Under the pieces are notes generated by a model. It saw nothing but the letters and a program-made list of their open reading frames with translations. It ran no database searches and had not been told where the DNA came from. Both the position numbers and the translations under genes were made by a program. From positions 1,674,501-1,738,500 of the forward strand of contig NZ_CP009429.1 of the NCBI RefSeq assembly GCF_001314325.1: a stretch of 64,000 nucleotides of DNA. The letters run 5' to 3'. Shown here one piece after another: positions 1-64,000 of this stretch (within the stretch, counting starts at the first letter, position 1; every line of letters starts with the position of its first letter). Source of the stretch: Sphingopyxis macrogoltabida (GTDB lineage Bacteria > Pseudomonadota > Alphaproteobacteria > Sphingomonadales > Sphingomonadaceae).

Positions 1-1
1 G

Positions 2-118
2 CATCTCAGCCACCTCAAATGCCCGCGTTCGGTCGACTTCGACCCGGCACTGCCCCGGCATGAGACGGGCAAGCTCTACAAGCAGGAAATCCGGGCGCGA
101 CACTGGCCGAAGGCGTGA
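2..118 (+). CDS. AMP-dependent acyl-CoA synthetase/ligase, C-terminal fragment
   Basis: The window opens inside this gene; only its last 38 residues are visible. The frame contains PRHETGKLYK followed by a basic tail. This matches the A10 motif (PRTxxGKxxR) at the C-terminus of ANL-superfamily acyl-CoA synthetases, where the lysine contacts the adenylate during the first half-reaction. The family normally makes acyl-CoA from a carboxylic acid, ATP and CoA. Substrate cannot be inferred from this fragment. The next gene is convergent and its stop lies 15 bases away. Confidence 0.7.
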   Translation, partial: HLSHLKCPRSVDFDPALPRHETGKLYKQEIRARHWPKA

Positions 119-133
119 TCGGCCAACACGCAT

Positions 134-1411
134 TCATTCGCTATCGGCAAGGAACTTCCGGCTCGCCATCGCGAACAGGATCGCGGCCGGTGCGAGTACG
201 ACAGCCATGATCATCAGCGCATAGCGGAGGCTCTGGATGCCGAAGCTCGGCGCGAGGAGATCGCTGATCCAGCCGGTCGCGAGCGGTCCGAGCGTCAGCC
301 CGATGGCGTTGATCGACGCCATGACAATGGCCGAAGCGGTCGCGCGGCGGGTCGGACCGCAAATATGCTGCACAGATGCGAAGACTGCCGGAAGAGCGGC
401 GAATAGGAGCGCCATCAACACCCCGGCCCAAAAGAGGAATCCGGCGAGCGACTGCGAACCGAACGCCAGCCAGGCGACGGGCATGGCGATGACATAGCTG
501 CCCGCCGGCCACCAGACGAGCCAGCGCGGATCGCGCCGGGTGAGCCGGTCGCAGACGATGCCGCCGATGATCGAACCGATGATCGTCCCGATTCCGCTAC
601 TGATGCCATAGGTCGTTCCCGCCACCGCGACGTCGAGTTGCATGACCCGCATCAGATAGGCCGGAATGAAGATGATCGGCCCATAGGCGAAGAGCGAATA
701 GATGGTGAAGCCGGTGATGATGAACCGGAACGACGGCTTTTTCACCAGTGCCGAAGCTTCCTGCCGGAAGGCCGGGCGCGGCCCGGACAGACTTTCGTCG
801 CGAAGGCGCGGCGGTTCGCGCAGGATGAGCGCGGCGAGCACGGCGATCGGCAGCGAGGCCGCCCCCATCACGATGAACGCCATGCGCCAGCCATGGCTGT
901 GGGCCAGCCAGCCGCCGGCAACGAGCGCCACCGTGCCGCCGAAGGTGACGGCAGAGGATAGCACCGCGAAAGCCTTGGCCCGGGCGTCCGGCGGGAAATA
1001 GTCGGCGACCAGCGCGTGGCTGACCGGCACGGCGCCGCCTTCGCCAATGCCGACGCCCATCCGGGCAACGAACAGGAAGACGAGCGAGGTCGCGAAACCG
1101 CAAAGAACCGTCATCACGGTCCACAGCATGAAGGCGACGATCAGCCAGAGCTTGCGATTGCCATGATCGGCCGCGCGCGCGAAGGGGATGCAGGACAGGG
1201 CGTAGCAGAGGGCAAACGGTGCTCCGCCAAGCGCGCCGAGCATGCGGTCGGACAAACCATATTCCAGCCGGATATGCTCGAGCACGACGGGCAGGAGCTG
1301 CCGGTCGGCATAGCTTGCCACCGCGATGAGAAACAGGACGATGAGGAAGAGCCAGCGCTGCTTTTCGGTAAACTGGTTCCACGGCTGAAACTCGGTCGTC
1401 GCGCCCGTCAT
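134..1411 (-). CDS. MFS transporter, Spinster-like
   Basis: 425 residues with about twelve hydrophobic segments and a short hydrophilic N-terminus. The first helix ends in YADRQLLPV, and a later segment reads VARMGVGIGEGG. Both are typical of Spinster-like major facilitator proteins, which move organic acids, lipids or peptides by secondary transport across the inner membrane. The substrate is unknown. The gene is divergent from the M19 peptidase-like gene across a 284-base gap, so they may share regulation. Neighbouring acyl-CoA synthetase and peptidase genes would fit import of an amide or acid, but this is inference. Confidence 0.85.
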   Translation of the reverse strand: MTGATTEFQPWNQFTEKQRWLFLIVLFLIAVASYADRQLLPVVLEHIRLEYGLSDRMLGALGGAPFALCYALSCIPFARAADHGNRKLWLIVAFMLWTVMTVLCGFATSLVFLFVARMGVGIGEGGAVPVSHALVADYFPPDARAKAFAVLSSAVTFGGTVALVAGGWLAHSHGWRMAFIVMGAASLPIAVLAALILREPPRLRDESLSGPRPAFRQEASALVKKPSFRFIITGFTIYSLFAYGPIIFIPAYLMRVMQLDVAVAGTTYGISSGIGTIIGSIIGGIVCDRLTRRDPRWLVWWPAGSYVIAMPVAWLAFGSQSLAGFLFWAGVLMALLFAALPAVFASVQHICGPTRRATASAIVMASINAIGLTLGPLATGWISDLLAPSFGIQSLRYALMIMAVVLAPAAILFAMASRKFLADSE

Positions 1412-1695
1412 GATCGCCTGTCCTCCCCGATGAACCGGTTGGCGATCGAACGCCCTGCATTGCTAAGGGCAAGGTTTGCCGGTTCTCTTCGCTATCCAAT
1501 AGAGAGGCGTTTGGCGTGCGGGGACAACTCAGTAATCCTCGCCCAATGGCGCAAATATTCTGATTCTGGACACAAGGGGCGCCTCGCTTATCCTGAATGC
1601 AGCAATGCCTGTCCGGACATCGCAACCATCGCGGAACGGTCGGACCTGCCCGAACGACAAAAAATAGTCGAATTTATACTGCGAGAGGAATGAAT

Positions 1696-2712
1696 ATGGC
1701 CACGGCGGATCAAACAACCATAGCTTCGCTGGCGGACATTCCGCAGCTCGCCGAGGCGATCCTGTGCGACATGTTGTTTCCTTCGCCGCCGACCGATGTG
1801 GAAGAGGAATTGCTGGCGCGCCGCCAGACCGGATATTCCTATACGTCGCTGACGCTGGCGCAGGACAATGAAGCCGCTCCGTCGCAGGTCTATGCCACGC
1901 TCGCCAAAATGCGGCATTCGCTCAGCCTTCATCCCGACGACTTCATCGTGGTCGATAGCGTCGACGATATTCGCGAGGCGAAGCGCACCGGCAAGATCGG
2001 CGTCGGCTTCCACTTTCAGGGCAGCGAGGCCGTCGGCCGCGACCTCGCCAACGTCGGCGCCTATTACAAACTCGGCGTCCGCTGGATGCTGATGGCGTAT
2101 AACTTCCAGAACAATGTCGGCACGGGCTGTATCGAGGCGCAGAAGAACGACGGCGGCCTGTCGGCCTTCGGCCGCGACCTCGTCGCCGAAATGAACCGCG
2201 TCGGCATGCTCGTCGATTGTTCGCATTCGGGGTACCGGACGACGATGGATGCAATGGAGGCATCGACCCAGGCGTGCATCTTTTCGCATTCCAATCCGCG
2301 TGCGCTCTACGATCACCCGCGCAACATCCGCGACGACCAGATCAAGGCCTGCGCCGCGACCGGGGGCGTGATCGGCGTCAACGGCGTGGGGCAATTCATC
2401 GGTGAGCCCGGCGGCGTAAAGGTCGACACGATCATCGCCATCATCGATTATATGGCGGATCTGGTCGGGCCGCAGCACATCGCGCTCGGGCTGGATTATA
2501 TGACCCCCGGACACTGCGAGGCGCTCTATAATTTCTATAAGGGCAACGTCGCCAAGAAGATCGGCATGCCCGAACTGCCCTGGGCCTTCCTCAGCCCGGC
2601 AACCGTCCCGCTGATCCTCGATAAGCTGCTGGCGAAAGGGTATAGCGCCGAGGATCTGCGCGGTATCATGGGCGAGAATTTCCTACGCGTCGCGGGGGCG
2701 GTCTGGAAATGA
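1696..2712 (+). CDS. Membrane dipeptidase family (M19) protein, divergent
   Basis: 338 residues of the renal dipeptidase fold. DCSHSGYRT and IFSHSNPRALYDHPRN carry the two histidines that bind the beta zinc in M19 enzymes, and HIALGLDYM matches the C-terminal conserved strand. The N-terminal HxD pair of classical enzymes is not visible (the strand reads ILCDML). The bridging glutamate position appears as glutamine in FHFQGSEA. It may therefore have one metal, none, or an unusual substrate. Start: GAGAGGA at 1683-1689 is six bases before ATG 1696; an in-frame ATG at 1690 sits too close to it. Confidence 0.85.
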   Translation: MATADQTTIASLADIPQLAEAILCDMLFPSPPTDVEEELLARRQTGYSYTSLTLAQDNEAAPSQVYATLAKMRHSLSLHPDDFIVVDSVDDIREAKRTGKIGVGFHFQGSEAVGRDLANVGAYYKLGVRWMLMAYNFQNNVGTGCIEAQKNDGGLSAFGRDLVAEMNRVGMLVDCSHSGYRTTMDAMEASTQACIFSHSNPRALYDHPRNIRDDQIKACAATGGVIGVNGVGQFIGEPGGVKVDTIIAIIDYMADLVGPQHIALGLDYMTPGHCEALYNFYKGNVAKKIGMPELPWAFLSPATVPLILDKLLAKGYSAEDLRGIMGENFLRVAGAVWK

Positions 2713-2730
2713 ATTCGATTTCTCCGTCGG

Positions 2731-2750
2731 GCGGGAGGACATTCTCCCGC
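2731..2750 (+). terminator. Hairpin after the M19 gene, terminator-like
   Basis: GCGGGAG and CTCCCGC form a perfect 7-bp stem with a six-base loop, 18 bases after the M19 stop. No U-tract follows, so it may be a weak terminator or an mRNA-end stabiliser rather than a classical intrinsic terminator. Confidence 0.35.
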
Positions 2751-2818
2751 AGATAGAGAATCCGTTGCAAATCAGCACGACAGGGGTAGAAGTCGCGACC
2801 GGGGCGAGGGAGTGACAT

Positions 2819-3100
2819 ATGCTCGTGATCGTTTCGCTATTGCTTTCGGCCATCATCGGCGCCGTGACCGACGATCTCGGCCTGCCGATCTGGCTGCTTT
2901 TCATCCTTGCCGCGGGAGCCGCCACATTTCTGTTCCTGAAAGGCGGCCAGGCCGAGCGGCTGACCAGCCTCAACCGCTCGCGTCGGCGCTGGCGCCGTGA
3001 AGCCGCGGGCTATATCCTGCTGAACTTCCTGTATCTTTCGCTGGCCGGTACCGCCGCCTATGTGCTGATTGCACGGAGCGGCGCCGTTTCATTCCACTGA
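2819..3100 (+). CDS. Small hypothetical membrane protein
   Basis: 93 residues. Three hydrophobic segments (about 3-17, 21-41 and 64-86) surround a basic loop rich in arginine (SRRRWRRE), which by the positive-inside rule should face the cytoplasm. I do not recognise the family. GAGGGAG lies about six bases before the ATG. It sits downstream of the M19 gene on the same strand and tail-to-tail with tRNA-Lys. Confidence 0.6.
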   Translation: MLVIVSLLLSAIIGAVTDDLGLPIWLLFILAAGAATFLFLKGGQAERLTSLNRSRRRWRREAAGYILLNFLYLSLAGTAAYVLIARSGAVSFH

Positions 3101-3127
3101 TCCGGGGCAATCGGCAAGGATTGGTGG

Positions 3128-3203
3128 TGGTGAGCCCTGCTGGGTTCGAACCAGCGACCTACTGATTAAAAGTCAGTTGCTCTACCGACTGAGCTAAGGG
3201 CCC
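3128..3203 (-). tRNA. tRNA-Lys (anticodon UUU)
   Basis: The minus strand folds as a full 76-base cloverleaf. The acceptor stem is GGGCCCT/AGGGCTC with one G-U pair, the D arm starts AGCTCAG, and the anticodon stem-loop is CTGACTTTTAATCAG with anticodon UUU. The T arm contains GGTTCGAACC and CCA is encoded. It starts 43 bases after the folK stop on the same strand with no clear promoter between, so it may be processed from a folK transcript. Confidence 0.96.
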
Positions 3204-3246
3204 CATCGCGGTGCGGGACAGGCCCGACGCGAAGTGAGCCGTCGCC

Positions 3247-3768
3247 CTAGTGCGCCGATGCGTTCGGGTCAACCGGCTTCGCCCGGTTCAATCGCGCCGC
3301 AAGCTGCCTGACGCTGCGTCCGGCAACCGGATGACGCCATTCGGGCGCGATCGTCATCAGCGGGCTCAGGACAAAGCCGCGCCGGGTCATCTCCGGATGC
3401 GGGACCGTCAGCACGGTGTCGCTCCACGCGCCACCCGACCAGAGCAATATGTCGAGATCGAGCGTTCGCGCGCTCCAGCGCTGTCCCGTCCGCCGTCCGA
3501 AACCGGCTTCGATCGCCTTTAGTCGCTCGAGCATTTCGGGCGGGTCGAGCGGCGATGCAACCAGCGCGACGGCATTGGCGTAGCGGCGGCGCGATGGTCC
3601 GAGCGGTGCGCTGGCGATGATCGGGCTGGCGTCGACCGGCTCGATATCGTCGCTCTCGAGCGCGGCCAGCGCCGCCATGAGGACGTGGCGCGGATCGCCG
3701 AAGCGGGCATGGCGGCGATTCGAGCCGAGACCGATCGCGTAGAGTTGCAGGGGCGTTGCGTCGCGCAT
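3247..3768 (-). CDS. folK: 2-amino-4-hydroxy-6-hydroxymethyldihydropteridine pyrophosphokinase
   Basis: 173 residues. The enzyme transfers pyrophosphate from ATP to 6-hydroxymethyl-7,8-dihydropterin, the step before dihydropteroate synthase in folate synthesis. Visible family motifs are the N-terminal GLGSN, RTLDLDILLW (with the magnesium-binding aspartates) and HPEMTRRGFVLSPL. ATG 3768 is chosen because it sits immediately before the conserved start; longer readings are low-complexity and arginine-rich. It is divergent from the uracil-DNA glycosylase gene with only 23 bases between starts. folC, another folate gene, lies far away in this window. Confidence 0.93.
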   Translation of the reverse strand: MRDATPLQLYAIGLGSNRRHARFGDPRHVLMAALAALESDDIEPVDASPIIASAPLGPSRRRYANAVALVASPLDPPEMLERLKAIEAGFGRRTGQRWSARTLDLDILLWSGGAWSDTVLTVPHPEMTRRGFVLSPLMTIAPEWRHPVAGRSVRQLAARLNRAKPVDPNASAH

Positions 3769-3791
3769 GCGCCAGCGCCTATCGCAGCCCG

Positions 3792-4481
3792 GTGACGATT
3801 GATAGTCCCTTGCCGGGCACCGAGCCGCCGCGCGATTGCCCGCGCTGTGCGCGGCTGGTGGAACTGCGCCACGAATGCCGGGCCGAGCATCCCGATTGGT
3901 GGAACGCGCCCGTTTATGCGTTCGGTGATCCCGGTGCATGGCTGGCGCTCGCGGGGCTGGCGCCCGGCAAGCACGGCGCCAATCGCACCGGCCGGCCGTT
4001 CACCGGGGACTATGCAGGCGACCTTCTGTTCGCGACGCTCGCCGACTTCGGCCTCAGCAGGGGACGCTATGACAGCCGGATCGACGACGGCATGACGCTC
4101 GACGGTGCGATCATCGTCAACAGCGTCAAATGCCTGCCGCCGCAGAACAAGCCGACCCCGGCGGAAATCGCCAATTGCCGGCCCTTTTTCGAAACCCAGC
4201 TTGCAGCGTTGCCGAATGTGCGGGTGATCGTCGCACTGGGCCGGGTTGCCCATGATGCGGCATTGCGCGCCGTCGGCGGGAGGCTTGCCGCATTTCCCTT
4301 CGCGCATGGCGCAGTCCATGCGCTGCCCGACGGGCGGCATCTGGTCGATAGCTATCATTGTTCGCGTTACAACACGAACACCGGCCGCCTCACGTCCGAA
4401 ATGTTCACCGATGTCTTCCGGACCGCTCTGGCGCTCCGCGATCAGACGAGCGGGCCGAACTCCTCGACCAGCCCGCGATAG
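3792..4481 (+). CDS. Uracil-DNA glycosylase family 5 (UDGb-type)
   Basis: About 229 residues. GLAPGKHGANRTGRPFTG is the family-5 motif A, which lacks the polar catalytic residue of other UDG families. HCSRYNTNTGRL matches motif B, and cysteines in the N-terminal CPRCARL fit an iron-sulfur site. The enzyme excises uracil and other deaminated bases from DNA. Start is uncertain: GTG 3792 is preferred, because ATG 3756 would overlap the divergent folK. Its 3' end overlaps the convergent rppH by 40 bases. Confidence 0.88.
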   Translation: MTIDSPLPGTEPPRDCPRCARLVELRHECRAEHPDWWNAPVYAFGDPGAWLALAGLAPGKHGANRTGRPFTGDYAGDLLFATLADFGLSRGRYDSRIDDGMTLDGAIIVNSVKCLPPQNKPTPAEIANCRPFFETQLAALPNVRVIVALGRVAHDAALRAVGGRLAAFPFAHGAVHALPDGRHLVDSYHCSRYNTNTGRLTSEMFTDVFRTALALRDQTSGPNSSTSPR

Positions 4482-4918
4482 AGGACGCGCTTGAACGGCA
4501 CGATCAGTTTCTCGATCTCGTTCAGTTCGGCCCATTTCCAGGCACGGAATTCCTGATGTTTCGTGTGGATATTGACGTCGCCGTCCGCGCCCATGAAGCG
4601 CATCAGGAACCAGTGCTGGCGCTGGCCGCGATATTTCCCGCCCCACATTTTCCCGATCAGATGGTCGGGCAGGTCGTAAAAATATTCCTCGCGGCTGCGC
4701 GCGATGATCTCGACCAGCCCGCCGTGCACGCCGGTTTCCTCGCTGAGTTCGCGGATCGCCGCATCTTCGGGACTCTCGCCGTCGTCGATCCCGCCTTGCG
4801 GCATCTGCCAGGCCTCGCTGGTCGTATCGAGGCGTTGCCCGACGAAGATACGCCCGTCGCGGTTCGCGAGCATGACTCCGGCGCAGGGACGGTAGGGCAG
4901 GGCACTATGGTCGATCAT
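4442..4918 (-). CDS. rppH: RNA pyrophosphohydrolase (Nudix)
   Basis: 158 residues, the usual length for RppH, which removes pyrophosphate from 5'-triphosphate mRNA ends and starts decay. The Nudix box is visible as GGIDDGESPEDAAIRELSEE. The N-terminal YRPCAGVML and the WQMPQGG strand are typical of the RppH/NudH group. The start ATG overlaps the stop of the upstream esterase gene (ATGA), so the two are translationally coupled. A 40-base tail-to-tail overlap with the glycosylase gene puts the two mRNAs in antisense. Confidence 0.93.
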   Translation of the reverse strand: MIDHSALPYRPCAGVMLANRDGRIFVGQRLDTTSEAWQMPQGGIDDGESPEDAAIRELSEETGVHGGLVEIIARSREEYFYDLPDHLIGKMWGGKYRGQRQHWFLMRFMGADGDVNIHTKHQEFRAWKWAELNEIEKLIVPFKRVLYRGLVEEFGPLV

Positions 4919-5862
4919 GCCGCTCCGGTAGCCTCGGCGACGATCGCCTTCAAGACCGTCAATGCGCCGCGGATATCGTCCTTGGCGCTGGGGATACCCT
5001 GCGCGAGGCAGATATAGCCGTGGATCGTACCTTTCGCCTCGCGGTAGGTGGTCGGCACGCCCGCTTCGATCAGCTTGGCGGCATAGGCGCGACCCTGGTC
5101 GCGCAGCGGATCGAGGCTGGCGGTGATCAGCAGCGTCGGCGGCAGGCCGTCGGCGGGAAAGTCGATCGGCGCGGCGCGGCGGTCGGCGGGATCGGCGGCA
5201 TAATGATTGCCGAACCAGGTCATGCTCCCCTCGGTCAGCAAATGGCCCTCGCCGAAATCGCGATAGCTTTGCCAGTCGTTGTGCGTTGTGACTGCGGGAT
5301 AGATGGGATGGATCGCGATCACCGGCTTCGCTGCCGGTTCGTCGCGCAGCGCCAGTGCCGTTACGATGGTAAGGTTGCCGCCCGCGCTGTCGCCCGACAG
5401 GACCAGACCGGTGCAGGCAATATTGTCGGCGACCCAGCGCGTCGCCGCTTCGCAGTCGATCGGGGCGGCGGGGAAGGGGTGTTCGGGGGCGAGGCGATAA
5501 TCGACCGCGATGACCGGCATGTCGAGGATGCGCGCGGCTTCGGCGCAATAGGGATCGTGCGTTTCGAGGTCGCCGATCACCCAGCCGCCGCCGTGATAGA
5601 AAACCATCACCGGACCGGCTTCGCGATCGGGGCGATTGTCGTAGAGGCGGATGGGAATGTCGCCGTCCGGGCCCGGGATCATGCGGTCCTCGACCTTCGC
5701 GATCTCGCCGCGCGGTACGTCGGCGAGCTGGCCCATCACGCGCATCATCTCGCGCGCGCCCGCAGGAGGCATTTCCTCCATCTTCGGCCCCTCCTGCGCA
5801 TTCAGGAAGGCCAGAAATGCCGCGACGTCGGGGCGAGTGTAATGGGTCGTGCTGTCGGTCAT
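4915..5862 (-). CDS. Alpha/beta hydrolase, hormone-sensitive-lipase family esterase
   Basis: 315 residues. FYHGGGWVIGD supplies the HGGG oxyanion motif and GDSAGGN the nucleophile elbow; DPLRDQG and IHGY fit the acid and histidine of the triad. These enzymes hydrolyse short-chain acyl esters. No signal peptide is visible, so it is probably cytoplasmic. GAGAGGAT lies just upstream of ATG 5862. It is the first gene of a two-gene operon with rppH, which is a chance-looking association of an esterase and an RNA decay factor. Confidence 0.9.
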   Translation of the reverse strand: MTDSTTHYTRPDVAAFLAFLNAQEGPKMEEMPPAGAREMMRVMGQLADVPRGEIAKVEDRMIPGPDGDIPIRLYDNRPDREAGPVMVFYHGGGWVIGDLETHDPYCAEAARILDMPVIAVDYRLAPEHPFPAAPIDCEAATRWVADNIACTGLVLSGDSAGGNLTIVTALALRDEPAAKPVIAIHPIYPAVTTHNDWQSYRDFGEGHLLTEGSMTWFGNHYAADPADRRAAPIDFPADGLPPTLLITASLDPLRDQGRAYAAKLIEAGVPTTYREAKGTIHGYICLAQGIPSAKDDIRGALTVLKAIVAEATGAA

Positions 5863-6000
5863 TCTCTATCCTCTCCCGGGTTCTGCAACGCTGCTCTGGT
5901 TTCGCTCAGCTATTCGGCATCGCCTTCCCATAATCAATGGCAAATCGAAACCGACTCCCGCCTTCCGCTTTGCGGCGCACAATTTTTTCTGAATTGCGGC

Positions 6001-6030
6001 TTGTCGCGGACAGGCCTAGGCCAGCTATAG
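6001..6030 (+). promoter_or_regulatory. Predicted korAB promoter with palindromic spacer
   Basis: TTGTCG at 6001-6006 and CTATAG at 6025-6030 could serve as -35 and -10 with an 18-base spacer. The spacer contains the perfect palindrome GGCCTAGGCC at 6013-6022, a possible repressor site. This is prediction from sequence only. Confidence 0.35.
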
Positions 6031-6061
6031 CTTTGCAGCATTTTTTTGAGGCGGAACAATA

Positions 6062-7921
6062 ATGGCGACAGCGGTAGAGGACCGGGCCGACGAGCGGCAG
6101 TCCCCCCTTTCGGATGCAGTGGTGGTGCGTTTTGCCGGCGACTCCGGCGACGGGATGCAGCTGACCGGCGGCCAGTTCACGCTGTCGTCGGCGCTCGCGG
6201 GCAACGACTTTGCGACCTTCCCGGACTTTCCGGCAGAGATTCGCGCGCCGCAGGGCACGCTGTTCGGTGTGTCGGCGTTCCAGATCAATTTCGGCTCGTC
6301 GGCTATCGACACCGCAGGCGACGCGCCCGATGTGCTCGTCGCGATGAACCCCGCGGCGCTCAAGACCAATGTTCCCGCGCTCAAGCAGGGCGGCCTGATC
6401 ATCGCCGACGAAGGCGAGTTCAACGACCGTAATCTCGCCAAGGCGAAATATGACGCGAACCCGCTCGAGGATGGCAGCCTCGCGAAATGGCAGCTCTTGA
6501 AGCTCAACATCAGCCAGCTCACGATGGATGCGGTGAAGCCCTTCGGCCTCGGCAACAAGGAAGCGCTGCGCTGCAAGAATATGTGGACGCTGGGGCTCGC
6601 GCTCTGGATGTTCGACCGCGACCGCCAGCCGCTGATCGACTGGCTGAACGGCAAGTTCGCGAAAGATCCCAACCTCGCGGCGGCCAACGTCGCGGCACTG
6701 AATGCCGGCCACGCCTATGGCGAAACCGCCGAGCTCGCGGGGCCGCTCAAGCAGCATCATGTCGATCCGGCACCCGTCGCGCCGGGGCTCTACCGCACGC
6801 TGACGGGCGCGGAAGGGATTGCCCTCGGTCTCGTCGCGGGCGCCCAGCTTGCGAAACTGCCGATGTTCTTCGGCGGCTATCCGATCACCCCGGCGTCGGC
6901 GATCCTGCATCATCTGTCGCGGCTCAAGGAATATGACGTCACGACCTTTCAGGCCGAGGACGAAATCGCCGCGATCTGTTCGGCGATCGGCGCCAGCTAC
7001 GGCGGCTCGCTGGGGGTGACTTCGTCGTCGGGCCCCGGCATTGCGCTGAAGGGCGAGGCAATGGGCCTTGCGATCATGACCGAATTGCCGCTGGTCATCG
7101 TCAATTCGCAGCGCGGCGGCCCGTCGACGGGTCTGCCGACCAAGACCGAGCAGTCGGACCTGTATCAGGCGGTCTATGGCCGCAACGGCGACGCGCCGAT
7201 GCCGGTGATCGCCGCGCGCTCGCCCGGCGATGCGTTCGAATGCGCGATCGAGGCGTGCCGCATCGCGGTGCAATATATGACTCCCGTCATGCTGCTGACC
7301 GACGGCTATATCGCCAACGCCGCCGAACCGTGGGCGGTGCCCGACCTGACGGCATATGAGGATTTCCCGGTCGAGTTCCTGACCGAAGTCCCCGAAGGCG
7401 GCTTCAAGCCCTATGGCCGCGACGAGAAGCTCAAGCGGCCGTGGGTCAAGCCCGGCACGCCCGGCCTGCTCCACCGCATCGGCGGGATCGAGAAGGAAAT
7501 CGACACCGGCCATATCAACTATGCGCCGGGCAACCATCAGGCGATGACCGATATCCGCAAGGACAAGATCGACGGCATCAAGGTTCCCGATCAGGTCGTC
7601 GAACTGGGTGCCGAAGGCGGCAAGCTGGCGGTGGTCGGCTGGGGCTCCACGTTCGGTCCGATCCACCAGGCGGTGCGCCGCAAACGCGCCGAGGGCAAGG
7701 ATGTCAGCCACATCCACCTCCGCCATATCTGGCCGCTGCCCGCCAATCTCGGCGAGCTGCTGAAGAGCTATGACAAGGTGATCGTGCCCGAAATGAACAC
7801 CGGCCAGCTCAAGACGGTGCTGCGCGACCAATATCTGGTCGATGCCCAGCCGGTGAACAAGGTGTCCGGCCAGCCCTTCACCATCGCCGAAGTCGAAGCT
7901 GCGATCGAGGGAGCCCTCTAA
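6062..7921 (+). CDS. korA: 2-oxoacid:ferredoxin oxidoreductase, fused gamma-alpha subunit
   Basis: 619 residues. The N-terminal 200 form the gamma domain (GDSGDGMQLTGGQF), followed by the alpha pyrimidine-binding domain with GGYPITPAS and an EDEIAAIC segment, as in fused KorA proteins. With KorB it oxidatively decarboxylates a 2-oxoacid, probably 2-oxoglutarate, to an acyl-CoA while reducing ferredoxin. Its stop TAA shares its last A with the KorB ATG (TAATG), which implies coupled translation and equal stoichiometry. 2-Oxoglutarate as substrate is inferred from family resemblance. Confidence 0.92.
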   Translation: MATAVEDRADERQSPLSDAVVVRFAGDSGDGMQLTGGQFTLSSALAGNDFATFPDFPAEIRAPQGTLFGVSAFQINFGSSAIDTAGDAPDVLVAMNPAALKTNVPALKQGGLIIADEGEFNDRNLAKAKYDANPLEDGSLAKWQLLKLNISQLTMDAVKPFGLGNKEALRCKNMWTLGLALWMFDRDRQPLIDWLNGKFAKDPNLAAANVAALNAGHAYGETAELAGPLKQHHVDPAPVAPGLYRTLTGAEGIALGLVAGAQLAKLPMFFGGYPITPASAILHHLSRLKEYDVTTFQAEDEIAAICSAIGASYGGSLGVTSSSGPGIALKGEAMGLAIMTELPLVIVNSQRGGPSTGLPTKTEQSDLYQAVYGRNGDAPMPVIAARSPGDAFECAIEACRIAVQYMTPVMLLTDGYIANAAEPWAVPDLTAYEDFPVEFLTEVPEGGFKPYGRDEKLKRPWVKPGTPGLLHRIGGIEKEIDTGHINYAPGNHQAMTDIRKDKIDGIKVPDQVVELGAEGGKLAVVGWGSTFGPIHQAVRRKRAEGKDVSHIHLRHIWPLPANLGELLKSYDKVIVPEMNTGQLKTVLRDQYLVDAQPVNKVSGQPFTIAEVEAAIEGAL

Positions 7922-8958
7922 TGAACGAGATGACCACCATCGCGCGCCCGACGACGCTCAAGGATTGGGAAACCGATCAGGAAGTCCGCTGGTGCCCGGG
8001 CTGCGGCGACTATGCGATCCTGAAGGCCGTGCAGCGCACGATGCCCGAAATCGGCACGGCGCCCGAAAATACCGTCTTCATCAGCGGCATCGGCTGCTCG
8101 TCGCGCTTCCCCTATTATATGGAAACCTATGGCTTTCACACGATCCACGGACGTGCGCCGGCATTCGCGACGGGGCTGAAGCTCGCCAATCCGGATCTCG
8201 ACATCTGGATCGTCACCGGCGACGGCGACGGGCTGTCGATCGGCGGCAACCACACGATGCACCTGATCCGGCGCAATCTCGATTGCCAGATCATGCTGTT
8301 CAACAACGAGATTTACGGGCTGACCAAGGGGCAATATTCGCCGACCAGCCGGGTCGGCACGACTAGCCCGTCGACACCCTACGGTTCGGTCGACCGCCCG
8401 GCGCAGCCCGCCGCCTTCGCGCTCGGCGCCGGCGCGCGCTTCGTCGCCCGTGGCTTCGACGTGTCGAAGGAGCTGCCGAACGTCCTGAAAGCCGCACATG
8501 CGCACAAGGGTGCGGCGTTTATCGAGATTTTCCAGAACTGTATCGTCTATAATAAAGACGTGTTCGAGGATTTCGCGGCGCCGAAGGGCGCCGAGGACCG
8601 CCAGCTCTGGCTCAAGGATGGCGAACCGATGCTCTATGCCAAGGGCACCAAGGGCATCGCGCTCGACAGCGAAGCGCTGCACCTCAAGACCGTCGATGTC
8701 GTCGACGGCGACTGGAAGGCCGCGGGCGTGATCGTCCACGACGTCACCAACCGCAGCGTCGCGCACATGCTCGTTGAAATGCGGTTCGGCGAGTTTCCGA
8801 TGGCATTGGGCGTCCTCTACGACGACCCACGCCCGACCTTCGAGGCCGATGTCGTCCGCCAGAACAAGGCGGCGGCCGAGGGCAAGAAGGCCGACCTGCA
8901 AAGCCTGCTCAAGAAGGGGCAGACATGGACCGTGGCCGAAGGCGGTCCGGCGCTCTGA
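7921..8958 (+). CDS. korB: 2-oxoacid:ferredoxin oxidoreductase, beta subunit
   Basis: 345 residues. WCPGCGDYAIL and GIGCSSR provide cysteines for the single [4Fe-4S] cluster. GDGDGLSIGGNH and NNEIYGLTKGQ form the thiamine diphosphate-binding motif. A further cysteine occurs in FQNC. The subunit carries TPP and passes electrons to ferredoxin. It is directly coupled to korA. No ferredoxin gene is adjacent, so the acceptor must be encoded elsewhere. Confidence 0.94.
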   Translation: MNEMTTIARPTTLKDWETDQEVRWCPGCGDYAILKAVQRTMPEIGTAPENTVFISGIGCSSRFPYYMETYGFHTIHGRAPAFATGLKLANPDLDIWIVTGDGDGLSIGGNHTMHLIRRNLDCQIMLFNNEIYGLTKGQYSPTSRVGTTSPSTPYGSVDRPAQPAAFALGAGARFVARGFDVSKELPNVLKAAHAHKGAAFIEIFQNCIVYNKDVFEDFAAPKGAEDRQLWLKDGEPMLYAKGTKGIALDSEALHLKTVDVVDGDWKAAGVIVHDVTNRSVAHMLVEMRFGEFPMALGVLYDDPRPTFEADVVRQNKAAAEGKKADLQSLLKKGQTWTVAEGGPAL

Positions 8959-8997
8959 GCCTTGCTGCCGGTCGCCGGGTCGGCTCTATAGGCCGTC

Positions 8998-9948
8998 ATG
9001 GATAATCTGACCCATAGTCTCGTCGGCGCCGTCCTGGCGCAGGCCGGTCTCAAGAAGAAGACCGGCCTTGCGATGCCGACGCTGATCATCGCGGCGAACC
9101 TGCCCGATATCGACGCCGCCTGCGCGGTATATGGCATCGAATCGCTCGCGATGCGGCGCGGCGTCACGCACGGGCCGATCGCATTGCTCCTGCTGCCTCT
9201 GCTGCTGTGGGGGCTGATGATCGCGTTCGACCGCTGGCAGGAAAGGCGCGGCAAACGGCCGGCAACGCGGCTGCCCGTTCACGAGGGCTGGCTGCTCGCG
9301 CTCGCCTACATCGGCTGCTTCAGCCATCCGGCGCTCGACTGGCTCAACAATTACGGCATCCGCCTGCTTGAGCCGTTCAGCCATCGCTGGTTTTATGGCG
9401 ATACGCTGTTCATCATCGACCTGTGGATATGGGCGGCGCTTGGCGTGTCGGTCTGGCTTTCGTTGCGCCGCGAACGGCGCGGCGCGGCAAACTGGCAGCG
9501 GCCAGCGGGGATCGGTCTCGCCGCCGTTGCCATCTATATCTTTGCCAACGGCCTGATCACGGGGGCTGCCGAAAACATGGCTGCCGATGCGTTGCGCGCG
9601 AGCGGGAAGGGCGATGCGCTCGTCGTCGCGAGTCCGCCGCCGCTGACCTTCTGGAAACGGGACATCTTCTGGCGCACGGCCGATCGTTATGGCAGCGCAA
9701 GCTTCATTCCCGGCGTCGGCGGCCATGTCGACATCAGCGGTACGCCGACGGGGTTGAGCGATCCGCGCCTCACGACCTGGGTGAAGGCCGATCCTGCGGC
9801 ACGTGCCTTCCTGTTCTGGGCGCGCATGCCGGTTGCCGAGGTCGACGGCGACGCAATCCTGCTTCGCGACCAGCGCTATATGCAGCCGCTGGCGCGCGAC
9901 CGGTTTACCGTTCGCGTCACGGCGCCGGACACCGCGAGCCATCCCTGA
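8998..9948 (+). CDS. YdjM-like membrane-bound metal-dependent hydrolase family protein
   Basis: 316 residues. The start MDNLTHSLVG and the following NLPDIDA and THGP segments are hallmarks of the YdjM/DUF457 family. Members are inner-membrane proteins annotated as metal-dependent hydrolases by conserved His/Asp residues; true activity is not established. About four to five hydrophobic helices lie in residues 50-190, followed by a soluble C-terminal domain of about 120 residues. It follows korB by 39 bases. Confidence 0.8.
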   Translation: MDNLTHSLVGAVLAQAGLKKKTGLAMPTLIIAANLPDIDAACAVYGIESLAMRRGVTHGPIALLLLPLLLWGLMIAFDRWQERRGKRPATRLPVHEGWLLALAYIGCFSHPALDWLNNYGIRLLEPFSHRWFYGDTLFIIDLWIWAALGVSVWLSLRRERRGAANWQRPAGIGLAAVAIYIFANGLITGAAENMAADALRASGKGDALVVASPPPLTFWKRDIFWRTADRYGSASFIPGVGGHVDISGTPTGLSDPRLTTWVKADPAARAFLFWARMPVAEVDGDAILLRDQRYMQPLARDRFTVRVTAPDTASHP

Positions 9949-9973
9949 CCCGGTCGGCCAGACATTCCGGCCT

Positions 9974-9983
9974 ATGACGTCAT
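9974..9983. repeat. Palindrome ATGACGTCAT upstream of cfa
   Basis: A perfect 10-bp palindrome lies 54 bases before the cyclopropane synthase start. It could be a dimeric regulator site. No partner copy is seen nearby. Confidence 0.3.
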
Positions 9984-10037
9984 GACGGCGCGCAACAGCG
10001 GATTGTCACGCCGGAAAGTTTGCGGCAGGATGGCGTT

Positions 10038-11318
10038 ATGAACACGCATGTCAGTCCCAGACGCGGCAAGGAACTGCTGCGGGCGGATCGGGCTTATCGC
10101 TCGGGCGGATTGACGGCGCGGCTGATCGCCCGGGCGCCGGCGGGACTGTTTCACCGCATGCTCGACCGCATCGACAGCGGCCTCGATTATGGAACCATCG
10201 AAGGTCATTTGCCCGACGGGAGCGTCCGGCTGCTCGGCGGGCGCGGGAAAGGGCCCGCTGCGGTGGTCCATCTCCATCACTGGGCGTCGCTCGTCCGCCT
10301 CGCGCTGTCGGGCTCGGTCGGCTGGTACCGCGCCTGGGAACGCGGCGAATGGTCTTCACCCGACCCGGTGCCGCTGTTCGACCTGTTCATGCGCAACGGC
10401 GAAGCCCTCGGCGACGTCGGACGCGCGCATGGGCCGTGGCGCTGGCTCAACAAGATCGTCCATGCCCTCCGTCGCAACGACCGTCGCGGGGCGCGGCGGA
10501 ACATTCATGCCCACTATGATTTGGGCAATGATTTCTATCGTTTGTGGCTCGACGCGGGGATGAATTATTCCAGCGCACTGTTTCTGAAACCCGATCAGAC
10601 GCTGGAAGAGGCGCAGATCGCAAAAGTCGATGCCATCCTCGACCGTCTCGACCTCCGGTCGGGAAGCCGGCTGCTCGAGATCGGCTGCGGCTGGGGGGCG
10701 CTCGGCGAGCGCGCGGTCGAGCGGCACGACGTGCTCTATACCGGCATCACCCTGTCGCCGTCGCAGGCGGAAATCGCCGACGCACGGCTGCATGCGATCG
10801 ACCTCTCGCAACGCTCGCGGGTCGAGATCTGCGATTATCGCGACGCCAGGGGGCCGTATGATGCCATCGCCAGTGTCGAGATGGTCGAGGCGGTGGGCGA
10901 GGCCTATTGGCCGGCCTACCTCGATGCGATCGCGCGGCTGCTGCGTCCCGGCGGCAAGGCGGCCATCCAGTATATCCTGATCAACGATGCGTTGTTCGAG
11001 CGATATACGGCGAGCAGCGACTTCATTCAGGCCTATATCTTCCCGGGCGGCTGCCTGATTTCGGAAAGCCGTTTTCGTGCGCTGGCCGAAGCCCGCGGGC
11101 TTGCCTGGGGCGACGTACGGCGCTTCGGCAGCGATTATGCCGAGACGCTTTGCCAGTGGCGCAAACGCTTCGACGCGGCGGTCGAGGCGGGGCAGCTTCC
11201 TGCGGGCTTCGACGGCCGTTTCGTGCGGCTCTGGCGCTATTATCTGCAATATTGCGAGGGTGGCTTCCGCGGCGGCGGAATCGACGTCGCGCAAGTCACG
11301 CTCGAAAAGACGGCCTGA
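10038..11318 (+). CDS. cfa: Cyclopropane-fatty-acyl-phospholipid synthase family methyltransferase
   Basis: 426 residues. LEIGCGWGALGERA is the S-adenosylmethionine-binding motif I. NIHAHYDLGNDFYRLWLD and the GMNYSSALF segment are characteristic of CFA synthases. These act at the inner membrane and add a methylene bridge across unsaturated acyl chains using SAM, a stationary-phase and acid-stress response. ATG 10038 follows an AGGA; a TTG start 18 bases upstream is possible but less likely. The next gene starts 20 bases after its stop. Confidence 0.9.
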   Translation: MNTHVSPRRGKELLRADRAYRSGGLTARLIARAPAGLFHRMLDRIDSGLDYGTIEGHLPDGSVRLLGGRGKGPAAVVHLHHWASLVRLALSGSVGWYRAWERGEWSSPDPVPLFDLFMRNGEALGDVGRAHGPWRWLNKIVHALRRNDRRGARRNIHAHYDLGNDFYRLWLDAGMNYSSALFLKPDQTLEEAQIAKVDAILDRLDLRSGSRLLEIGCGWGALGERAVERHDVLYTGITLSPSQAEIADARLHAIDLSQRSRVEICDYRDARGPYDAIASVEMVEAVGEAYWPAYLDAIARLLRPGGKAAIQYILINDALFERYTASSDFIQAYIFPGGCLISESRFRALAEARGLAWGDVRRFGSDYAETLCQWRKRFDAAVEAGQLPAGFDGRFVRLWRYYLQYCEGGFRGGGIDVAQVTLEKTA

Positions 11319-11337
11319 AAACAGGGGAGGAATCGAC

Positions 11338-12513
11338 ATGCGAAGATTTTTGGCGGCGGTGCTGCTGTGCACTGCGGCGGCGGGGTGCAGCGCGCCCGCA
11401 ACCTCCGACACGACCGACCAACTGCCAAAGGATCTGAATGTGCTGTTCTGGACCCAGGATCAACGCGACGCCGCTTTCCGCACGATGGAAACGGTGCCCA
11501 AGGTTGTCGTGAACACCGTCGAGGCCGGCGGTCCGGTATATCCGTTGCCGGAAGGCAAACCGCTCGATCTCGGGGCCGACGTCGATGCCTATATGGCGAA
11601 ACAGCGCAATGCCGGGCTGATCATCGTGCAGGACGGGAAAATCCGGCTCGAGAAATATGCGCTGGGCTATGGCGCCGGGGGCCGCTGGACGAGTTTTTCG
11701 GTCGCGAAGAGCTTTACCTCGACCCTTGTCGGTGCGGCGGTCAAGGACGGCTATATCAAGAGCCTCGACGGCAAGGTGACGACCTATATCCCGGCGCTCA
11801 AGGGTTCGGCCTATGACGATGTCTCGGTGCAGCAGCTGCTGACGATGACGTCGGGCGTGAAGTGGAACGAGGATTACACCGATCCAAAATCCGATGTCGC
11901 GCTGTTCAATCTGCAAAAACCGGTCGCGGGCGAGGATATAACCGTCAGCTATATGAAGACCTTGCCGCGCGAAGCGCCCGCCGGATCTAAATGGGTATAC
12001 AAGACCGGCGAGACCAATTTGATCGGCGTGCTGGTATCGAGCGCGACGGGCAAGACACTATCGGCCTATCTGTCCGAGAAGATCTGGAAACCGTTCGGCA
12101 TGGAGCAGGACGCGGTGTGGATGCTCGGCGCGACGGGACACGAAATCAGCGGCTGCTGCATGTCGGCGAGCCTCAAGGATTATGCGCGCTTCGGCCAGTT
12201 CATCCTGAACGGGGGTGTCGCGGGCGGCAAGCAGGTTCTCCCCGACGGCTGGCTTGCTTCGGCAACGACCAAACAGGCTTCGATCGACCTGCCCGGCCGC
12301 GGCTATGGCTATCAATGGTGGACCAACGACGACGGCAGCTTTGCCGCGCAGGGTATCTTCGGACAGGGGATTTTCATCGACCCGAAGCGCAAGCTGGTCA
12401 TCGCATCGAACGGCAACTGGCCCACCGCGACCGACCCCGAGGGTGTCGGAGCCGCGCGTGAGGCCTTCTATAAGTCGGTGCAGTCGGCGATCGACAAGGA
12501 ATCCGCCAAATAG
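11338..12513 (+). CDS. Serine hydrolase lipoprotein, class C beta-lactamase-like
   Basis: 391 residues. A lipoprotein signal ends at Cys17 (TAAAGC). The catalytic S121-V-A-K124 tetrad is visible as SFSVAKSF, and YKTGETN may hold the Tyr-x-Asn equivalent. The family includes esterases, D-aminopeptidases and beta-lactamases; I cannot tell which. AGGGGAGG sits about eight bases before ATG 11338. It lies 20 bases after cfa on the same strand and may be co-transcribed. It converges with the small membrane protein gene. Confidence 0.87.
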   Translation: MRRFLAAVLLCTAAAGCSAPATSDTTDQLPKDLNVLFWTQDQRDAAFRTMETVPKVVVNTVEAGGPVYPLPEGKPLDLGADVDAYMAKQRNAGLIIVQDGKIRLEKYALGYGAGGRWTSFSVAKSFTSTLVGAAVKDGYIKSLDGKVTTYIPALKGSAYDDVSVQQLLTMTSGVKWNEDYTDPKSDVALFNLQKPVAGEDITVSYMKTLPREAPAGSKWVYKTGETNLIGVLVSSATGKTLSAYLSEKIWKPFGMEQDAVWMLGATGHEISGCCMSASLKDYARFGQFILNGGVAGGKQVLPDGWLASATTKQASIDLPGRGYGYQWWTNDDGSFAAQGIFGQGIFIDPKRKLVIASNGNWPTATDPEGVGAAREAFYKSVQSAIDKESAK

Positions 12514-12538
12514 GCCCCGTTCCGGGCGCGCTCTGTCC

Positions 12539-12925
12539 CTAGTCGGCGGCGGTTCCGGCCACTCGCTGCGCGAACCACACGGCCGCCAGCGGGACGAGAG
12601 CACCGAGCGCCATGATCCACCAGGCATCGTCGAGCGTCGCCGCGCGGTAGAGCGCGGCACCGATCACGGCGCCGGCGACGACCCAACCGGCGCCGGTTCC
12701 CGCCGATGCGCGCATCGCGATCCAGCCGCCGGCGAAGGTGCCGGCGAACCAGCCCACGAGCAGCGCGATCGTCGAACCGACGGGGATCAGCACCTCGCCG
12801 GTGTCCGGATCAAAAGCGTCAGGGGAAATTTCGCTCCCGGCATATTGCGCCAGCCAGATCAGGCCGAACGCGACCACGATGCCGATTACGGCCGCGATTA
12901 TGGAGCGAAAAACATTTTTGGTCAT
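12539..12925 (-). CDS. Hypothetical four-helix membrane protein
   Basis: 128 residues with four predicted membrane spans (about 5-28, 48-72, 79-96 and 100-122) and glycine-rich helices such as GWFAGTFAGGW. I do not recognise a function. The start at ATG 12925 is set by the first hydrophobic segment. It lies 56 bases downstream of the SDR gene on the same strand and may be the last gene of the purF operon. Confidence 0.65.
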   Translation of the reverse strand: MTKNVFRSIIAAVIGIVVAFGLIWLAQYAGSEISPDAFDPDTGEVLIPVGSTIALLVGWFAGTFAGGWIAMRASAGTGAGWVVAGAVIGAALYRAATLDDAWWIMALGALVPLAAVWFAQRVAGTAAD

Positions 12926-12981
12926 TGCGATCCCCCAAAGCTTATTGATGCGGCCAATAGCGCGGGAAAGCAAATTTCGCG

Positions 12982-13716
12982 TTAAGCGTCCGCCATCACC
13001 TTCGGCAGCGCATGGAATGCGGTGCTGTCGAAGCCTTGGGTCATCAGCTTCGCGACAAATTCGCCGACCGCGTCCGGATCCTTGATGCTCTGCGGATCCT
13101 CGCCGGGATAGGCGCGAGCGCGCATCTGGGTGCGCGTGCCGCCGGGGTCGAGGATCGCGGTGCGTACGGTCGAGATATTGCGCATTTCGGCGCCATAACT
13201 CGTGACCAAAGTTTCCAGCGCGGCCTTCGATGCAGCATAGGCGCCCCAATAGGCGCGCGGTTCGCGCGCCACGCCGCTGGACAAGGCCAGCAGGCGGCCG
13301 TGCGCAGAGCGGCGCAGCAGCGGGTCGAAATTGGCGATCAGCGCTTGCTGCGCGATGAGGTTCAGCGTCAGCAGCTTGTTGAATTCCTTGCCGTCGATGG
13401 CGGCCACCGGAGTCAGCGTGCCGAGCATCGCGGCGTTGAGGACCAGCATGTCGAGTTGCTGCCAGCGCTCGGCCATCGCGGCCGCAAGGCGGGCGATGCT
13501 GTCGCCGTCGGTGAGGTCGAGCGGCGCGATCGTCGCGCTGCCGCCGGCGCCGTGAATGCGATCCTCGAGCTCTTCGAGCCCGCCGGCAGTCCGGGCGGTG
13601 ATCACGACATGCGCGCCGCGTGCGGCCAGCGATTCCGCGATGGCTTCGCCGATGCCGCGGCTTGCTCCGGTGACAAGCGCGACCTGCCCCGCCAGTTCTT
13701 CAGTCTTCATGGTCAT
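12982..13716 (-). CDS. Short-chain dehydrogenase/reductase
   Basis: About 244 residues. GASRGIGEA near the N-terminus is the Rossmann dinucleotide motif, and LNAAML and YAASKAALE supply the NAG-like strand and the Tyr-x3-Lys catalytic pair. The arginine after the Rossmann strand (ITART) suggests NADP(H). The substrate is unknown. ATG 13716 begins four bases after the purF stop, so it is co-translated with purF. ATG 13710 is an alternative start; neither has a clear Shine-Dalgarno sequence. Confidence 0.88.
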   Translation of the reverse strand: MTMKTEELAGQVALVTGASRGIGEAIAESLAARGAHVVITARTAGGLEELEDRIHGAGGSATIAPLDLTDGDSIARLAAAMAERWQQLDMLVLNAAMLGTLTPVAAIDGKEFNKLLTLNLIAQQALIANFDPLLRRSAHGRLLALSSGVAREPRAYWGAYAASKAALETLVTSYGAEMRNISTVRTAILDPGGTRTQMRARAYPGEDPQSIKDPDAVGEFVAKLMTQGFDSTAFHALPKVMADA

Positions 13717-13720
13717 TGTT

Positions 13721-15178
13721 TCAGACAACCCGTTCGGCAAGCAGCGAAAATTGATCCTCAAGCGCATGCTCGTCGAAATCGGTCAGCGTCGTCGGATAAT
13801 CGCCGGTGAAGCAGGCGTCGCAATATTGCGGGCTGTCGTCGCTGCGTTTTGCTTCACCCAGCGCGCGATAGAGACCGTCGATCGTCAGGAACGAAAGGCT
13901 GTCGGCGTTGATGAAATTTGCCATCTGGCCGACGGTCATCTGCGCGGCGAGCAGCTTTGCCCGTTCGGGCGTATCGACGCCATAGAAGCAGCTATGCTGT
14001 GTCGGCGGGCTCGCGATGCGCATATGCACCTCGGCGGCGCCGGCGTCGCGCATCATCTGGACGATTTTCAGGCTGGTCGTGCCGCGCACGATCGAATCGT
14101 CGATGAGGACGATGCGCTTGCCCGCGATCAGCGCGCGGTTGGCATTGTGCTTCAACTTGACGCCCAGGTGCCGGACCTTGTCGCCCGGCTGGATGAAGGT
14201 GCGCCCGACATAGTGCGAGCGAATAATGCCGAGCTCGAACGGGATGCCCGATTCCTGCGCATAACCGATCGCCGCAGGAGTTCCCGAATCGGGCACCGGA
14301 ATGACCAGGTCGGCCTCGACAGGATTCTCGCGGGCCAGTTCGGCGCCGATCGCCTTGCGCACCGAATAGACGCTCGTGCCGTCGACGATCGAATCGGGCC
14401 GCGAGAAATAGACATATTCGAAGATGCACGGGCGCGCCGCGCGTTCGGCAAAGGGACGGTGCGAGGTCAGTTCGCCGTCGCGGATGATCACCAGTTCGCC
14501 CGGTTCGACCGAGCGGACGAATTCGGCGCCGACGACGTCGAGCGCCACGGTTTCCGAAGCGAGAATATGCGCGTCGCCGAGCTTGCCGATAACAAGCGGG
14601 CGGATGCCAAGGGGGTCGCGGCAGCCGATCATGCCCTCGGCAGTCAGGCAGATCAGCGAATAGGCACCTTCGACCTGTTTCAGCGCATCGATGAAGCGAT
14701 CGAGCAGGGTGCGATAATTCGACGTCGCAACAAGGTGGATGATTACCTCGGTGTCGCTCGTCGACTGAAAGATCGAACCGCGGCGGACGAGGATGCGCTT
14801 CAGCGCCGTCGCGTTGGAGATATTGCCGTTGTGCGAGACTGCGAAGCCGCCCGTCGACAGGTCGGCGAACAGCGGCTGGACGTTGCGCAGCGAGGTCTCG
14901 CCCGTCGTCGAATAGCGGACATGGCCGATCGACGAACTGCCCGCGAGCTGGCGCATGATATCGTCACGGTCGAAATTGCCCGCGACATGGCCCATCGCGC
15001 GGTGGGTGTGGAATTCCTTGCCGTCGAAGGCTGTGATGCCCGCGGCTTCCTGTCCGCGGTGCTGCAGGGCATGAAGCCCCAGCGCAACAACCGCTGCGGC
15101 GCTCTCGGCGCCATATATACCAAAGACGCCGCACTCCTCGCGGAGTTTGTCGTCATCGAAAGGATGGGTCGTCAGCAT
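13721..15178 (-). CDS. purF: Amidophosphoribosyltransferase
   Basis: 485 residues. It catalyses the first committed step of purine synthesis, making phosphoribosylamine from PRPP and glutamine. A 15-residue propeptide precedes Cys16 (EECGVFGIYG), the N-terminal nucleophile of the glutaminase domain. The PRTase domain shows VLIDDSIVRGTTS, the PRPP loop. Cysteines near the C-terminus (YCDACFTGDYP) match the iron-sulfur type of PurF. It heads an operon with an SDR gene and is divergent from hisI. Confidence 0.96.
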   Translation of the reverse strand: MLTTHPFDDDKLREECGVFGIYGAESAAAVVALGLHALQHRGQEAAGITAFDGKEFHTHRAMGHVAGNFDRDDIMRQLAGSSSIGHVRYSTTGETSLRNVQPLFADLSTGGFAVSHNGNISNATALKRILVRRGSIFQSTSDTEVIIHLVATSNYRTLLDRFIDALKQVEGAYSLICLTAEGMIGCRDPLGIRPLVIGKLGDAHILASETVALDVVGAEFVRSVEPGELVIIRDGELTSHRPFAERAARPCIFEYVYFSRPDSIVDGTSVYSVRKAIGAELARENPVEADLVIPVPDSGTPAAIGYAQESGIPFELGIIRSHYVGRTFIQPGDKVRHLGVKLKHNANRALIAGKRIVLIDDSIVRGTTSLKIVQMMRDAGAAEVHMRIASPPTQHSCFYGVDTPERAKLLAAQMTVGQMANFINADSLSFLTIDGLYRALGEAKRSDDSPQYCDACFTGDYPTTLTDFDEHALEDQFSLLAERVV

Positions 15179-15321
15179 GTCGATCCAGGTGCAGAGGGCC
15201 GTGACTGGGGCGCATATAGGGAGGCTTGGCGCAAATGTCGCCCCCCATATTCACGCCTTTGTCACATGCGCTTTCAACGATGGGGTGACAGGGCCTTCGC
15301 TCCTGCTCTAAAGCGCGCGAT

Positions 15322-15702
15322 ATGGACAGCCAGCGCGACGCCACCGACCGGTTTTCACCCCGTTTCGACGCCTCCGGCCTGGTGACGGCGATCGTCACCG
15401 ATGCGGCGACCGGCACGCTGCTGATGGTCGCACATATGAATGCCGAGGCGATCGAACGCACGCAGGCGACGGGGCAGGCGCATTTCTGGTCGCGTTCTCG
15501 CGGGCAATTGTGGCGGAAGGGCGAGACGTCGGGCAACGGGCTGACGTTGGTCGAGATGCGCGTCGATTGCGATCAGGATGCGCTGCTGCTGCGCGTCGAT
15601 CCCGCCGGACCCGCGTGCCACACCGGGCGCCGTTCGTGCTTCTATCGCCGCGTCGAGGCTGACGGACGCCTGACTTTCCTCGACGACGATGCGCGCGGCT
15701 GA
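15322..15702 (+). CDS. hisI: Phosphoribosyl-AMP cyclohydrolase
   Basis: 126 residues, the third step of histidine synthesis, opening the adenine ring of [24 protein letters not shown] is the family signature, DCDQDALL binds magnesium, and the CHTG and SCFY cysteines bind zinc. It is a stand-alone HisI without the HisE domain, as in most alphaproteobacteria. It is divergent from purF across 143 bases. The downstream lipoprotein gene starts inside it. Confidence 0.95.
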
Positions 15703-16228
15703 CGCGCTGATCCTCGTTGCGGCCTTGCTTGTCGCGGGATGCGGGCGGCCGCCGCCCGACGAGGCGCAGCAGGGCGTCGACGCCGGCAATCCGCTTGAAA
15801 TTGCGGCGCGCGAACGCGGTATTGTCCGCCCCGAGGCGCAGGCGCCGACCGGGGTCTTCGAGCGTTCGCACGACCTTGGCCGTGATGCGATGTGCGTGGT
15901 ACCCGATGGGGCAGGGCGCTGGCGCTTCGTTGTCACCGCGGCGTTCGGGCCGGGGCTTGCTTGCACCGCGTCGGGGCAGATGGTTCGTGAGCAAGATGGC
16001 TGGCGCATGCGCTTCCCCGCAGCCGAGGGCTGCGAGGCGCTGGTTCACGAGGAAGAAGACGAACTCCGGCTGCCCGGAAACCTGCCGCCGCAATGCGACA
16101 GCCTGTGCCCCGATCGCGCGTCGCTTTCGGGCCTTCGCCTGCCGCGTGCGAGCTGGTCGGAAGCGGACGCGAAACGCTTGCAGATCCGCGACAGGCAGGG
16201 CAATATGATCCGGCCTTGCGGCAGTTGA
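15689..16228 (+). CDS. Hypothetical lipoprotein
   Basis: 179 residues. [18 protein letters not shown] is a lipoprotein signal with the acylated cysteine at position 18. The mature part has several cysteines (including CEALV and the QCDSLCPD segment) that could form disulfides in the periplasm. No known domain is recognised. Its start lies 14 bases inside hisI, so it is translationally coupled to a gene of no obvious functional relation. Confidence 0.72.
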
Positions 16229-16258
16229 GCTGCGGCGATTTCGCAAAATCTGCCAGCC

Positions 16259-16287
16259 TTGACGTTCACGTCAACGGAAACTAGTCT
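16259..16287 (+). promoter_or_regulatory. MerR-type operator overlapping a promoter
   Basis: TTGACGT-TC-ACGTCAA at 16259-16274 is a perfect 7-bp inverted repeat. Its left end is also a good -35 (TTGACG), and TAGTCT at 16282-16287 lies 17 bases further as -10. The start codon of the MerR gene is only eight bases beyond the -10. The arrangement suggests autoregulation and a leaderless mRNA. The ACGT-containing palindrome resembles sites described for MerR-family LiuR regulators of branched-chain amino acid catabolism. Confidence 0.65.
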
Positions 16288-16294
16288 CGCCGGC

Positions 16295-16726
16295 ATGACC
16301 GACGAATACGGCCACGCCCATATCGATACGCCCGATCACCTCGGGCGCGAACAATTCAGCATCACCGATCTGTCGTCCGAATTCGGCGTAACGGCCCGGG
16401 CGCTCCGCTTCTACGAGGACGAGGGGCTGATCAGCCCGTCGCGCAAGGGGCTGTCGCGTATCTATTCGAAGCGCGACCGGGCTCGTCTCGCGTGGATCCT
16501 GCGCGCCAAGCGGACCGGTTTCAGCCTCGCCGACATTCGCGAGATGATCGACCTCTACGACGTCGGCGACGGGCGCAAATTGCAGCGTCAGGTGACGATC
16601 GAGAAATGCCAGGAACGCATTGCGTTGCTGCGTCGCCAGCGCGAGGATATTGACAGCGCTGTAGATGAGCTGTCACGTTTCATCGAAACGGTGCAAAAGG
16701 TCGACGCCCGCGAAACGGCGGGCTGA
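16295..16726 (+). CDS. MerR family transcriptional regulator
   Basis: 143 residues. The N-terminal winged helix (FSITDLSSEFGVTARALRFY) and EDEGLISPSRKG are classical MerR. A C-terminal coiled coil (about 95-135) dimerises. There is no cysteine-rich metal site, so it is probably a small-molecule or acyl-CoA responsive member, as LiuR is. ATG 16295 is preferred over a TTG at 16259, which lies in the operator. No Shine-Dalgarno is visible, consistent with leaderless translation. It lies 63 bases upstream of an acyl-CoA dehydrogenase gene, a likely target. Confidence 0.9.
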   Translation: MTDEYGHAHIDTPDHLGREQFSITDLSSEFGVTARALRFYEDEGLISPSRKGLSRIYSKRDRARLAWILRAKRTGFSLADIREMIDLYDVGDGRKLQRQVTIEKCQERIALLRRQREDIDSAVDELSRFIETVQKVDARETAG

Positions 16727-16789
16727 ACCAGACCGATCCCTCCCCGGGTGAGCTGACACCAACCTAGCTGTTTTGCAGAAAGATTTCGC

Positions 16790-18592
16790 ATGCCCGCTTA
16801 TCGCGCTCCCGTCCAAGATACGCTTTTCCTCATCAACGATGTGCTCGGGATCGAGCGCCATGCGAACCTGCCGGGTTTCGCCAATGCGACCCCCGACATG
16901 GTCGAGGCGGTGCTGACCGAGGCAGGGAAGTTCTGCGAGGAAGTGCTGTTTCCGATCAACCAGTCGGGCGATCTCGAAGGCTGTACGCGCCACGACGACG
17001 GGTCGGTGACGACGCCGAAGGGCTTCAAGGAAGCGTATAAGGCTTATTGCGACGCCGGTTGGGGCCTGCTGACCGCACCCGAGGAGTTCGGCGGGCAGGG
17101 GCTGCCGCACGTCATCGGTTTCCCGGTCGAGGAATATCGCAACGCCGCGAACCAGGCCTTTGCCATGTATCCCGGCCTCTCGCAGGGCGCGACCGCGGCG
17201 ATCCTCGTCAAGGGGTCGGAGGAGCAGAAGGCAACCTATGTGCCGAAAATGGTGTCGGGCGAATGGACCGGCACGATGAACCTGACCGAACCGCATTGCG
17301 GCACCGACCTCGGCCTCATCCGCACGCGCGCCGTGCCGAACGGCGACGGCAGCTATGCGGTGACCGGGACCAAGATTTTCATCTCGTCGGGCGAGCATGA
17401 CCTCGCCGACAACATCATCCACCTCGTCCTTGCGAAGACCCCTGACGCGCCCGACAGCGTCAAGGGTATCTCGTTGTTCATCGTGCCCAAATTCCTCGTC
17501 AACGAAGACGGCTCGCTTGGCGAGCGCAACACGCTTTCGTGCGGGTCGATCGAGCACAAGATGGGGATCCACGCCAACTCGACCTGCGTCATGAATTACG
17601 ACGGCGCGAAAGGCTGGATGGTCGGCGAGGAGAACAAGGGCCTCGCCGCGATGTTCATCATGATGAACGCCGCGCGTCTCGGCGTCGGCATCCAGGGGCT
17701 GGGACAGGCCGATGTCGCGCTGCAGAACGCCGTCCACTATGCGCAGGATCGCCGGCAAGGCCGGGCGCTCACCGGACCGCAGGACCCGGAGGAAAAGGCC
17801 GATCCGCTGTTCGTCCACCCCGACGTGCGCCGTATGCTGATGGACGGCAAGGCGACCGTCGAGGGCTTGCGCGCGCTGTGCCTGTGGGGCGCGCTGCAGG
17901 TCGACCTGTCGCACGTCGCGGCGAGCGAGGAAGAGCGCCAGCAAGCCGACGATCTCGTCAGCCTGCTCACTCCGGTGATCAAGGGCTATGGCACCGACAA
18001 GGGCTATGAGGTCGCGACCAATGCGCAGCAGGTGTTCGGCGGCCACGGCTACATCGAGGAACAGGGCATGAGCCAATATGTCCGCGATGCCCGCATCACG
18101 ATGATCTATGAAGGCGCGAACGGCGTCCAGGCGATGGACCTTGTCGGCCGCAAGCTTGCCCAGAATGGCGGCCGTGAGATCCAGGACTTTTTCGCGATCG
18201 TCGACGGCGAATGCGCCGCCGCCAAGGACAAGCCCGCGTTCGCCGATCTCGCGGTGCGGCTCGAAAAGGCGAATGGCGAGCTCAAGGCGGCGACGATGTG
18301 GTTCATGCAGAACGGCATGGCGAACCCGAACAATGTCGGTGCCGGCGCGCATCATTACATGCACATCCTCGGCATCGTCGCGCTCGGATCGATGTGGCTG
18401 ATGATGGCCGAAGCGGCGCAGAAGGCACTCGACGAAGGGCGCGGCAACAAGCCGTTCCTCGAAGCCAAGCTGGTCACCGCGCGCTATTTCGGCGAACGCT
18501 TCCTGCCCGACGCGGGGTCGCTGCGCCGCAAGATCGAGGCGGGCAGCGAAGCGATGATGGCGCTGACTCCCGACCAGTTCCTGGCCGCCTGA
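16790..18592 (+). CDS. Acyl-CoA dehydrogenase, large form with C-terminal extension
   Basis: 600 residues, longer than the roughly 390 of short-chain enzymes. The FAD-binding segment is visible as MNLTEPHCGTDLG. The C-terminal half reads QQVFGGHGYIEEQGMSQYVRD and MIYEGANGVQAMDL, with the Glu of YEG at the catalytic-base position. The tail of about 150 residues matches the acyl-CoA dehydrogenase C-terminal domain of the large FadE-like group. It oxidises an acyl-CoA to the 2-enoyl-CoA in beta-oxidation; chain length is not known. MerR is directly upstream. Confidence 0.92.
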   Translation: MPAYRAPVQDTLFLINDVLGIERHANLPGFANATPDMVEAVLTEAGKFCEEVLFPINQSGDLEGCTRHDDGSVTTPKGFKEAYKAYCDAGWGLLTAPEEFGGQGLPHVIGFPVEEYRNAANQAFAMYPGLSQGATAAILVKGSEEQKATYVPKMVSGEWTGTMNLTEPHCGTDLGLIRTRAVPNGDGSYAVTGTKIFISSGEHDLADNIIHLVLAKTPDAPDSVKGISLFIVPKFLVNEDGSLGERNTLSCGSIEHKMGIHANSTCVMNYDGAKGWMVGEENKGLAAMFIMMNAARLGVGIQGLGQADVALQNAVHYAQDRRQGRALTGPQDPEEKADPLFVHPDVRRMLMDGKATVEGLRALCLWGALQVDLSHVAASEEERQQADDLVSLLTPVIKGYGTDKGYEVATNAQQVFGGHGYIEEQGMSQYVRDARITMIYEGANGVQAMDLVGRKLAQNGGREIQDFFAIVDGECAAAKDKPAFADLAVRLEKANGELKAATMWFMQNGMANPNNVGAGAHHYMHILGIVALGSMWLMMAEAAQKALDEGRGNKPFLEAKLVTARYFGERFLPDAGSLRRKIEAGSEAMMALTPDQFLAA

Positions 18593-18646
18593 CGCCGCAG
18601 TGACACGCCGCTGCAACCAAAGTCGCTGCGGCGCGTCTCAGCGGGC

Positions 18647-20146
18647 ATGAGCGAGGGCGCGCTTTCCCCGATCGTCGTCGAAGGCCGCAATTGCTGGCGG
18701 ATCGAACGCGCCGACAAGGCGCGGATGATCGTCGATGCCGCCGACTATTATGCCCTGCTCGAACGGCTGATGGCGGGGGCGAAGGAACGCATCCTGCTCA
18801 TCGGCTGGGATTTCGATCCGCGCATCGCGCTGAAACCCGACGGGCAGGGACAGGGCGAACCGCTTGGCGACTATCTGCTCCGTCTGGCGCATGAAAAACC
18901 CGGGCGCGACATCGATATCTTGCGCTGGAATTTCGGCGGTTTGAAGCAATTTGCGATGCCGCGTATCCTGTCGATGGTGGCGCGCTGGAAGCTGACGCGT
19001 TCGATCAGTTTCCGGCTCGACAGCGCGCATCCGGTCGGTTGCAGCCATCACCAGAAGGTGGCGGTGTTCGACGATCACCTCGCAGTGTGCGGCGGGATCG
19101 ACGTCGGTTCGCGTCGCTGGGACACGCGCGAGCACAAGGATGGCGACCCGCACCGCACCGATCCGGGCGGCAAACCCTATATGCCCTGGCACGATTCGAC
19201 GATGATCCTCGCGGGCGCGGTCGGCAACGCGCTCGCCGATCTCGGCAACGAACGCTGGCAGCGGGCAACGAAAAAGCCGCTCCGTGACATCGCTGGCGAC
19301 GGCGAGAACTGGCCCGACGACCTTGAGCCCGATTTCCACGGCGTCGAGGTCGCCATCTCTCGCACCCGCGCCGAATATGAGGATTGCGAGGAAATCCGCG
19401 AGATCGAACAGCTTTATCTCGACATGATCGCCGCCGCGAAGCGCTTCATCTATTTCGAGAACCAGTATTTTACATGCGGAAAAATCGCCGCCGCAATCGC
19501 CGAGCGGCTGAACGAGGACGATCCGCCCGAATTCGTCATGGTGATGCCAGAGACCGCCGACGGCTGGCTCGAGCAGATGGCGATGGACGCGGCGCGGGTG
19601 AAGCTGGTCCGCGAGATTGCGAAGGCGAAATATGGCGACCGGTTAAAGGTCTATTTTCCGCGCACCGCGGGCGGCGAGGCGATCTATGTCCATGCCAAGA
19701 CCGCGATCGTCGACGACCGGATGATCCGGGTCGGATCGGCCAATATGAACAACCGCTCGATGGGGCTCGACAGCGAATGCGACGTGACGATCGACGCGGC
19801 GCTGTCGGCGAACACCGGGGTCGAGCCGACGATCCGGCGCCTCCGCGAATCCCTGATCGCCGAACATCTGGGGGTCGAGCCGGTCGATGTCGGGCGACGT
19901 TTCGAAGGAACGGGGTCGCTTATCGAGACGATCGAGGGGCTGCGTGGCGACGGGCGGTCGCTCGAACTGCTCGACCTGACCAAGCCCGGTCCGCTGGACG
20001 ATTATATCGCCGAGAACGAACTGCTGGACCCCGACAGCCCCGATGCGATGTTCGAGAGCCTCACCGAACGCGGACTCCGCAAGAGTTGGCATCGCGGACG
20101 CGACTGGATGAAGCGGCATCGCCCCTTCGGGCGGCGGAGCGGCTAA
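18647..20146 (+). CDS. Phospholipase D family protein
   Basis: 499 residues with two HKD motifs. The first is H135-x-K137-x4-D142 in HHQKVAVFDD, the second H349-x-K351-x4-D356 in HAKTAIVDDRM, followed by GSANMNNRS. This pair forms the single active site of PLD enzymes, which cleave or transfer phosphatidyl groups. No signal peptide or membrane anchor is seen, unlike cardiolipin synthases. Bacterial PLDs of this length are common; the substrate is not known. Confidence 0.9.
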   Translation: MSEGALSPIVVEGRNCWRIERADKARMIVDAADYYALLERLMAGAKERILLIGWDFDPRIALKPDGQGQGEPLGDYLLRLAHEKPGRDIDILRWNFGGLKQFAMPRILSMVARWKLTRSISFRLDSAHPVGCSHHQKVAVFDDHLAVCGGIDVGSRRWDTREHKDGDPHRTDPGGKPYMPWHDSTMILAGAVGNALADLGNERWQRATKKPLRDIAGDGENWPDDLEPDFHGVEVAISRTRAEYEDCEEIREIEQLYLDMIAAAKRFIYFENQYFTCGKIAAAIAERLNEDDPPEFVMVMPETADGWLEQMAMDAARVKLVREIAKAKYGDRLKVYFPRTAGGEAIYVHAKTAIVDDRMIRVGSANMNNRSMGLDSECDVTIDAALSANTGVEPTIRRLRESLIAEHLGVEPVDVGRRFEGTGSLIETIEGLRGDGRSLELLDLTKPGPLDDYIAENELLDPDSPDAMFESLTERGLRKSWHRGRDWMKRHRPFGRRSG

Positions 20147-20150
20147 TCCC

Positions 20151-21002
20151 TCAGTCCGCCAGCGACAGGATATGCTGCGCCTGCTTGAGGTGCGGCGCGT
20201 CGACCATCTTGCCGTCGACCTGCAACACCCCGACGCCGGGATTGGCGGCAAAGGCATCGACGATCCCCTGCGCGCGCGATACCTCGTCGTTCGACGGGGT
20301 GAAGGCGGCATTGATCGGCGTCACCTGCGACGGGTGGATCGCCATCATCCCGGTAAAGCCGTCGCGCCGCGCGCGCGCGGCATAGGCGGCAAGCCCCGCC
20401 TCGTCCTTGATCGCTGGAAATACCGTGTCGATCGCCGCGACGCCCGCGCCGTGCGCCGCGAACAGGGTCAGCGAGCGGGCGACCTCATAGGGCGCGGTAT
20501 AGCTGCCGTCGTCGTGGCGGCTCGTGGTTGCGCCGATTGCGGCGGGAAGGTCTTCGGCGCCCCAGGTCAAGCCGAGCAGCCGCTCCTTGACTTCACGATA
20601 GCTGCCGAGGGTGAAGATGGCCGCCGGGGTTTCGGTCGCGATCGGCAGGATCGCGGGCAGCGAGGCATCGCGTGCCGACTCGCTGCGCAGGATCGTGTCG
20701 AGTTGCTGGATAGCCGGCGCGCCCTCGGCCTTGGGCAGCATGATCGCGTCGGGACGCGCGCCGACGACCGCGGCGACATCGGCAGCGGTCATGTGGCCGT
20801 CGAGCGGATTGACGCGGACGAGCGTGATGACTTCGCGTTCCCCGGTCAGATAGTCGGCGATCGCAGCGCGCGCCGCTTCCTTGTTCGCGGGCGATACCGA
20901 ATCCTCAAGGTCGAGGATGATCGCGTCGGCGCCCGACGCCGCCGCCTTGGCGAAGCGTTCGGGGCGGTCGCCGGGGACGAACAGGAGCGAGCGCAGGCGC
21001 AT
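20151..21002 (-). CDS. CoA ester lyase, CitE/HpcH family
   Basis: 283 residues of the HpcH/HpaI/CitE fold. LFVPGDRPERFAKA, ILDLEDSVSP and LPKAEG are the family signature, with the Arg and acidic residues that bind CoA ester and magnesium. The family includes citramalyl-CoA, malyl-CoA and beta-methylmalyl-CoA lyases. Its ATG shares one base with the MaoC stop (TGATG). Paired with a MaoC hydratase behind methylcrotonyl-CoA carboxylase, it may cleave citramalyl-CoA or a related C5 ester; this is inference. Confidence 0.87.
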   Translation of the reverse strand: MRLRSLLFVPGDRPERFAKAAASGADAIILDLEDSVSPANKEAARAAIADYLTGEREVITLVRVNPLDGHMTAADVAAVVGARPDAIMLPKAEGAPAIQQLDTILRSESARDASLPAILPIATETPAAIFTLGSYREVKERLLGLTWGAEDLPAAIGATTSRHDDGSYTAPYEVARSLTLFAAHGAGVAAIDTVFPAIKDEAGLAAYAARARRDGFTGMMAIHPSQVTPINAAFTPSNDEVSRAQGIVDAFAANPGVGVLQVDGKMVDAPHLKQAQHILSLAD

Positions 21003-21454
21003 CAATTTTCCTTCTTTTTCAGCAGCGCGGAGCGTTCGCACTGACACACGGTTTCGCCGCGCTGATTGATCGCGCGGTGCAGGAAGGTGACGATACCCGC
21101 ATTCGGCCGCGATTTGGACTCCTTGAGACCGACGACCTCGCTCGTCGCCCGAAGCGTGTCGCCGATAAACACCGGTTTGGGCATGACGAGTTTGTCGTAG
21201 CCGAGATTCGCGACGAGCGTCCCCAGCGTCGTATCGCCGACCGACAGCCCGACCATCAGGCTGAAGGTGAAGGTGCCGTTGACGAGAATCTGCCCGAATT
21301 CCGACGCCTTCGCCGCCTCGATGTCGAGGTGCAGCGGCTGCGGATTATGCGTCATCGTCGTGAACAGCAGATTGTCGGTTTCGGTCACCGTGCGCCGGAT
21401 ATCATGCTCCAGCGTGTCGCCGACCTGCCATTCGTCGAAAAACCTGCCTGCCAT
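21002..21454 (-). CDS. MaoC family dehydratase
   Basis: 150 residues, a single hot-dog domain. HNPQPLHLD carries the catalytic Asp/His motif of MaoC R-specific enoyl-CoA hydratases. [14 protein letters not shown] matches the substrate helix. It hydrates or dehydrates short acyl-CoA esters. It lies between the GNAT and CoA lyase genes in an operon. Homologues paired with CitE-like lyases act on itaconyl- or mesaconyl-CoA. Confidence 0.88.
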
Positions 21455-21458
21455 ATTC

Positions 21459-21913
21459 TCAGTCCCTCAAATGAAGTTTCATGCCGACGTGGCTCTGGAC
21501 GAAACCAAGCCGGGCGTAAAAGCGGTGCGCCGCAGTGCGGCTCGCCGACGAAGTGAGCTGGACGAGCTTGCAGTCGCGGGCGCGGCATTGGTCTACCGCC
21601 CACAGGATCATCTGCTCGCCAAGCCTTTGGCCGCGCAGGTCGGGAGCGATGCGCACCGCCTCGATCAGCCCGCGCCAGCTTCCGCAAAAGGAAAGCCCGG
21701 GAAGGAAGCTCAATTGCATCGTCCCGACGACGCGGCCACACAATTCGGCGGCGATCAGCCGCTGGTTGGGGTCGGCATCGATCGCCTCGAACGCCGCGCG
21801 ATAACGCGGGTCGTCCGGCGGCGCCTCGCGCTGCGGCGGAATGGTATCCTCCGCGAGCATCGCAAGGATGGCGGGCAGATCCTCCGCGGTCGCGTCGCGC
21901 AGGATCAACGCGC

Positions 21914-21917
<4 letters not shown>
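21459..21917 (-). CDS. GNAT family N-acetyltransferase
   Basis: 152 residues. [19 protein letters not shown] is motif A (acetyl-CoA pyrophosphate loop), and [13 protein letters not shown] is motif B of GNAT enzymes. The acceptor substrate is unknown. Its ATG overlaps the stop of the upstream biotin carboxylase gene (ATGA), and the MaoC gene begins only four bases after it. It might regulate the carboxylase by acetylation, but nothing in the sequence shows this. Confidence 0.88.
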
Positions 21918-23788
<1,871 letters not shown>

Positions 23789-23807
23789 GGGTTTATCCAA
23801 TGTGCTT

Positions 23808-24257
23808 TCAAATCTGCCCCGTGTCGCGCCAGGCCAGCGGAATGGTCTTTCGATCGGTGAGATAGTCGACAAACAGGGTCGTCAGATCGCTCAAGCTGAA
23901 CGTCGCAGTGTTTTGCCGTCCGGGCCTGTCGTCGATGAGATCGTAAAGCGGCCCGGGTGGCCCCAGCCGCGACTGGACGAGATAACCGCCATACACCGCT
24001 TCCGCAGTCATGAAACAACGATCGCAGGTTTCGACGCTGATCTCTTCGCACTGTATTTTGCGAAAGCAGGGTTGGATCGCGTTTCGAAGTTGGCGTGCGC
24101 TACGCACCTCTACTTCGCGACTTTGTCCATCGGTGGAGCTGATCACCAGCGTTGCCGGAGTGAAGGCCGGTTCGGGTGCGGCATGGGCGACAAGCGGTGT
24201 CATGGCCAAGAGGCAAGCTAGCGGAACCCGGGGCAAGGATTTCGAAAACAGGGCCAT
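23808..24257 (-). CDS. Hypothetical secreted protein within the mcc operon
   Basis: About 149 residues. MALFSKSLPRVPLACLLA to VAHA is a Sec signal peptide with a cleavage site near residue 25. The mature part carries four cysteines (CFRKIQC, CDRC), probably disulfides in the periplasm. No family is recognised. Start choice: ATG 24257 has AGGA ten bases upstream, while GTG 24266 overlaps the mccB stop but has its AGGA only one base away. A secreted protein between two cytoplasmic carboxylase genes is unexpected. Confidence 0.65.
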   Translation of the reverse strand: MALFSKSLPRVPLACLLAMTPLVAHAAPEPAFTPATLVISSTDGQSREVEVRSARQLRNAIQPCFRKIQCEEISVETCDRCFMTAEAVYGGYLVQSRLGPPGPLYDLIDDRPGRQNTATFSLSDLTTLFVDYLTDRKTIPLAWRDTGQI

Positions 24258-24262
24258 CCCGG

Positions 24263-25861
24263 TCACATCCTGAACACGCCAAACCCGCGGTCTTCAACCG
24301 GGGCGTTCAGCGTTGCGGCGAAGGCAAGACCCAGCACGTCGCGCGTCTGCGCTGGGTCGATGATGCCATCGTCCCACAGGCGCGCGGTGGCGTGATAGGG
24401 ATTGCCTTCGTCCTCATATTTCTGGCGGATCGGCGCCTTGAAGGCTTCGGCCTCTTCGGGCGTCCATTTGTCGGCGTCGCGGTGGACGGTCGCCAGCACC
24501 GACGCGGCCTGTTCGCCGCCCATCACGCTGATCCGCGCATTGGGCCAGCTAAAGAGGAAGCGCGGGCTATAGGCGCGGCCGCACATGCCGTAATTGCCGG
24601 CGCCGAAGCTGCCGCCGATCAGCACAGTGATCTTCGGCACCGTCGCGGTTGCCACTGCGGTCACCAGCTTCGCGCCATGCTTCGCGATACCCTCGGCCTC
24701 ATATTTGCCGCCGACCATGAAGCCCGAAATATTCTGGAGGAAGAGCAGGGGAATGCGCCGCTGCTGCGCAAGTTCGATGAAGTGCGCGCCCTTGACCGCG
24801 CTCTCGCTGAACAGCACGCCGTTGTTGGCGAGGATCGCGACCGGGATGCCCCAGATGTGCGCAAAGCCGCAGACGAGGCTCGACCCGTAATTCGCCTTGA
24901 ACTCGTGAAATTCGCTACCGTCGACGATGCGTGCGATCACTTCGTGGACGTCGTAGGGCGCGCGCACGTCGCTCGGGACGATGCCATAGAGTTCTTCCGC
25001 GTCGTATTTCGGCGCCCGCGGTTCCTTGATCGCGACCTCGAACCCGGTTTCCTCGCCGAGGTGGCTGACGATGTCGCGGACGATGGTCAGCGCATGCTCG
25101 TCATTCTCGGCAAGATGGTCGACGACGCCCGACTTTTTGGCGTGCAGGTCGCCGCCGCCCAAATCCTCGGCGCTGATCTCTTCGCCCGTCGCCGCCTTGA
25201 CCAGCGGCGGTCCGGCTAGGAAGATCGTGCCCTGATTGCGGACGATCACCGTCTCGTCGCTCATCGCGGGAACATAGGCGCCGCCGGCGGTGCAGCTTCC
25301 CATCACGCAGGCGATCTGCGGGATGCGCTTCGCCGACATATTGGCCTGATTGAAGAAGATGCGCCCGAAATGGTCGCGGTCGGGAAACACCTGATCCTGA
25401 TGCGGCAGGTTGGCGCCGCCCGAGTCGACCAGATAGATGCACGGCAGGCGGTTCGCCTCGGCAATCTCCTGCGCGCGAAGGTGCTTCTTGACCGTCATCG
25501 GGTAATAGGTGCCGCCCTTCACCGTCGCATCGTTGCAGACGATCATGCACTGGCGGCCCGAAACGCGGCCGATGCCGGCGATCATGCCGGCGCCCGGAAC
25601 CTCGCCCTCATACATGTCGCCCGCCGCGAGCTGGCCGATTTCGAGGAAGGGCGATCCCTGGTCGAGCACCCGCTCGACCCGCTGACGGGGGAGCAGCTTG
25701 CCACGGCTGGTGTGCCGCTCGCGCGCCTTTTCATTGCCGCCGAGCGCTGCCTCGCCGACGCGCGCCCACAACTCGTCGCGCAGCGCGCGGTTGTGCGCGT
25801 CGTTGGCGCGATAGGTCTCGCTGTCGCGATGGACCGTGGTTCCGAGTACTGGTGCGCTCAC
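24263..25861 (-). CDS. mccB: Methylcrotonyl-CoA carboxylase carboxyltransferase beta subunit
   Basis: 532 residues with two crotonase-like carboxyltransferase domains. [32 protein letters not shown] and [16 protein letters not shown] are typical of MccB rather than propionyl-CoA carboxylase. It transfers CO2 from biotin to 3-methylcrotonyl-CoA. The GTG start at 25861 is supported by AGGAGAA eight bases upstream. It heads the leftward operon mccB, secreted protein, mccA, GNAT, maoC, citE, and is divergent from the M13 peptidase. Confidence 0.94.
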
Positions 25862-26007
25862 GTCGAAAATTCTCCTGTCACTGCCCGCCGGACTAATCCC
25901 CCGCTCGTCGATTGCAAAGGACCGCAGGCCGAAATTGGTTGGTATTGAAACCGGGTTGCCGCAGGCCTAGACCCTTCGCCTGTCCCCATGAAAGCAAGGT
26001 TTTCGTT

Positions 26008-28092
26008 ATGAAAAAGACCGTCTTTGCCATCCTGCTGTCCACTGCCGCGATCGTCGCGGGGCCCGTCGCCTGTTCGAAGGGCGACAAGCAGGAAGCGAGC
26101 TATACCGTCGGCACCGGGATCGGCATCAACAAGGCCGCGATGGACACCGCCGTCAAACCCGGCGACGACTTCTACGCCTATGCCAATGGCAACTGGCAGA
26201 AAACGACCGAAATTCCCGCCGACCGCTCGTCGATCGGCGCCTTTCTCGTCGCCCAGCTCGAAACCGAAAAGCGGAACCGCGAACTGATCGACGCGATCGT
26301 CAAGGGCAATGCCGGCGCCGACACCAACGAAGGCCGCATCGCCGCCTTCTACAAGGCCTACACCGACACGAAGGCGATCGACGCTGCGGGGATGAAGCCC
26401 GTCGCGGCCGACCTCGCGCGCTTCGATGCGATCGCCGACAAGGCCACCCTGTCGAAGATACTCGGCGAACAGGTTCGCGCCGACGTCGATCCGCTCAACG
26501 CGACGAATTTCTTCACCGAAAACCTGTTCGGCATCTTCGTGACGCAGGGGCTCGCAACCCCCGGCGACACCATTCCCTATATGTTGCAGGGCGGTCTCGG
26601 CTTGCCCGAGCGCGAATATTATCTGTCGTCCGATCCGAAGATGGCGGGCATACGCACCCAATATCAGGCCTATATCGCCAAGCTGCTGACCGCAGCGGGG
26701 CAGGCCGATGCCGAGGCGAAGGCCAAGCGCATCTACGATCTCGAGGTCAAGATCGCCAAGGCGCACGTCACGCGCGAACAGAGCGAGGATTTCACCAAAT
26801 CCGCCGGCGTGTGGACCAAGGATGATTTCGCGAAGAAGGCGCCGGGCATCGACTGGCCGGCCTTCTTCGCCGCCGCGAAGCTCGACGGTGCGGGTAAGTT
26901 CGGCGCCTATCACGGCGCAGCGATCACCAACCTGTCGGCGCTGGTGGCGTCGCAGCCGCTCGAGGCGTGGAAGGACTGGCTGGCGTTCCACCAGATCAAC
27001 AGCCACGCCGACGTGCTGCCGAGTGCGATCGACAATGCCCATTTCGCCTTTTACGGCACGACGCTGTCGGGCACGCCGCAACAGCGCAGCCGCGACAAGC
27101 GCGCACTCGCGGCGCTCGACACCTATCTGGGCGATGCGGTGGGCAAAGCCTATGCCGATAAATATTTCCCCGCCTCCGCCAAGGCCGAAGTCGGCGACAT
27201 GGTGACGAACATCAAGTCCGCCTTTGCCAAGCGCGTCGAGACGATCGACTGGATGGCGCCCGAAACCAAGAAGGAGGCGATCAAGAAGGTCGAAACGATC
27301 GCGGTCGGGGTGGGCTATCCCGAAAGCTGGCGCGATTACGGCAGCTATACCGTCAGCGCCGCCGACGCCTATGCGAACGAGGTCGCGGGGCAGCGGGCCG
27401 AATATGCCCACCAACTCGCCAAGATCGGCAAGCCGATGGACAAGGGCGAATGGTGGATGGTCCCGCAGACGGTCAACGCCGTGAACCTGCCGGTCCAGAA
27501 CGCGCTGAACTTCCCCGCCGCGATCCTGCAACCGCCCTTCTTCAACGCCTCCGCCGACCCCGCGTATAATTATGGCGCGATCGGTGCGGTCATCGGCCAC
27601 GAGATCAGCCACAGCTTCGACAACAATGGCGCGGCGTTCGATTCGACCGGCGCGCTGCGCAACTGGTGGACCGCGGCGGATCTGGCGAAGTTCAACGCCG
27701 CGGGCGCGGCGCTGGCGGCGCAATATGACGGATACAAGCCGTTCCCCGACCTCGCGCTCAACGGCAAGCTGACGCTGGGGGAGAATATCGCCGACGTTGC
27801 GGGGTTGCAGGCCGCCTACGACGCCTATCATGCCTCGCTGAAGGGCAAAGAAGCGCCGGTGATCGACGGCTTCACCGGCGACCAGCGTTTCTTCATCGCC
27901 TTTGCGCAGACCTGGGCGACCAAGATGCGCGACGAGGCGCTGCGCCAGCGGGTGGCGACCGACGGCCATGCGCCCGGCATGTATCGCGCGCTGACGGTGC
28001 GCAACCTCGACGCGTGGTACAAGGCGTTCGACGTTCGCGAGGGCGACAAGCTCTACCTCGCGCCCGACAAGCGCGTGCGCGTCTGGGGATAA
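26008..28092 (+). CDS. M13 family metallopeptidase lipoprotein (neprilysin/PepO-like)
   Basis: 694 residues. A lipoprotein-type signal ends at a cysteine (PVACSKG). The zinc motif is H531-E-I-S-H535 (IGHEISHSFD), with the third ligand E592 in ENIADVAG. NAVNLPVQNALNFPA matches the substrate-binding segment of the family. These enzymes cut oligopeptides, here probably on the periplasmic side. It sits between the mcc operon and ivd but on the opposite strand, so it is unlikely to belong to leucine catabolism. Confidence 0.94.
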   Translation: MKKTVFAILLSTAAIVAGPVACSKGDKQEASYTVGTGIGINKAAMDTAVKPGDDFYAYANGNWQKTTEIPADRSSIGAFLVAQLETEKRNRELIDAIVKGNAGADTNEGRIAAFYKAYTDTKAIDAAGMKPVAADLARFDAIADKATLSKILGEQVRADVDPLNATNFFTENLFGIFVTQGLATPGDTIPYMLQGGLGLPEREYYLSSDPKMAGIRTQYQAYIAKLLTAAGQADAEAKAKRIYDLEVKIAKAHVTREQSEDFTKSAGVWTKDDFAKKAPGIDWPAFFAAAKLDGAGKFGAYHGAAITNLSALVASQPLEAWKDWLAFHQINSHADVLPSAIDNAHFAFYGTTLSGTPQQRSRDKRALAALDTYLGDAVGKAYADKYFPASAKAEVGDMVTNIKSAFAKRVETIDWMAPETKKEAIKKVETIAVGVGYPESWRDYGSYTVSAADAYANEVAGQRAEYAHQLAKIGKPMDKGEWWMVPQTVNAVNLPVQNALNFPAAILQPPFFNASADPAYNYGAIGAVIGHEISHSFDNNGAAFDSTGALRNWWTAADLAKFNAAGAALAAQYDGYKPFPDLALNGKLTLGENIADVAGLQAAYDAYHASLKGKEAPVIDGFTGDQRFFIAFAQTWATKMRDEALRQRVATDGHAPGMYRALTVRNLDAWYKAFDVREGDKLYLAPDKRVRVWG

Positions 28093-28112
28093 CGGGGACG
28101 CGGGGCGGTGCG

Positions 28113-28391
28113 TCATGCGCCGCCCTCATCCTTTGCAGCCGGTTTTTTCCGGATCAGGTGACTGTAGACGCCGACGAGGTTGATGCAGAGCAGCGCGACA
28201 TTCTGCCACCCGATGCCTTCGCTGTCGGGTTGAAGGAACCCCCACGCGATCAGGGCAAGGCTGCTCGTTACGAAGATCACGAACGCCCAGCCATTCCACC
28301 GCTCGCCGAGGTTGAGCGAGACGAGCAACGCCGCCAGCGTCGCGGCGGCGGCGCCATAATATTGGAGGGCGTCGAGCAGCGTCTGGTTCAT
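28113..28391 (-). CDS. Hypothetical three-helix membrane protein
   Basis: 92 residues with three hydrophobic segments (about 10-28, 33-51, 60-80) and a short charged C-terminus. No function is recognised. Its ATG overlaps the stop of the preceding gene (ATGA), making it the third gene of the ivd transcript. It converges with the M13 peptidase gene 20 bases away. Confidence 0.68.
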   Translation of the reverse strand: MNQTLLDALQYYGAAAATLAALLVSLNLGERWNGWAFVIFVTSSLALIAWGFLQPDSEGIGWQNVALLCINLVGVYSHLIRKKPAAKDEGGA

Positions 28392-28744
28392 GATAATGCC
28401 AACGCGCCGATCAGCGCGAAGATGCCCGAGCTGCCGAGCGCAGGCCATGCGATATGGCGGCCGCGTGTATATGCGGCGTTGACCAGCCCCGTCGCGAGCC
28501 ATGCCGCGCCGATTACGGTCAACAGGCTCGGCGACGTGCCCGGCCAGGCCACGGCGGCCGCCGAAATCAGCATCAGGACGGACGTCGCATGCCAGGCAAA
28601 ACGGATAATCCGCCGCGACAGCGGATCGGCAAGCGGCCCCGCTTCGCTGCGCAGCAATGGCACGATCAGCCGCCGGTATCCCAGCACCGAATGAACCCCG
28701 GCCGTCGTCACCATGAAGGCGGCCGACAGCCAGAGCCAGATCAC
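28388..28744 (-). CDS. Hypothetical four-helix membrane protein downstream of ivd
   Basis: 118 residues starting at a GTG that overlaps the ivd stop (GTGA). The four hydrophobic stretches are about 3-20, 48-65, 72-92 and 102-117. A conserved-looking [10 protein letters not shown] follows the first helix. I do not recognise the family. Its position in an overlap chain behind ivd implies co-expression with isovalerate oxidation but not a shared function. Confidence 0.66.
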
Positions 28745-29910
28745 GCGCCGGCGCCGATCAGTTCGCGGCCGATCAGCATGCGGCGGATCTCGTTCGTCCC
28801 CGCACCGATGTCGAGCAACTTGGCATCGCGCCAGAAACGTTCGACCGGCCAGTCCTTGGTATAGCCCGCGCCGCCCAGTGCCTGGATCGCTTCGCCCGCT
28901 ACCTTCACCGCGCTCTCGCTGGCGAGCAGGATGCAGCCCGCGGCGTCGAAGCGCGTCGTCTGTCCGGCGTCGCAAGCCTTGGCGACATTATAGACATAAG
29001 AGCGCGCCGACTGGAGCGCGACATACATGTCGGCGACTTTCGCCTGCATGAGCTGGAACGACCCGATCGGCTTGCCGAACTGCTTACGTTCGCGAACATA
29101 GGGGATGACCGTATCGAGGCAGGCCTGCATGATGCCGAGCTGGAGCCCGGCGAGCACGACGCGCTCATAGTCCAGCCCCGACATCAGCACGCCGACGCCG
29201 CCGTTCTCGGGTCCCATGACCTGCTCGGCGGGCACTTCGCAGTCGGCGAAAACGAGCTCGGCGGTCGGCGAACCGCGCATCCCGACCTTGTCGATCTTTT
29301 GCCCGATGCTGAAGCCCGGCATGTCCTTCTCGATCAGGAAGGCAGTGATGCCGCGCGATCCCGCCTCGGGGCTCGTCTTGGCATAGACGACCAGCGTATC
29401 GGCGCAGGTCGCGTTGGTGATCCAGAATTTGGTGCCGTTGAGGACGAAGCGGTCGCCCTTCTGCTCCGCCTTCAGCTTCATCGACACGACGTCGCTGCCG
29501 GCGCCAGCTTCCGACATCGCGAGGCTGCCGACATGCTCGCCCGAGATCAGCTTGGGCAGATATTTCGCCTTCTGTTCGGCATTGCCCCAGCGGCGTATCT
29601 GATTGACGCACAGGTTCGAATGCGCGCCGTAGGAGAGGCCGATCGCGCCGCTCGCCCGCGACACTTCCTCGACCGCGATGACATGTTCGAGATAGCCGAG
29701 GTTGAGACCGCCCCATTCTTCCTCGACGGTAATGCCGTGCAGGCCGAGCTCGCCCATCTGCGTCCACAGTTCGTCGCGCGGGAACCAGTCCTCACGGTCG
29801 GCCTTGTCGGCCAGCGGCGCGATCTGTTCGTCCGCGAAACGGGCGGTCGTGTCGCGGATCATGTCGGCATTTTCACCGAGGGCGAAGTCGAAATCGGGGG
29901 TAGCGCGCAT
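28741..29910 (-). CDS. ivd: Isovaleryl-CoA dehydrogenase
   Basis: 389 residues. It oxidises isovaleryl-CoA to 3-methylcrotonyl-CoA, the step before methylcrotonyl-CoA carboxylase in leucine degradation. [13 protein letters not shown] is the FAD site; [20 protein letters not shown] and the start [16 protein letters not shown] are typical of IVD. Electrons pass to ETF. It heads a three-gene operon and is divergent from a LysR gene. The mcc operon lies beyond the M13 gene, so the pathway is split into two transcripts. Confidence 0.93.
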
Positions 29911-29917
29911 GGATCAG

Positions 29918-29929
29918 CCTATCGATAGG
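29918..29929. repeat. Palindrome CCTATCGATAGG upstream of ivd
   Basis: A perfect 12-bp palindrome lies seven bases before the ivd start, in the gap shared with the divergent LysR gene. It overlaps where a Shine-Dalgarno would lie and could be an operator. Confidence 0.4.
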
Positions 29930-29992
29930 GCGGGATGAAGGCGCGATAGTGCCCGAAAAGCGTACCATATGGAAATTGAAACGATTGCAGGA

Positions 29993-30017
29993 TTATCATA
30001 AGAAGAATTTATGATAA
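29993..30017. promoter_or_regulatory. Inverted repeat across the LysR start, candidate operator
   Basis: TTATCATAA (29993-30001) and TTATGATAA (30009-30017) form a perfect 9-bp inverted repeat around seven bases. It encloses the AAGAA ribosome binding site and the ATG at 30011. It is very AT-rich for this genome. It could be an autoregulatory LysR site or an mRNA hairpin that limits translation. Confidence 0.5.
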
Positions 30018-30913
30018 AGCGCACCCATATCCGCCAGTTCCTCGCCGTCGTCGATGCCGGCAGTTTCACGCAGGCCGCGCTGCGCATCCGGGTGACCCAG
30101 CCGGCGCTGTCGACCGGCATCGCCGAACTCGAAAAGCTCGTTGGCACGCCGCTGTTCATCCGCAACCGCCGCCAGATCCGGCTGACCGAGGCGGGCGGAC
30201 GCTTCCTGCCGATTGCGCGCGACCTCGAACGCGGGTTTCACGCCGCCGACCGCTTCGGCCGTAGCGCCGACGGCGACGCCACCGGGCTCAAGCTCGGCAC
30301 GATCCGCTCGGCGCCCGGCGAGTTGCTGCAGGCGCTTGCCACCGTGCTTCGTCCTGGCTTTGCCATCGAGCTGGCCGAAAGCACCGAATCCGACCTGCGT
30401 TCGGCGGTCGGTAGCGGCCGCGTCAACATGGCGCTTTTGCCGCTCCGCCCCGATGAGCGCGGGCCGCATATCCTGCCGCTTTACGAAGAGCCGCTGACAA
30501 TGTTCGTCGCGACCGACCACCCGCTCGCGGGCCGGGTCGAGGTCGCACCCGAAGAACTGGCGGCCGAGACCATGATCGCGCGCCGGTCGTGCGAATTTCT
30601 CGATGCGACGAGCCGGTTCTTCACGCGCCACGGCGTCCGTCCGCGCTTTGCGCTGCGCAGCGACAGCGACGACCGCTGCCTGCGCATGGTTGCCGCCGGG
30701 GTCGGTATCACCACGGCGCCGGTGTCGCTGGCGATCGAGGGCATCGTTCCGCTGAAAGTTGCGGGTTACGACTTCCGTCGCGAGCTGGGGTTGATCCTCG
30801 ACCCGGCCTGGGCCGCGCTTCCCGAGGTCGAGCCGCGGCTGGCGCATGGCCTGGAAACGATTGCCAGCATCGCCGCCGACTGGCGCGAGATGAAAGTCGA
30901 AGGGGCGGCCTGA
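30011..30913 (+). CDS. LysR family transcriptional regulator
   Basis: 300 residues. The N-terminal helix-turn-helix reads [22 protein letters not shown], followed by the linker helix and a periplasmic-binding-like effector domain (about 90-295). The ligand is unknown. It is divergent from ivd and lies 92 bases upstream of cysD on the same strand, so it might regulate either leucine catabolism or sulfate activation. The usual LysR arrangement favours the divergent ivd. Confidence 0.92.
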
Positions 30914-30996
30914 CCCTGCGGTGGGCAGGGGGCCACAAGTCTGGCTTGCAGCGCCAAAAGCCCATACAGCTTGCCCGCCGACATGAGCGGCGGCAA
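30914..30996 (+). promoter_or_regulatory. Structured cysD leader with two hairpins
   Basis: CCCTGC/GCAGGG (30914-30930) forms a hairpin overlapping the end of the LysR gene. TTGCCCGCCG/CGGCGGCAA (30971-30996) forms a second with one bulge. CCCGCC in the second can instead pair with GGCGGG just before the cysD ATG, so the ribosome site could be masked. No known riboswitch is recognised. Confidence 0.3.
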
Positions 30997-31005
30997 GGGC
31001 GGGAC

Positions 31006-31911
31006 ATGACCGATACGCTGACCCATTTGGACCGTCTTGAGGCGGAGAGCATCCATATCATGCGCGAAGTGCTGGCGGATGCTGTGAAGCCCGTGATGCT
31101 GTACAGTGTTGGCAAGGACAGTGCGGTGATGCTGCATCTGGCGCGCAAGGCCTTTTATCCTTCGCCGCCGCCGTTTCCGCTGCTGCACGTCGACACGACG
31201 TGGAAGTTTCAGGCGATGTATGACCTCCGCGACCGGATGGCGGCCGAAAGCGGCATGGAGCTGATCGTCTACCAGAACCCCGAGGCGAAGGCGCGGGGGA
31301 TCAACCCGTTCGACCATGGTCCGCTGCACACCGACATGTGGAAGACCGAGGGTCTGAAACAGGCGCTCGACCTCCACGGCTTCGACGTCGCTTTCGGCGG
31401 CGCACGGCGCGACGAGGAAAAGAGCCGCGCGAAGGAGCGCATCTTCTCTTTCCGCACCGCAAGTCACGGCTGGGACCCGAAGAAGCAACGGCCCGAACTG
31501 TGGAACCTCTACAATGCAAGGAAAGCGAAGGGCGAAAGCATCCGCGTCTTTCCGATCTCCAACTGGACCGAGCTCGACATCTGGCAATATATCGCGCGCG
31601 AGAATATCCCGATCGTGCCGCTCTACTTCGCCGCGCCGCGCCCGACGGTGGAGCGCGACGGCCTGCTGCTGATGGTCGACGACGATCGCTTTCCGCTCAA
31701 CGAAGGCGAGGTGCCGGTTCAGCGCTCGGTGCGTTTCCGCACGCTCGGTTGCTATCCGCTCACCGGCGCGGTCGAGAGCGAAGCGACGACGCTCAGCGAA
31801 GTCATCCAGGAAATGCTCCTTACGACCACCAGCGAGCGGCAGGGCCGCATCATCGACAAGGACGGTGGCGACGCCAGCATGGAGAAGAAGAAGCAGGAGG
31901 GGTATTTTTGA
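31006..31911 (+). CDS. cysD: Sulfate adenylyltransferase subunit 2
   Basis: 301 residues. [19 protein letters not shown] contains the PP-loop that binds ATP, and HVDTTWKFQ and [20 protein letters not shown] are family signatures. With CysN it forms adenosine 5'-phosphosulfate from sulfate and ATP. ATG 31006 is chosen from the conserved start [17 protein letters not shown]. It is the first gene of cysD-cysNC-cysQ, separated from cysNC by 118 bases holding two repeat hairpins. Confidence 0.95.
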
Positions 31912-31947
31912 CCCGCCACGTCAATCTTCAGATTGATGAAGGGTCAA

Positions 31948-31967
31948 CCCCCGCGAAGGCGGGGGCC
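31948..31967 (+). repeat. REP-like hairpin, copy 1, between cysD and cysNC
   Basis: CCCCCGC-GAAG-GCGGGGG is a perfect 7-bp hairpin with a tetraloop. Together with copy 2 at 31994-32013 it forms a 20-base inverted repeat around a 26-base spacer, a pattern typical of bacterial REP/BIME elements. It lies between stop and start within an operon, where it could stabilise or uncouple the two messages. Confidence 0.6.
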
Positions 31968-31993
31968 GCCAGCGGCAGAGTACCCATGCCAAC

Positions 31994-32013
31994 GGCCCCC
32001 GCCTTCGCGGGGG
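31994..32013 (-). repeat. REP-like hairpin, copy 2, between cysD and cysNC
   Basis: CCCCCGC-CTTC-GCGGGGG is the reverse complement of copy 1, so the two can pair with each other or fold singly. No transposase (RAYT) gene is in this window. Confidence 0.6.
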
Positions 32014-32029
32014 CGACGAGTAAGGCCAT

Positions 32030-33958
32030 ATGACCAAAACATCTACCGATCCCGTCTATGTCACCGACGCGCTGATTGCCGAGGATATCGACGCCTATCT
32101 CGAACAGCATCAGCAAAAGTCGCTGCTGCGCTTCATCACCTGCGGCTCGGTCGACGACGGCAAATCGACGCTGATCGGACGGCTGCTCTACGACAGCAAG
32201 ATGATCTTCGAGGACCAGCTGGCGGCCTTGGAGGCCGACAGCAAGCGCGTCGGCACGCAGGGGCAGGAGATCGACTTCGCGCTGCTCGTCGACGGCCTCG
32301 CCGCCGAGCGCGAGCAGGGGATCACGATCGACGTCGCCTACCGCTTCTTCACCACCGAAAAGCGCAAGTTCATCGTCGCCGACACCCCGGGGCACGAACA
32401 ATATACGCGCAACATGGTGACCGGCGCTTCGACCGCCGACCTCGCGGTCATCCTGATCGACGCGCGCAAGGGCGTGCTGACCCAGACGCGGCGCCACAGC
32501 TTCCTCGCCCATCTGATCGGCATCCGGCATATCGTACTCGCGGTGAACAAGATGGACCTTGTCGATTACGACAAGACGGTGTTCGAGCGCATCCTGCTCT
32601 CCTACCGCGCCTTCGCGAGCGAGATCGGCATCACGAACTTCACCGCGATCCCGATCTCGGGGTTCAAGGGCGACAATATCACCGCGCTGTCGGACAATAC
32701 GCCCTGGTACAAGGGGCCGGCGCTGATCGAGCATCTGGAAAGCGTCGAGGTCGGCAGCGCCGCCGACGAAGCGAAGCCCTTCCGCATGGCGGTGCAGTGG
32801 GTCAACCGCCCCAACCTCGACTTCCGCGGCTTCTCGGGCCAGCTCGCGAGCGGCAAGGTCAGGCCGGGCGACGCGGTGCGTATCCTGCCCAGCGGCAAGA
32901 CGACGGCCGTTGCCCGCATCGTCACGCTGGACGGCGACCTCAACGAGGCTGTCGCGGGCCAGTCGGTCACGCTGACGCTCGCCGACGAGGTCGACTGCTC
33001 GCGCGGCGACGTCATCGCCGCGACCGACAATCCGCCCGAGGCGGCCGACCAGTTCGAGGCGACTTTGGTGTGGATGGCCGACGAGGCAATGATCCCCGGG
33101 CGCGCCTATTGGCTGAAGCTCGCGACGCAGAGCGTCTCGGCGACGGTGCAGGCACCGAAGTACGAGATCAACGTCAACACGCTCGATCATCTCGCGGCGA
33201 AGACGCTCGACCTCAACGGCATCGGCGTCGTCGAGCTGTCGACCGACAAGCCGATCACCTTCGAGGCCTATGGCGACAACAGGACAAGCCCAAACAAGGT
33301 GTTGGGCGGCTTCATCCTGATCGACAAGCTGACCAACGCGACCGTCGCGGCGGGCATGCTGCACTTCAGCCTGCGCCGGGCGCAGAATGTCCACTGGCAG
33401 GCGACCGACATCGACCGCGACATGCGCGCGGGCCTCAAGAACCAGCGTCCCGCGCTGCTCTGGTTCACCGGGCTCTCGGGCTCGGGCAAGTCGACGATCG
33501 CCAACCTCGTCGAGAAGAAGCTGCACCGGATGAACCGCCACAGCTTCCTCCTCGACGGCGACAATGTCCGCCACGGGCTGAACCGCGATCTCGGCTTCAC
33601 CGAGGCCGACCGGATCGAGAATATCCGCCGCGTCGGCGAGGTGGCGAAGCTGATGACCGACGCCGGGCTGATCGTCATCACCGCGTTCATCAGCCCGTTC
33701 AAGGCCGAGCGCGAGATGGTCCGCGCGATGCTGCCCGAGGGCGAGTTTATCGAGATCTTCGTCGACACCCCGCTCGCCGAAGCCGAGAAGCGCGACGTCA
33801 AGGGCCTCTACAAGAAAGCCCGCGCCGGACAGCTCAAAAACTTCACCGGCATCGACAGCCCATACGAGGCGCCCGAAAACCCCGAAATCCGCATCGATAC
33901 CACCAACATGACACCCGATGAAGCCGCTAACCTCATCGTCGACAGGCTGCTGGGATGA
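32030..33958 (+). CDS. cysN: Bifunctional sulfate adenylyltransferase subunit 1 / APS kinase
   Basis: 642 residues, a CysN-CysC fusion. The N-terminal GTPase has [14 protein letters not shown] (P-loop), [12 protein letters not shown] (G3) and NKMDLVD (G4). The C-terminal kinase (from about residue 465) has [30 protein letters not shown] and [10 protein letters not shown]. The GTPase drives APS formation with CysD, and the kinase makes PAPS. Its stop overlaps the cysQ ATG (ATGA), linking PAPS making and recycling. Confidence 0.96.
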
Positions 33959-34704
33959 GCGCCGCCATGGACGATGCTGCGCTCGCCGCGCATCTCGCCG
34001 AAACCGCGGGGCGCATCCTGCTCACGGTGCGCGACTCCGGGCTCTTCGCGGGCAAGGCGCTCGGCAAGGCCGGCGACCAGGTCGCCAACCAGTTCCTGAT
34101 CGACGCGCTGCGCGAACAGCGACCCGATGACGGCGTCCTCTCCGAGGAGAGCAAGGATACCCCTGATCGCCTTACCAAAAGCCGCGTGTGGATCGTCGAC
34201 CCGCTCGACGGCACCCGCGAATATGGCGAAGGCCGTGCCGACTGGGCCGTGCATGTCGCACTCGCGATCGACGGGGTCGCGCGGGTTGGTGCTGTGGCCT
34301 TGCCCGGCCTCGATGTAACGCTGACGTCGGGGGCTCCCGTCGCGCTCCAGCCCGCTAATACGCCGCCGAAAATGCTGGTCAGCCGTACGCGCCCCGCCGC
34401 CGAAGCGGTCTTCGTCGCCGAAAAGCTCGGCGCCGAACTCGTGCCGATGGGGTCGGCGGGAGCCAAGGCGATGGCGGTCGTGCGCGGCGAGGCCGATATC
34501 TACCTTCACACCGGCGGCCAATATGAGTGGGACAATTGCGCGCCCGCCGCGGTTGCCGCGGCCGCCGGGCTTCACGTCAGCCGCGCCGACGGCTCGCCGC
34601 TCCGCTACAACAATGCCGATACCTATCTGCCCGACCTGCTGATCTGCCGGAAGGAACTGGCCGATGAAGTGTTGCGGTTCGCGGCGGAATATTCACCGGA
34701 CTGA
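33955..34704 (+). CDS. cysQ: 3'(2'),5'-bisphosphate nucleotidase
   Basis: 249 residues of the inositol monophosphatase superfamily. [17 protein letters not shown] holds the metal-binding Asp-Pro-Leu-Asp-Gly-Thr motif, LSEESKD supplies the metal-binding acidic residues, and [11 protein letters not shown] is the C-terminal signature. It hydrolyses PAP to AMP, preventing build-up of a toxic by-product of PAPS reduction. The ATGA overlap with cysNC makes it part of the same translational unit. Confidence 0.92.
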
Positions 34705-34779
34705 CCCGCGCCCCATTGCCAGCGGGAAGACCGCGCCCTAATCCGTTGCATCGAAAAACTGAACAACGGGAGATGCGCG

Positions 34780-35919
34780 ATGACCGACCTGCCTGATACC
34801 AACCTTGTCATGCTGACACTGGTGAAGCCCGAAGGGCAGCTCGAAGTCTCGCTCGAGCGGCGGCCGATGCCGCAGCCCAAGCCGCACGAGGTGCTGGTGA
34901 AGGTGCTCGCGGCGCCGATCAACCCGTCCGACTTGGGCCTGCTGTTCGGTGGTGCCGACATGACGACAGCGCAGGCATCGACGCGCGACGGCCTCCCCGT
35001 GCTCACTGCCGATGTCCCGCCCGCGGGAATGCGCGCGATGAGCGGCCGTGTCGGCGAGGCCATGGCGATTGGCAACGAAGGCTGCGGGCTGGTCGTGAAG
35101 GTCGGCGATTCACCGGAGGCGCAGGCGCTGCTCGGCAAGACCGTCGCGCTGCTCGGCGGCGAAATGTACGCCGAATATCGCTGCCTGCCCGTGCAGATGG
35201 TGATGCCGCTTCCCGACGGCACCGACCCAGCCGACGGTGCCTCCTGCTTCGTCAATCCGCTCACTTCGCTGGCTTTCACCGAGACGATGCGAATGGAGAA
35301 CCACAGCGCGATCGTCCACACCGCCGCGGCATCGAATCTCGGCCAGATGCTCGTCAAGATCTGCGCCAAGGATGGCATCCCGCTCGTCAACATCGTCCGC
35401 AGCGACGCGCAGGTCGAGATACTGAAGGCCATCGGCGCGAAATATATCGTCAACAGCAGCACCGACGATTTCATGGAGCGGCTGGTCGACGCAATCGTCG
35501 AAACGGGGGCCACACTCGGTTTCGATGCGACCGGCGGCGGCAAGCTCGCCGGGCAGGTGCTGACCGCGATGGAAGCCGCGGCGGTCAAGCGGATGACGAG
35601 CTACAGCCGCTACGGCTCGGACACGTTCAAGCAGGTCTATATCTATGGCGCGCTCGACCTGTCGCCGACGACCTTCTCGGCGCGCAGCTTTGGCCTGACC
35701 TGGGCGCTCGGCGGGTTCCTGCTGACGCCCTTCATGGCCAAGGCGGGCATGGAGGTCGTGGGCCGGATGCGCAAGCGGGTCGTCGATGAACTGACGACAA
35801 CGTTCAAAAGCCACTACAGCCACGAAATCTCGCTGGCCGAGGCGCTGGATATCGACACGGCGCAGGCCTATAATGCCAAACGCACCGGCGAGAAATATCT
35901 GCTCAAGCCGCACGGCTGA
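34780..35919 (+). CDS. Zinc-binding dehydrogenase family (MDR) oxidoreductase
   Basis: 379 residues of the medium-chain dehydrogenase/reductase superfamily. N-terminal VLVKVLAAPINPSDLG is the quinone-reductase-like start, the Rossmann part has AAASNLGQMLVKICA, and GFDATGGGKLAGQVL follows. Cysteine ligands for structural zinc are not evident, suggesting a zinc-free enoyl or quinone reductase despite the family name. It follows cysQ by 75 bases, and converges on the SleB-type gene with a hairpin in between. Confidence 0.85.
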   Translation: MTDLPDTNLVMLTLVKPEGQLEVSLERRPMPQPKPHEVLVKVLAAPINPSDLGLLFGGADMTTAQASTRDGLPVLTADVPPAGMRAMSGRVGEAMAIGNEGCGLVVKVGDSPEAQALLGKTVALLGGEMYAEYRCLPVQMVMPLPDGTDPADGASCFVNPLTSLAFTETMRMENHSAIVHTAAASNLGQMLVKICAKDGIPLVNIVRSDAQVEILKAIGAKYIVNSSTDDFMERLVDAIVETGATLGFDATGGGKLAGQVLTAMEAAAVKRMTSYSRYGSDTFKQVYIYGALDLSPTTFSARSFGLTWALGGFLLTPFMAKAGMEVVGRMRKRVVDELTTTFKSHYSHEISLAEALDIDTAQAYNAKRTGEKYLLKPHG

Positions 35920-35932
35920 CAAGCAGGCGGTG

Positions 35933-35950
35933 CCCCGGCGAAAGCCGGGG
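35933..35950. repeat. REP-like hairpin between convergent genes
   Basis: CCCCGGC-GAAA-GCCGGGG is a perfect 7-bp hairpin with a GAAA tetraloop, between the MDR gene stop (35919) and the convergent SleB-type gene stop (35959). It resembles the two hairpins near 31.95-32.01 kb. It may act as a bidirectional transcription end, but no U-tract is present. Confidence 0.5.
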
Positions 35951-35958
35951 AACCGGCC

Positions 35959-37113
35959 TCAGCGTTTCATACACTGCCGCGCATCGTCGCGCTTATATTC
36001 ACTGCAGTTCCACAGCGCCTTTTCGAACCCTGCCTTGTCGTCGCGGAGATAGGAAAAGGTCATCGCGGCGCGCTGCATGTCGCTCATCGCATCGCTGTCG
36101 GGTTTCAGTGTCGGGTTGGTCCAGCCCATGAACTTGCAATAGGGCTTGTCGCCGCAGAGGCGCAGCGCGGTGGTGACGAAGCTTTCGGGTGCCGCCTTGC
36201 GGTCGAGCGCGACATAGATGGTGTCGCGGCCCGCGGCTTCGCCCGCACCGGCGATCACCTTGGCCTCGCCGAGTGCGGCATTGGCATCAACGCCCGCAAG
36301 CTCGGTAGGCGCAACTCCCAGCGCCAGCGCGTGGAGCGGCGAAAGCGCCGCCATCTTGGCGATCGGGCCATCGCTTCCGGACACGGCGCCGCGGAACGCG
36401 CCGGGCGTTCCCCAATATCCCGGCCAGCGGAAGAACAGGTGCGTATCGACGATCGCGATCTTTTCGAGGCTGTCGCTCCAGTACGGGCGGACCCAGTCGG
36501 TGTGATAATGGGTGGCAAGCCCGACGGCGGGGTAGGTGAGGCCCGACATCATCATGTCGGCATTGACCTGCGCGCGCGTCCACGCCGCATCAGAATAGCG
36601 GCGGCTGAGTGCGCCGTCGCAGGTGAAGGTGAACTGGCAACCGGTGCTGCGTTCGGAACCCTGGAAGACGACGCCGCAAATCGACTTGGGAAAGGCGGGA
36701 TGACGCGCGCGGTTGATGATGACCTGGCCTACCGCGAGCTGCCCCTTGCTGTCGTCGCCCGCCTCGTAAAGCATCGCCGCCGCCAGACAGTCGCGAGCGC
36801 GGCTGCGTGCATCGCCATCGCCGGCATAGACGAAGGGGCGGGGCGTCGCAAAATCCTTGGTTATCAGAGGGATTTTTGCATTGGCTGCGCGCGCATCATC
36901 CTCGGTGACGGGCGCCAGCTCCATCGGCAGCACATCGGGGACGATATCGGCGGGAGGCGCGACCGGATGCGGGCGCGTCGCCACACCGCCGCCGCCGGTC
37001 TGGCCGCTAAGGTACAGCACCAGCGCGATCGCGACAGCCGTCAGCAGCACGAACAGCCAGCCCGACCGTTCGCGCCACAATGGCAACGTCACCGGATCGC
37101 CCTCGGGGCGCAT
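35959..37113 (-). CDS. Cell wall hydrolase, SleB family, membrane-anchored
   Basis: 384 residues. A single N-terminal membrane helix (GWLFVLLTAVAIALVLYL) precedes a proline-rich linker. The SleB/Hydrolase_2 domain lies at about 105-215: AAAMLYEAGDDSKGQLAVGQ carries the catalytic glutamate, followed by VINRARHPAFPKSICGVV and CQFTFTCDG. It should cut peptidoglycan from the periplasmic face of the inner membrane. A further C-terminal part of about 150 residues is not recognised. The cysK gene ends nine bases upstream. Confidence 0.87.
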   Translation of the reverse strand: MRPEGDPVTLPLWRERSGWLFVLLTAVAIALVLYLSGQTGGGGVATRPHPVAPPADIVPDVLPMELAPVTEDDARAANAKIPLITKDFATPRPFVYAGDGDARSRARDCLAAAMLYEAGDDSKGQLAVGQVIINRARHPAFPKSICGVVFQGSERSTGCQFTFTCDGALSRRYSDAAWTRAQVNADMMMSGLTYPAVGLATHYHTDWVRPYWSDSLEKIAIVDTHLFFRWPGYWGTPGAFRGAVSGSDGPIAKMAALSPLHALALGVAPTELAGVDANAALGEAKVIAGAGEAAGRDTIYVALDRKAAPESFVTTALRLCGDKPYCKFMGWTNPTLKPDSDAMSDMQRAAMTFSYLRDDKAGFEKALWNCSEYKRDDARQCMKR

Positions 37114-37122
37114 GCAGGAGGA

Positions 37123-38043
37123 TCAGATCTCGGGAAGGAAATCGGGAACCGACAGGTAACGCTCGCCGGTGTCATAGTTGAACCCGAGCACCCGGCTCCC
37201 TGCCGGCAGTTCGGCGAGCTTCTGCGCAATCGCGGCGAGCGTCGCGCCCGACGAAATGCCGACCAGCATGCCTTCCTCGGTCGCGGTGCGGCGTGCGAAA
37301 TCCTTTGCGGCGGCCGCGTCGACCTTGATCACGCCGTCGAGCAGATCGGTGTGCAGGTTGCGCGGAATGAAGCCTGCACCGATACCCTGGATCGGGTGCG
37401 GCGCGGGCTGTCCGCCGGAGATGACCGGCGATGCTTCCGGCTCGACCGCAAACACTTTCAGGTTCGGCCAATGCTGCTTCAGGAACTGTGCCGTGCCGGT
37501 GATATGGCCGCCGGTACCCACTCCGGTGATCAATACGTCGATCGGCGTGTCCTTGAAATCCTCATAGATTTCGGGGCCGGTGGTGCGGACGTGGACCTCG
37601 ATATTGGCTTCGTTCTCGAACTGCTGCGGCATCCATGCGCCGGGCGTCGTCTCGACCAGTTCGATCGCGCGTTCGATCGCGCCCTTCATGCCCTTTTCGC
37701 GCGGGGTCAGGTCGAACGTCGCGCCATAGGCAAGCATCAACCGGCGGCGTTCGACCGACATGCTTTCGGGCATGACGAGCACCAGCTTGTAACCCTTGAC
37801 CGCCGCAGCCATCGCGAGGCCGATGCCGGTGTTCCCCGACGTCGGCTCGACGATAGTACCGCCGGGCTTCAGGCTGCCGTCCTTTTCGGCGGCCTCGATC
37901 ATCGCCAGCCCGATGCGATCCTTGATCGACCCGCCGGGATTGCTGCGTTCCGACTTCACCCAGACTTCGGCGTCGGGGAACAGCTTTGCGACGCGAATGT
38001 GCGGCGTGTTCCCGATGGTATCGAGGATCGAATTGGCTTTCAT
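37123..38043 (-). CDS. cysK: Cysteine synthase A
   Basis: 306 residues. It makes cysteine from O-acetylserine and sulfide with PLP. K41 in [10 protein letters not shown] is the PLP lysine; [11 protein letters not shown] binds substrate and [10 protein letters not shown] binds PLP phosphate. It completes sulfur assimilation begun by cysDNCQ a few kilobases away, though on the opposite strand. Its ATG overlaps the stop of the alpha/beta hydrolase gene (ATGA), so translation is coupled to it. Confidence 0.95.
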
Positions 38044-38708
38044 GATCGGTGCGCTCTTTCCTTGAATTCGAACCGCGGGTCGCGGCGGACGCGGTTCGGC
38101 CAGTCTCCGGCACGAAGCCAGAGCGCCTCGTCCGTGAGCGCCGGTACGGGCGCGGGTTGTAACGATGCGAGCAGATACTGTCCATAAGGCCAATCGCCGA
38201 TGCCGGAGTCGGCGTTGATATGGCCGAACGGTCCCGCGTTGACGAAACGCGCGTCCCACTGCCGCGACAGGCGCCAGACGTGCGATGTCTTGGCATAAGG
38301 GTCGTTGTCGCTCGCCACGACGATCATCGGCGTCTGCGACGTGAAGGAGGGGGAATCGGCGAAGCTGGTAGCACGGTTGTCGCGCCGGAGCTGTGACAGT
38401 TCGGGCGGCGCGACCAGCAGCGCGCCGGCGATGCGCGCGCGCGCGAAATCGCTCGCCTGCGCAAACCAGTGCGCGAAGGCGTGGCAGCCGAGGCTGTGCG
38501 CCGCGATCAGCACCGGTTCGCTTTCGGCGGACATCGCTGCGGCGATCTGCCCGACCCATTCGTCGCGGTCGGGGTCGTTCCAGTTGCCGAGCTCGATTCG
38601 CTCGCAAGCGCCGAACTTTTGCTCCCACAGGCTTTGCCAATGGTTCGGGCCGCTGTTGTAGAGCCCCGGTATCGTCAGGATTTTATGGTCGATTGTCGAA
38701 CTGTGCAT
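38040..38708 (-). CDS. Alpha/beta hydrolase, RBBP9/YdeN family
   Basis: 222 residues. [20 protein letters not shown] is the family start, and [13 protein letters not shown] gives the nucleophile serine with a cysteine in the usual GxSxG last position. NDPYA and FGHINADSG supply the acid and histidine. RBBP9-type enzymes are serine hydrolases, but substrate is unknown. ATG 38708 has GGAG eight bases before it; an upstream ATG at 38726 would lie before that site. It is translationally coupled to cysK. Confidence 0.88.
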
Positions 38709-38763
38709 GACATGTGCTCCATCCATGGGGGAGTGAGAGGGAGCCGCGGTGACGGGTGGTACC

Positions 38764-38791
38764 TGAATAACTCAACCAATTAAATTGACAA
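38764..38791 (-). promoter_or_regulatory. Predicted promoter of the hydrolase-cysK operon
   Basis: On the minus strand TTGTCA (38791-38786) and TATTCA (38769-38764) are separated by 16 bases within an AT-rich patch. Transcription would start near 38757, giving a leader of about 49 bases before ATG 38708. Confidence 0.4.
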
Positions 38792-38847
38792 TAGCCTTTG
38801 GACGGAATGACGGACAATTGCGGCAGACGGTTTGGCGGCCTGCGATC

Positions 38848-40152
38848 CTATTGCTTGAACTGCGGCTCGAAGGTGCGCGCGCGCCGCAGTTCGGGGAACA
38901 GCCACGCCCACAATGCGGTCACGCCGACCGCCGCCGCGCCGCCAAGCGCGACGGCGCTGACCGGCCCCAGCGCGGCCGCCATCGCACCCGCGCGCATCTC
39001 GCCCAGTTCGTTCGAGGCCGATATGGCGAGACCTGACGCGGCACTGACGCGCCCGCGCATATGGTCGGGGGTGTTGAGCTGGATCAGCGTGCCGCGCACG
39101 AAGACCGAAAACATGTCCGCCGCACCCATGACGACGAGCAGACCGAGCGACAGAAAAAAGCTGGTCGACAGGCCGAAAGCGACGGTGACCGCACCGAAGA
39201 CGGCGACTGCCCACAGCATCTTGACCCCGACGTTGCGCTCGATCGGGCGCCAGGCAAGCCCCAGCGCGACGACGGCCGCGCCGACCGCCGGTGCGGCACG
39301 GAGCAGGCCGAGTCCTTCGGACCCGGTGTGCAAGATATCGCGCGCGTAAACGGGCAACATCGCAGTCGCGCCCGACAGGATCACCGCGAACAGATCGAGC
39401 GTGATCGTGCCGAGCAGGAAGCGCTCGGTCCACACGAAGCGGAGCCCGTCGACCATCTCGCGCAGCGGATGACGGCGCACCTCGGCGGGTGGCGGCAGTA
39501 CGGGCCGGACGCGGCTGAGCGTGAAAGCCGAGACGGCAAGCAGCACGACCGCGAAAATATAGACCGACGTCGGATGCGCCGCATAGATGAGGCCGCCGGC
39601 GGCAGGGCCGATCACCGACGCCGACTGCCAGGCGATGCTGCTCATCGCGATGGCGCGGGGCAGCACGGCTGGCGGCACGATATTGGGCGCGATCGCGCTC
39701 ATCGCCGGCCCCGAGAAAACGCGTGCGACGCCGTGCAGCGCCGCGAGACCGAACAGCAATGGCAGCGACAAACCATCGCTCCAGGTGAACCAGCCGAGCG
39801 TCGCGGCGATGAGAATATCGATAAGGTTGGAGAAAATCGCCACGGTGCGGCGCTCGAACCGGTCGGCCGCCCAGCCGGCGACCGGGGTCAGGATGGCGAG
39901 CGGCAGGAACTGGAACAGCCCGAGCAGGCCGAGCTGGAACGACGCCTCCTTGATCGACATGCCGTAATCGGTGCGGGCGGTGTCGTAGAGCTGGTAGCCG
40001 ATGACCACGACCATCGCGATCGTCGCCATCACCGCGGTGAAGCGTGCGAACCAGTAATAGCGATAGTCGGGGAAGCTGAGCGGGGAAGGGGCTTTGGGGT
40101 CGGCGCCCGGCATCACCGGTTCGTCAGCGGGTTCGGGTGGGAGCGTTGCCAT
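38848..40152 (-). CDS. MFS transporter, EntS-like exporter family
   Basis: 434 residues with about 11-12 membrane helices. FPDYRYYWFARFTAVMATIA is typical of the MFS_3 group that includes enterobactin exporter EntS, and GWAADRFERRTVAI is the MFS motif A. The substrate is not known. It is divergent from the DUF885 lipoprotein gene across 128 bases. Confidence 0.86.
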   Translation of the reverse strand: MATLPPEPADEPVMPGADPKAPSPLSFPDYRYYWFARFTAVMATIAMVVVIGYQLYDTARTDYGMSIKEASFQLGLLGLFQFLPLAILTPVAGWAADRFERRTVAIFSNLIDILIAATLGWFTWSDGLSLPLLFGLAALHGVARVFSGPAMSAIAPNIVPPAVLPRAIAMSSIAWQSASVIGPAAGGLIYAAHPTSVYIFAVVLLAVSAFTLSRVRPVLPPPAEVRRHPLREMVDGLRFVWTERFLLGTITLDLFAVILSGATAMLPVYARDILHTGSEGLGLLRAAPAVGAAVVALGLAWRPIERNVGVKMLWAVAVFGAVTVAFGLSTSFFLSLGLLVVMGAADMFSVFVRGTLIQLNTPDHMRGRVSAASGLAISASNELGEMRAGAMAAALGPVSAVALGGAAAVGVTALWAWLFPELRRARTFEPQFKQ

Positions 40153-40280
40153 CGCGTTCCGCCCTAAACCGCTTTTCGGGCCTGTCCAGACGGCTTGCGC
40201 CTGCCGTTCGTCGATTATCGGATGCCATCAATGACAGCGGGTGGCAGACTGCGACCATCAAGGTTCAGGGAGTTAACCGG

Positions 40281-42005
40281 ATGAAGAAGAAATTTGCCCG
40301 CCTCGGCGGTGCCGCTATGGCTGCGGCGCTGCTGGTCCTTACCGCCTGCAATGCGTCGGACAACAAATCCGCATCGGCGCAGGGGAGCGCGGAAAACTGG
40401 ACCGCGTTCCGCGACAATTTCCTCGCCGGCTATTTCCCGCTCAACCCGAATTTCGCGGTCTATCAGGGCAAACATGAATTCGACGGCCAGCTTCCCGACT
40501 GGTCGCCCGAGGGCATCGAAAAGCAGGCTGCTTTCCTTGAAAAGACGATTGCCGACGCAAAGGCGTTCGATGGCAAGATGACCGATGCCGAAAAGTTCGA
40601 ACGCGATTATCTGGTCCATGTCGCGCAGGGGCAGCTCTTCTTCCTCCGCGATACCGATTTCGCGCAGAAGAATCCGGCCTTCTACGTCGGCGCGCTCGAT
40701 CCCAACGTCTATATCGCGCGGCCCTATGCCGACGCGACGACGCGGATGAAGGCCTTCATCGCCTATGCGCAGAAGGTTCCGGCGGCCGCCGAACAGATCA
40801 AGGCGAACCTGAAGCTGCCGCTGCCCGCGACCTTCGTCAAATATGGCACCGCGGGCTTCGGCGGGTTCGCCGATTATTATACGGGCGACGCCAAGAAGGC
40901 CTTTGCCGAGGTCAAGGATGCCGAGTTGCAGAAGCAATTCGACGACGCGGCGGCCAAGGCGGCGGCGGCGATGAAGGATCTTGCGACCTATGTCGGTTCG
41001 CAGCCCGGCACGGCCGACGGCTATGCACTCGGCGCCGACAAGTTCGCGAAGATGATCCTGACCAACGAAGGTGTCGACACGCCGCTCGACGAACTCGAGC
41101 GTATCGGCCAGGCGGATCTCAAGCGCAATCAGGATGCGCTGAAGGCCGCCTGCGCGGCCTATGCGGCGGGGATGACGATCGCCGACTGCATGAAGAAAAT
41201 GAACTCGGACAAGCCCGCCGACGGTCCCGTCGCGGAAGCACGCCGCCAGCTCCCGGCGCTCCGCGCTTTCCTCGTCGAGAAGGATCTGGTGACAATCCCC
41301 GGCACCGAACAGGCACAGGTCGAGGAATCGCCGCCGTACAACCGGCAGAACAGCGCCTATATCGACATTCCCGGGCCGTATGAGAAAGGCCTGCCGTCGG
41401 TCTATTACATCTCGCCGCCCGACCCCACGTGGGACAAGCAGACGCAGAACGACTTCGTGCCGGGCCGCAAGGATCTGATGTTCACCTCGGTCCACGAGGT
41501 ATGGCCCGGCCACTTCCTCAACTTCCTCCATTCGAACCGCGCCGAGAGCATCTTTGGCAAGCTGTTCGTCGGCTATGCCTTCGCCGAGGGATGGGCGCAT
41601 TATACCGAGGAAATGATGTGGGACGCCGGGCTCGGCGACGGCGATCCCGAGACGCATATCGGCCAGCTGTCGAACGCATTGCTGCGCGATTGCCGCTATC
41701 TGTCGGCCATCGGGCTTCACACCAAGGGCATGACCGTCGCCGACTCCGAAAAGCTGTTCAAGGAACAATGCTATCAGGACGAAGGCAACGCCCGCCAGCA
41801 GGCGGCGCGCGGCACCTATGATCCGCTGTACCTCAATTACACGATGGGCAAGCTGATGATCCGCAAGCTCCGCGAGGATTGGACGAAGGGCGACAAGACC
41901 AAGTGGAAGGCATTCCACGACCAGTTCCTGTCGTACGGCGGGCCGCCGATCCCGATGGTGCGCGCCGCAATGATGAAGGAAGGGGCGCCGAAGGCGGTCT
42001 TCTGA
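40281..42005 (+). CDS. DUF885 family lipoprotein, predicted metallopeptidase
   Basis: 574 residues. MKKKFARLGG to LVLTAC is a lipoprotein signal with a lipobox. H405-E-x4-H411 (HEVWPGHF) is the zinc motif of DUF885, a family related to M32-like carboxypeptidases; a glutamate downstream (GYAFAEGWAHYTEEM) is the likely third ligand. Function within the family is little studied. ATG 40281 is chosen for the signal peptide. The TIR gene starts 54 bases downstream, with its own hairpin, so co-transcription is possible but not evident. Confidence 0.88.
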   Translation: MKKKFARLGGAAMAAALLVLTACNASDNKSASAQGSAENWTAFRDNFLAGYFPLNPNFAVYQGKHEFDGQLPDWSPEGIEKQAAFLEKTIADAKAFDGKMTDAEKFERDYLVHVAQGQLFFLRDTDFAQKNPAFYVGALDPNVYIARPYADATTRMKAFIAYAQKVPAAAEQIKANLKLPLPATFVKYGTAGFGGFADYYTGDAKKAFAEVKDAELQKQFDDAAAKAAAAMKDLATYVGSQPGTADGYALGADKFAKMILTNEGVDTPLDELERIGQADLKRNQDALKAACAAYAAGMTIADCMKKMNSDKPADGPVAEARRQLPALRAFLVEKDLVTIPGTEQAQVEESPPYNRQNSAYIDIPGPYEKGLPSVYYISPPDPTWDKQTQNDFVPGRKDLMFTSVHEVWPGHFLNFLHSNRAESIFGKLFVGYAFAEGWAHYTEEMMWDAGLGDGDPETHIGQLSNALLRDCRYLSAIGLHTKGMTVADSEKLFKEQCYQDEGNARQQAARGTYDPLYLNYTMGKLMIRKLREDWTKGDKTKWKAFHDQFLSYGGPPIPMVRAAMMKEGAPKAVF

Positions 42006-42027
42006 GGCTGGCGAATCGAATGACCCG

Positions 42028-42059
42028 CGGCTAGCTTCCCGGCAAAGGGGGGCTAGCCG
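42028..42059 (+). promoter_or_regulatory. Hairpin masking the ribosome binding site of the TIR gene
   Basis: CGGCTAGCTTCCC pairs with GGGGGGCTAGCCG (8 perfect pairs, two G-U, three G-C) around the loop GGCAAA: a 13-bp stem ending at the base before the ATG. The purine run 42044-42052 is the only Shine-Dalgarno candidate and lies partly inside the stem. The structure may repress translation until opened, or the DNA palindrome CGGCTAGC/GCTAGCCG may be an operator. No U-tract follows. Confidence 0.6.
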
Positions 42060-43244
42060 ATGGTCGATGTGTTCATTTCCTATTCGCGCGACAACAAGGC
42101 GCGCGTCGCCGATATCGCGGCGGCGGTTTCGGCGGCAGGCTATGACGTCTGGTGGGATGCCGAACTGCCGCCGCACCGCTCGTACGGCGATGTGATTACC
42201 GAAAAGATCGGCAGCGCAAAAGCGGCGATCGTCGTCTGGTCGCAGGCGTCGGCGCAGTCCGAATGGGTGCGCGCCGAGGCCGATGTCGCACGCAACCAGA
42301 AGAAGCTGGTGCAGACGGCGATCGACGACGTGATGCCGCCGCTGCCCTTCAACCAGATCCAGTTTGCCGACCTCAGCGACTGGCGCGGCGAGGCCGATCA
42401 CAGCGGCTGGCGCAAGGTGCTGATGAGCCTCGAGGATTTATGCGGCAGGGAGGCGGGGGCCGCACCGACGCCGGCCCCGCGCCCGGTGGCCCCGGTCGCC
42501 CCGCCGCGGGATGATGTTCCGTCGCCTGCGGGAAAATCCTCTTTCCTGCCGTGGGCGCTGCTCGGGCTGGCCGTCGTCGCCATTGCGCTGCTCGCCTGGA
42601 AACTGACGCAGCCTGCGGCCGTCGAACCTGCCGCATCGCAGGCGGCCGCGCCGGTCGAGGAGGAAAAGCCCGAGGTCGCCGCATCCGACGATGCGCCCGC
42701 GCCGGCCACCGCGCCGGGGGAAGCCTTCACCCTGGCCGCGGTCATCGACGACCCCGACGGCTTCACCAACATTCGCGCGGCACAGAACACCCAGTCGGCG
42801 ATCGTCGGCAAGATGCTCGAAGGCGAGAAATTCCTGACCTACAAACAACCGGGCCAATGGTGGCGCGTCCGCAAAGCCGACGGCACGACGGGTTATATGT
42901 TCCGCAAATATATCCGGCTGGTCGAGGGCGGCGCGGCACAGGGTGCGACAGCCGCGCCCGCCGGTCCGATGCCGACCGGGGTGGGCGGCAGCGGGGTGGT
43001 GATTCCCGATTCGTCCGAACGGCTGCTGACCCCCGCCGATATCGCCAATTTCGGGCTGCTCGAACTGCGGATCGCGCGGAACGAGATTTTCGCCCGCCAT
43101 GGTTTCCGGTTCAGGGACCCGCGGCTGGCGCGGCATTTCAGCCAGTTCGACTGGTATCGTCCGACGAGCGACAATGTGCAGTTGTCGGCGATCGAAAAGG
43201 CGAACGTCAGCCTGCTGAAGTCGGCCGAAGCCGCCGCGCAATGA
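42060..43244 (+). CDS. TIR domain protein with membrane anchor, SH3 and YARHG domains
   Basis: 394 residues. The TIR domain (1-125) starts VDVFISYSRDN; SEWVRAE places E73 four residues after W69, as in NAD-cleaving TIR domains such as SARM1. A Pro/Ala linker (133-158), one membrane helix (161-181), a second linker, a bacterial SH3 domain (about 223-287) and a YARHG domain (322-390; EIFARHGFRF) follow. The TIR should be cytoplasmic and the SH3/YARHG part periplasmic, suggesting envelope sensing coupled to nucleotide cleavage. Its stop overlaps the next gene (ATGA). Confidence 0.9.
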   Translation: MVDVFISYSRDNKARVADIAAAVSAAGYDVWWDAELPPHRSYGDVITEKIGSAKAAIVVWSQASAQSEWVRAEADVARNQKKLVQTAIDDVMPPLPFNQIQFADLSDWRGEADHSGWRKVLMSLEDLCGREAGAAPTPAPRPVAPVAPPRDDVPSPAGKSSFLPWALLGLAVVAIALLAWKLTQPAAVEPAASQAAAPVEEEKPEVAASDDAPAPATAPGEAFTLAAVIDDPDGFTNIRAAQNTQSAIVGKMLEGEKFLTYKQPGQWWRVRKADGTTGYMFRKYIRLVEGGAAQGATAAPAGPMPTGVGGSGVVIPDSSERLLTPADIANFGLLELRIARNEIFARHGFRFRDPRLARHFSQFDWYRPTSDNVQLSAIEKANVSLLKSAEAAAQ

Positions 43245-45025
43245 CCGATAGCGGGGCGACGGCGAGCGCCGCCGTCGAGGCGGAGGTCGCGCACCGGCTG
43301 GGGCAGGGCGATGCGTTGAGCGCGTTCGACTGCGCCGCCGCCGCCCGCCGCGCCGGAACCGACAGCCCGCGTCTCCGTTATCTGATGGTGCGCGCGCTGG
43401 CCGCGTCGGGCGACAGCCTCGGCGCGATGCACCTCTATGAACAGCTCGACCTCGCCATGAGCGGCGACGTCGATAGTCTTTCGCTCGCAGGGCGCATCTG
43501 GAAGGATGCAGCGTTCGACCACCGCGGTGCCGAACGCACGGCCTATCTGCAAAAGGCCGCCGCCGCTTACGATCACGCCTTTCGCATGTCGGGCGCAGAT
43601 TTTCCGGCGATCAATGCCGCGAGCCTGTACGCGATGCTTGGCGAACGCGAGCGGGCCGCGTCGCTCGCCGAACCGATCGCCGCCAATGGCCCGGCTGGCA
43701 ATTATTGGGATCAGGCGACCTTTGTCGAGGCGTTGCTGTTGCTGGGACGCGGGGAGGAGGCGTTGATCCACGCTCGCAGTGCGGATGAACAGGCCGGCAC
43801 CCGCGCCGGCGACCGCGCTTCGACCTGCCGCCAGATTGACCGGCTCGCCAAGAGCGGCGCGATCGATGGCGATCATGCCGCCGCAATCATGGCCGTGCTG
43901 CGCCCCATGCCGGTCGGCGTCTATTGCGGCCGCATGTTCCGGGCCGGCGGGGCGGGGGAGGCGAATGCGCGCACCGCGATCGCCCGGGCGCTCGACACCC
44001 GCCCCGTGTCGGCGCTGATCGGCCCGCTCGCCTGCGGGGCCGACATATTGTTCGCCGAGGAGGCGCTGGCGCGCGGTATCGACCTGACCGTGGTGCTGCC
44101 TTTCGCCGAGGATGATTTCATCGCCCAGTCGGTGGCGTCGGGCGGCGACGAATGGCTCGCCCGCTATGTCCGCTGCCGCGACGGCGCGGCGATGGTCCAT
44201 TTCGCCAGCAACGCGCGCTATGTCAGCGACGATTGCCAGTTCATCCTCGGCTCGCACACCGCAATGGGACTTGCCAAGCTCCGCGCCCGCGAACTCGAAA
44301 CCGCGGCGATCCAGTTCGCCGTGGTCGATCCGGCGGTGGCGGCGCGGCCCGATGCCGTCATCGCGGGCACCAACGCTGATATCGCCCTGTGGCGCGACAA
44401 TGGCGGCGTTACCGGGACGATTGCCGTCGGCGATCTCGACCGCAGACTGGAATTTCCTCCCGCGCCGAAGCCGCCCGAGGGTACGCGGCGCGGCCTCTAT
44501 GCGATCCTGTTCGCCGATTTCGCCGGCTTTTCAAAGCTCGGCGAGGCCGAACTCCCCGTTTTCGCGCAGGAGGTGATGGGCAACATCGGCCGCATCCTCG
44601 ACGATTTCGGCGACGCCGTGTTGTTCCGCAACACTTGGGGGGATGCCGTTTATGCGATCATCGACGACCCGGCGACCGCCGCGCGGATCGCGCTGGCGAT
44701 GCAGGAACGGCTTGGTACCCTGCCGCCGGGCCTCGGCCTCGAAGGGCATCGCGCCGGGATGCGCACCGGCATTCACTTCGGACCGATCTATCGCGGCGTC
44801 GATCCGGTGGTCGGCAACGAGCTGTGGTACGGCACCGAAGTAACGCGCACCGCGCGGATCGAGCCGGTGACGCTGGTCGGCGAGATTTATTGCACCCAAC
44901 CGCTCGCGGCGATGCTCGCGCTCGGCAATGCGCGCGATTTCAACTGCGACTATGTCGGCAAGGTTCGTCTCGCTAAGGATTATGGCGAGTTGGCGCTCTA
45001 TCGCCTGTCGCGCCGCTCAGCCTGA
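43241..45025 (+). CDS. TPR/TRAFs-binding, SLOG-like and class III nucleotide cyclase protein
   Basis: 594 residues, soluble. Residues 1-220 are helical repeats resembling the TRAFs-binding (DUF4071) domain (DFPAINAASLYAMLGE). Residues 225-385 look Rossmann-like: LIGPLACGADILFAEEAL and VVLPFAEDDF resemble SLOG nucleotide-sensing domains. Residues 415-594 are a class III cyclase: metal ligands D426 (FADFAGF) and D468 (WGDAVY), R539 conserved. The adenine-selecting lysine position is N464 and the transition-state asparagine is T535. It is translationally coupled to the TIR gene and overlaps rsmB by nine bases tail-to-tail. Function is inferred, not known. Confidence 0.85.
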   Translation: MTDSGATASAAVEAEVAHRLGQGDALSAFDCAAAARRAGTDSPRLRYLMVRALAASGDSLGAMHLYEQLDLAMSGDVDSLSLAGRIWKDAAFDHRGAERTAYLQKAAAAYDHAFRMSGADFPAINAASLYAMLGERERAASLAEPIAANGPAGNYWDQATFVEALLLLGRGEEALIHARSADEQAGTRAGDRASTCRQIDRLAKSGAIDGDHAAAIMAVLRPMPVGVYCGRMFRAGGAGEANARTAIARALDTRPVSALIGPLACGADILFAEEALARGIDLTVVLPFAEDDFIAQSVASGGDEWLARYVRCRDGAAMVHFASNARYVSDDCQFILGSHTAMGLAKLRARELETAAIQFAVVDPAVAARPDAVIAGTNADIALWRDNGGVTGTIAVGDLDRRLEFPPAPKPPEGTRRGLYAILFADFAGFSKLGEAELPVFAQEVMGNIGRILDDFGDAVLFRNTWGDAVYAIIDDPATAARIALAMQERLGTLPPGLGLEGHRAGMRTGIHFGPIYRGVDPVVGNELWYGTEVTRTARIEPVTLVGEIYCTQPLAAMLALGNARDFNCDYVGKVRLAKDYGELALYRLSRRSA

Positions 45026-46315
45026 CGGTGCCCGCAACCGGGCAATGAAAAAGCCGTCGAGACCGCCGGCGGCCGCGAGCATGCCGGGGAGCGTACGAAC
45101 GAAGCCGTTCGCGTCGGGCGCGATCCCCGCGGGGAGTTCGTCGCCACCTGCCGGAACGACCGACCAGTCGGGATGCCCGGCGAGAAAAGCCATAATCTGG
45201 TCCTCGCCTTCCGCGCGTTCGAGCGAGCAGGTTGCATAGACAAGCGTGCCGCCCGGCTTGACCCACTTCGCCGCGCGTGCGAGCAGTTCGCCCTGAAGTG
45301 CCGCCATGTCGGCGATCTCGCGTGCTTCGATGCGGTGAAGCACGTCGGGGTGGCGGCGGAAGATACCCGTCGCGGAGCAGGGCGCGTCGAGCAGCACCGC
45401 ATCGGCCGCCTCGCCTGGCTCCCATTTCCGGATATCGCCCTGCACGACCGCAGCCTCCAGCCCGGTGCGGTCGAGATTTTCCTCGAGCCGCGTCAGCCTT
45501 TTGGCACTGGCGTCGACCGCAAGTACCGACCAGCCCGCCGCGGCGAGCTGCATCGTCTTGCCGCCGGGCGCGGCGCAAAGGTCGAGTACCGACCGCCCGT
45601 CGCCCGCGCCGAGCAGCCGCGCGGGGATGCTGGCGGCAATATCCTGCACCCACCAGCCGCCTGCCTCGAAACCGGGCAGATCGGTCACCGCCTGCCCGCG
45701 CGGCAAGCGCAAATGGTGCGCGACGAGGCTGGTGGCGTCGGGCCACGCCGCCGCATCGGGCTCGGCGGCGAAGCTGAGATCGAGCGGCGGCGCCGCGCTC
45801 CACGCCGCTTCCGCCGCCGTCACCATCGCGTCGCCCCACGCCGCCGACCAGCGCTCGGCGGTCGCCGGGGGCAGAGTGGCACGTTCGGGCAGCGCCCATT
45901 CTTCCTGCTGCGCGCGCGACAGGATCGCATGCACCAGCCGCCGCGGTCCACCATCGACGAGCGGCAGCGCGGTCGACACGACCGCATGTCCCGGGCTCTT
46001 CAGCACCAGGAGCTGCGCCAGCGCGATCCGCAGCACGGCGCGCGATTTGACGTCGTCGGGCAGCGGCTGTGCCGTGGCGCTGTCGATCAGCGCGTCGATG
46101 TCGACCATCCAGCGCAGCGTTTCGGACACGATCGCGATCCCAAAGGCACGGTCGGCGGGCGCGAGGCCCTGCGTCGCCGCGTGGGCCGCGATATCGAGCG
46201 GATCGCCGCGCCGCAGCACGGCATCGATCAGGCGCAGGGCCGCGCGGCGCGGTGCCGTACCCGGCGGGTCCCCCTCGGACCCGCGCCGCCGGCGGGGAGG
46301 TCGCCGGTCAGCCAT
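45017..46315 (-). CDS. rsmB: 16S rRNA (cytosine(967)-C(5))-methyltransferase
   Basis: 432 residues. The N-terminal NusB-like RNA-binding domain (about 20-140) is followed by a SAM-dependent domain with LDLCAAPGGKTMQLA (motif I), LLDAPCSATG and YATCSLERAE, the two cysteines used by m5C RNA methyltransferases. It methylates C967 of 16S rRNA. The C-terminus is truncated by a tail overlap with the cyclase gene. It is divergent from a DUF1674 gene. Confidence 0.93.
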   Translation of the reverse strand: MADRRPPRRRRGSEGDPPGTAPRRAALRLIDAVLRRGDPLDIAAHAATQGLAPADRAFGIAIVSETLRWMVDIDALIDSATAQPLPDDVKSRAVLRIALAQLLVLKSPGHAVVSTALPLVDGGPRRLVHAILSRAQQEEWALPERATLPPATAERWSAAWGDAMVTAAEAAWSAAPPLDLSFAAEPDAAAWPDATSLVAHHLRLPRGQAVTDLPGFEAGGWWVQDIAASIPARLLGAGDGRSVLDLCAAPGGKTMQLAAAGWSVLAVDASAKRLTRLEENLDRTGLEAAVVQGDIRKWEPGEAADAVLLDAPCSATGIFRRHPDVLHRIEAREIADMAALQGELLARAAKWVKPGGTLVYATCSLERAEGEDQIMAFLAGHPDWSVVPAGGDELPAGIAPDANGFVRTLPGMLAAAGGLDGFFIARLRAPSG

Positions 46316-46358
46316 GACGGTTGGCGATCAAGATACGCTGGCCTATATTGGTCCAGTT

Positions 46359-46568
46359 ATGAGCAAGCAGAGCGAAACCGGAACCATAGGCGGCACCCCG
46401 CGCGCGGCGAAACGCCCGGCACATGTGAAACCGCCCGCCGGCTGGACGAACGCCCCGGTCCCGGCGCCCGAACCGCTGCGTGCCGAGCCCGACGCCGGGC
46501 AGCCGGGCGGACGCAATCCGGTGCGCTATGGCGACTGGGAGCTCAAGGGTCTCGCGATCGATTTCTGA
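46359..46568 (+). CDS. DUF1674 protein, succinate dehydrogenase assembly factor 4-like
   Basis: 69 residues. The C-terminus NPVRYGDWELKGLAIDF is the DUF1674 signature. Mitochondrial SDHAF4 relatives bind the flavinated SDH flavoprotein subunit and help its assembly; a similar role here is inferred. ATG 46359 is preferred, since longer readings begin in non-conserved sequence. It is convergent with the cytochrome b561 gene, 20 bases away. Confidence 0.85.
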   Translation: MSKQSETGTIGGTPRAAKRPAHVKPPAGWTNAPVPAPEPLRAEPDAGQPGGRNPVRYGDWELKGLAIDF

Positions 46569-46588
46569 CGCTTCGGTTGGAAAAATCG

Positions 46589-47152
46589 TCAAAAGGGATT
46601 CATCCGTCCTATTAATCCGTTGCGGTCGAAAAACTGGTGCTTCAGCGCCGCCAGGATATGCAGCGTAACCAGCGCCAGCATTGTCAGCCCCAGTACCTCG
46701 TGCCGGTCGTGCAAGGTGTCGGCCAAAGCCTTGCTTGGCGCAGCGATCGACGGCACCGTGAACAAACCGAAGAAATCGACAGGCCGGTCGGCGGCCGACA
46801 TCCACACCCATCCCGAAAGCGGTAGCAGGATCAGCAGCAGGTAGAAGAGCAGGTGGACGATCTTGCTGAGCGGCCGCTGCCAGGCCGGCATCGCCGCCGG
46901 ATAGGGCGGGGGTTTATGCCCCAGCCGCCACAGGATCAGGACGATGGTCAGGAACAGCACCGCGATCCCCAGCGCCTTGTGGGTCGCCATTGCCGCGCGA
47001 TGTGTCTCGCGCGGCATGTCCTCGGTCAGCATCGCGAGACCGATATTGGCGATGACCGCCAGCCCGATCACCCAGTGAAGCCATATGGCCACCTTCGTAT
47101 AGCGCGGGTCGGCGGTCGTTCCCGCAGGCCCAGCGTCGGCGTTGGTGGCCAT
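46589..47152 (-). CDS. Cytochrome b561
   Basis: 187 residues with four membrane helices: WLHWVIGLAVIANIGLAM, the HKALGIAVLFLTIVL segment, LLFYLLLILLPLSGWVWM and DRHEVLGLTMLALVTLHIL. Histidines in WLHW, THKALG and the last helix are the likely b-haem ligands. It transfers electrons at the inner membrane, possibly from quinol. GAGGAGA lies about six bases before ATG 47152. It starts 11 bases after sapC ends and is co-transcribed with it. Confidence 0.9.
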   Translation of the reverse strand: MATNADAGPAGTTADPRYTKVAIWLHWVIGLAVIANIGLAMLTEDMPRETHRAAMATHKALGIAVLFLTIVLILWRLGHKPPPYPAAMPAWQRPLSKIVHLLFYLLLILLPLSGWVWMSAADRPVDFFGLFTVPSIAAPSKALADTLHDRHEVLGLTMLALVTLHILAALKHQFFDRNGLIGRMNPF

Positions 47153-47163
47153 AAGCAATCTCC

Positions 47164-47943
47164 TCAGGCGGCGGGAGCCTCCGTGACCAGCGGCATCTTG
47201 CCGCTCTTCACCTGCTCCGCAAAAATCTCGCGCATCAATTGCAGCGAAAAGAGGTGCGCGAAAATCAGGCCAAGCATGCCGTTCTGCATCATCTTGCGCA
47301 AGACGTCGCCGCGCAGTTCGCGCAGCTTGTTTTCGTCGACCATCTGGAAACCGCGATAGACATAGGGCTTGTCGCTGCCTTCGGGCTGGATGCTGACTTC
47401 GCCGTCCATCAGCAGGTCGGCCTTCTTGAGCTCGTCGACGAAGGCACCGGTGCGCTGGCCCGATTCCTCGAAATTCTTGCAGAATTCGAGCACGGCGTTG
47501 ACCGGCTCAGTCGGCTTGCCGTCGGCGAACAGTGCATCGCCTTCGTCGAACTTGCCGACCGCGCCCGAGGTGGGGTCGAAGCACAGCGACAGTTCGTCGC
47601 TGTCGGGGCGCAGGCGGGCGAGCAGGAAGGGATAACGGCGGATATAGGCCGGCACATAGACCGGGTTGATCAGTTTGCCATCGGCATCGACAAAGGTGTT
47701 CATGCCTTCGTTGAGCCCCATCAGTGCCAGCGGAACCGGGTTTTCACCGGCCGAAAAGACGATCGGGTAAAAGCGGCTCGCGGCGATGAACTCGTCCGAG
47801 GTCAGCGGCACGGCGTGCTGGTCGATCAGAAAGTCGGCCTTATCGAGCGGGCGTGCGTGGAAGTCGGCGTGATCGACGCTCGAAAGCGGGACGAGGTCCT
47901 TGTAGAAAAGCGGCAGGTTGGCAGGTGCGGGCGCAGTGGCCAT
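47164..47943 (-). CDS. SapC family protein
   Basis: 259 residues. FYKDLVPLSSVDHAD and PIVFSAGENPVPLALMGLN are SapC signatures, the family named from a Campylobacter S-layer secretion gene. In sphingomonads such genes often lie near TonB systems; none is here. The function is not established. GGAG lies about eight bases before ATG 47943. It shares a transcript with cytochrome b561. Confidence 0.85.
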   Translation of the reverse strand: MATAPAPANLPLFYKDLVPLSSVDHADFHARPLDKADFLIDQHAVPLTSDEFIAASRFYPIVFSAGENPVPLALMGLNEGMNTFVDADGKLINPVYVPAYIRRYPFLLARLRPDSDELSLCFDPTSGAVGKFDEGDALFADGKPTEPVNAVLEFCKNFEESGQRTGAFVDELKKADLLMDGEVSIQPEGSDKPYVYRGFQMVDENKLRELRGDVLRKMMQNGMLGLIFAHLFSLQLMREIFAEQVKSGKMPLVTEAPAA

Positions 47944-47961
47944 GATCGAACTCCGAGATGG

Positions 47962-48002
47962 GACCCCGTTGGCACGGGGTCGAAAGGGCAATGGCGCGCC
48001 AT
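47962..48002. repeat. Hairpin and palindrome upstream of sapC
   Basis: GACCCCGT-TGGC-ACGGGGTC (47962-47981) is a perfect 8-bp hairpin 18 bases before the sapC ATG. ATGGCGCGCCAT (47991-48002) is a perfect 12-bp palindrome next to it. Either may be an operator or a leader structure. Confidence 0.4.
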
Positions 48003-48067
48003 ATTGGCACGCGCGACGCGGCGCAAGGGGGCGATGATCCGGAGCGTGGCCGCCGAACGACGGATGG

Positions 48068-49492
48068 TCAGCCGATAAGCTTCCCCGGATTGAACAGACC
48101 GGCAGGGTCGAGGCCGGCCTTTATGCCGCGCAGCGCCGCGATGCGCGCCGGACTGTCGAGTTCGGCGAGGATGTCGCGCTTCATCTGGCCGATCCCGTGC
48201 TCCGCCGAGATCGAACCGCCGAGTTCGATCACATGCGAATAGACGAGCCGGCTCACCGCTTCACCGTGCGCGGCAAGCCAGGCTCGGCCGTCGGCGTCCG
48301 CGGGTGGTTGGACATGGTGATGGACATTGCCGTCGCCGAGGTGCCCAAAGGACAGCGCGCGGGCGCCGGGGAAGGCCGCGGCGAGGCGCAGCGGGTTTTC
48401 GGCGATGAAGGCCGGCATCAGGTCGACGGGGACGCTGATATCGTGCTGGAGCGCCGGCCCTTCAGCGCGCTCGGCTTCCGAAATGGAATCGCGCAGGCGC
48501 CAGAAATCCTCGCTTTCGCGATCATTTTTGGCGATCACGACGTCCCCGATCAGCCCGGCTTCGAGCGCCGCGGCGAGTTCGGCCTGCAACGCCGCGTCGA
48601 GCGCATCTCCACTCTCGCCGGCGAGCTCGACCAAGGCGTGCCAGCGACAGGCCTTCGCGAGAGGGGCGCGCGTTTGGGGAATATGGCGGAGGACGGCGTC
48701 GAGGCAGCTTTGCGGAATGATTTCGAAGCCTTCGAGGTCGCGGCCGATCGCAGCGTCGAGGCGGCGGAGCAATTGCAGCGCGATGGCGGGCGATTCGAGC
48801 CCGATCCACGCCGTCCGGCGCGCCGCCGCGGCGGGCACGAGGCGAAGGCACGCCGCCGTTACGATGCCCAACGTCCCCTCGGCGCCGCAGAGCAGGTGGC
48901 GAAGGTCATAGCCACGATTGTCCTTCTTCAACGGCGCGAGGCCATCGAAAATGCTGCCGTCGGGCAGCACGGCCTCGACCCCCGCGACCAGCGCCCGCAT
49001 CGTACCGTGGCGAAGGACTTGCGTGCCGCCGGCATTGGTCGAAACCAGCCCGCCGATCGTCGCCGATCCCTTGCCGCCAAGGGTCAGGGGAAAGCGCAAT
49101 CCCTCCTGCAGGACCGCTTCGTGCAGATGTTCGAGGATCACGCCGGCTTCGGCGACGACAGTCTGCGCATTGCGATCGATCGCACGAATGGCATTCATCC
49201 GGCGGGTCGAAAGCAGGACCGTGTTTCCCGAAGCGTCGGGCGTCGCACCTCCGACCATGCCGCTGTTTCCGCCTTGCGGCACCAACGCAACGTCGTTCTC
49301 GGCACATAGGCGAACAACGGAAGCCACCTCATCGGTCGTCGCGGGAGACAGCATCGCAGCGGCGGCACCATGATATTTACCGCGCCAGTCGGTCAACCAC
49401 GGTGCCATCGCGTCGGAATCGGTGGTGAAACCCTTGGGCCCGAGCAGGCCGGCAAGCGCATCGAGGGCCTCAGGCGATGGCGCGCTGGTCAT
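48068..49492 (-). CDS. FAD-linked oxidase, D-2-hydroxyacid dehydrogenase family
   Basis: 474 residues. The FAD-binding type 4 domain is visible in PQGGNSGMVGGATPD and GGKGSATIGGLVSTNAGG. The C-terminal FAD-oxidase domain ends EHGIGQMKRDILAE. Relatives oxidise D-lactate, D-2-hydroxyglutarate or glycolate and pass electrons to quinone or ETF; the substrate is not clear here. ATG 49492 has GGGAG nine bases upstream. It is divergent from the hypothetical secreted protein gene. Confidence 0.88.
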   Translation of the reverse strand: MTSAPSPEALDALAGLLGPKGFTTDSDAMAPWLTDWRGKYHGAAAAMLSPATTDEVASVVRLCAENDVALVPQGGNSGMVGGATPDASGNTVLLSTRRMNAIRAIDRNAQTVVAEAGVILEHLHEAVLQEGLRFPLTLGGKGSATIGGLVSTNAGGTQVLRHGTMRALVAGVEAVLPDGSIFDGLAPLKKDNRGYDLRHLLCGAEGTLGIVTAACLRLVPAAAARRTAWIGLESPAIALQLLRRLDAAIGRDLEGFEIIPQSCLDAVLRHIPQTRAPLAKACRWHALVELAGESGDALDAALQAELAAALEAGLIGDVVIAKNDRESEDFWRLRDSISEAERAEGPALQHDISVPVDLMPAFIAENPLRLAAAFPGARALSFGHLGDGNVHHHVQPPADADGRAWLAAHGEAVSRLVYSHVIELGGSISAEHGIGQMKRDILAELDSPARIAALRGIKAGLDPAGLFNPGKLIG

Positions 49493-49581
49493 GATGCTTT
49501 GCTCCCGAAATTTCGCGACGGCTGGAGAGGCAGGGGTCGACAGCAATTCATTTGATGTTCAATCATGCCTGTTAAAGGGGG

Positions 49582-49612
49582 CGTTGGACGAATAGGCTGT
49601 TTTCGTCCAGCG
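49582..49612. repeat. Inverted repeat, 11-bp stem
   Basis: CGTTGGACGAA and TTCGTCCAGCG form an 11-bp stem (one G-T pair) around a nine-base loop, in the gap between divergent genes. No U-tract follows. It may be a protein-binding site or an mRNA structure for either side. Confidence 0.4.
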
Positions 49613-49680
49613 AGCATCGATGCGGGAGCCATGGTGAGCAACATCTTCTGTCAGGGCGCCGAAAGGACGGCAACCGAATC

Positions 49681-50208
49681 GTGCTGACGTCCGCGACCCT
49701 GCTGATGCTCGCGGCGGCGCCCGCCGACGCCGAAATGCCTGCCGCGCCGCCCGAACCGCTGGTGTCGCTCGCGGCGCCGGCACTCGAACCGCCGACGGCT
49801 CCCTACTGGCAGGTCGTGATCGAACAGCAGTTGATCATCCGCGTTCCGGCGCAACGTTCCTCGCTCAACAATTTCGCCGCGGGGCCGACGACGGCGCTGC
49901 GGTCCCGTGAACTGCCGCTGGTGTGGAAGGAAAAGAAGGCGCCGAAATGCGTCGCCATGCGCAACATCCTTGGCATGCAGGCGGTCCAGCGCGACAGTAT
50001 CGATCTGATAACGCGGCAGAAACAGCGGCTTCGCGCTCAGCTCAACCGCGGCTGCCGGGCGCTCGATTTCTACGCCGGCTTCTACATGCAGGGCAGCAAG
50101 GACGGCAGGCTCTGCGAGGGTCGCGACCAGATCCACGCCCGTACCGGGGCGAAGTGCGAGGTCGACAAGTTCCGCCTGATGGTTCCGGTTCCGCGCGACG
50201 AGGATTGA
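49681..50208 (+). CDS. Hypothetical secreted protein
   Basis: About 175 residues from GTG 49681, with AAAGGACGG upstream. The hydrophobic stretch LTSATLLMLAAAPADA looks like a signal peptide, but has no positive n-region in this start; upstream in-frame codons encode RRKDGNRI, which would supply it, yet no ATG, GTG or TTG is found there. The start is therefore uncertain. Four cysteines lie in the mature region. No domain is recognised. Confidence 0.62.
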   Translation: MLTSATLLMLAAAPADAEMPAAPPEPLVSLAAPALEPPTAPYWQVVIEQQLIIRVPAQRSSLNNFAAGPTTALRSRELPLVWKEKKAPKCVAMRNILGMQAVQRDSIDLITRQKQRLRAQLNRGCRALDFYAGFYMQGSKDGRLCEGRDQIHARTGAKCEVDKFRLMVPVPRDED

Positions 50209-50225
50209 TGGCCGTGACGGACGCG

Positions 50226-50237
50226 ACGATTAATCGT
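50226..50237. repeat. Palindrome ACGATTAATCGT
   Basis: A perfect 12-bp palindrome between the hypothetical gene stop and the DEAD-box helicase. It could be an operator for the helicase gene, whose promoter may be TTGACT at 50258-50263. Confidence 0.35.
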
Positions 50238-50348
50238 GTCCATAGGCTCGGCTTTCCTTGACTTTTCATCGCCCTTTCCCTTAGGGGCGGCGCAGCGTTG
50301 GCTGGCGTGGGACGCTGCGCTGTCACCTTTTCCGGACATGATGACCCT

Positions 50349-51734
<1,386 letters not shown>

Positions 51735-51746
51735 TGCCGACGCGGG

Positions 51747-52763
51747 TCAGAGCCTGACCAGCATCTTCCCGATATTGTCGCCGGAGAAGAGTCCGAGGAA
51801 CGCCTGCGGCGTTGCCTCCAGACCGTCGTGCACCGTCTCGCGCATCGTCACCGCGCCGCCTGCGATCAACGCCCCCATGTCGGCGTAGAACTCTTCCATG
51901 CAATCGATGAACTGGTCGGTGTAGATAAAGCCTTCCATCCGGATGCGCGCCGGGATCGCGCGGATCAGATATTTCATCTCCTGCGCCTTGCCGTCGTTAT
52001 AGACGTCGATCATCCCGCAAATCGCGAAGCGTGCGAAATCGCTCGCGGTAGCGAAAGCAGCGTCGAGATGCTCGCCGCCGACATTGTCGAAATAGACATC
52101 GACGCCGCCCTTGCCCAATTTCTGTAGAGCCGCTGCCAGCGCCGGAAGGACGGGCCCCCCCTTGTAATCGATCACCGCATCGGCGCCCAGCGCACTGACC
52201 CACGTGCATTTTTCCGCACCGCCTGCCGAGCCGATCACCGTCATCTCGCGCGCCTTCGCGATTTGCACTACCGCCGAGCCGACAGCGCCCGCGGCTGCCG
52301 ACACGAAAACGACGTCGCCGGGCTTCGCGGCCGCGATCCTCAACAGCCCGATCCACGCCGTACCGCCGGTCAGGCCCATGTTATGGAGAAAGGTCTGCGG
52401 CGTCATCCCAGCGGCGAGCGCGGCGGCGGGCAACTTGTTCGGCATCATGTCGAGCCCGATCACCCCGCCATCGCGCCAGCCGCCCATATGGAGGACGAGG
52501 TCGCCCGGCGCGAAGCCGTCGAGCCGGCTTTCGATCACTTCGCCGATCGCGCCGCCGGTCATCGGCTGGTCAATCTGGAAACTGGCGGCATAGCTTTTCG
52601 CGTCGTTCATGCGGCCGCGCATATAGGGATCGACCGAAAGCCAGAGGTTGCGAACCCGCAGTTGATCGGACTCCAGCGGTGCGTCGGGCAAATCGCGTAA
52701 CGCGAAGTTCGCCATCGTCGGTAGTCCGGTCGGACGGCTGATGAGGTGCCATGCCTTGGCCAT
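51747..52763 (-). CDS. NADP-dependent oxidoreductase, MDR family (CurA-like)
   Basis: 338 residues. NLWLSVDPYMRGRMND is typical of the leukotriene B4 12-hydroxydehydrogenase/CurA group, and VFVSAAAGAVGSAVVQIAK is the Rossmann loop. These zinc-free enzymes reduce double bonds of enones using NADPH. The natural substrate is not known. It faces tRNA-Ala across a 98-base gap. Confidence 0.9.
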   Translation of the reverse strand: MAKAWHLISRPTGLPTMANFALRDLPDAPLESDQLRVRNLWLSVDPYMRGRMNDAKSYAASFQIDQPMTGGAIGEVIESRLDGFAPGDLVLHMGGWRDGGVIGLDMMPNKLPAAALAAGMTPQTFLHNMGLTGGTAWIGLLRIAAAKPGDVVFVSAAAGAVGSAVVQIAKAREMTVIGSAGGAEKCTWVSALGADAVIDYKGGPVLPALAAALQKLGKGGVDVYFDNVGGEHLDAAFATASDFARFAICGMIDVYNDGKAQEMKYLIRAIPARIRMEGFIYTDQFIDCMEEFYADMGALIAGGAVTMRETVHDGLEATPQAFLGLFSGDNIGKMLVRL

Positions 52764-52820
52764 ATTACCCCCGCTTTCCCGTTTTTATCCGGCGACACGG
52801 CCCAATGATCAGAAAAGCCG

Positions 52821-52848
52821 TTGCCACTGTCCGGCTGGCTCGTTAAGA
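52821..52848 (+). promoter_or_regulatory. Predicted tRNA-Ala promoter
   Basis: TTGCCA (52821-52826) and TTAAGA (52843-52848) are 16 bases apart and end 13 bases before the tRNA. Confidence 0.45.
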
Positions 52849-52861
52849 CGCCGCCGGTCGC

Positions 52862-52937
52862 GGGGCCGTAGCTCAGATGGGAGAGCGCTGCAATCGCACT
52901 GCAGAGGTCAGGGGTTCGATTCCCCTCGGCTCCACCA
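52862..52937 (+). tRNA. tRNA-Ala (anticodon CGC)
   Basis: A 76-base cloverleaf: acceptor GGGGCCG/CGGCTCC, D arm GCTC...GAGC, anticodon arm CTGCA-ATCGCAC-TGCAG with anticodon CGC reading GCG, T arm AGGGGTTCGATTCCCCT, and an encoded CCA. GCG is a heavily used alanine codon in this genome, which fits a dedicated CGC tRNA. Confidence 0.97.
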
Positions 52938-53006
52938 CGACCCTTTCTCCTTCCAGCCAAGCGTATCGACCGGGGACAGATCATCCGCCCCCGGCCATGA
53001 TGCCTG

Positions 53007-53885
53007 TCAGGCTGTCGGCGCCGACGGCCCGGTCGGGCGCCCGCGACGGAATTTCCGCCACAGGAAGACGATAAGCGCGGCAAGCAGCGCCCAGGGCAGG
53101 ATCGCTGCGCCAGCCACGAGAATGATCGAAAGCAGGGTGCCGCCGCTGCCGAGCAACGTTGTCCACGCGTTGCTGAACGGATTTTCATGGCCGATGCCCG
53201 GCAGGCCGCCGTTGCCGACATAGTTGAAGACGACGCTGGTCATCGCGATCTTCGCTTCGCCGGCGCGGCGGCTCTGGCGTTCTTCGCCGAGCTGGCCGCG
53301 CAGCCCTGCGATCTGCCGCAGCAGTTCCGCGCGCTCACCCTTGTCGAGCCCGCCCTGTTTCAACCGTCCTTCGAGACGCTCGATTTCGGCGGCGGCGCCG
53401 GCACTGCGTTGCTGCGATTGCTCGATCTGCGTGCCGACATCCTCGCCGGCGACGCTGGCATCGGCGAGTACGCCTTCGGCCTTCTCGACGCTGGCGATCG
53501 CGTCGGCGCCGAACTTGCGGGCGATGCCGGGGTCGAGTTTGAAGCTCGTCTGCGCCTCGACCTCATTCTCGCGGACCTTGCCATAGCGGATGTCGGCGAT
53601 CCGGCACCGCGCGGTGCCAAGCATTTCACAGGCAGCGGCATGCTCGCTCTGGACCTTGGCGATCCGGTTGTCGTCGAGGCGGAACGCGTAACTATAATCG
53701 AACGCGACGCCGGGGGTCGCATTAAGGCCGATATCCGGAACGGCCTCTTCGGCTGCATCGCCGGCGGCTGACGCAGCTTCGGCGGCGGGGGCAGGGGTGT
53801 CGGTCGAAGCAGCATCTTCGGCGGCCTGTTCCGAACAGCCGATCAGGGCGAACGCCATCGCGCCCGCTAAGAGCTTGGTTTTCAT
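53007..53885 (-). CDS. DUF4349 domain lipoprotein
   Basis: 292 residues. A lipoprotein signal (MAFALIGC) is followed by an Ala/Asp/Thr-rich linker. The DUF4349 domain includes a predicted coiled coil (QIEQSQQRSAGAAAEIERLEG to GLRGQLGEER), a beta-rich stretch and a C-terminal membrane helix (LLSIILVAGAAILPWALLAAL) ending in basic residues. A protein tethered at both ends is implied. Function unknown. GGGAGAG lies eight bases before ATG 53885. Confidence 0.82.
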   Translation of the reverse strand: MKTKLLAGAMAFALIGCSEQAAEDAASTDTPAPAAEAASAAGDAAEEAVPDIGLNATPGVAFDYSYAFRLDDNRIAKVQSEHAAACEMLGTARCRIADIRYGKVRENEVEAQTSFKLDPGIARKFGADAIASVEKAEGVLADASVAGEDVGTQIEQSQQRSAGAAAEIERLEGRLKQGGLDKGERAELLRQIAGLRGQLGEERQSRRAGEAKIAMTSVVFNYVGNGGLPGIGHENPFSNAWTTLLGSGGTLLSIILVAGAAILPWALLAALIVFLWRKFRRGRPTGPSAPTA

Positions 53886-53961
53886 AGAAGACTCTCCCAA
53901 AACGCGACTCGTTGGCCGCATGGGACGACATATCATAACCAATGTAGTAGACAATAAGAAA

Positions 53962-56274
53962 TCAGGCGAGCTTCACAAAGCCGTCGAGCACCCGCTTGCT
54001 GCCGGCCTGTTCGAACTCGACCTCCAGCTTGTTGCCGTCGATGTCGATGATCTCACCATAACCGAATTTTTCGTGGAACACGCGCATCCCGATCGCCAGG
54101 TCGCTGCGCGGCTTGGCGCCGACCGAGGCGGCGGGGCCTTTTTCGCTGGGGGCGGGCGCGCGGGTGATCGTCGATGATTGCGCAACCGCGCGCTGCCAGG
54201 CCGGACCGCGCGTCATCGTGCGGGCCGGCTGGCGTTCGGCGACATGGGCGAAGGGATCGCCCTGCGCCGACCAGTTGGCGCGCCACAGGCTTTGCCCGCC
54301 GCCGAAGCTGTTCTCGCTCTCGATATGCTCTTGCGGGATTTCGCCGATGAAACGGCTCGGGATGCTGCTCATCCACTGGCCGTAGATACGCCGGTTCGCG
54401 GCATGATAGATGCTCGCGCGCCGACGGGCGCGGGTGATCGCGACATAGGCGAGGCGGCGCTCTTCCTCGAGGCTCGCGGTGCCGCCCTCGTCCATCGATC
54501 GCTGCGACGGAAACACCCCATCCTCCCAGCCCGCGAGGAACACATGGTCGAATTCCAGTCCCTTGGCGGCGTGGATCGTCATGATGGTGACGGTCTCGGT
54601 GTCGTCATTCTGGTCGCGGTCCATCACCAGGCTGACATGCTCGAGGAAGGCTTCGAGCGATTCATACTCTTCCATCGCGCGGACGAGTTCGGAGAGGTTT
54701 TCGAGGCGGCCCGCGGCCTCGACGCTGCGGTCGGCCTGCAGCATCGCGGTATAGCCCGATTCGTCGAGAATGAGCTGGGTGAGTTCGGGGTGCGAAAGTT
54801 CGTTCGCCTTCGCCTGCCAGTTCCGCATTTGCGCGACGAAGTTCGCGAGCTGGCGGCGTGCCTGCGGGGTCAGTTCGTCGGTTTCGGTGATCCGCGACGC
54901 GGCGTGGAAGAGCGGCGCGCGCTCGTGGCGCGCATATTGGTGGATGCGCGCCAGCGCCTTGTCGCCGAGCCCGCGCTTGGGAACATTGACGATGCGCTCG
55001 AAGGCGAGGTCGTCGGCGCTCGACTGGACGAGGCGGAGATAGGCGAGCGCATCGCGGATTTCGGCGCGTTCGTAGAAGCGGAAACCGCCGACGATGCGGT
55101 ATGGCATGCCGATCGCGATGAAGCGGTCTTCGAACTCGCGCGTCTGGAACTGGGCGCGAACGAGGATCGCAGTGCGGTCGAGGCTGACCTTGCGATGCTG
55201 GAGCGTCTCCAGTTCCTCACCGATCCGCCGTGCTTCCTCGGGTCCGTCCCACACCCCGACGACGCGCAGCTTGTCGCCGGGATCGAGTTCGGTCCACAAC
55301 GTCTTGCCAAGACGGCCGCTGTTCTGCGCGATCAGCGCCGAGGCGGCGGCAAGAATCTGCGGGGTCGAACGATAATTCTGTTCGAGGCGGATCACGGTCG
55401 CGCCCGGGAAATCCTTTTCGAAACGCAGGATATTTGCGACCTCCGCGCCGCGCCACGAATAGATCGACTGGTCGTCGTCGCCGACGCAGCAGATATTCTT
55501 GCGCGCCTGCGCGAGCAGGCGGAGCCAGAGATACTGGCTGGCATTGGTGTCCTGATATTCGTCGACGAGGATATATTTGAAGCGTTCCTGATATTGTTCG
55601 AGCACGTCGCGGTGGTTTTTCAGGATCACCAGCATGTGGAGCAGCAGGTCGCCGAAATCGCAGGCGTTGAGCGTTTTCAGCCGCGCCTGATAGAGCGCGT
55701 AGAAATGCTGCCCCTTGCCGTCGGCATAGGCTTCCTTGTCGGCCGCATCGAGATCGGGCGGGGTGAGGCCGCGGTTCTTCCATTTGTCGATCAGCCCCGC
55801 GAGCTGGCGCGCCGGCCAGCGCTTCTCATCGAGCCCCTCGGCCTGGATAAGCTGTTTGAGCACGCGAAGCTGGTCGTCGGTGTCGAGGATGGTGAAATTG
55901 CTCTGCAGCCCGACGAGTTCGGCGTGGCGGCGGAGCATTTTGGCCGCGATGCTGTGGAAGGTACCGAGCCAGGGCATGCCCTCGACCGCGTCGCCGATCA
56001 TCCGCCCGATTCGTTCGCGCATCTCGCGCGCCGCCTTGTTGGTGAAGGTGACCGCGAGGATCTCCGACGGCCAAGCGCGACGTGTCGCAATGATATGCGC
56101 GAGCCGCGCGGTGAGCGCCGCGGTCTTGCCGGTGCCGGCCCCCGCGAGCATCAGCACCGGGCCTTCGGTCGTCAGCACAGCCTGCCGCTGCGGCCCGTTC
56201 AGCCCGTGCAGATAGGGCGGGTCAGACGCATCGGGCGGCGGCAGGTCGGGTATCGAGGCAGGCTGGTCGTTCAC
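53962..56274 (-). CDS. uvrD: ATP-dependent DNA helicase UvrD/PcrA
   Basis: 770 residues, superfamily 1A. LNGPQRQAVLTTEGP (Q motif), AGAGTGKTAAL (Walker A), VDEYQDTN, VGDDDQSIYSWRGA, EQNYRS and MTIHAAKGLEFDHVFL are visible. The C-terminal segment (GMRVFHEKFGYGEIIDIDG) is the Tudor-like domain that contacts RNA polymerase in PcrA/UvrD. It unwinds DNA in excision and mismatch repair. It starts at GTG 56274 with no Shine-Dalgarno; a LexA box lies five bases upstream, so expression is probably SOS-induced and the mRNA leaderless. Confidence 0.94.
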   Translation of the reverse strand: MNDQPASIPDLPPPDASDPPYLHGLNGPQRQAVLTTEGPVLMLAGAGTGKTAALTARLAHIIATRRAWPSEILAVTFTNKAAREMRERIGRMIGDAVEGMPWLGTFHSIAAKMLRRHAELVGLQSNFTILDTDDQLRVLKQLIQAEGLDEKRWPARQLAGLIDKWKNRGLTPPDLDAADKEAYADGKGQHFYALYQARLKTLNACDFGDLLLHMLVILKNHRDVLEQYQERFKYILVDEYQDTNASQYLWLRLLAQARKNICCVGDDDQSIYSWRGAEVANILRFEKDFPGATVIRLEQNYRSTPQILAAASALIAQNSGRLGKTLWTELDPGDKLRVVGVWDGPEEARRIGEELETLQHRKVSLDRTAILVRAQFQTREFEDRFIAIGMPYRIVGGFRFYERAEIRDALAYLRLVQSSADDLAFERIVNVPKRGLGDKALARIHQYARHERAPLFHAASRITETDELTPQARRQLANFVAQMRNWQAKANELSHPELTQLILDESGYTAMLQADRSVEAAGRLENLSELVRAMEEYESLEAFLEHVSLVMDRDQNDDTETVTIMTIHAAKGLEFDHVFLAGWEDGVFPSQRSMDEGGTASLEEERRLAYVAITRARRRASIYHAANRRIYGQWMSSIPSRFIGEIPQEHIESENSFGGGQSLWRANWSAQGDPFAHVAERQPARTMTRGPAWQRAVAQSSTITRAPAPSEKGPAASVGAKPRSDLAIGMRVFHEKFGYGEIIDIDGNKLEVEFEQAGSKRVLDGFVKLA

Positions 56275-56278
56275 GCGC

Positions 56279-56310
56279 GAACGATTAGGGAACAGCGCTG
56301 GTCCTGTCCA
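56279..56310 (-). promoter_or_regulatory. LexA (SOS) box and promoter of uvrD
   Basis: GTTC-N7-GTTC on the minus strand (56293-56279) is the alphaproteobacterial LexA box. It overlaps TAATCG (56287-56282), which with TGGACA (56310-56305) and a 17-base spacer makes a good sigma-70 promoter. The -10 ends seven bases before the GTG start, so the transcript should be leaderless and LexA would block RNA polymerase directly. Confidence 0.75.
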
Positions 56311-56334
56311 GTGCAGGACGACGGGCGGTGCGGC

Positions 56335-57201
56335 TCAGCCGAACAGCTTGCGCAGTTCCGGCGACACCCGCGCCGCATCGTCGCGCGCCAGCTCGTCGAG
56401 CGTCGCGAGCGCCATGGCGCGATAGGCCGGCAGCAGGTCGGGACATCCGACGCCGAGCGCGCCCAGATGGCCTTCGATCGTCCGGCTGTCGCCGCGCAGC
56501 AGCGGACCCGATAAGGCGTCGAAACCCCGGTCGAGGCTGTTTTCGAGCGCGGCACGGACGAGTGGGGCGAGGAAGGCGGCGGGATCGTCGATGTCGGCGC
56601 TCCGAAGGGCATCCGAGGCGCCCGCGATCAATGTAACGAGATGGTTCGACGCGTGGCACAGCGCAGCATGATAGAGCGGACGCCGCTCTTCCGCGATATC
56701 GACCGCGATCCCGCCCATCAGGCCCACAAGGCGGTGCGCGAGCTCGATTGCTTGCGGCGACGATCCGGTCACCGCGAAGCGCGCCTGCTTCATGCGTGCG
56801 GCTTCGCCGTGCGGATCGCCGGTGAAGGTCATCGCGGGATGGATCGCCGCGGTCAGCGCTCCCGCCGCGTGTAATGGTTCGAGGATCGCTGCGCCGCTGC
56901 GGCCACTGACATGGCACACGAACGGGCGACGATCCGTCGGCCTCACCGCAGCCAGCTCGGCGGAAACCGCTTCAACGGCATCGTCGGACACCGCTATAGC
57001 AACGACGTCGCAAGACTGCATCAGCCGGTCGAGGCGCTGCTCGGCGATCGCGCATCCCAAGCGAGCTGCGGCGACTTCAGCCTTGGCGGGAGAGCGCGCC
57101 CACAGCAACGGCGGGGCGAGCGAATGCGGCGCGAGACCGAGCGTCAGCGCCTGCGCGACCCGGCCTGCGCCGACGATGCCGATCTGTTGAAATCCGGTCA
57201 T
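56335..57201 (-). CDS. Rossmann-like and DUF2520 domain protein
   Basis: 288 residues. IGIVGAGRVAQALTLG is an NAD(P)-binding loop, followed by a DUF2520 C-terminal helical domain (LYHAALCHASNHLVTL). The architecture resembles ketopantoate reductase or pyrroline-carboxylate reductase relatives, but the substrate is unknown. ATG 57201 opens the Rossmann strand. It ends 60 bases upstream of uvrD, in the SOS promoter region. It is divergent from an MHS transporter gene. Confidence 0.87.
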   Translation of the reverse strand: MTGFQQIGIVGAGRVAQALTLGLAPHSLAPPLLWARSPAKAEVAAARLGCAIAEQRLDRLMQSCDVVAIAVSDDAVEAVSAELAAVRPTDRRPFVCHVSGRSGAAILEPLHAAGALTAAIHPAMTFTGDPHGEAARMKQARFAVTGSSPQAIELAHRLVGLMGGIAVDIAEERRPLYHAALCHASNHLVTLIAGASDALRSADIDDPAAFLAPLVRAALENSLDRGFDALSGPLLRGDSRTIEGHLGALGVGCPDLLPAYRAMALATLDELARDDAARVSPELRKLFG

Positions 57202-57346
57202 ACGGACCGCTCTTAGCTCCGCCGCGGGCGCTTGGCCAATGCGCCGCGTGAGAGGTCCAAAGGCGGCCGCGCTGCATTCTACCTTGCACCACACAGGGCA
57301 ACGCGTCCAAAGCGGCGCCGAGACAAACAGGGGAGGGGCATTGTCC

Positions 57347-58618
57347 GTGGATCTGGCACCCTATCGCAAGCACCGGCGCATCCTGACCGCCAGCCTCGTC
57401 GGCACCGCGGTCGAATTCTATGATTTCTATATTTATGGCACTGCTGCGGCGCTTGTCTTCGGGCCGCTGTTCTTTCCCGACGAGTCGGCGTCGGCGCAGC
57501 TTATGTACAGCTTCATGACCTTCGGGCTCGCCTTCTTCGCGCGGCCGGTGGGGGCGATCGTGTTCGGCCATTATGGCGATCGGATCGGACGCAAGTCGAC
57601 GCTCGTCGCTTCGCTGATGCTGATGGGCGGGTCGACCCTGCTCATCGCTTTTCTGCCGACCTATGCGATGGCGGGGTGGATCGCGCCGCTCCTCCTCTGT
57701 ATCCTGCGTTTCGGCCAGGGCTTCGGGCTGGGCGGCGAGTGGGGCGGGGCCGCGCTGCTGGCGGTCGAAAATGCGCCGCCGGGATGGAAATCGCGCTTCG
57801 GCATGTTCCCGCAGCTCGGCGCGCCGGTCGGCTTCATCGCCGCGAACGGTCTGTTCCTGATCCTCGGCGTAACGCTCTCCGACGCCGATTTTACCAGCTG
57901 GGGCTGGCGGATACCTTTCCTCTTTTCGGCGCTGCTCGTCGGGCTCGGCCTGTGGGTTCGGCTCAAGATCGGCGAGACGCCAGCCTTTACCGAGGCACTG
58001 GAACAGAAAGCCCCCGTCGGGGTGCCGATCGGCGAATTGCTGCGCGGTCACCTGATCCCGACGCTGGCGGGGACCTTCGCGGTCGTCGCCTGCTTCGCGA
58101 TCTTCTATCTCGCGACCAGCTTCGCATTGGCGCACGGGACAAGCGCGCTCGGTTATCCGAAGGAACAGTTCCTGCTCGTCCAGCTCGGCGCGATCCTGTT
58201 CATGGCGGGCGGGATCGTCTTCGCCGGCTATGCCAGCGACGCGTCGAGCGCGCAGCGGGTGCTCACCTGGGGCTGCGGCGCGACGATCCTCATCGGTTTC
58301 CTGTTCGGGCCGTCGCTCGCGTCGGGAAGCTGGCCGATCGTCTTCCTCGGGCTCGCCGCTGCGCTGTTCGTGATGGGGCTGGTTTACGGACCGCTTGGCA
58401 GCTGGCTGACCGCGCTGTTTCCGGTGCAGGTGCGCTATACGGGCGCCTCGGTGACCTTCAACGCCGGCGGCATCCTCGGCGGCGCGATGGCACCGATCAT
58501 CGCACAGGCGCTCGCCGAGCGCGGCGGCACGCCGATGGTCGGGCTCTATCTGGCGCTGGCCGGGGTGGTAAGCTGGCTTGGGCTGCTAATGGTGCGCCGG
58601 CAGATGGCCGAAAGCTGA
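57347..58618 (+). CDS. MFS transporter, metabolite:H+ symporter (MHS) family
   Basis: 423 residues with twelve membrane helices. TAVEFYDFYIYGTAAALVF and FGHYGDRIGRKS are MHS signatures shared with ProP, KgtP and citrate carriers. It is a proton-coupled importer of an organic acid or betaine-like solute, not further defined. GTG 57347 is preferred because GGGAGGGG lies eight bases upstream; ATG 57239 would add 36 residues of arginine-rich, non-membrane sequence. Confidence 0.88.
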   Translation: MDLAPYRKHRRILTASLVGTAVEFYDFYIYGTAAALVFGPLFFPDESASAQLMYSFMTFGLAFFARPVGAIVFGHYGDRIGRKSTLVASLMLMGGSTLLIAFLPTYAMAGWIAPLLLCILRFGQGFGLGGEWGGAALLAVENAPPGWKSRFGMFPQLGAPVGFIAANGLFLILGVTLSDADFTSWGWRIPFLFSALLVGLGLWVRLKIGETPAFTEALEQKAPVGVPIGELLRGHLIPTLAGTFAVVACFAIFYLATSFALAHGTSALGYPKEQFLLVQLGAILFMAGGIVFAGYASDASSAQRVLTWGCGATILIGFLFGPSLASGSWPIVFLGLAAALFVMGLVYGPLGSWLTALFPVQVRYTGASVTFNAGGILGGAMAPIIAQALAERGGTPMVGLYLALAGVVSWLGLLMVRRQMAES

Positions 58619-58620
58619 GT

Positions 58621-59163
58621 TCAGGCGGGACGAAGCAAGGTCAGTTTCGCCTTGCCGACCTTGCGGTCGGTATCGACCTCGAAACCCGCAATCTCGACCG
58701 CTTCCTTTTCGGCGGTTTCGATCGAGATCAGGCTGTCAGGGCCGATCCAGCCCAGCCGGTTGAGCTTGTCGAGCGCAACGCTGCCTGCGCCGGTGCCGTA
58801 GGGCGCGTCGAACAGCAACAGGTCGTAGCTCCGCTTTGCCGGGCCGAGCGCGAGCACCGAACCCGCGCGCACGTCGGCGCGGTCCGCGGCGCCGAGCGCG
58901 GCCAGATTCTTCCTGAGCGCCTCGAGCGCGTCGCGGTCCTGTTCGGCGAACAGGCATTGCGCCGCACCGCGCGACAGCGCCTCGATCCCCAGCGCGCCCG
59001 ATCCCGCGAACAGGTCGGCGACATGCAGCCCCTCGAAACTGCCGAGGCGGCTCGCCAGCATCGAAAACAGCGTTTCGCGCGTGCGGTCCGCTGTCGGGCG
59101 CGTCGCGTCATTTTTCGGCGCGAGCAATTTGCGTCCGCGCCATTCACCGGAAATCACCCGCAT
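58621..59163 (-). CDS. rsmD: 16S rRNA (guanine(966)-N(2))-methyltransferase
   Basis: 180 residues. MRVISGEWRGRKL and RPTADRTRETLFSML are the RsmD start, VADLFAGSGALGIEALSRGA is SAM motif I, and LLFDAPYGTG is the catalytic DPPY-type motif (here DAPY). It methylates G966 of 16S rRNA late in small-subunit assembly. Its ATG lies two bases after the rluB stop, so the two rRNA-modification genes are co-translated. Confidence 0.94.
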   Translation of the reverse strand: MRVISGEWRGRKLLAPKNDATRPTADRTRETLFSMLASRLGSFEGLHVADLFAGSGALGIEALSRGAAQCLFAEQDRDALEALRKNLAALGAADRADVRAGSVLALGPAKRSYDLLLFDAPYGTGAGSVALDKLNRLGWIGPDSLISIETAEKEAVEIAGFEVDTDRKVGKAKLTLLRPA

Positions 59164-59165
59164 CG

Positions 59166-60026
59166 TCAGCCCATTCGCCGCCGGAACTGGAACAGTTCGT
59201 CGCGCGGGACGATCTCGACAGCGCCGACGTCGAGCGCTTCGAGGGTGAATTGGCCGTAACGCGTGCGGATCAGGCGGCTGACCTGCAGGCCCAGATGTTC
59301 GAGGACCCGCCGGACTTCGCGGTTCTTGCCTTCGGTCAGCGTCATCTCGATCCACTGGTTGCGACCCGTCCGGCGTTCGAGGTTCGCATCGATCTTGCCA
59401 TAACGGACGCCATCGATCTCGATCCCTTCGACGAGGTCTTCGAGCTGGGTCTGGCTGATGTCGCCGAACGCCCGCGCGCGATAGGTGCGCTCTACCCCGC
59501 TCGCCGGCAGTTCGAGCTGGCGTTTGAACTCGCCGTCGTTGGTGAGCAGCAGCAGCCCTTCGGTATTATAGTCGAGGCGGCCGACGGGCATCAGTCGCGG
59601 CAGTCCCTTCGGGAGCAAATCATAGATCGTCTTGCGGCCCTTGGGGTCGCGCGCCGCGGTCAGGCAGCCGGCGGGCTTGTGAAAGCGATAAAGGCGCGTC
59701 GACACCGGCTTGGCGACCGGATTGCCATCGACGGTCAGCCCTTCGAGCGATGCCAGCAAGGGCGCGGGCTGGACGACGATCTGACCATTGAGGGCGATGC
59801 GCCCTTCTTCGATCATGCGTTCGACATCGCGGCGAGATCCCACGCCGGCGCGCGCCAGCAGCTTGGCGATGCGCTGCGGGCCGTCCTCGCGCTCAGGCTC
59901 GGCGGCTTGGGGTTTGCGCGGCGGTGCCGACGCGCGCGCGGCGCGGCGGCCCTTCGGGGCGTCTCGGTCGCCGGCGCTTTTGGGCGCCGGGCGGGGCGGA
60001 TTACGGGGCGGACGGCGGGTCGTCAT
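59166..60026 (-). CDS. rluB: Pseudouridine synthase, RluB family
   Basis: About 286 residues. A basic, disordered N-terminus is followed by an S4 domain (RIAKLLARAGVGSRRDVERM) and the RsuA/RluB catalytic domain, with the nucleophile aspartate in MPVGRLDYNTEGLLLLTND. It makes pseudouridine in 23S rRNA helix 89. ATG 60026 is the most likely start, though ATG 60089 cannot be excluded. It is operonic with rsmD, and its start faces a sigma-EcfG-type promoter of the divergent gene. Confidence 0.92.
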   Translation of the reverse strand: MTTRRPPRNPPRPAPKSAGDRDAPKGRRAARASAPPRKPQAAEPEREDGPQRIAKLLARAGVGSRRDVERMIEEGRIALNGQIVVQPAPLLASLEGLTVDGNPVAKPVSTRLYRFHKPAGCLTAARDPKGRKTIYDLLPKGLPRLMPVGRLDYNTEGLLLLTNDGEFKRQLELPASGVERTYRARAFGDISQTQLEDLVEGIEIDGVRYGKIDANLERRTGRNQWIEMTLTEGKNREVRRVLEHLGLQVSRLIRTRYGQFTLEALDVGAVEIVPRDELFQFRRRMG

Positions 60027-60027
60027 C

Positions 60028-60053
60028 GGAACGGATGCGGCTTTCGTGTCGTT
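60028..60053 (+). promoter_or_regulatory. Sigma-EcfG (general stress) promoter
   Basis: GGAAC (60028-60032), 17 bases, then CGTT (60050-60053) matches the alphaproteobacterial EcfG consensus GGAAC-N16-17-CGTT. It points at the response regulator gene, giving a leader of roughly 120 bases. Confidence 0.65.
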
Positions 60054-60180
60054 TTCAGGGAAAAGGTGTTGCGTTGTGATCACGCTCATAGCCGGAAACG
60101 TATCGCTTCGTCGATGGCGAGCAGAAGCGATCTTGCAGGAAGGCGCGGAGCGAGTCATGGCGATGTCAAAGGGAGTATTC

Positions 60181-60618
60181 ATGCTCTTCGCGTCCCGCCC
60201 GTCGTGTATCAAGCGGCTGCTGATCATCGAGGATGATCCGCTGGTCGCGTTCGACAATGAGCGGACGCTGCAGCACAGCGGCTATGACGTCGTTGCGACC
60301 GTCGATTCCGGCGAGGCGGCGGTTGCGATCATCGCGGCGGAGCAACTCGATGCGCTCGTTCTCGATCTTGCGCTCGCCGGGCATATGACCGGCCGCGAAG
60401 TCGCACGGCTGGCGCGCGATCGCGGCATCGCGGTGCTCCTCGTGACCGGACAATGCCCCGAAGATGCGAGCGACATCGCGCTCGCCTGCCTCGGCAAGCC
60501 GCACAGCGCCTCGGCGCTCGTCGCGGCATTGCGTGCGGTCGAGGGCATGGTCTGCAAGAACAAGCCGCCACGCAAGATCAGCGGCCTCCAGACCTACTGG
60601 CGCCCCGAGGCCGCCTGA
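60181..60618 (+). CDS. Single-domain response regulator, stress-related
   Basis: 145 residues, one receiver domain. The acidic pocket is E17-D18-D19, the phosphoacceptor D62 (LVLDLALAG), T89 in LLVTGQ, and K106. The VTG segment resembles the FATGUY receivers (SdrG-type) that work in the alphaproteobacterial general stress response. No output domain is present. AAAGGGAG lies five bases before ATG 60181; ATG 60157, also with GGAG, would add eight residues. An EcfG-type promoter is upstream, suggesting feedback in the stress pathway. Confidence 0.88.
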   Translation: MLFASRPSCIKRLLIIEDDPLVAFDNERTLQHSGYDVVATVDSGEAAVAIIAAEQLDALVLDLALAGHMTGREVARLARDRGIAVLLVTGQCPEDASDIALACLGKPHSASALVAALRAVEGMVCKNKPPRKISGLQTYWRPEAA

Positions 60619-60725
60619 TCGGCTCGGCCTGGCGCATGATCGCCAAATAGCCGCTTCCAATTTGGGACCGAGGCTTTAGGCCTTTGGCTTTGACGGTCCG
60701 CGCACGCGGAATGGGGAGGTTCGCG

Positions 60726-62147
60726 ATGCAGCTTGGGCTCGATTCGGTGGTGTTGGTCGCGGTGCTCGCGCTGGTCATCGGCCTCGCGTTCGTCGTCCCG
60801 AGCTTTGCCCCCTATCGCAAGCCGATGCCGATCGTCGCCTTCCTGCTCGGCATTTCGAGCGGCTTTCCGCTGACCCTGCTGCTCGGTACGATGACCTTCT
60901 GGCTGTCGAAGGTCGGGATCGAGAAATCGACGATCGGTTTCGCGATCGGACTGACGACGCCCTATACGCTGAAATTCCTCTGGGCACCGCTCGTCGACCG
61001 GCTGCCTTTGCCGTTCCTGACCAAGACATTCGGCCAGCGGCGCGGCTGGCTGTTCTTCATCCAGGCCTTGCTGGTCGTCGCGATCTGGCAGTTGGGCACG
61101 AGCAACCCGACCAACGACAATCTCGCGCCCTTTGCTTTCTGGGCGATCACCGTCGCTTTCCTCTCGGCGACGCAGGACATCGTCATCGACGCCTATCGTA
61201 TCGAGATTTTGAGCGACGCCGAACTGCCGCACGGCACCGCGATGAACCAGTTCGGGTATCGCACCGGCAATTTGATCGCCGGTGTCGGGACGATCGCGCT
61301 GGCGTCGCCCGAGGGGTTCAACCTCGGCTGGGCCGCGGCTTATGGTTTCACCGGGCTGGCAATTCTTCCCGCGCTGCTTGGCGCGCTGTATGCGGGGCCG
61401 GGGCGTTTCGACCCGAGCCGCGCCCGCGCCGCGGGGCAGAGCTTTGGAAGCTGGCTGCAGGAAACGGTGATCAACCCGTTCCGCGAATTTTTCGGCCGCC
61501 ACGGCGCGGTGCTGATCCTGTTCTTCGTCCTCGTCTACAAGGTCGGCGACGCGATGGGGCAGGGGATGCTCAACCCGATGATCGTCGAACTGGGCTTCAC
61601 CGACACCGAATTCGTCGCGATCAACAAGGGCGTCGGCTTCGTCGCGCTGATCCTCGGATCGGCGCTCGCTGCACCCTTTATCGCCTGGCTCGGCATGGGA
61701 CGCGCGCTGCTCGTCTCGGGGCTGATGATGATGTTCAGCAACCTGCTGTTCGCCGCGCTCGCTTCGGTCGGTCACTCGCCGCTGATGCTCGCGATTGCGG
61801 TCGGGACGGAGAATTTCACCAGCGGCATCGGCCTCACCGTGTTCGTCACCTATTTGTCGGGCCTGTCGAGCCTCGCGTACACGGCGACGCAGTTCGCGTT
61901 GCTGTCATCCTTCGCTGCGGTCGGACGCACCTGGCTCGCGGCGCCGGGCGGCTATATCGCCGAGGGCTTGGGCTGGGTGGGCTTCTGGCTGTTCACGGTG
62001 GTCATCGCAATCCCGGGAATGCTGCTGCTCTGGATCCTGTGGAAGAAGGGTTTCGTCGTCCAGACGGTGCGCCAGCCGAGCACCGAGGACGACGGTCACG
62101 AGATTGCCCATCCCGAAGAGGACAAGCCGAAGCCGGCAGCAATCTAG
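60726..62147 (+). CDS. AmpG-like MFS permease
   Basis: 473 residues with about 12-14 membrane helices. GFPLTLLLGTMTFWLSKVGI and KFLWAPLVDRLPLPF are AmpG hallmarks, and ATQDIVIDAYRIEIL is also conserved. AmpG imports anhydro-muropeptides for recycling; the role is inferred from family. GGGGAGG lies six bases before ATG 60726. No ampR or beta-lactamase regulator is nearby; a serine hydrolase lipoprotein exists elsewhere in the window. Confidence 0.9.
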   Translation: MQLGLDSVVLVAVLALVIGLAFVVPSFAPYRKPMPIVAFLLGISSGFPLTLLLGTMTFWLSKVGIEKSTIGFAIGLTTPYTLKFLWAPLVDRLPLPFLTKTFGQRRGWLFFIQALLVVAIWQLGTSNPTNDNLAPFAFWAITVAFLSATQDIVIDAYRIEILSDAELPHGTAMNQFGYRTGNLIAGVGTIALASPEGFNLGWAAAYGFTGLAILPALLGALYAGPGRFDPSRARAAGQSFGSWLQETVINPFREFFGRHGAVLILFFVLVYKVGDAMGQGMLNPMIVELGFTDTEFVAINKGVGFVALILGSALAAPFIAWLGMGRALLVSGLMMMFSNLLFAALASVGHSPLMLAIAVGTENFTSGIGLTVFVTYLSGLSSLAYTATQFALLSSFAAVGRTWLAAPGGYIAEGLGWVGFWLFTVVIAIPGMLLLWILWKKGFVVQTVRQPSTEDDGHEIAHPEEDKPKPAAI

Positions 62148-62156
62148 GTCCTGAAC

Positions 62157-63506
62157 TCAGCTAGGGAACTCTTCGTTGAGTTCGAGCGCCTGCCCGACCA
62201 GATAGAGCGATCCGCCGATCAATATGTTGCGCGCCGGGCTGTCGGCCGCGAGCGCACGGAGCGCCGACGGCAGGTCGCCCTGCGCCGAAGCCTGCACGAT
62301 GCCGCTGTCGCGGGCGATGCGAACCAGATCGGCGGGAGCGTGATGCTCGTGCCCCGGTATCGGTACCGCGACCAGCCTGCCGACGTGCGGGGCGAGCAGG
62401 GCGAGAAAGCCGGCGACGTCCTTGTTTGCGAGCATGCCGAGGACAAGGTCGACCGGCTCGCGCCGGGCGAGCGTCTGGCCAAGGAAGTCCGCAAGTTGCA
62501 GCGCCGCGTCGAGGTTATGCCCGCCGTCGATCCAGATATTCTGCTCGCCGGACATTGCGGCGGTGAGCGGGCCGCTGCCCAGCAACTGCATGCGTCCCGG
62601 CCAGAAGGTGCCCGCAATGCCGCGGACGATATCGGCGTCGGCAGGGCGCGGCTCGGCGAGCCGTGACATCGCGATCGCAAGCCCGGCGTTGCGCCGCTGG
62701 TGCGGACCCGCCATGCGCGGGAACAATGCTTCGCCAACCGCGCCGAGCGATGCCGACGACCAGCGAAAACCGTCGCCCTCGGGATCGACCTGCCAGCCGC
62801 TGCCCTCCAAGAACAGCGGCGCACCGGCGGCGGAAGCGCGCGCCGCGATGATGTCGGTGACCGCCGGGGGGTAGGAAAGCGTCGCAACCCGGGTGCCGGG
62901 CTTGATGATGCCCGCCTTCTCCCATGCGATACGCGTGGCGGGCTCCTGCGGCGTACCCGCTTCGGGGGCGAGCAGGAAGGCTTCGTGGTCGATCCCGAGC
63001 GATGCGATGCCGCACACCGCCGGGGCAGGGATGATGTTCGTCGCGTCGAGGCGTCCGCCAAGCCCGACCTCGATGATGCAATCGTCGGCCGGTGTCCGCG
63101 CAAAGGCGAGGAAGGCGGCGGCGGTCGTCACCTCGAAGAAGCTCGCGTGCAGGTCGGCGGCAATGTCGAGCACCTCCTCAAGCAGCGAAGCAAGCAATTC
63201 GTCGTCGATCAGCGTCCCGGCAAGGCGGATGCGTTCGTTGAACCGGACGAGGTGCGGGCTGGTATAGCTGTGGACCCGGCGCCCGCCGGCCTCGAGGATC
63301 GCACGAAGGAAGGCGCAGGTCGAACCCTTGCCGTTCGTCCCCGCGACGTGAAAGGTGCGCGGAAGCCGCTCTTGCGGATTGCCGAGCCGCGCACAGATCT
63401 CGGCGATGCGTTCGAGGCCCAGGATATCGCGCCCCGGGGACAGCGCCGCAAGGCGATCGAGTTGCGCCTGCACCGCAGGGTCGGAGGAATGCGCGTGGTC
63501 GGCCAT
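62157..63506 (-). CDS. folC: Bifunctional folylpolyglutamate synthase / dihydrofolate synthase
   Basis: 449 residues. HVAGTNGKGSTCAFL is the ATP-binding loop, LGGRLDATNII the Mur-ligase-like signature. It adds glutamate to dihydropteroate and to folates. It starts 16 bases after accD, the classic accD-folC arrangement of alphaproteobacteria. Its partner folK lies near 3 kb. Confidence 0.95.
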   Translation of the reverse strand: MADHAHSSDPAVQAQLDRLAALSPGRDILGLERIAEICARLGNPQERLPRTFHVAGTNGKGSTCAFLRAILEAGGRRVHSYTSPHLVRFNERIRLAGTLIDDELLASLLEEVLDIAADLHASFFEVTTAAAFLAFARTPADDCIIEVGLGGRLDATNIIPAPAVCGIASLGIDHEAFLLAPEAGTPQEPATRIAWEKAGIIKPGTRVATLSYPPAVTDIIAARASAAGAPLFLEGSGWQVDPEGDGFRWSSASLGAVGEALFPRMAGPHQRRNAGLAIAMSRLAEPRPADADIVRGIAGTFWPGRMQLLGSGPLTAAMSGEQNIWIDGGHNLDAALQLADFLGQTLARREPVDLVLGMLANKDVAGFLALLAPHVGRLVAVPIPGHEHHAPADLVRIARDSGIVQASAQGDLPSALRALAADSPARNILIGGSLYLVGQALELNEEFPS

Positions 63507-63522
63507 GGCAGGATATGGTGGC

Positions 63523-64000
<478 letters not shown>

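Follow-up and report, generated by a model that had tools for sequence, protein, structure and literature searches.

A Sphingopyxis gene pair linking a predicted membrane-anchored TIR protein to a TPR-S, SLOG and class III cyclase protein: a candidate two-step nucleotide signalling operon

A TIR gene that overlaps the gene of a sensor-like cyclase raises the question of whether the two proteins form one signalling route and, if so, what this route is for. The pair lies in a window of 64,000 nucleotides from Sphingopyxis macrogoltabida (contig NZ_CP009429.1, positions 1,674,501 to 1,738,500 of the forward strand), and all positions given here are those of the window. A two-gene TIR/cyclase module with an ATGA overlap had been described in the original prediction, and this observation was confirmed:

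42060..43244, + strand: gene 1, encoding P0001 (394 aa), a predicted inner-membrane protein of TIR-TM-SH3-YARHG architecture (ORF, Pfam, hydropathy)
43241..43244, + strand: ATGA overlap of the gene 2 start codon and the gene 1 stop codon (ORF coordinates)
43241..45025, + strand: gene 2, encoding P0002 (594 aa), with TPR-S, SLOG and class III cyclase domains (ORF, Pfam, fold)

The module is well established in its anatomy, its fold and its pairing. The same 4-base overlap is present at loci L005, L007, L023, L024 and L060, and the closest named locus among the matches listed is that of Sphingopyxis panaciterrae, with an identity of 93% for gene 2. Matches in the genome to which the window belongs (G000, 5.75 Mb) amount to four TIR_2, one TPR-S, two class III cyclases and 13 cNMP_binding domains; no receptor for a cyclic mononucleotide is encoded within the two-gene operon itself. 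The best reading of the pair is a two-gene signalling operon, and for the whole relay set out below we put the chance at about even.

According to the proposed relay, P0001 would reside in the inner membrane with the TIR domain inside and the SH3-YARHG half on the periplasmic side. An envelope cue would lead to the clustering or the release of the TIR domain, which would then cleave NAD+ to yield an ADP-ribose-type signal. This signal would be bound by P0002, at the TPR-S repeats or the SLOG domain or at both, and the cyclase dimer would thereby become active; the resulting cyclic mononucleotide would act via a receptor encoded elsewhere. Such a path, from an envelope cue through the TIR, a NAD-derived signal and TPR-S/SLOG to a cyclic nucleotide, could hold or fail with equal probability; we infer from sequence the NADase activity of the TIR, the nature of the first signal, the binding domain, the direction of flow, the cyclase product and the biological purpose. 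If it is true, bacteria use a nucleotide signal of the immune type to raise a second signal, a cyclic nucleotide.

The features of P0001 on which the first steps depend are the following:

42069..42398, + strand: TIR domain, residues 4-113, predicted cytoplasmic (Pfam TIR_2, 1.4e-20)
42276..42278, + strand: Glu73 codon, predicted TIR catalytic glutamate (alignment)
42540..42596, + strand: sole transmembrane segment, residues 161-179 (hydropathy scan)
42765..42914, + strand: bacterial SH3 domain, residues 236-285, predicted periplasmic (Pfam SH3_3, 1.2e-9)
42993..43229, + strand: YARHG domain, residues 312-390, predicted periplasmic (Pfam YARHG, 2e-20)

NAD-cleaving TIR domains have a catalytic glutamate motif, and the claim that this residue is kept as E73 was borne out, with Glu73 retained in 37 of 37 aligned TIRs, P0001 counted among them. 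The topology of P0001 is predicted to be N-in/C-out. The Pfam scan revealed the TIR, SH3 and YARHG domains and no cNMP_binding domain in this protein. Its TIR scored 18.2 bits against Pfam ThsB_TIR, slightly below the cut-off of 21.2, and 18.6 bits against the NCBIfam Thoeris model ThcB4, far below the cut-off of 220.

In P0002, the matches above the Pfam cut-off were TPR-S, MAP3K_TRAF_bd and Guanylate_cyc, and nothing else; the SLOG domain was recognized from its fold:

43328..43744, + strand: TPR-S / MAP3K TRAFs-binding-type helical repeats, residues 30-168 (Pfam)
43913..44425, + strand: YpsA-like SLOG domain, residues 225-395 (fold of the middle domain)
44480..45019, + strand: class III nucleotide cyclase domain, residues 414-593 (Pfam Guanylate_cyc)
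44516..44518, + strand: Asp426, first predicted metal-binding Asp (91/91 aligned homologues)
44630..44632, + strand: Asn464, base-specifying position, Lys or Glu in classical cyclases (alignment)
44642..44644, + strand: Asp468, second predicted metal-binding Asp (91/91 aligned homologues)
44855..44857, + strand: Arg539, predicted transition-state arginine (89/91 aligned homologues)

The cyclase fold is supported by structure search, and the P0002 family has the two metal-binding Asp and the transition-state Arg by which class III cyclases are recognized. The canonical base-specifying pair (Lys/Asp or Glu/Cys), present in the three solved cyclases of the comparison alignment, is replaced by Asn464 and Leu528; among the 91 aligned homologues, position 464 is N in 76, D in 10, E in four and A in one. 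These non-canonical base-selecting residues, and a Thr in place of the transition-state Asn, make the cyclase activity predicted for P0002 less than certain. Some active cyclases likewise lack the canonical pair.

The purpose of such a relay can be approached from the chromosomal site. Gene 2 was matched in 30 of 80 genomes of the genus, 28 of them strongly, and 27 of these 28 matches end within 222 bases of rsmB; in the 28th genome (G324) rsmB was not found on the contig. Gene 2 thus has a single fixed site in the genus, between DUF885 and rsmB, and the near flanks of the pair are ordinary genes (DUF885, rsmB, MFS and SapC). When 20 of the 52 genus sites without a strong match were taken, DUF885 and rsmB were both within the stretch at 18, nearly abutting at 15 of these; at L104 and L122, DUF885 was not seen in the stretch. 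At L107 and L111 approximately 1.1 kb separates DUF885 from rsmB and holds a long minus-strand ORF, the start of which we take to be glycosyltransferase-like, and at L120 (genome G291) decayed remnants of both genes lie between DUF885 and rsmB. At L018 an in-frame stop interrupts the SLOG region. From the fixed site and the presence or absence of the pair among genus genomes, it follows that it is an accessory chromosomal unit; in one genome both genes are seen to decay jointly. In the horizontal-exchange test of the pair, pairwise distances for four neighbouring genes in 12 sequences gave correlations of 0.60-0.76.

A role in phage defence had also been suggested for the pair, and its location does not support it. 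A search of the phage collection with gene 2 gave nothing, and in viral contigs no match was confirmed. PADLOC gave no match for seven of the nine flanking genes, the other two (rsmB and a DEAD-type helicase) matching broad methyltransferase and helicase models, and PycTM was not among the nine; from these flanks and the rsmB-adjacent position shared by 27 of 28 genomes, neither a mobile element nor a defence-gene cluster was recognized at the site. These observations agree with an alternative in which the same two-step relay would serve envelope or stress physiology instead of phage defence, as an accessory housekeeping sensor lost by many species. The predicted periplasmic half with its SH3 and YARHG domains points the same way, as do relatives that adjoin a CRP-type regulator, a cNMP_binding ABC transporter or a dCache-SpoIIE gene. 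On the other hand, the patchy presence of the pair and its decay resemble what is seen in conflict systems, as do the plasmid relatives, one of which shares a gene run with PycTM. We judge that this alternative has somewhat less than an even chance. A defence role is possible, being kept open by the Priestia plasmid relative near a Pycsar effector, and the present locus does not favour it over envelope signalling.

Within the relay that we prefer, the signal-binding site of P0002 was ascribed by the original prediction to a SLOG domain. Since a structure search with the full-length protein was filled by cyclases, the middle domain was folded separately, and the search with this predicted fold bore out the SLOG assignment; ThsA was not among the matches listed, which excludes nothing. 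The role of SLOG as the sensor stood less well, given that the TPR-S domain, to which no role had been given, is an equal or better candidate. This domain scored 50.6 bits (Pfam cut-off 27.6) and is named a 'sensor' by Pfam, and all 91 aligned homologues share its residues K88, Y110, N125 and Q198; it is on this name, these residues and their alteration in three similar genomes (L136, L137 and L138, where K88 and Q198 are lost and Y110 is altered) that its candidacy rests. The residue loss in L136-L138 fits a TPR-S site for a putative TIR signal. This proposal is weakened by TIR-linked members from which TPR-S is absent (e.g., L022, L023, L024 and L063), and by L131, L133, L134 and L139, which keep all four residues and have no TIR_2 within 5 kb.

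The same TIR-linked forms imply that reading a TIR product is not necessarily the task of TPR-S, and they accord with a second alternative, in which the TIR would be a scaffold that binds P0002 directly, TIR to TPR, and switches the cyclase without NAD chemistry. TPR repeats frequently bind proteins, and the gene overlap suggests a stoichiometric complex. Nevertheless, a mere scaffold fits poorly with the catalytic Glu common to every aligned TIR, and with the retention of the SLOG motif in relatives where TPR-S has been lost, so that we consider this alternative unlikely.

Further clues come from relatives of gene 2 outside the order without a nearby TIR_2. In L131 the relative has a CRP-like regulator and the gene of an ABC transporter as neighbours, in L139 it adjoins an ABC transporter with a cNMP_binding domain, and in L134 it is fused to VWA; in L136 and L137 it adjoins dCache-SpoIIE with no TIR_2 within 5 kb, which indicates that a protein of the P0002 type can use another input. 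Eight plasmid records match gene 2, six of which were examined. On a Priestia plasmid, a cyclase-TPR-S protein and PycTM (PADLOC, 1.7e-29) are encoded in one + strand gene run, separated by two unknown genes; the run also contains a RyR-annotated gene, and a TIR gene lies approximately 1.6 kb further on the opposite strand. A Tolypothrix plasmid has a cyclase ORF of 144 aa followed by a protein annotated as TIR, for which WD40 gave the best Pfam matches. The relative on a Caballeronia plasmid retains TPR-S; its cyclase scores just below the Pfam cut-off, its SLOG motif is altered and a TIR gene is approximately 5.5 kb away. The Rhizobium record and two Novosphingobium records gave nothing further on the question of partners. 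Because relatives adjoin a CRP-like regulator or a cNMP_binding ABC transporter, or share a gene run with PycTM, the cyclase is probably the output of the module, with exchangeable inputs.

The order of events could also be reversed, in a Pycsar-like manner: P0002 would sense the trigger, and its cyclic nucleotide would activate the TIR as a NAD-depleting effector. TIR NADases do act as effectors in known systems such as PycTIR, the Priestia relative shares its gene run with PycTM, and the non-canonical base-selecting residues allow an unusual product. The architecture of P0001 speaks against this, with a cNMP-binding domain lacking and what looks like a membrane anchor with an extracytoplasmic sensor half, and so do L136 and L137, where a dCache-SpoIIE neighbour is found instead of a TIR_2 within 5 kb; we regard a reversed order as distinctly improbable.

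How regularly the TIR accompanies gene 2 was established at several distances. Of the 20 named genome loci (L005-L024), 19 have a homologue of gene 1 upstream; L017, which is interrupted by a contig end and shows part of the homologue, is counted among them, and at L021 none was seen. Gene 2 was matched in 77 of 296 genomes of the order Sphingomonadales, and TIR_2 proximity was assessed in 62 of the 76 matching genomes besides G000, those with weak or short matches (G003, G073, G112, G128, G137, G139, G165, G187, G206, G218, G221, G237, G280 and G291) being omitted. Of 33 cyclase-type genomes, 27 had a TIR_2 at a distance of at most 5 kb, as did 24 of 29 TPR-S/SLOG-type genomes; approximately 0.33 and 0.13 would be expected by chance, assuming 3.3 Mb per genome. 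In 26 of the 27 cyclase-type genomes the TIR is on the strand of gene 2, the exception being G272. Among the six cyclase-type genomes without such a TIR_2, two (G042 and G093) have gene 2 near a contig end and the TIR on a different contig. That the two genes are chance neighbours with unrelated functions, as four order genomes with a sensor-cyclase away from contig ends and no TIR_2 within 5 kb (G122, G205, G284 and G163) might suggest, is hardly credible, being contradicted by the counts of both sets together (51 of 62 versus approximately 0.5 expected), by the ATGA overlap and by the joint remnants in G291.

Outside the order, the family profile matched 18 further genomes, of which six have a TIR_2 within 5 kb (G384, G462, G466, G605, G608 and G693), opposite in strand to gene 2 in three (G462, G466 and G608). 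The remaining 12 have none at this distance; in one of them (L144) a weak ORF nearby is matched by a custom TIR profile. In seven of the 18 (G365, G384, G392, G411, G458, G462 and G483) the match is confined, or nearly so, to the cyclase region, and a TIR is found in two of these seven versus four of the other 11. Hence the expected co-occurrence of TIR and cyclase homologues held within the order (27/33) and was seen in a minority outside it (6/18), and the TIR is the usual partner near the genus, not everywhere.

The partner TIRs differ in architecture: TIR-SH3-YARHG in L060, TIR-FHA downstream in L061, with no membrane segment in the hydropathy scan, and TIR-TPR in L068 and L075. A pNTSase1 gene lies between the TIR gene and the TPR-S gene in L083 and L085, and by eye, unscored, ORFs occupy this gap in most of L070-L098. 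PF20301 (pNTSase1) is present in 16 of 63 genomes, 15 of them above the cut-off, and in all 16 it is within approximately 200 bases of a gene-2 relative; a strict C-terminal pattern recovered nine loci and a custom profile 12, nine of which were its seeds. Many order relatives of gene 2 have degenerate cyclases. A simple swap of cyclase for pNTSase1, by which pNTSase1 would occur only where the cyclase has decayed, was rejected on two grounds: in G004 and G018 the match to gene 2 spans the cyclase and pNTSase1 lies next to it, the cyclase motifs of G004 (L075) being intact, and several degenerate-cyclase loci carry only a diverged ORF in the gap.

Another aspect of the locus is a conserved element before gene 1:

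42029..42058, + strand: GGCTAGC, a G-run, then GGCTAGCC, ending one base 5' of the ATG (site comparison)

The first arm, CTAGC, is present at 16 of the 16 sites shown and the second, GGCTAGCC, at 12. A hairpin is predicted 5' of the TIR start (folding z -3.08), and it was rejected as the function of the element; since the ATG-side arm varies at four of the 16 sites while the first arm is constant, a promoter-like element would be preferred. The scan before gene 1 gave no sigma-70-type match on the + strand.

Taken in its broadest form, the relay would be a two-messenger system with a cyclase of unusual base preference and with exchangeable inputs and outputs, from which Thoeris-like and Pycsar-like signalling could both derive; we regard this as a tentative and rather doubtful extension. 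The inputs would be a TIR with SH3-YARHG, FHA or TPR, and dCache-SpoIIE; the outputs would be a CRP-type regulator, a cNMP-binding transporter and PycTM. A literature search found no paper combining all terms of the module, and we do not claim that it is unpublished.

Several known systems can be compared with the pair. Pycsar consists of the PycC cyclase with PycTM or PycTIR, and PycTIR carries its own cNMP-sensing domain. The pair resembles it in having a class III cyclase in a TIR context, and through the Priestia relative; it differs in that the TIR protein P0001 has no cNMP-binding domain, P0002 has no PADLOC match and PycTM is not among the nine flanking genes. A PycC-type cyclase makes cCMP or cUMP, and the base-selecting positions of P0002 are non-canonical. 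The signal of Thoeris is a cADPR isomer. In this system, as PMC9503650 and PMC11204291 describe, a TIR product is sensed by SLOG. Like ThsB (TIR) and ThsA (SIR2-SLOG), the pair sets a TIR gene next to the gene of a protein with SLOG; in contrast, SLOG here shares its protein with TPR-S and a class III cyclase domain, no SIR2 or macro domain was found in P0002 among Pfam matches above the cut-off, and the TIR is predicted to be membrane-anchored with periplasmic domains. The curated TIR cut-offs (ThsB_TIR and ThcB4) missed by P0001 can be set against the TIRs of L061, L068, L075 and L083, which pass that of ThsB_TIR. The predicted TPR-S/pNTSase1 systems are matched by order relatives in which a TIR and pNTSase1 (PF20301) adjoin the TPR-S gene; unlike these, the P0001/P0002 pair has no middle gene, an intact-looking cyclase and a TIR with SH3-YARHG.

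TPR-S was reportedly predicted by Burroughs and Aravind in 2020 (J Bacteriol) to be a scaffold that senses NAD-derived signals, and ASK1 is said, as an idea of the same work, to have acquired it from bacteria. A sentence on the ASK signalosome in PMC8195603 cites Burroughs and Aravind 2020. The family profile matched human MAP3K5 (5ulm) at 4.8e-5, and the TPR-S profile matched 5ulm (3.4e-5) and 8qgy. R85, K88, N125 and G134 are identical in the central TPR region of ASK1 (MAP3K5), and the GR-x-x-KD and IN-x-A residues of TPR-S are common to the human protein; on the other hand, Tyr110 is Phe in ASK1, and the output there is a protein kinase instead of a cyclase. K88, Y110, N125, Q198, D426, D468 and E73 are ready targets for point mutants in an environmental genus, and since TPR-S is common to animal ASK1, a TPR-S ligand identified here would allow a direct test of a NAD-derived ligand on the ASK1 repeats.

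The TPR-S/SLOG protein has lost its C-terminal cyclase domain, by degradation or complete absence, in one group of gene-2 relatives (L079-L097), while the TPR-S and SLOG regions are retained and a TIR is usually located nearby; because of this pattern, the module can be taken to function without a cyclase of its own. In the broader set of relatives (L070-L098), the gap between the TIR and TPR-S genes contains a small, fast-evolving gene of approx. 145-303 aa; some of these are recognisable as pNTSase1, and an IDP-containing tail is frequent at the end of the gene. Another protein of the TPR-S-cyclase type, P0111 (901 aa), carries an additional N-terminal region of approx. 300 residues.

Gene 2 is the sole TPR-S match in its own genome, which also encodes a second TIR protein, 40% identical to the gene-1 TIR:

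L099:5621-6796, second TIR protein, 391 aa, one TM segment

Comparison of the window with L005-L016 and L018-L020 revealed an element common to the sites upstream of gene 1:

window 42029-42058, conserved GGCTAGC(C) element, approx. 25-30 bases 5' of the TIR start

Its second arm, GGCTAGCC, is followed one base further on by the ATG in 12 of the 16 sites, and the element may be promoter-like or operator-like. In two genomes of the genus that lack the pair (L107 and L111), the DUF885-rsmB gap is filled by a different ORF of approx. 340 aa, with a glycosyltransferase-like start.

A cyclase-TPR-S protein is also present in a gene run on a Priestia aryabhattai plasmid:

L125:2118-6744, run of genes for a cyclase-TPR-S protein and a PycTM effector, plus an RyR-annotated gene and two unknown genes

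This run is possibly an NAD-gated variant of Pycsar.
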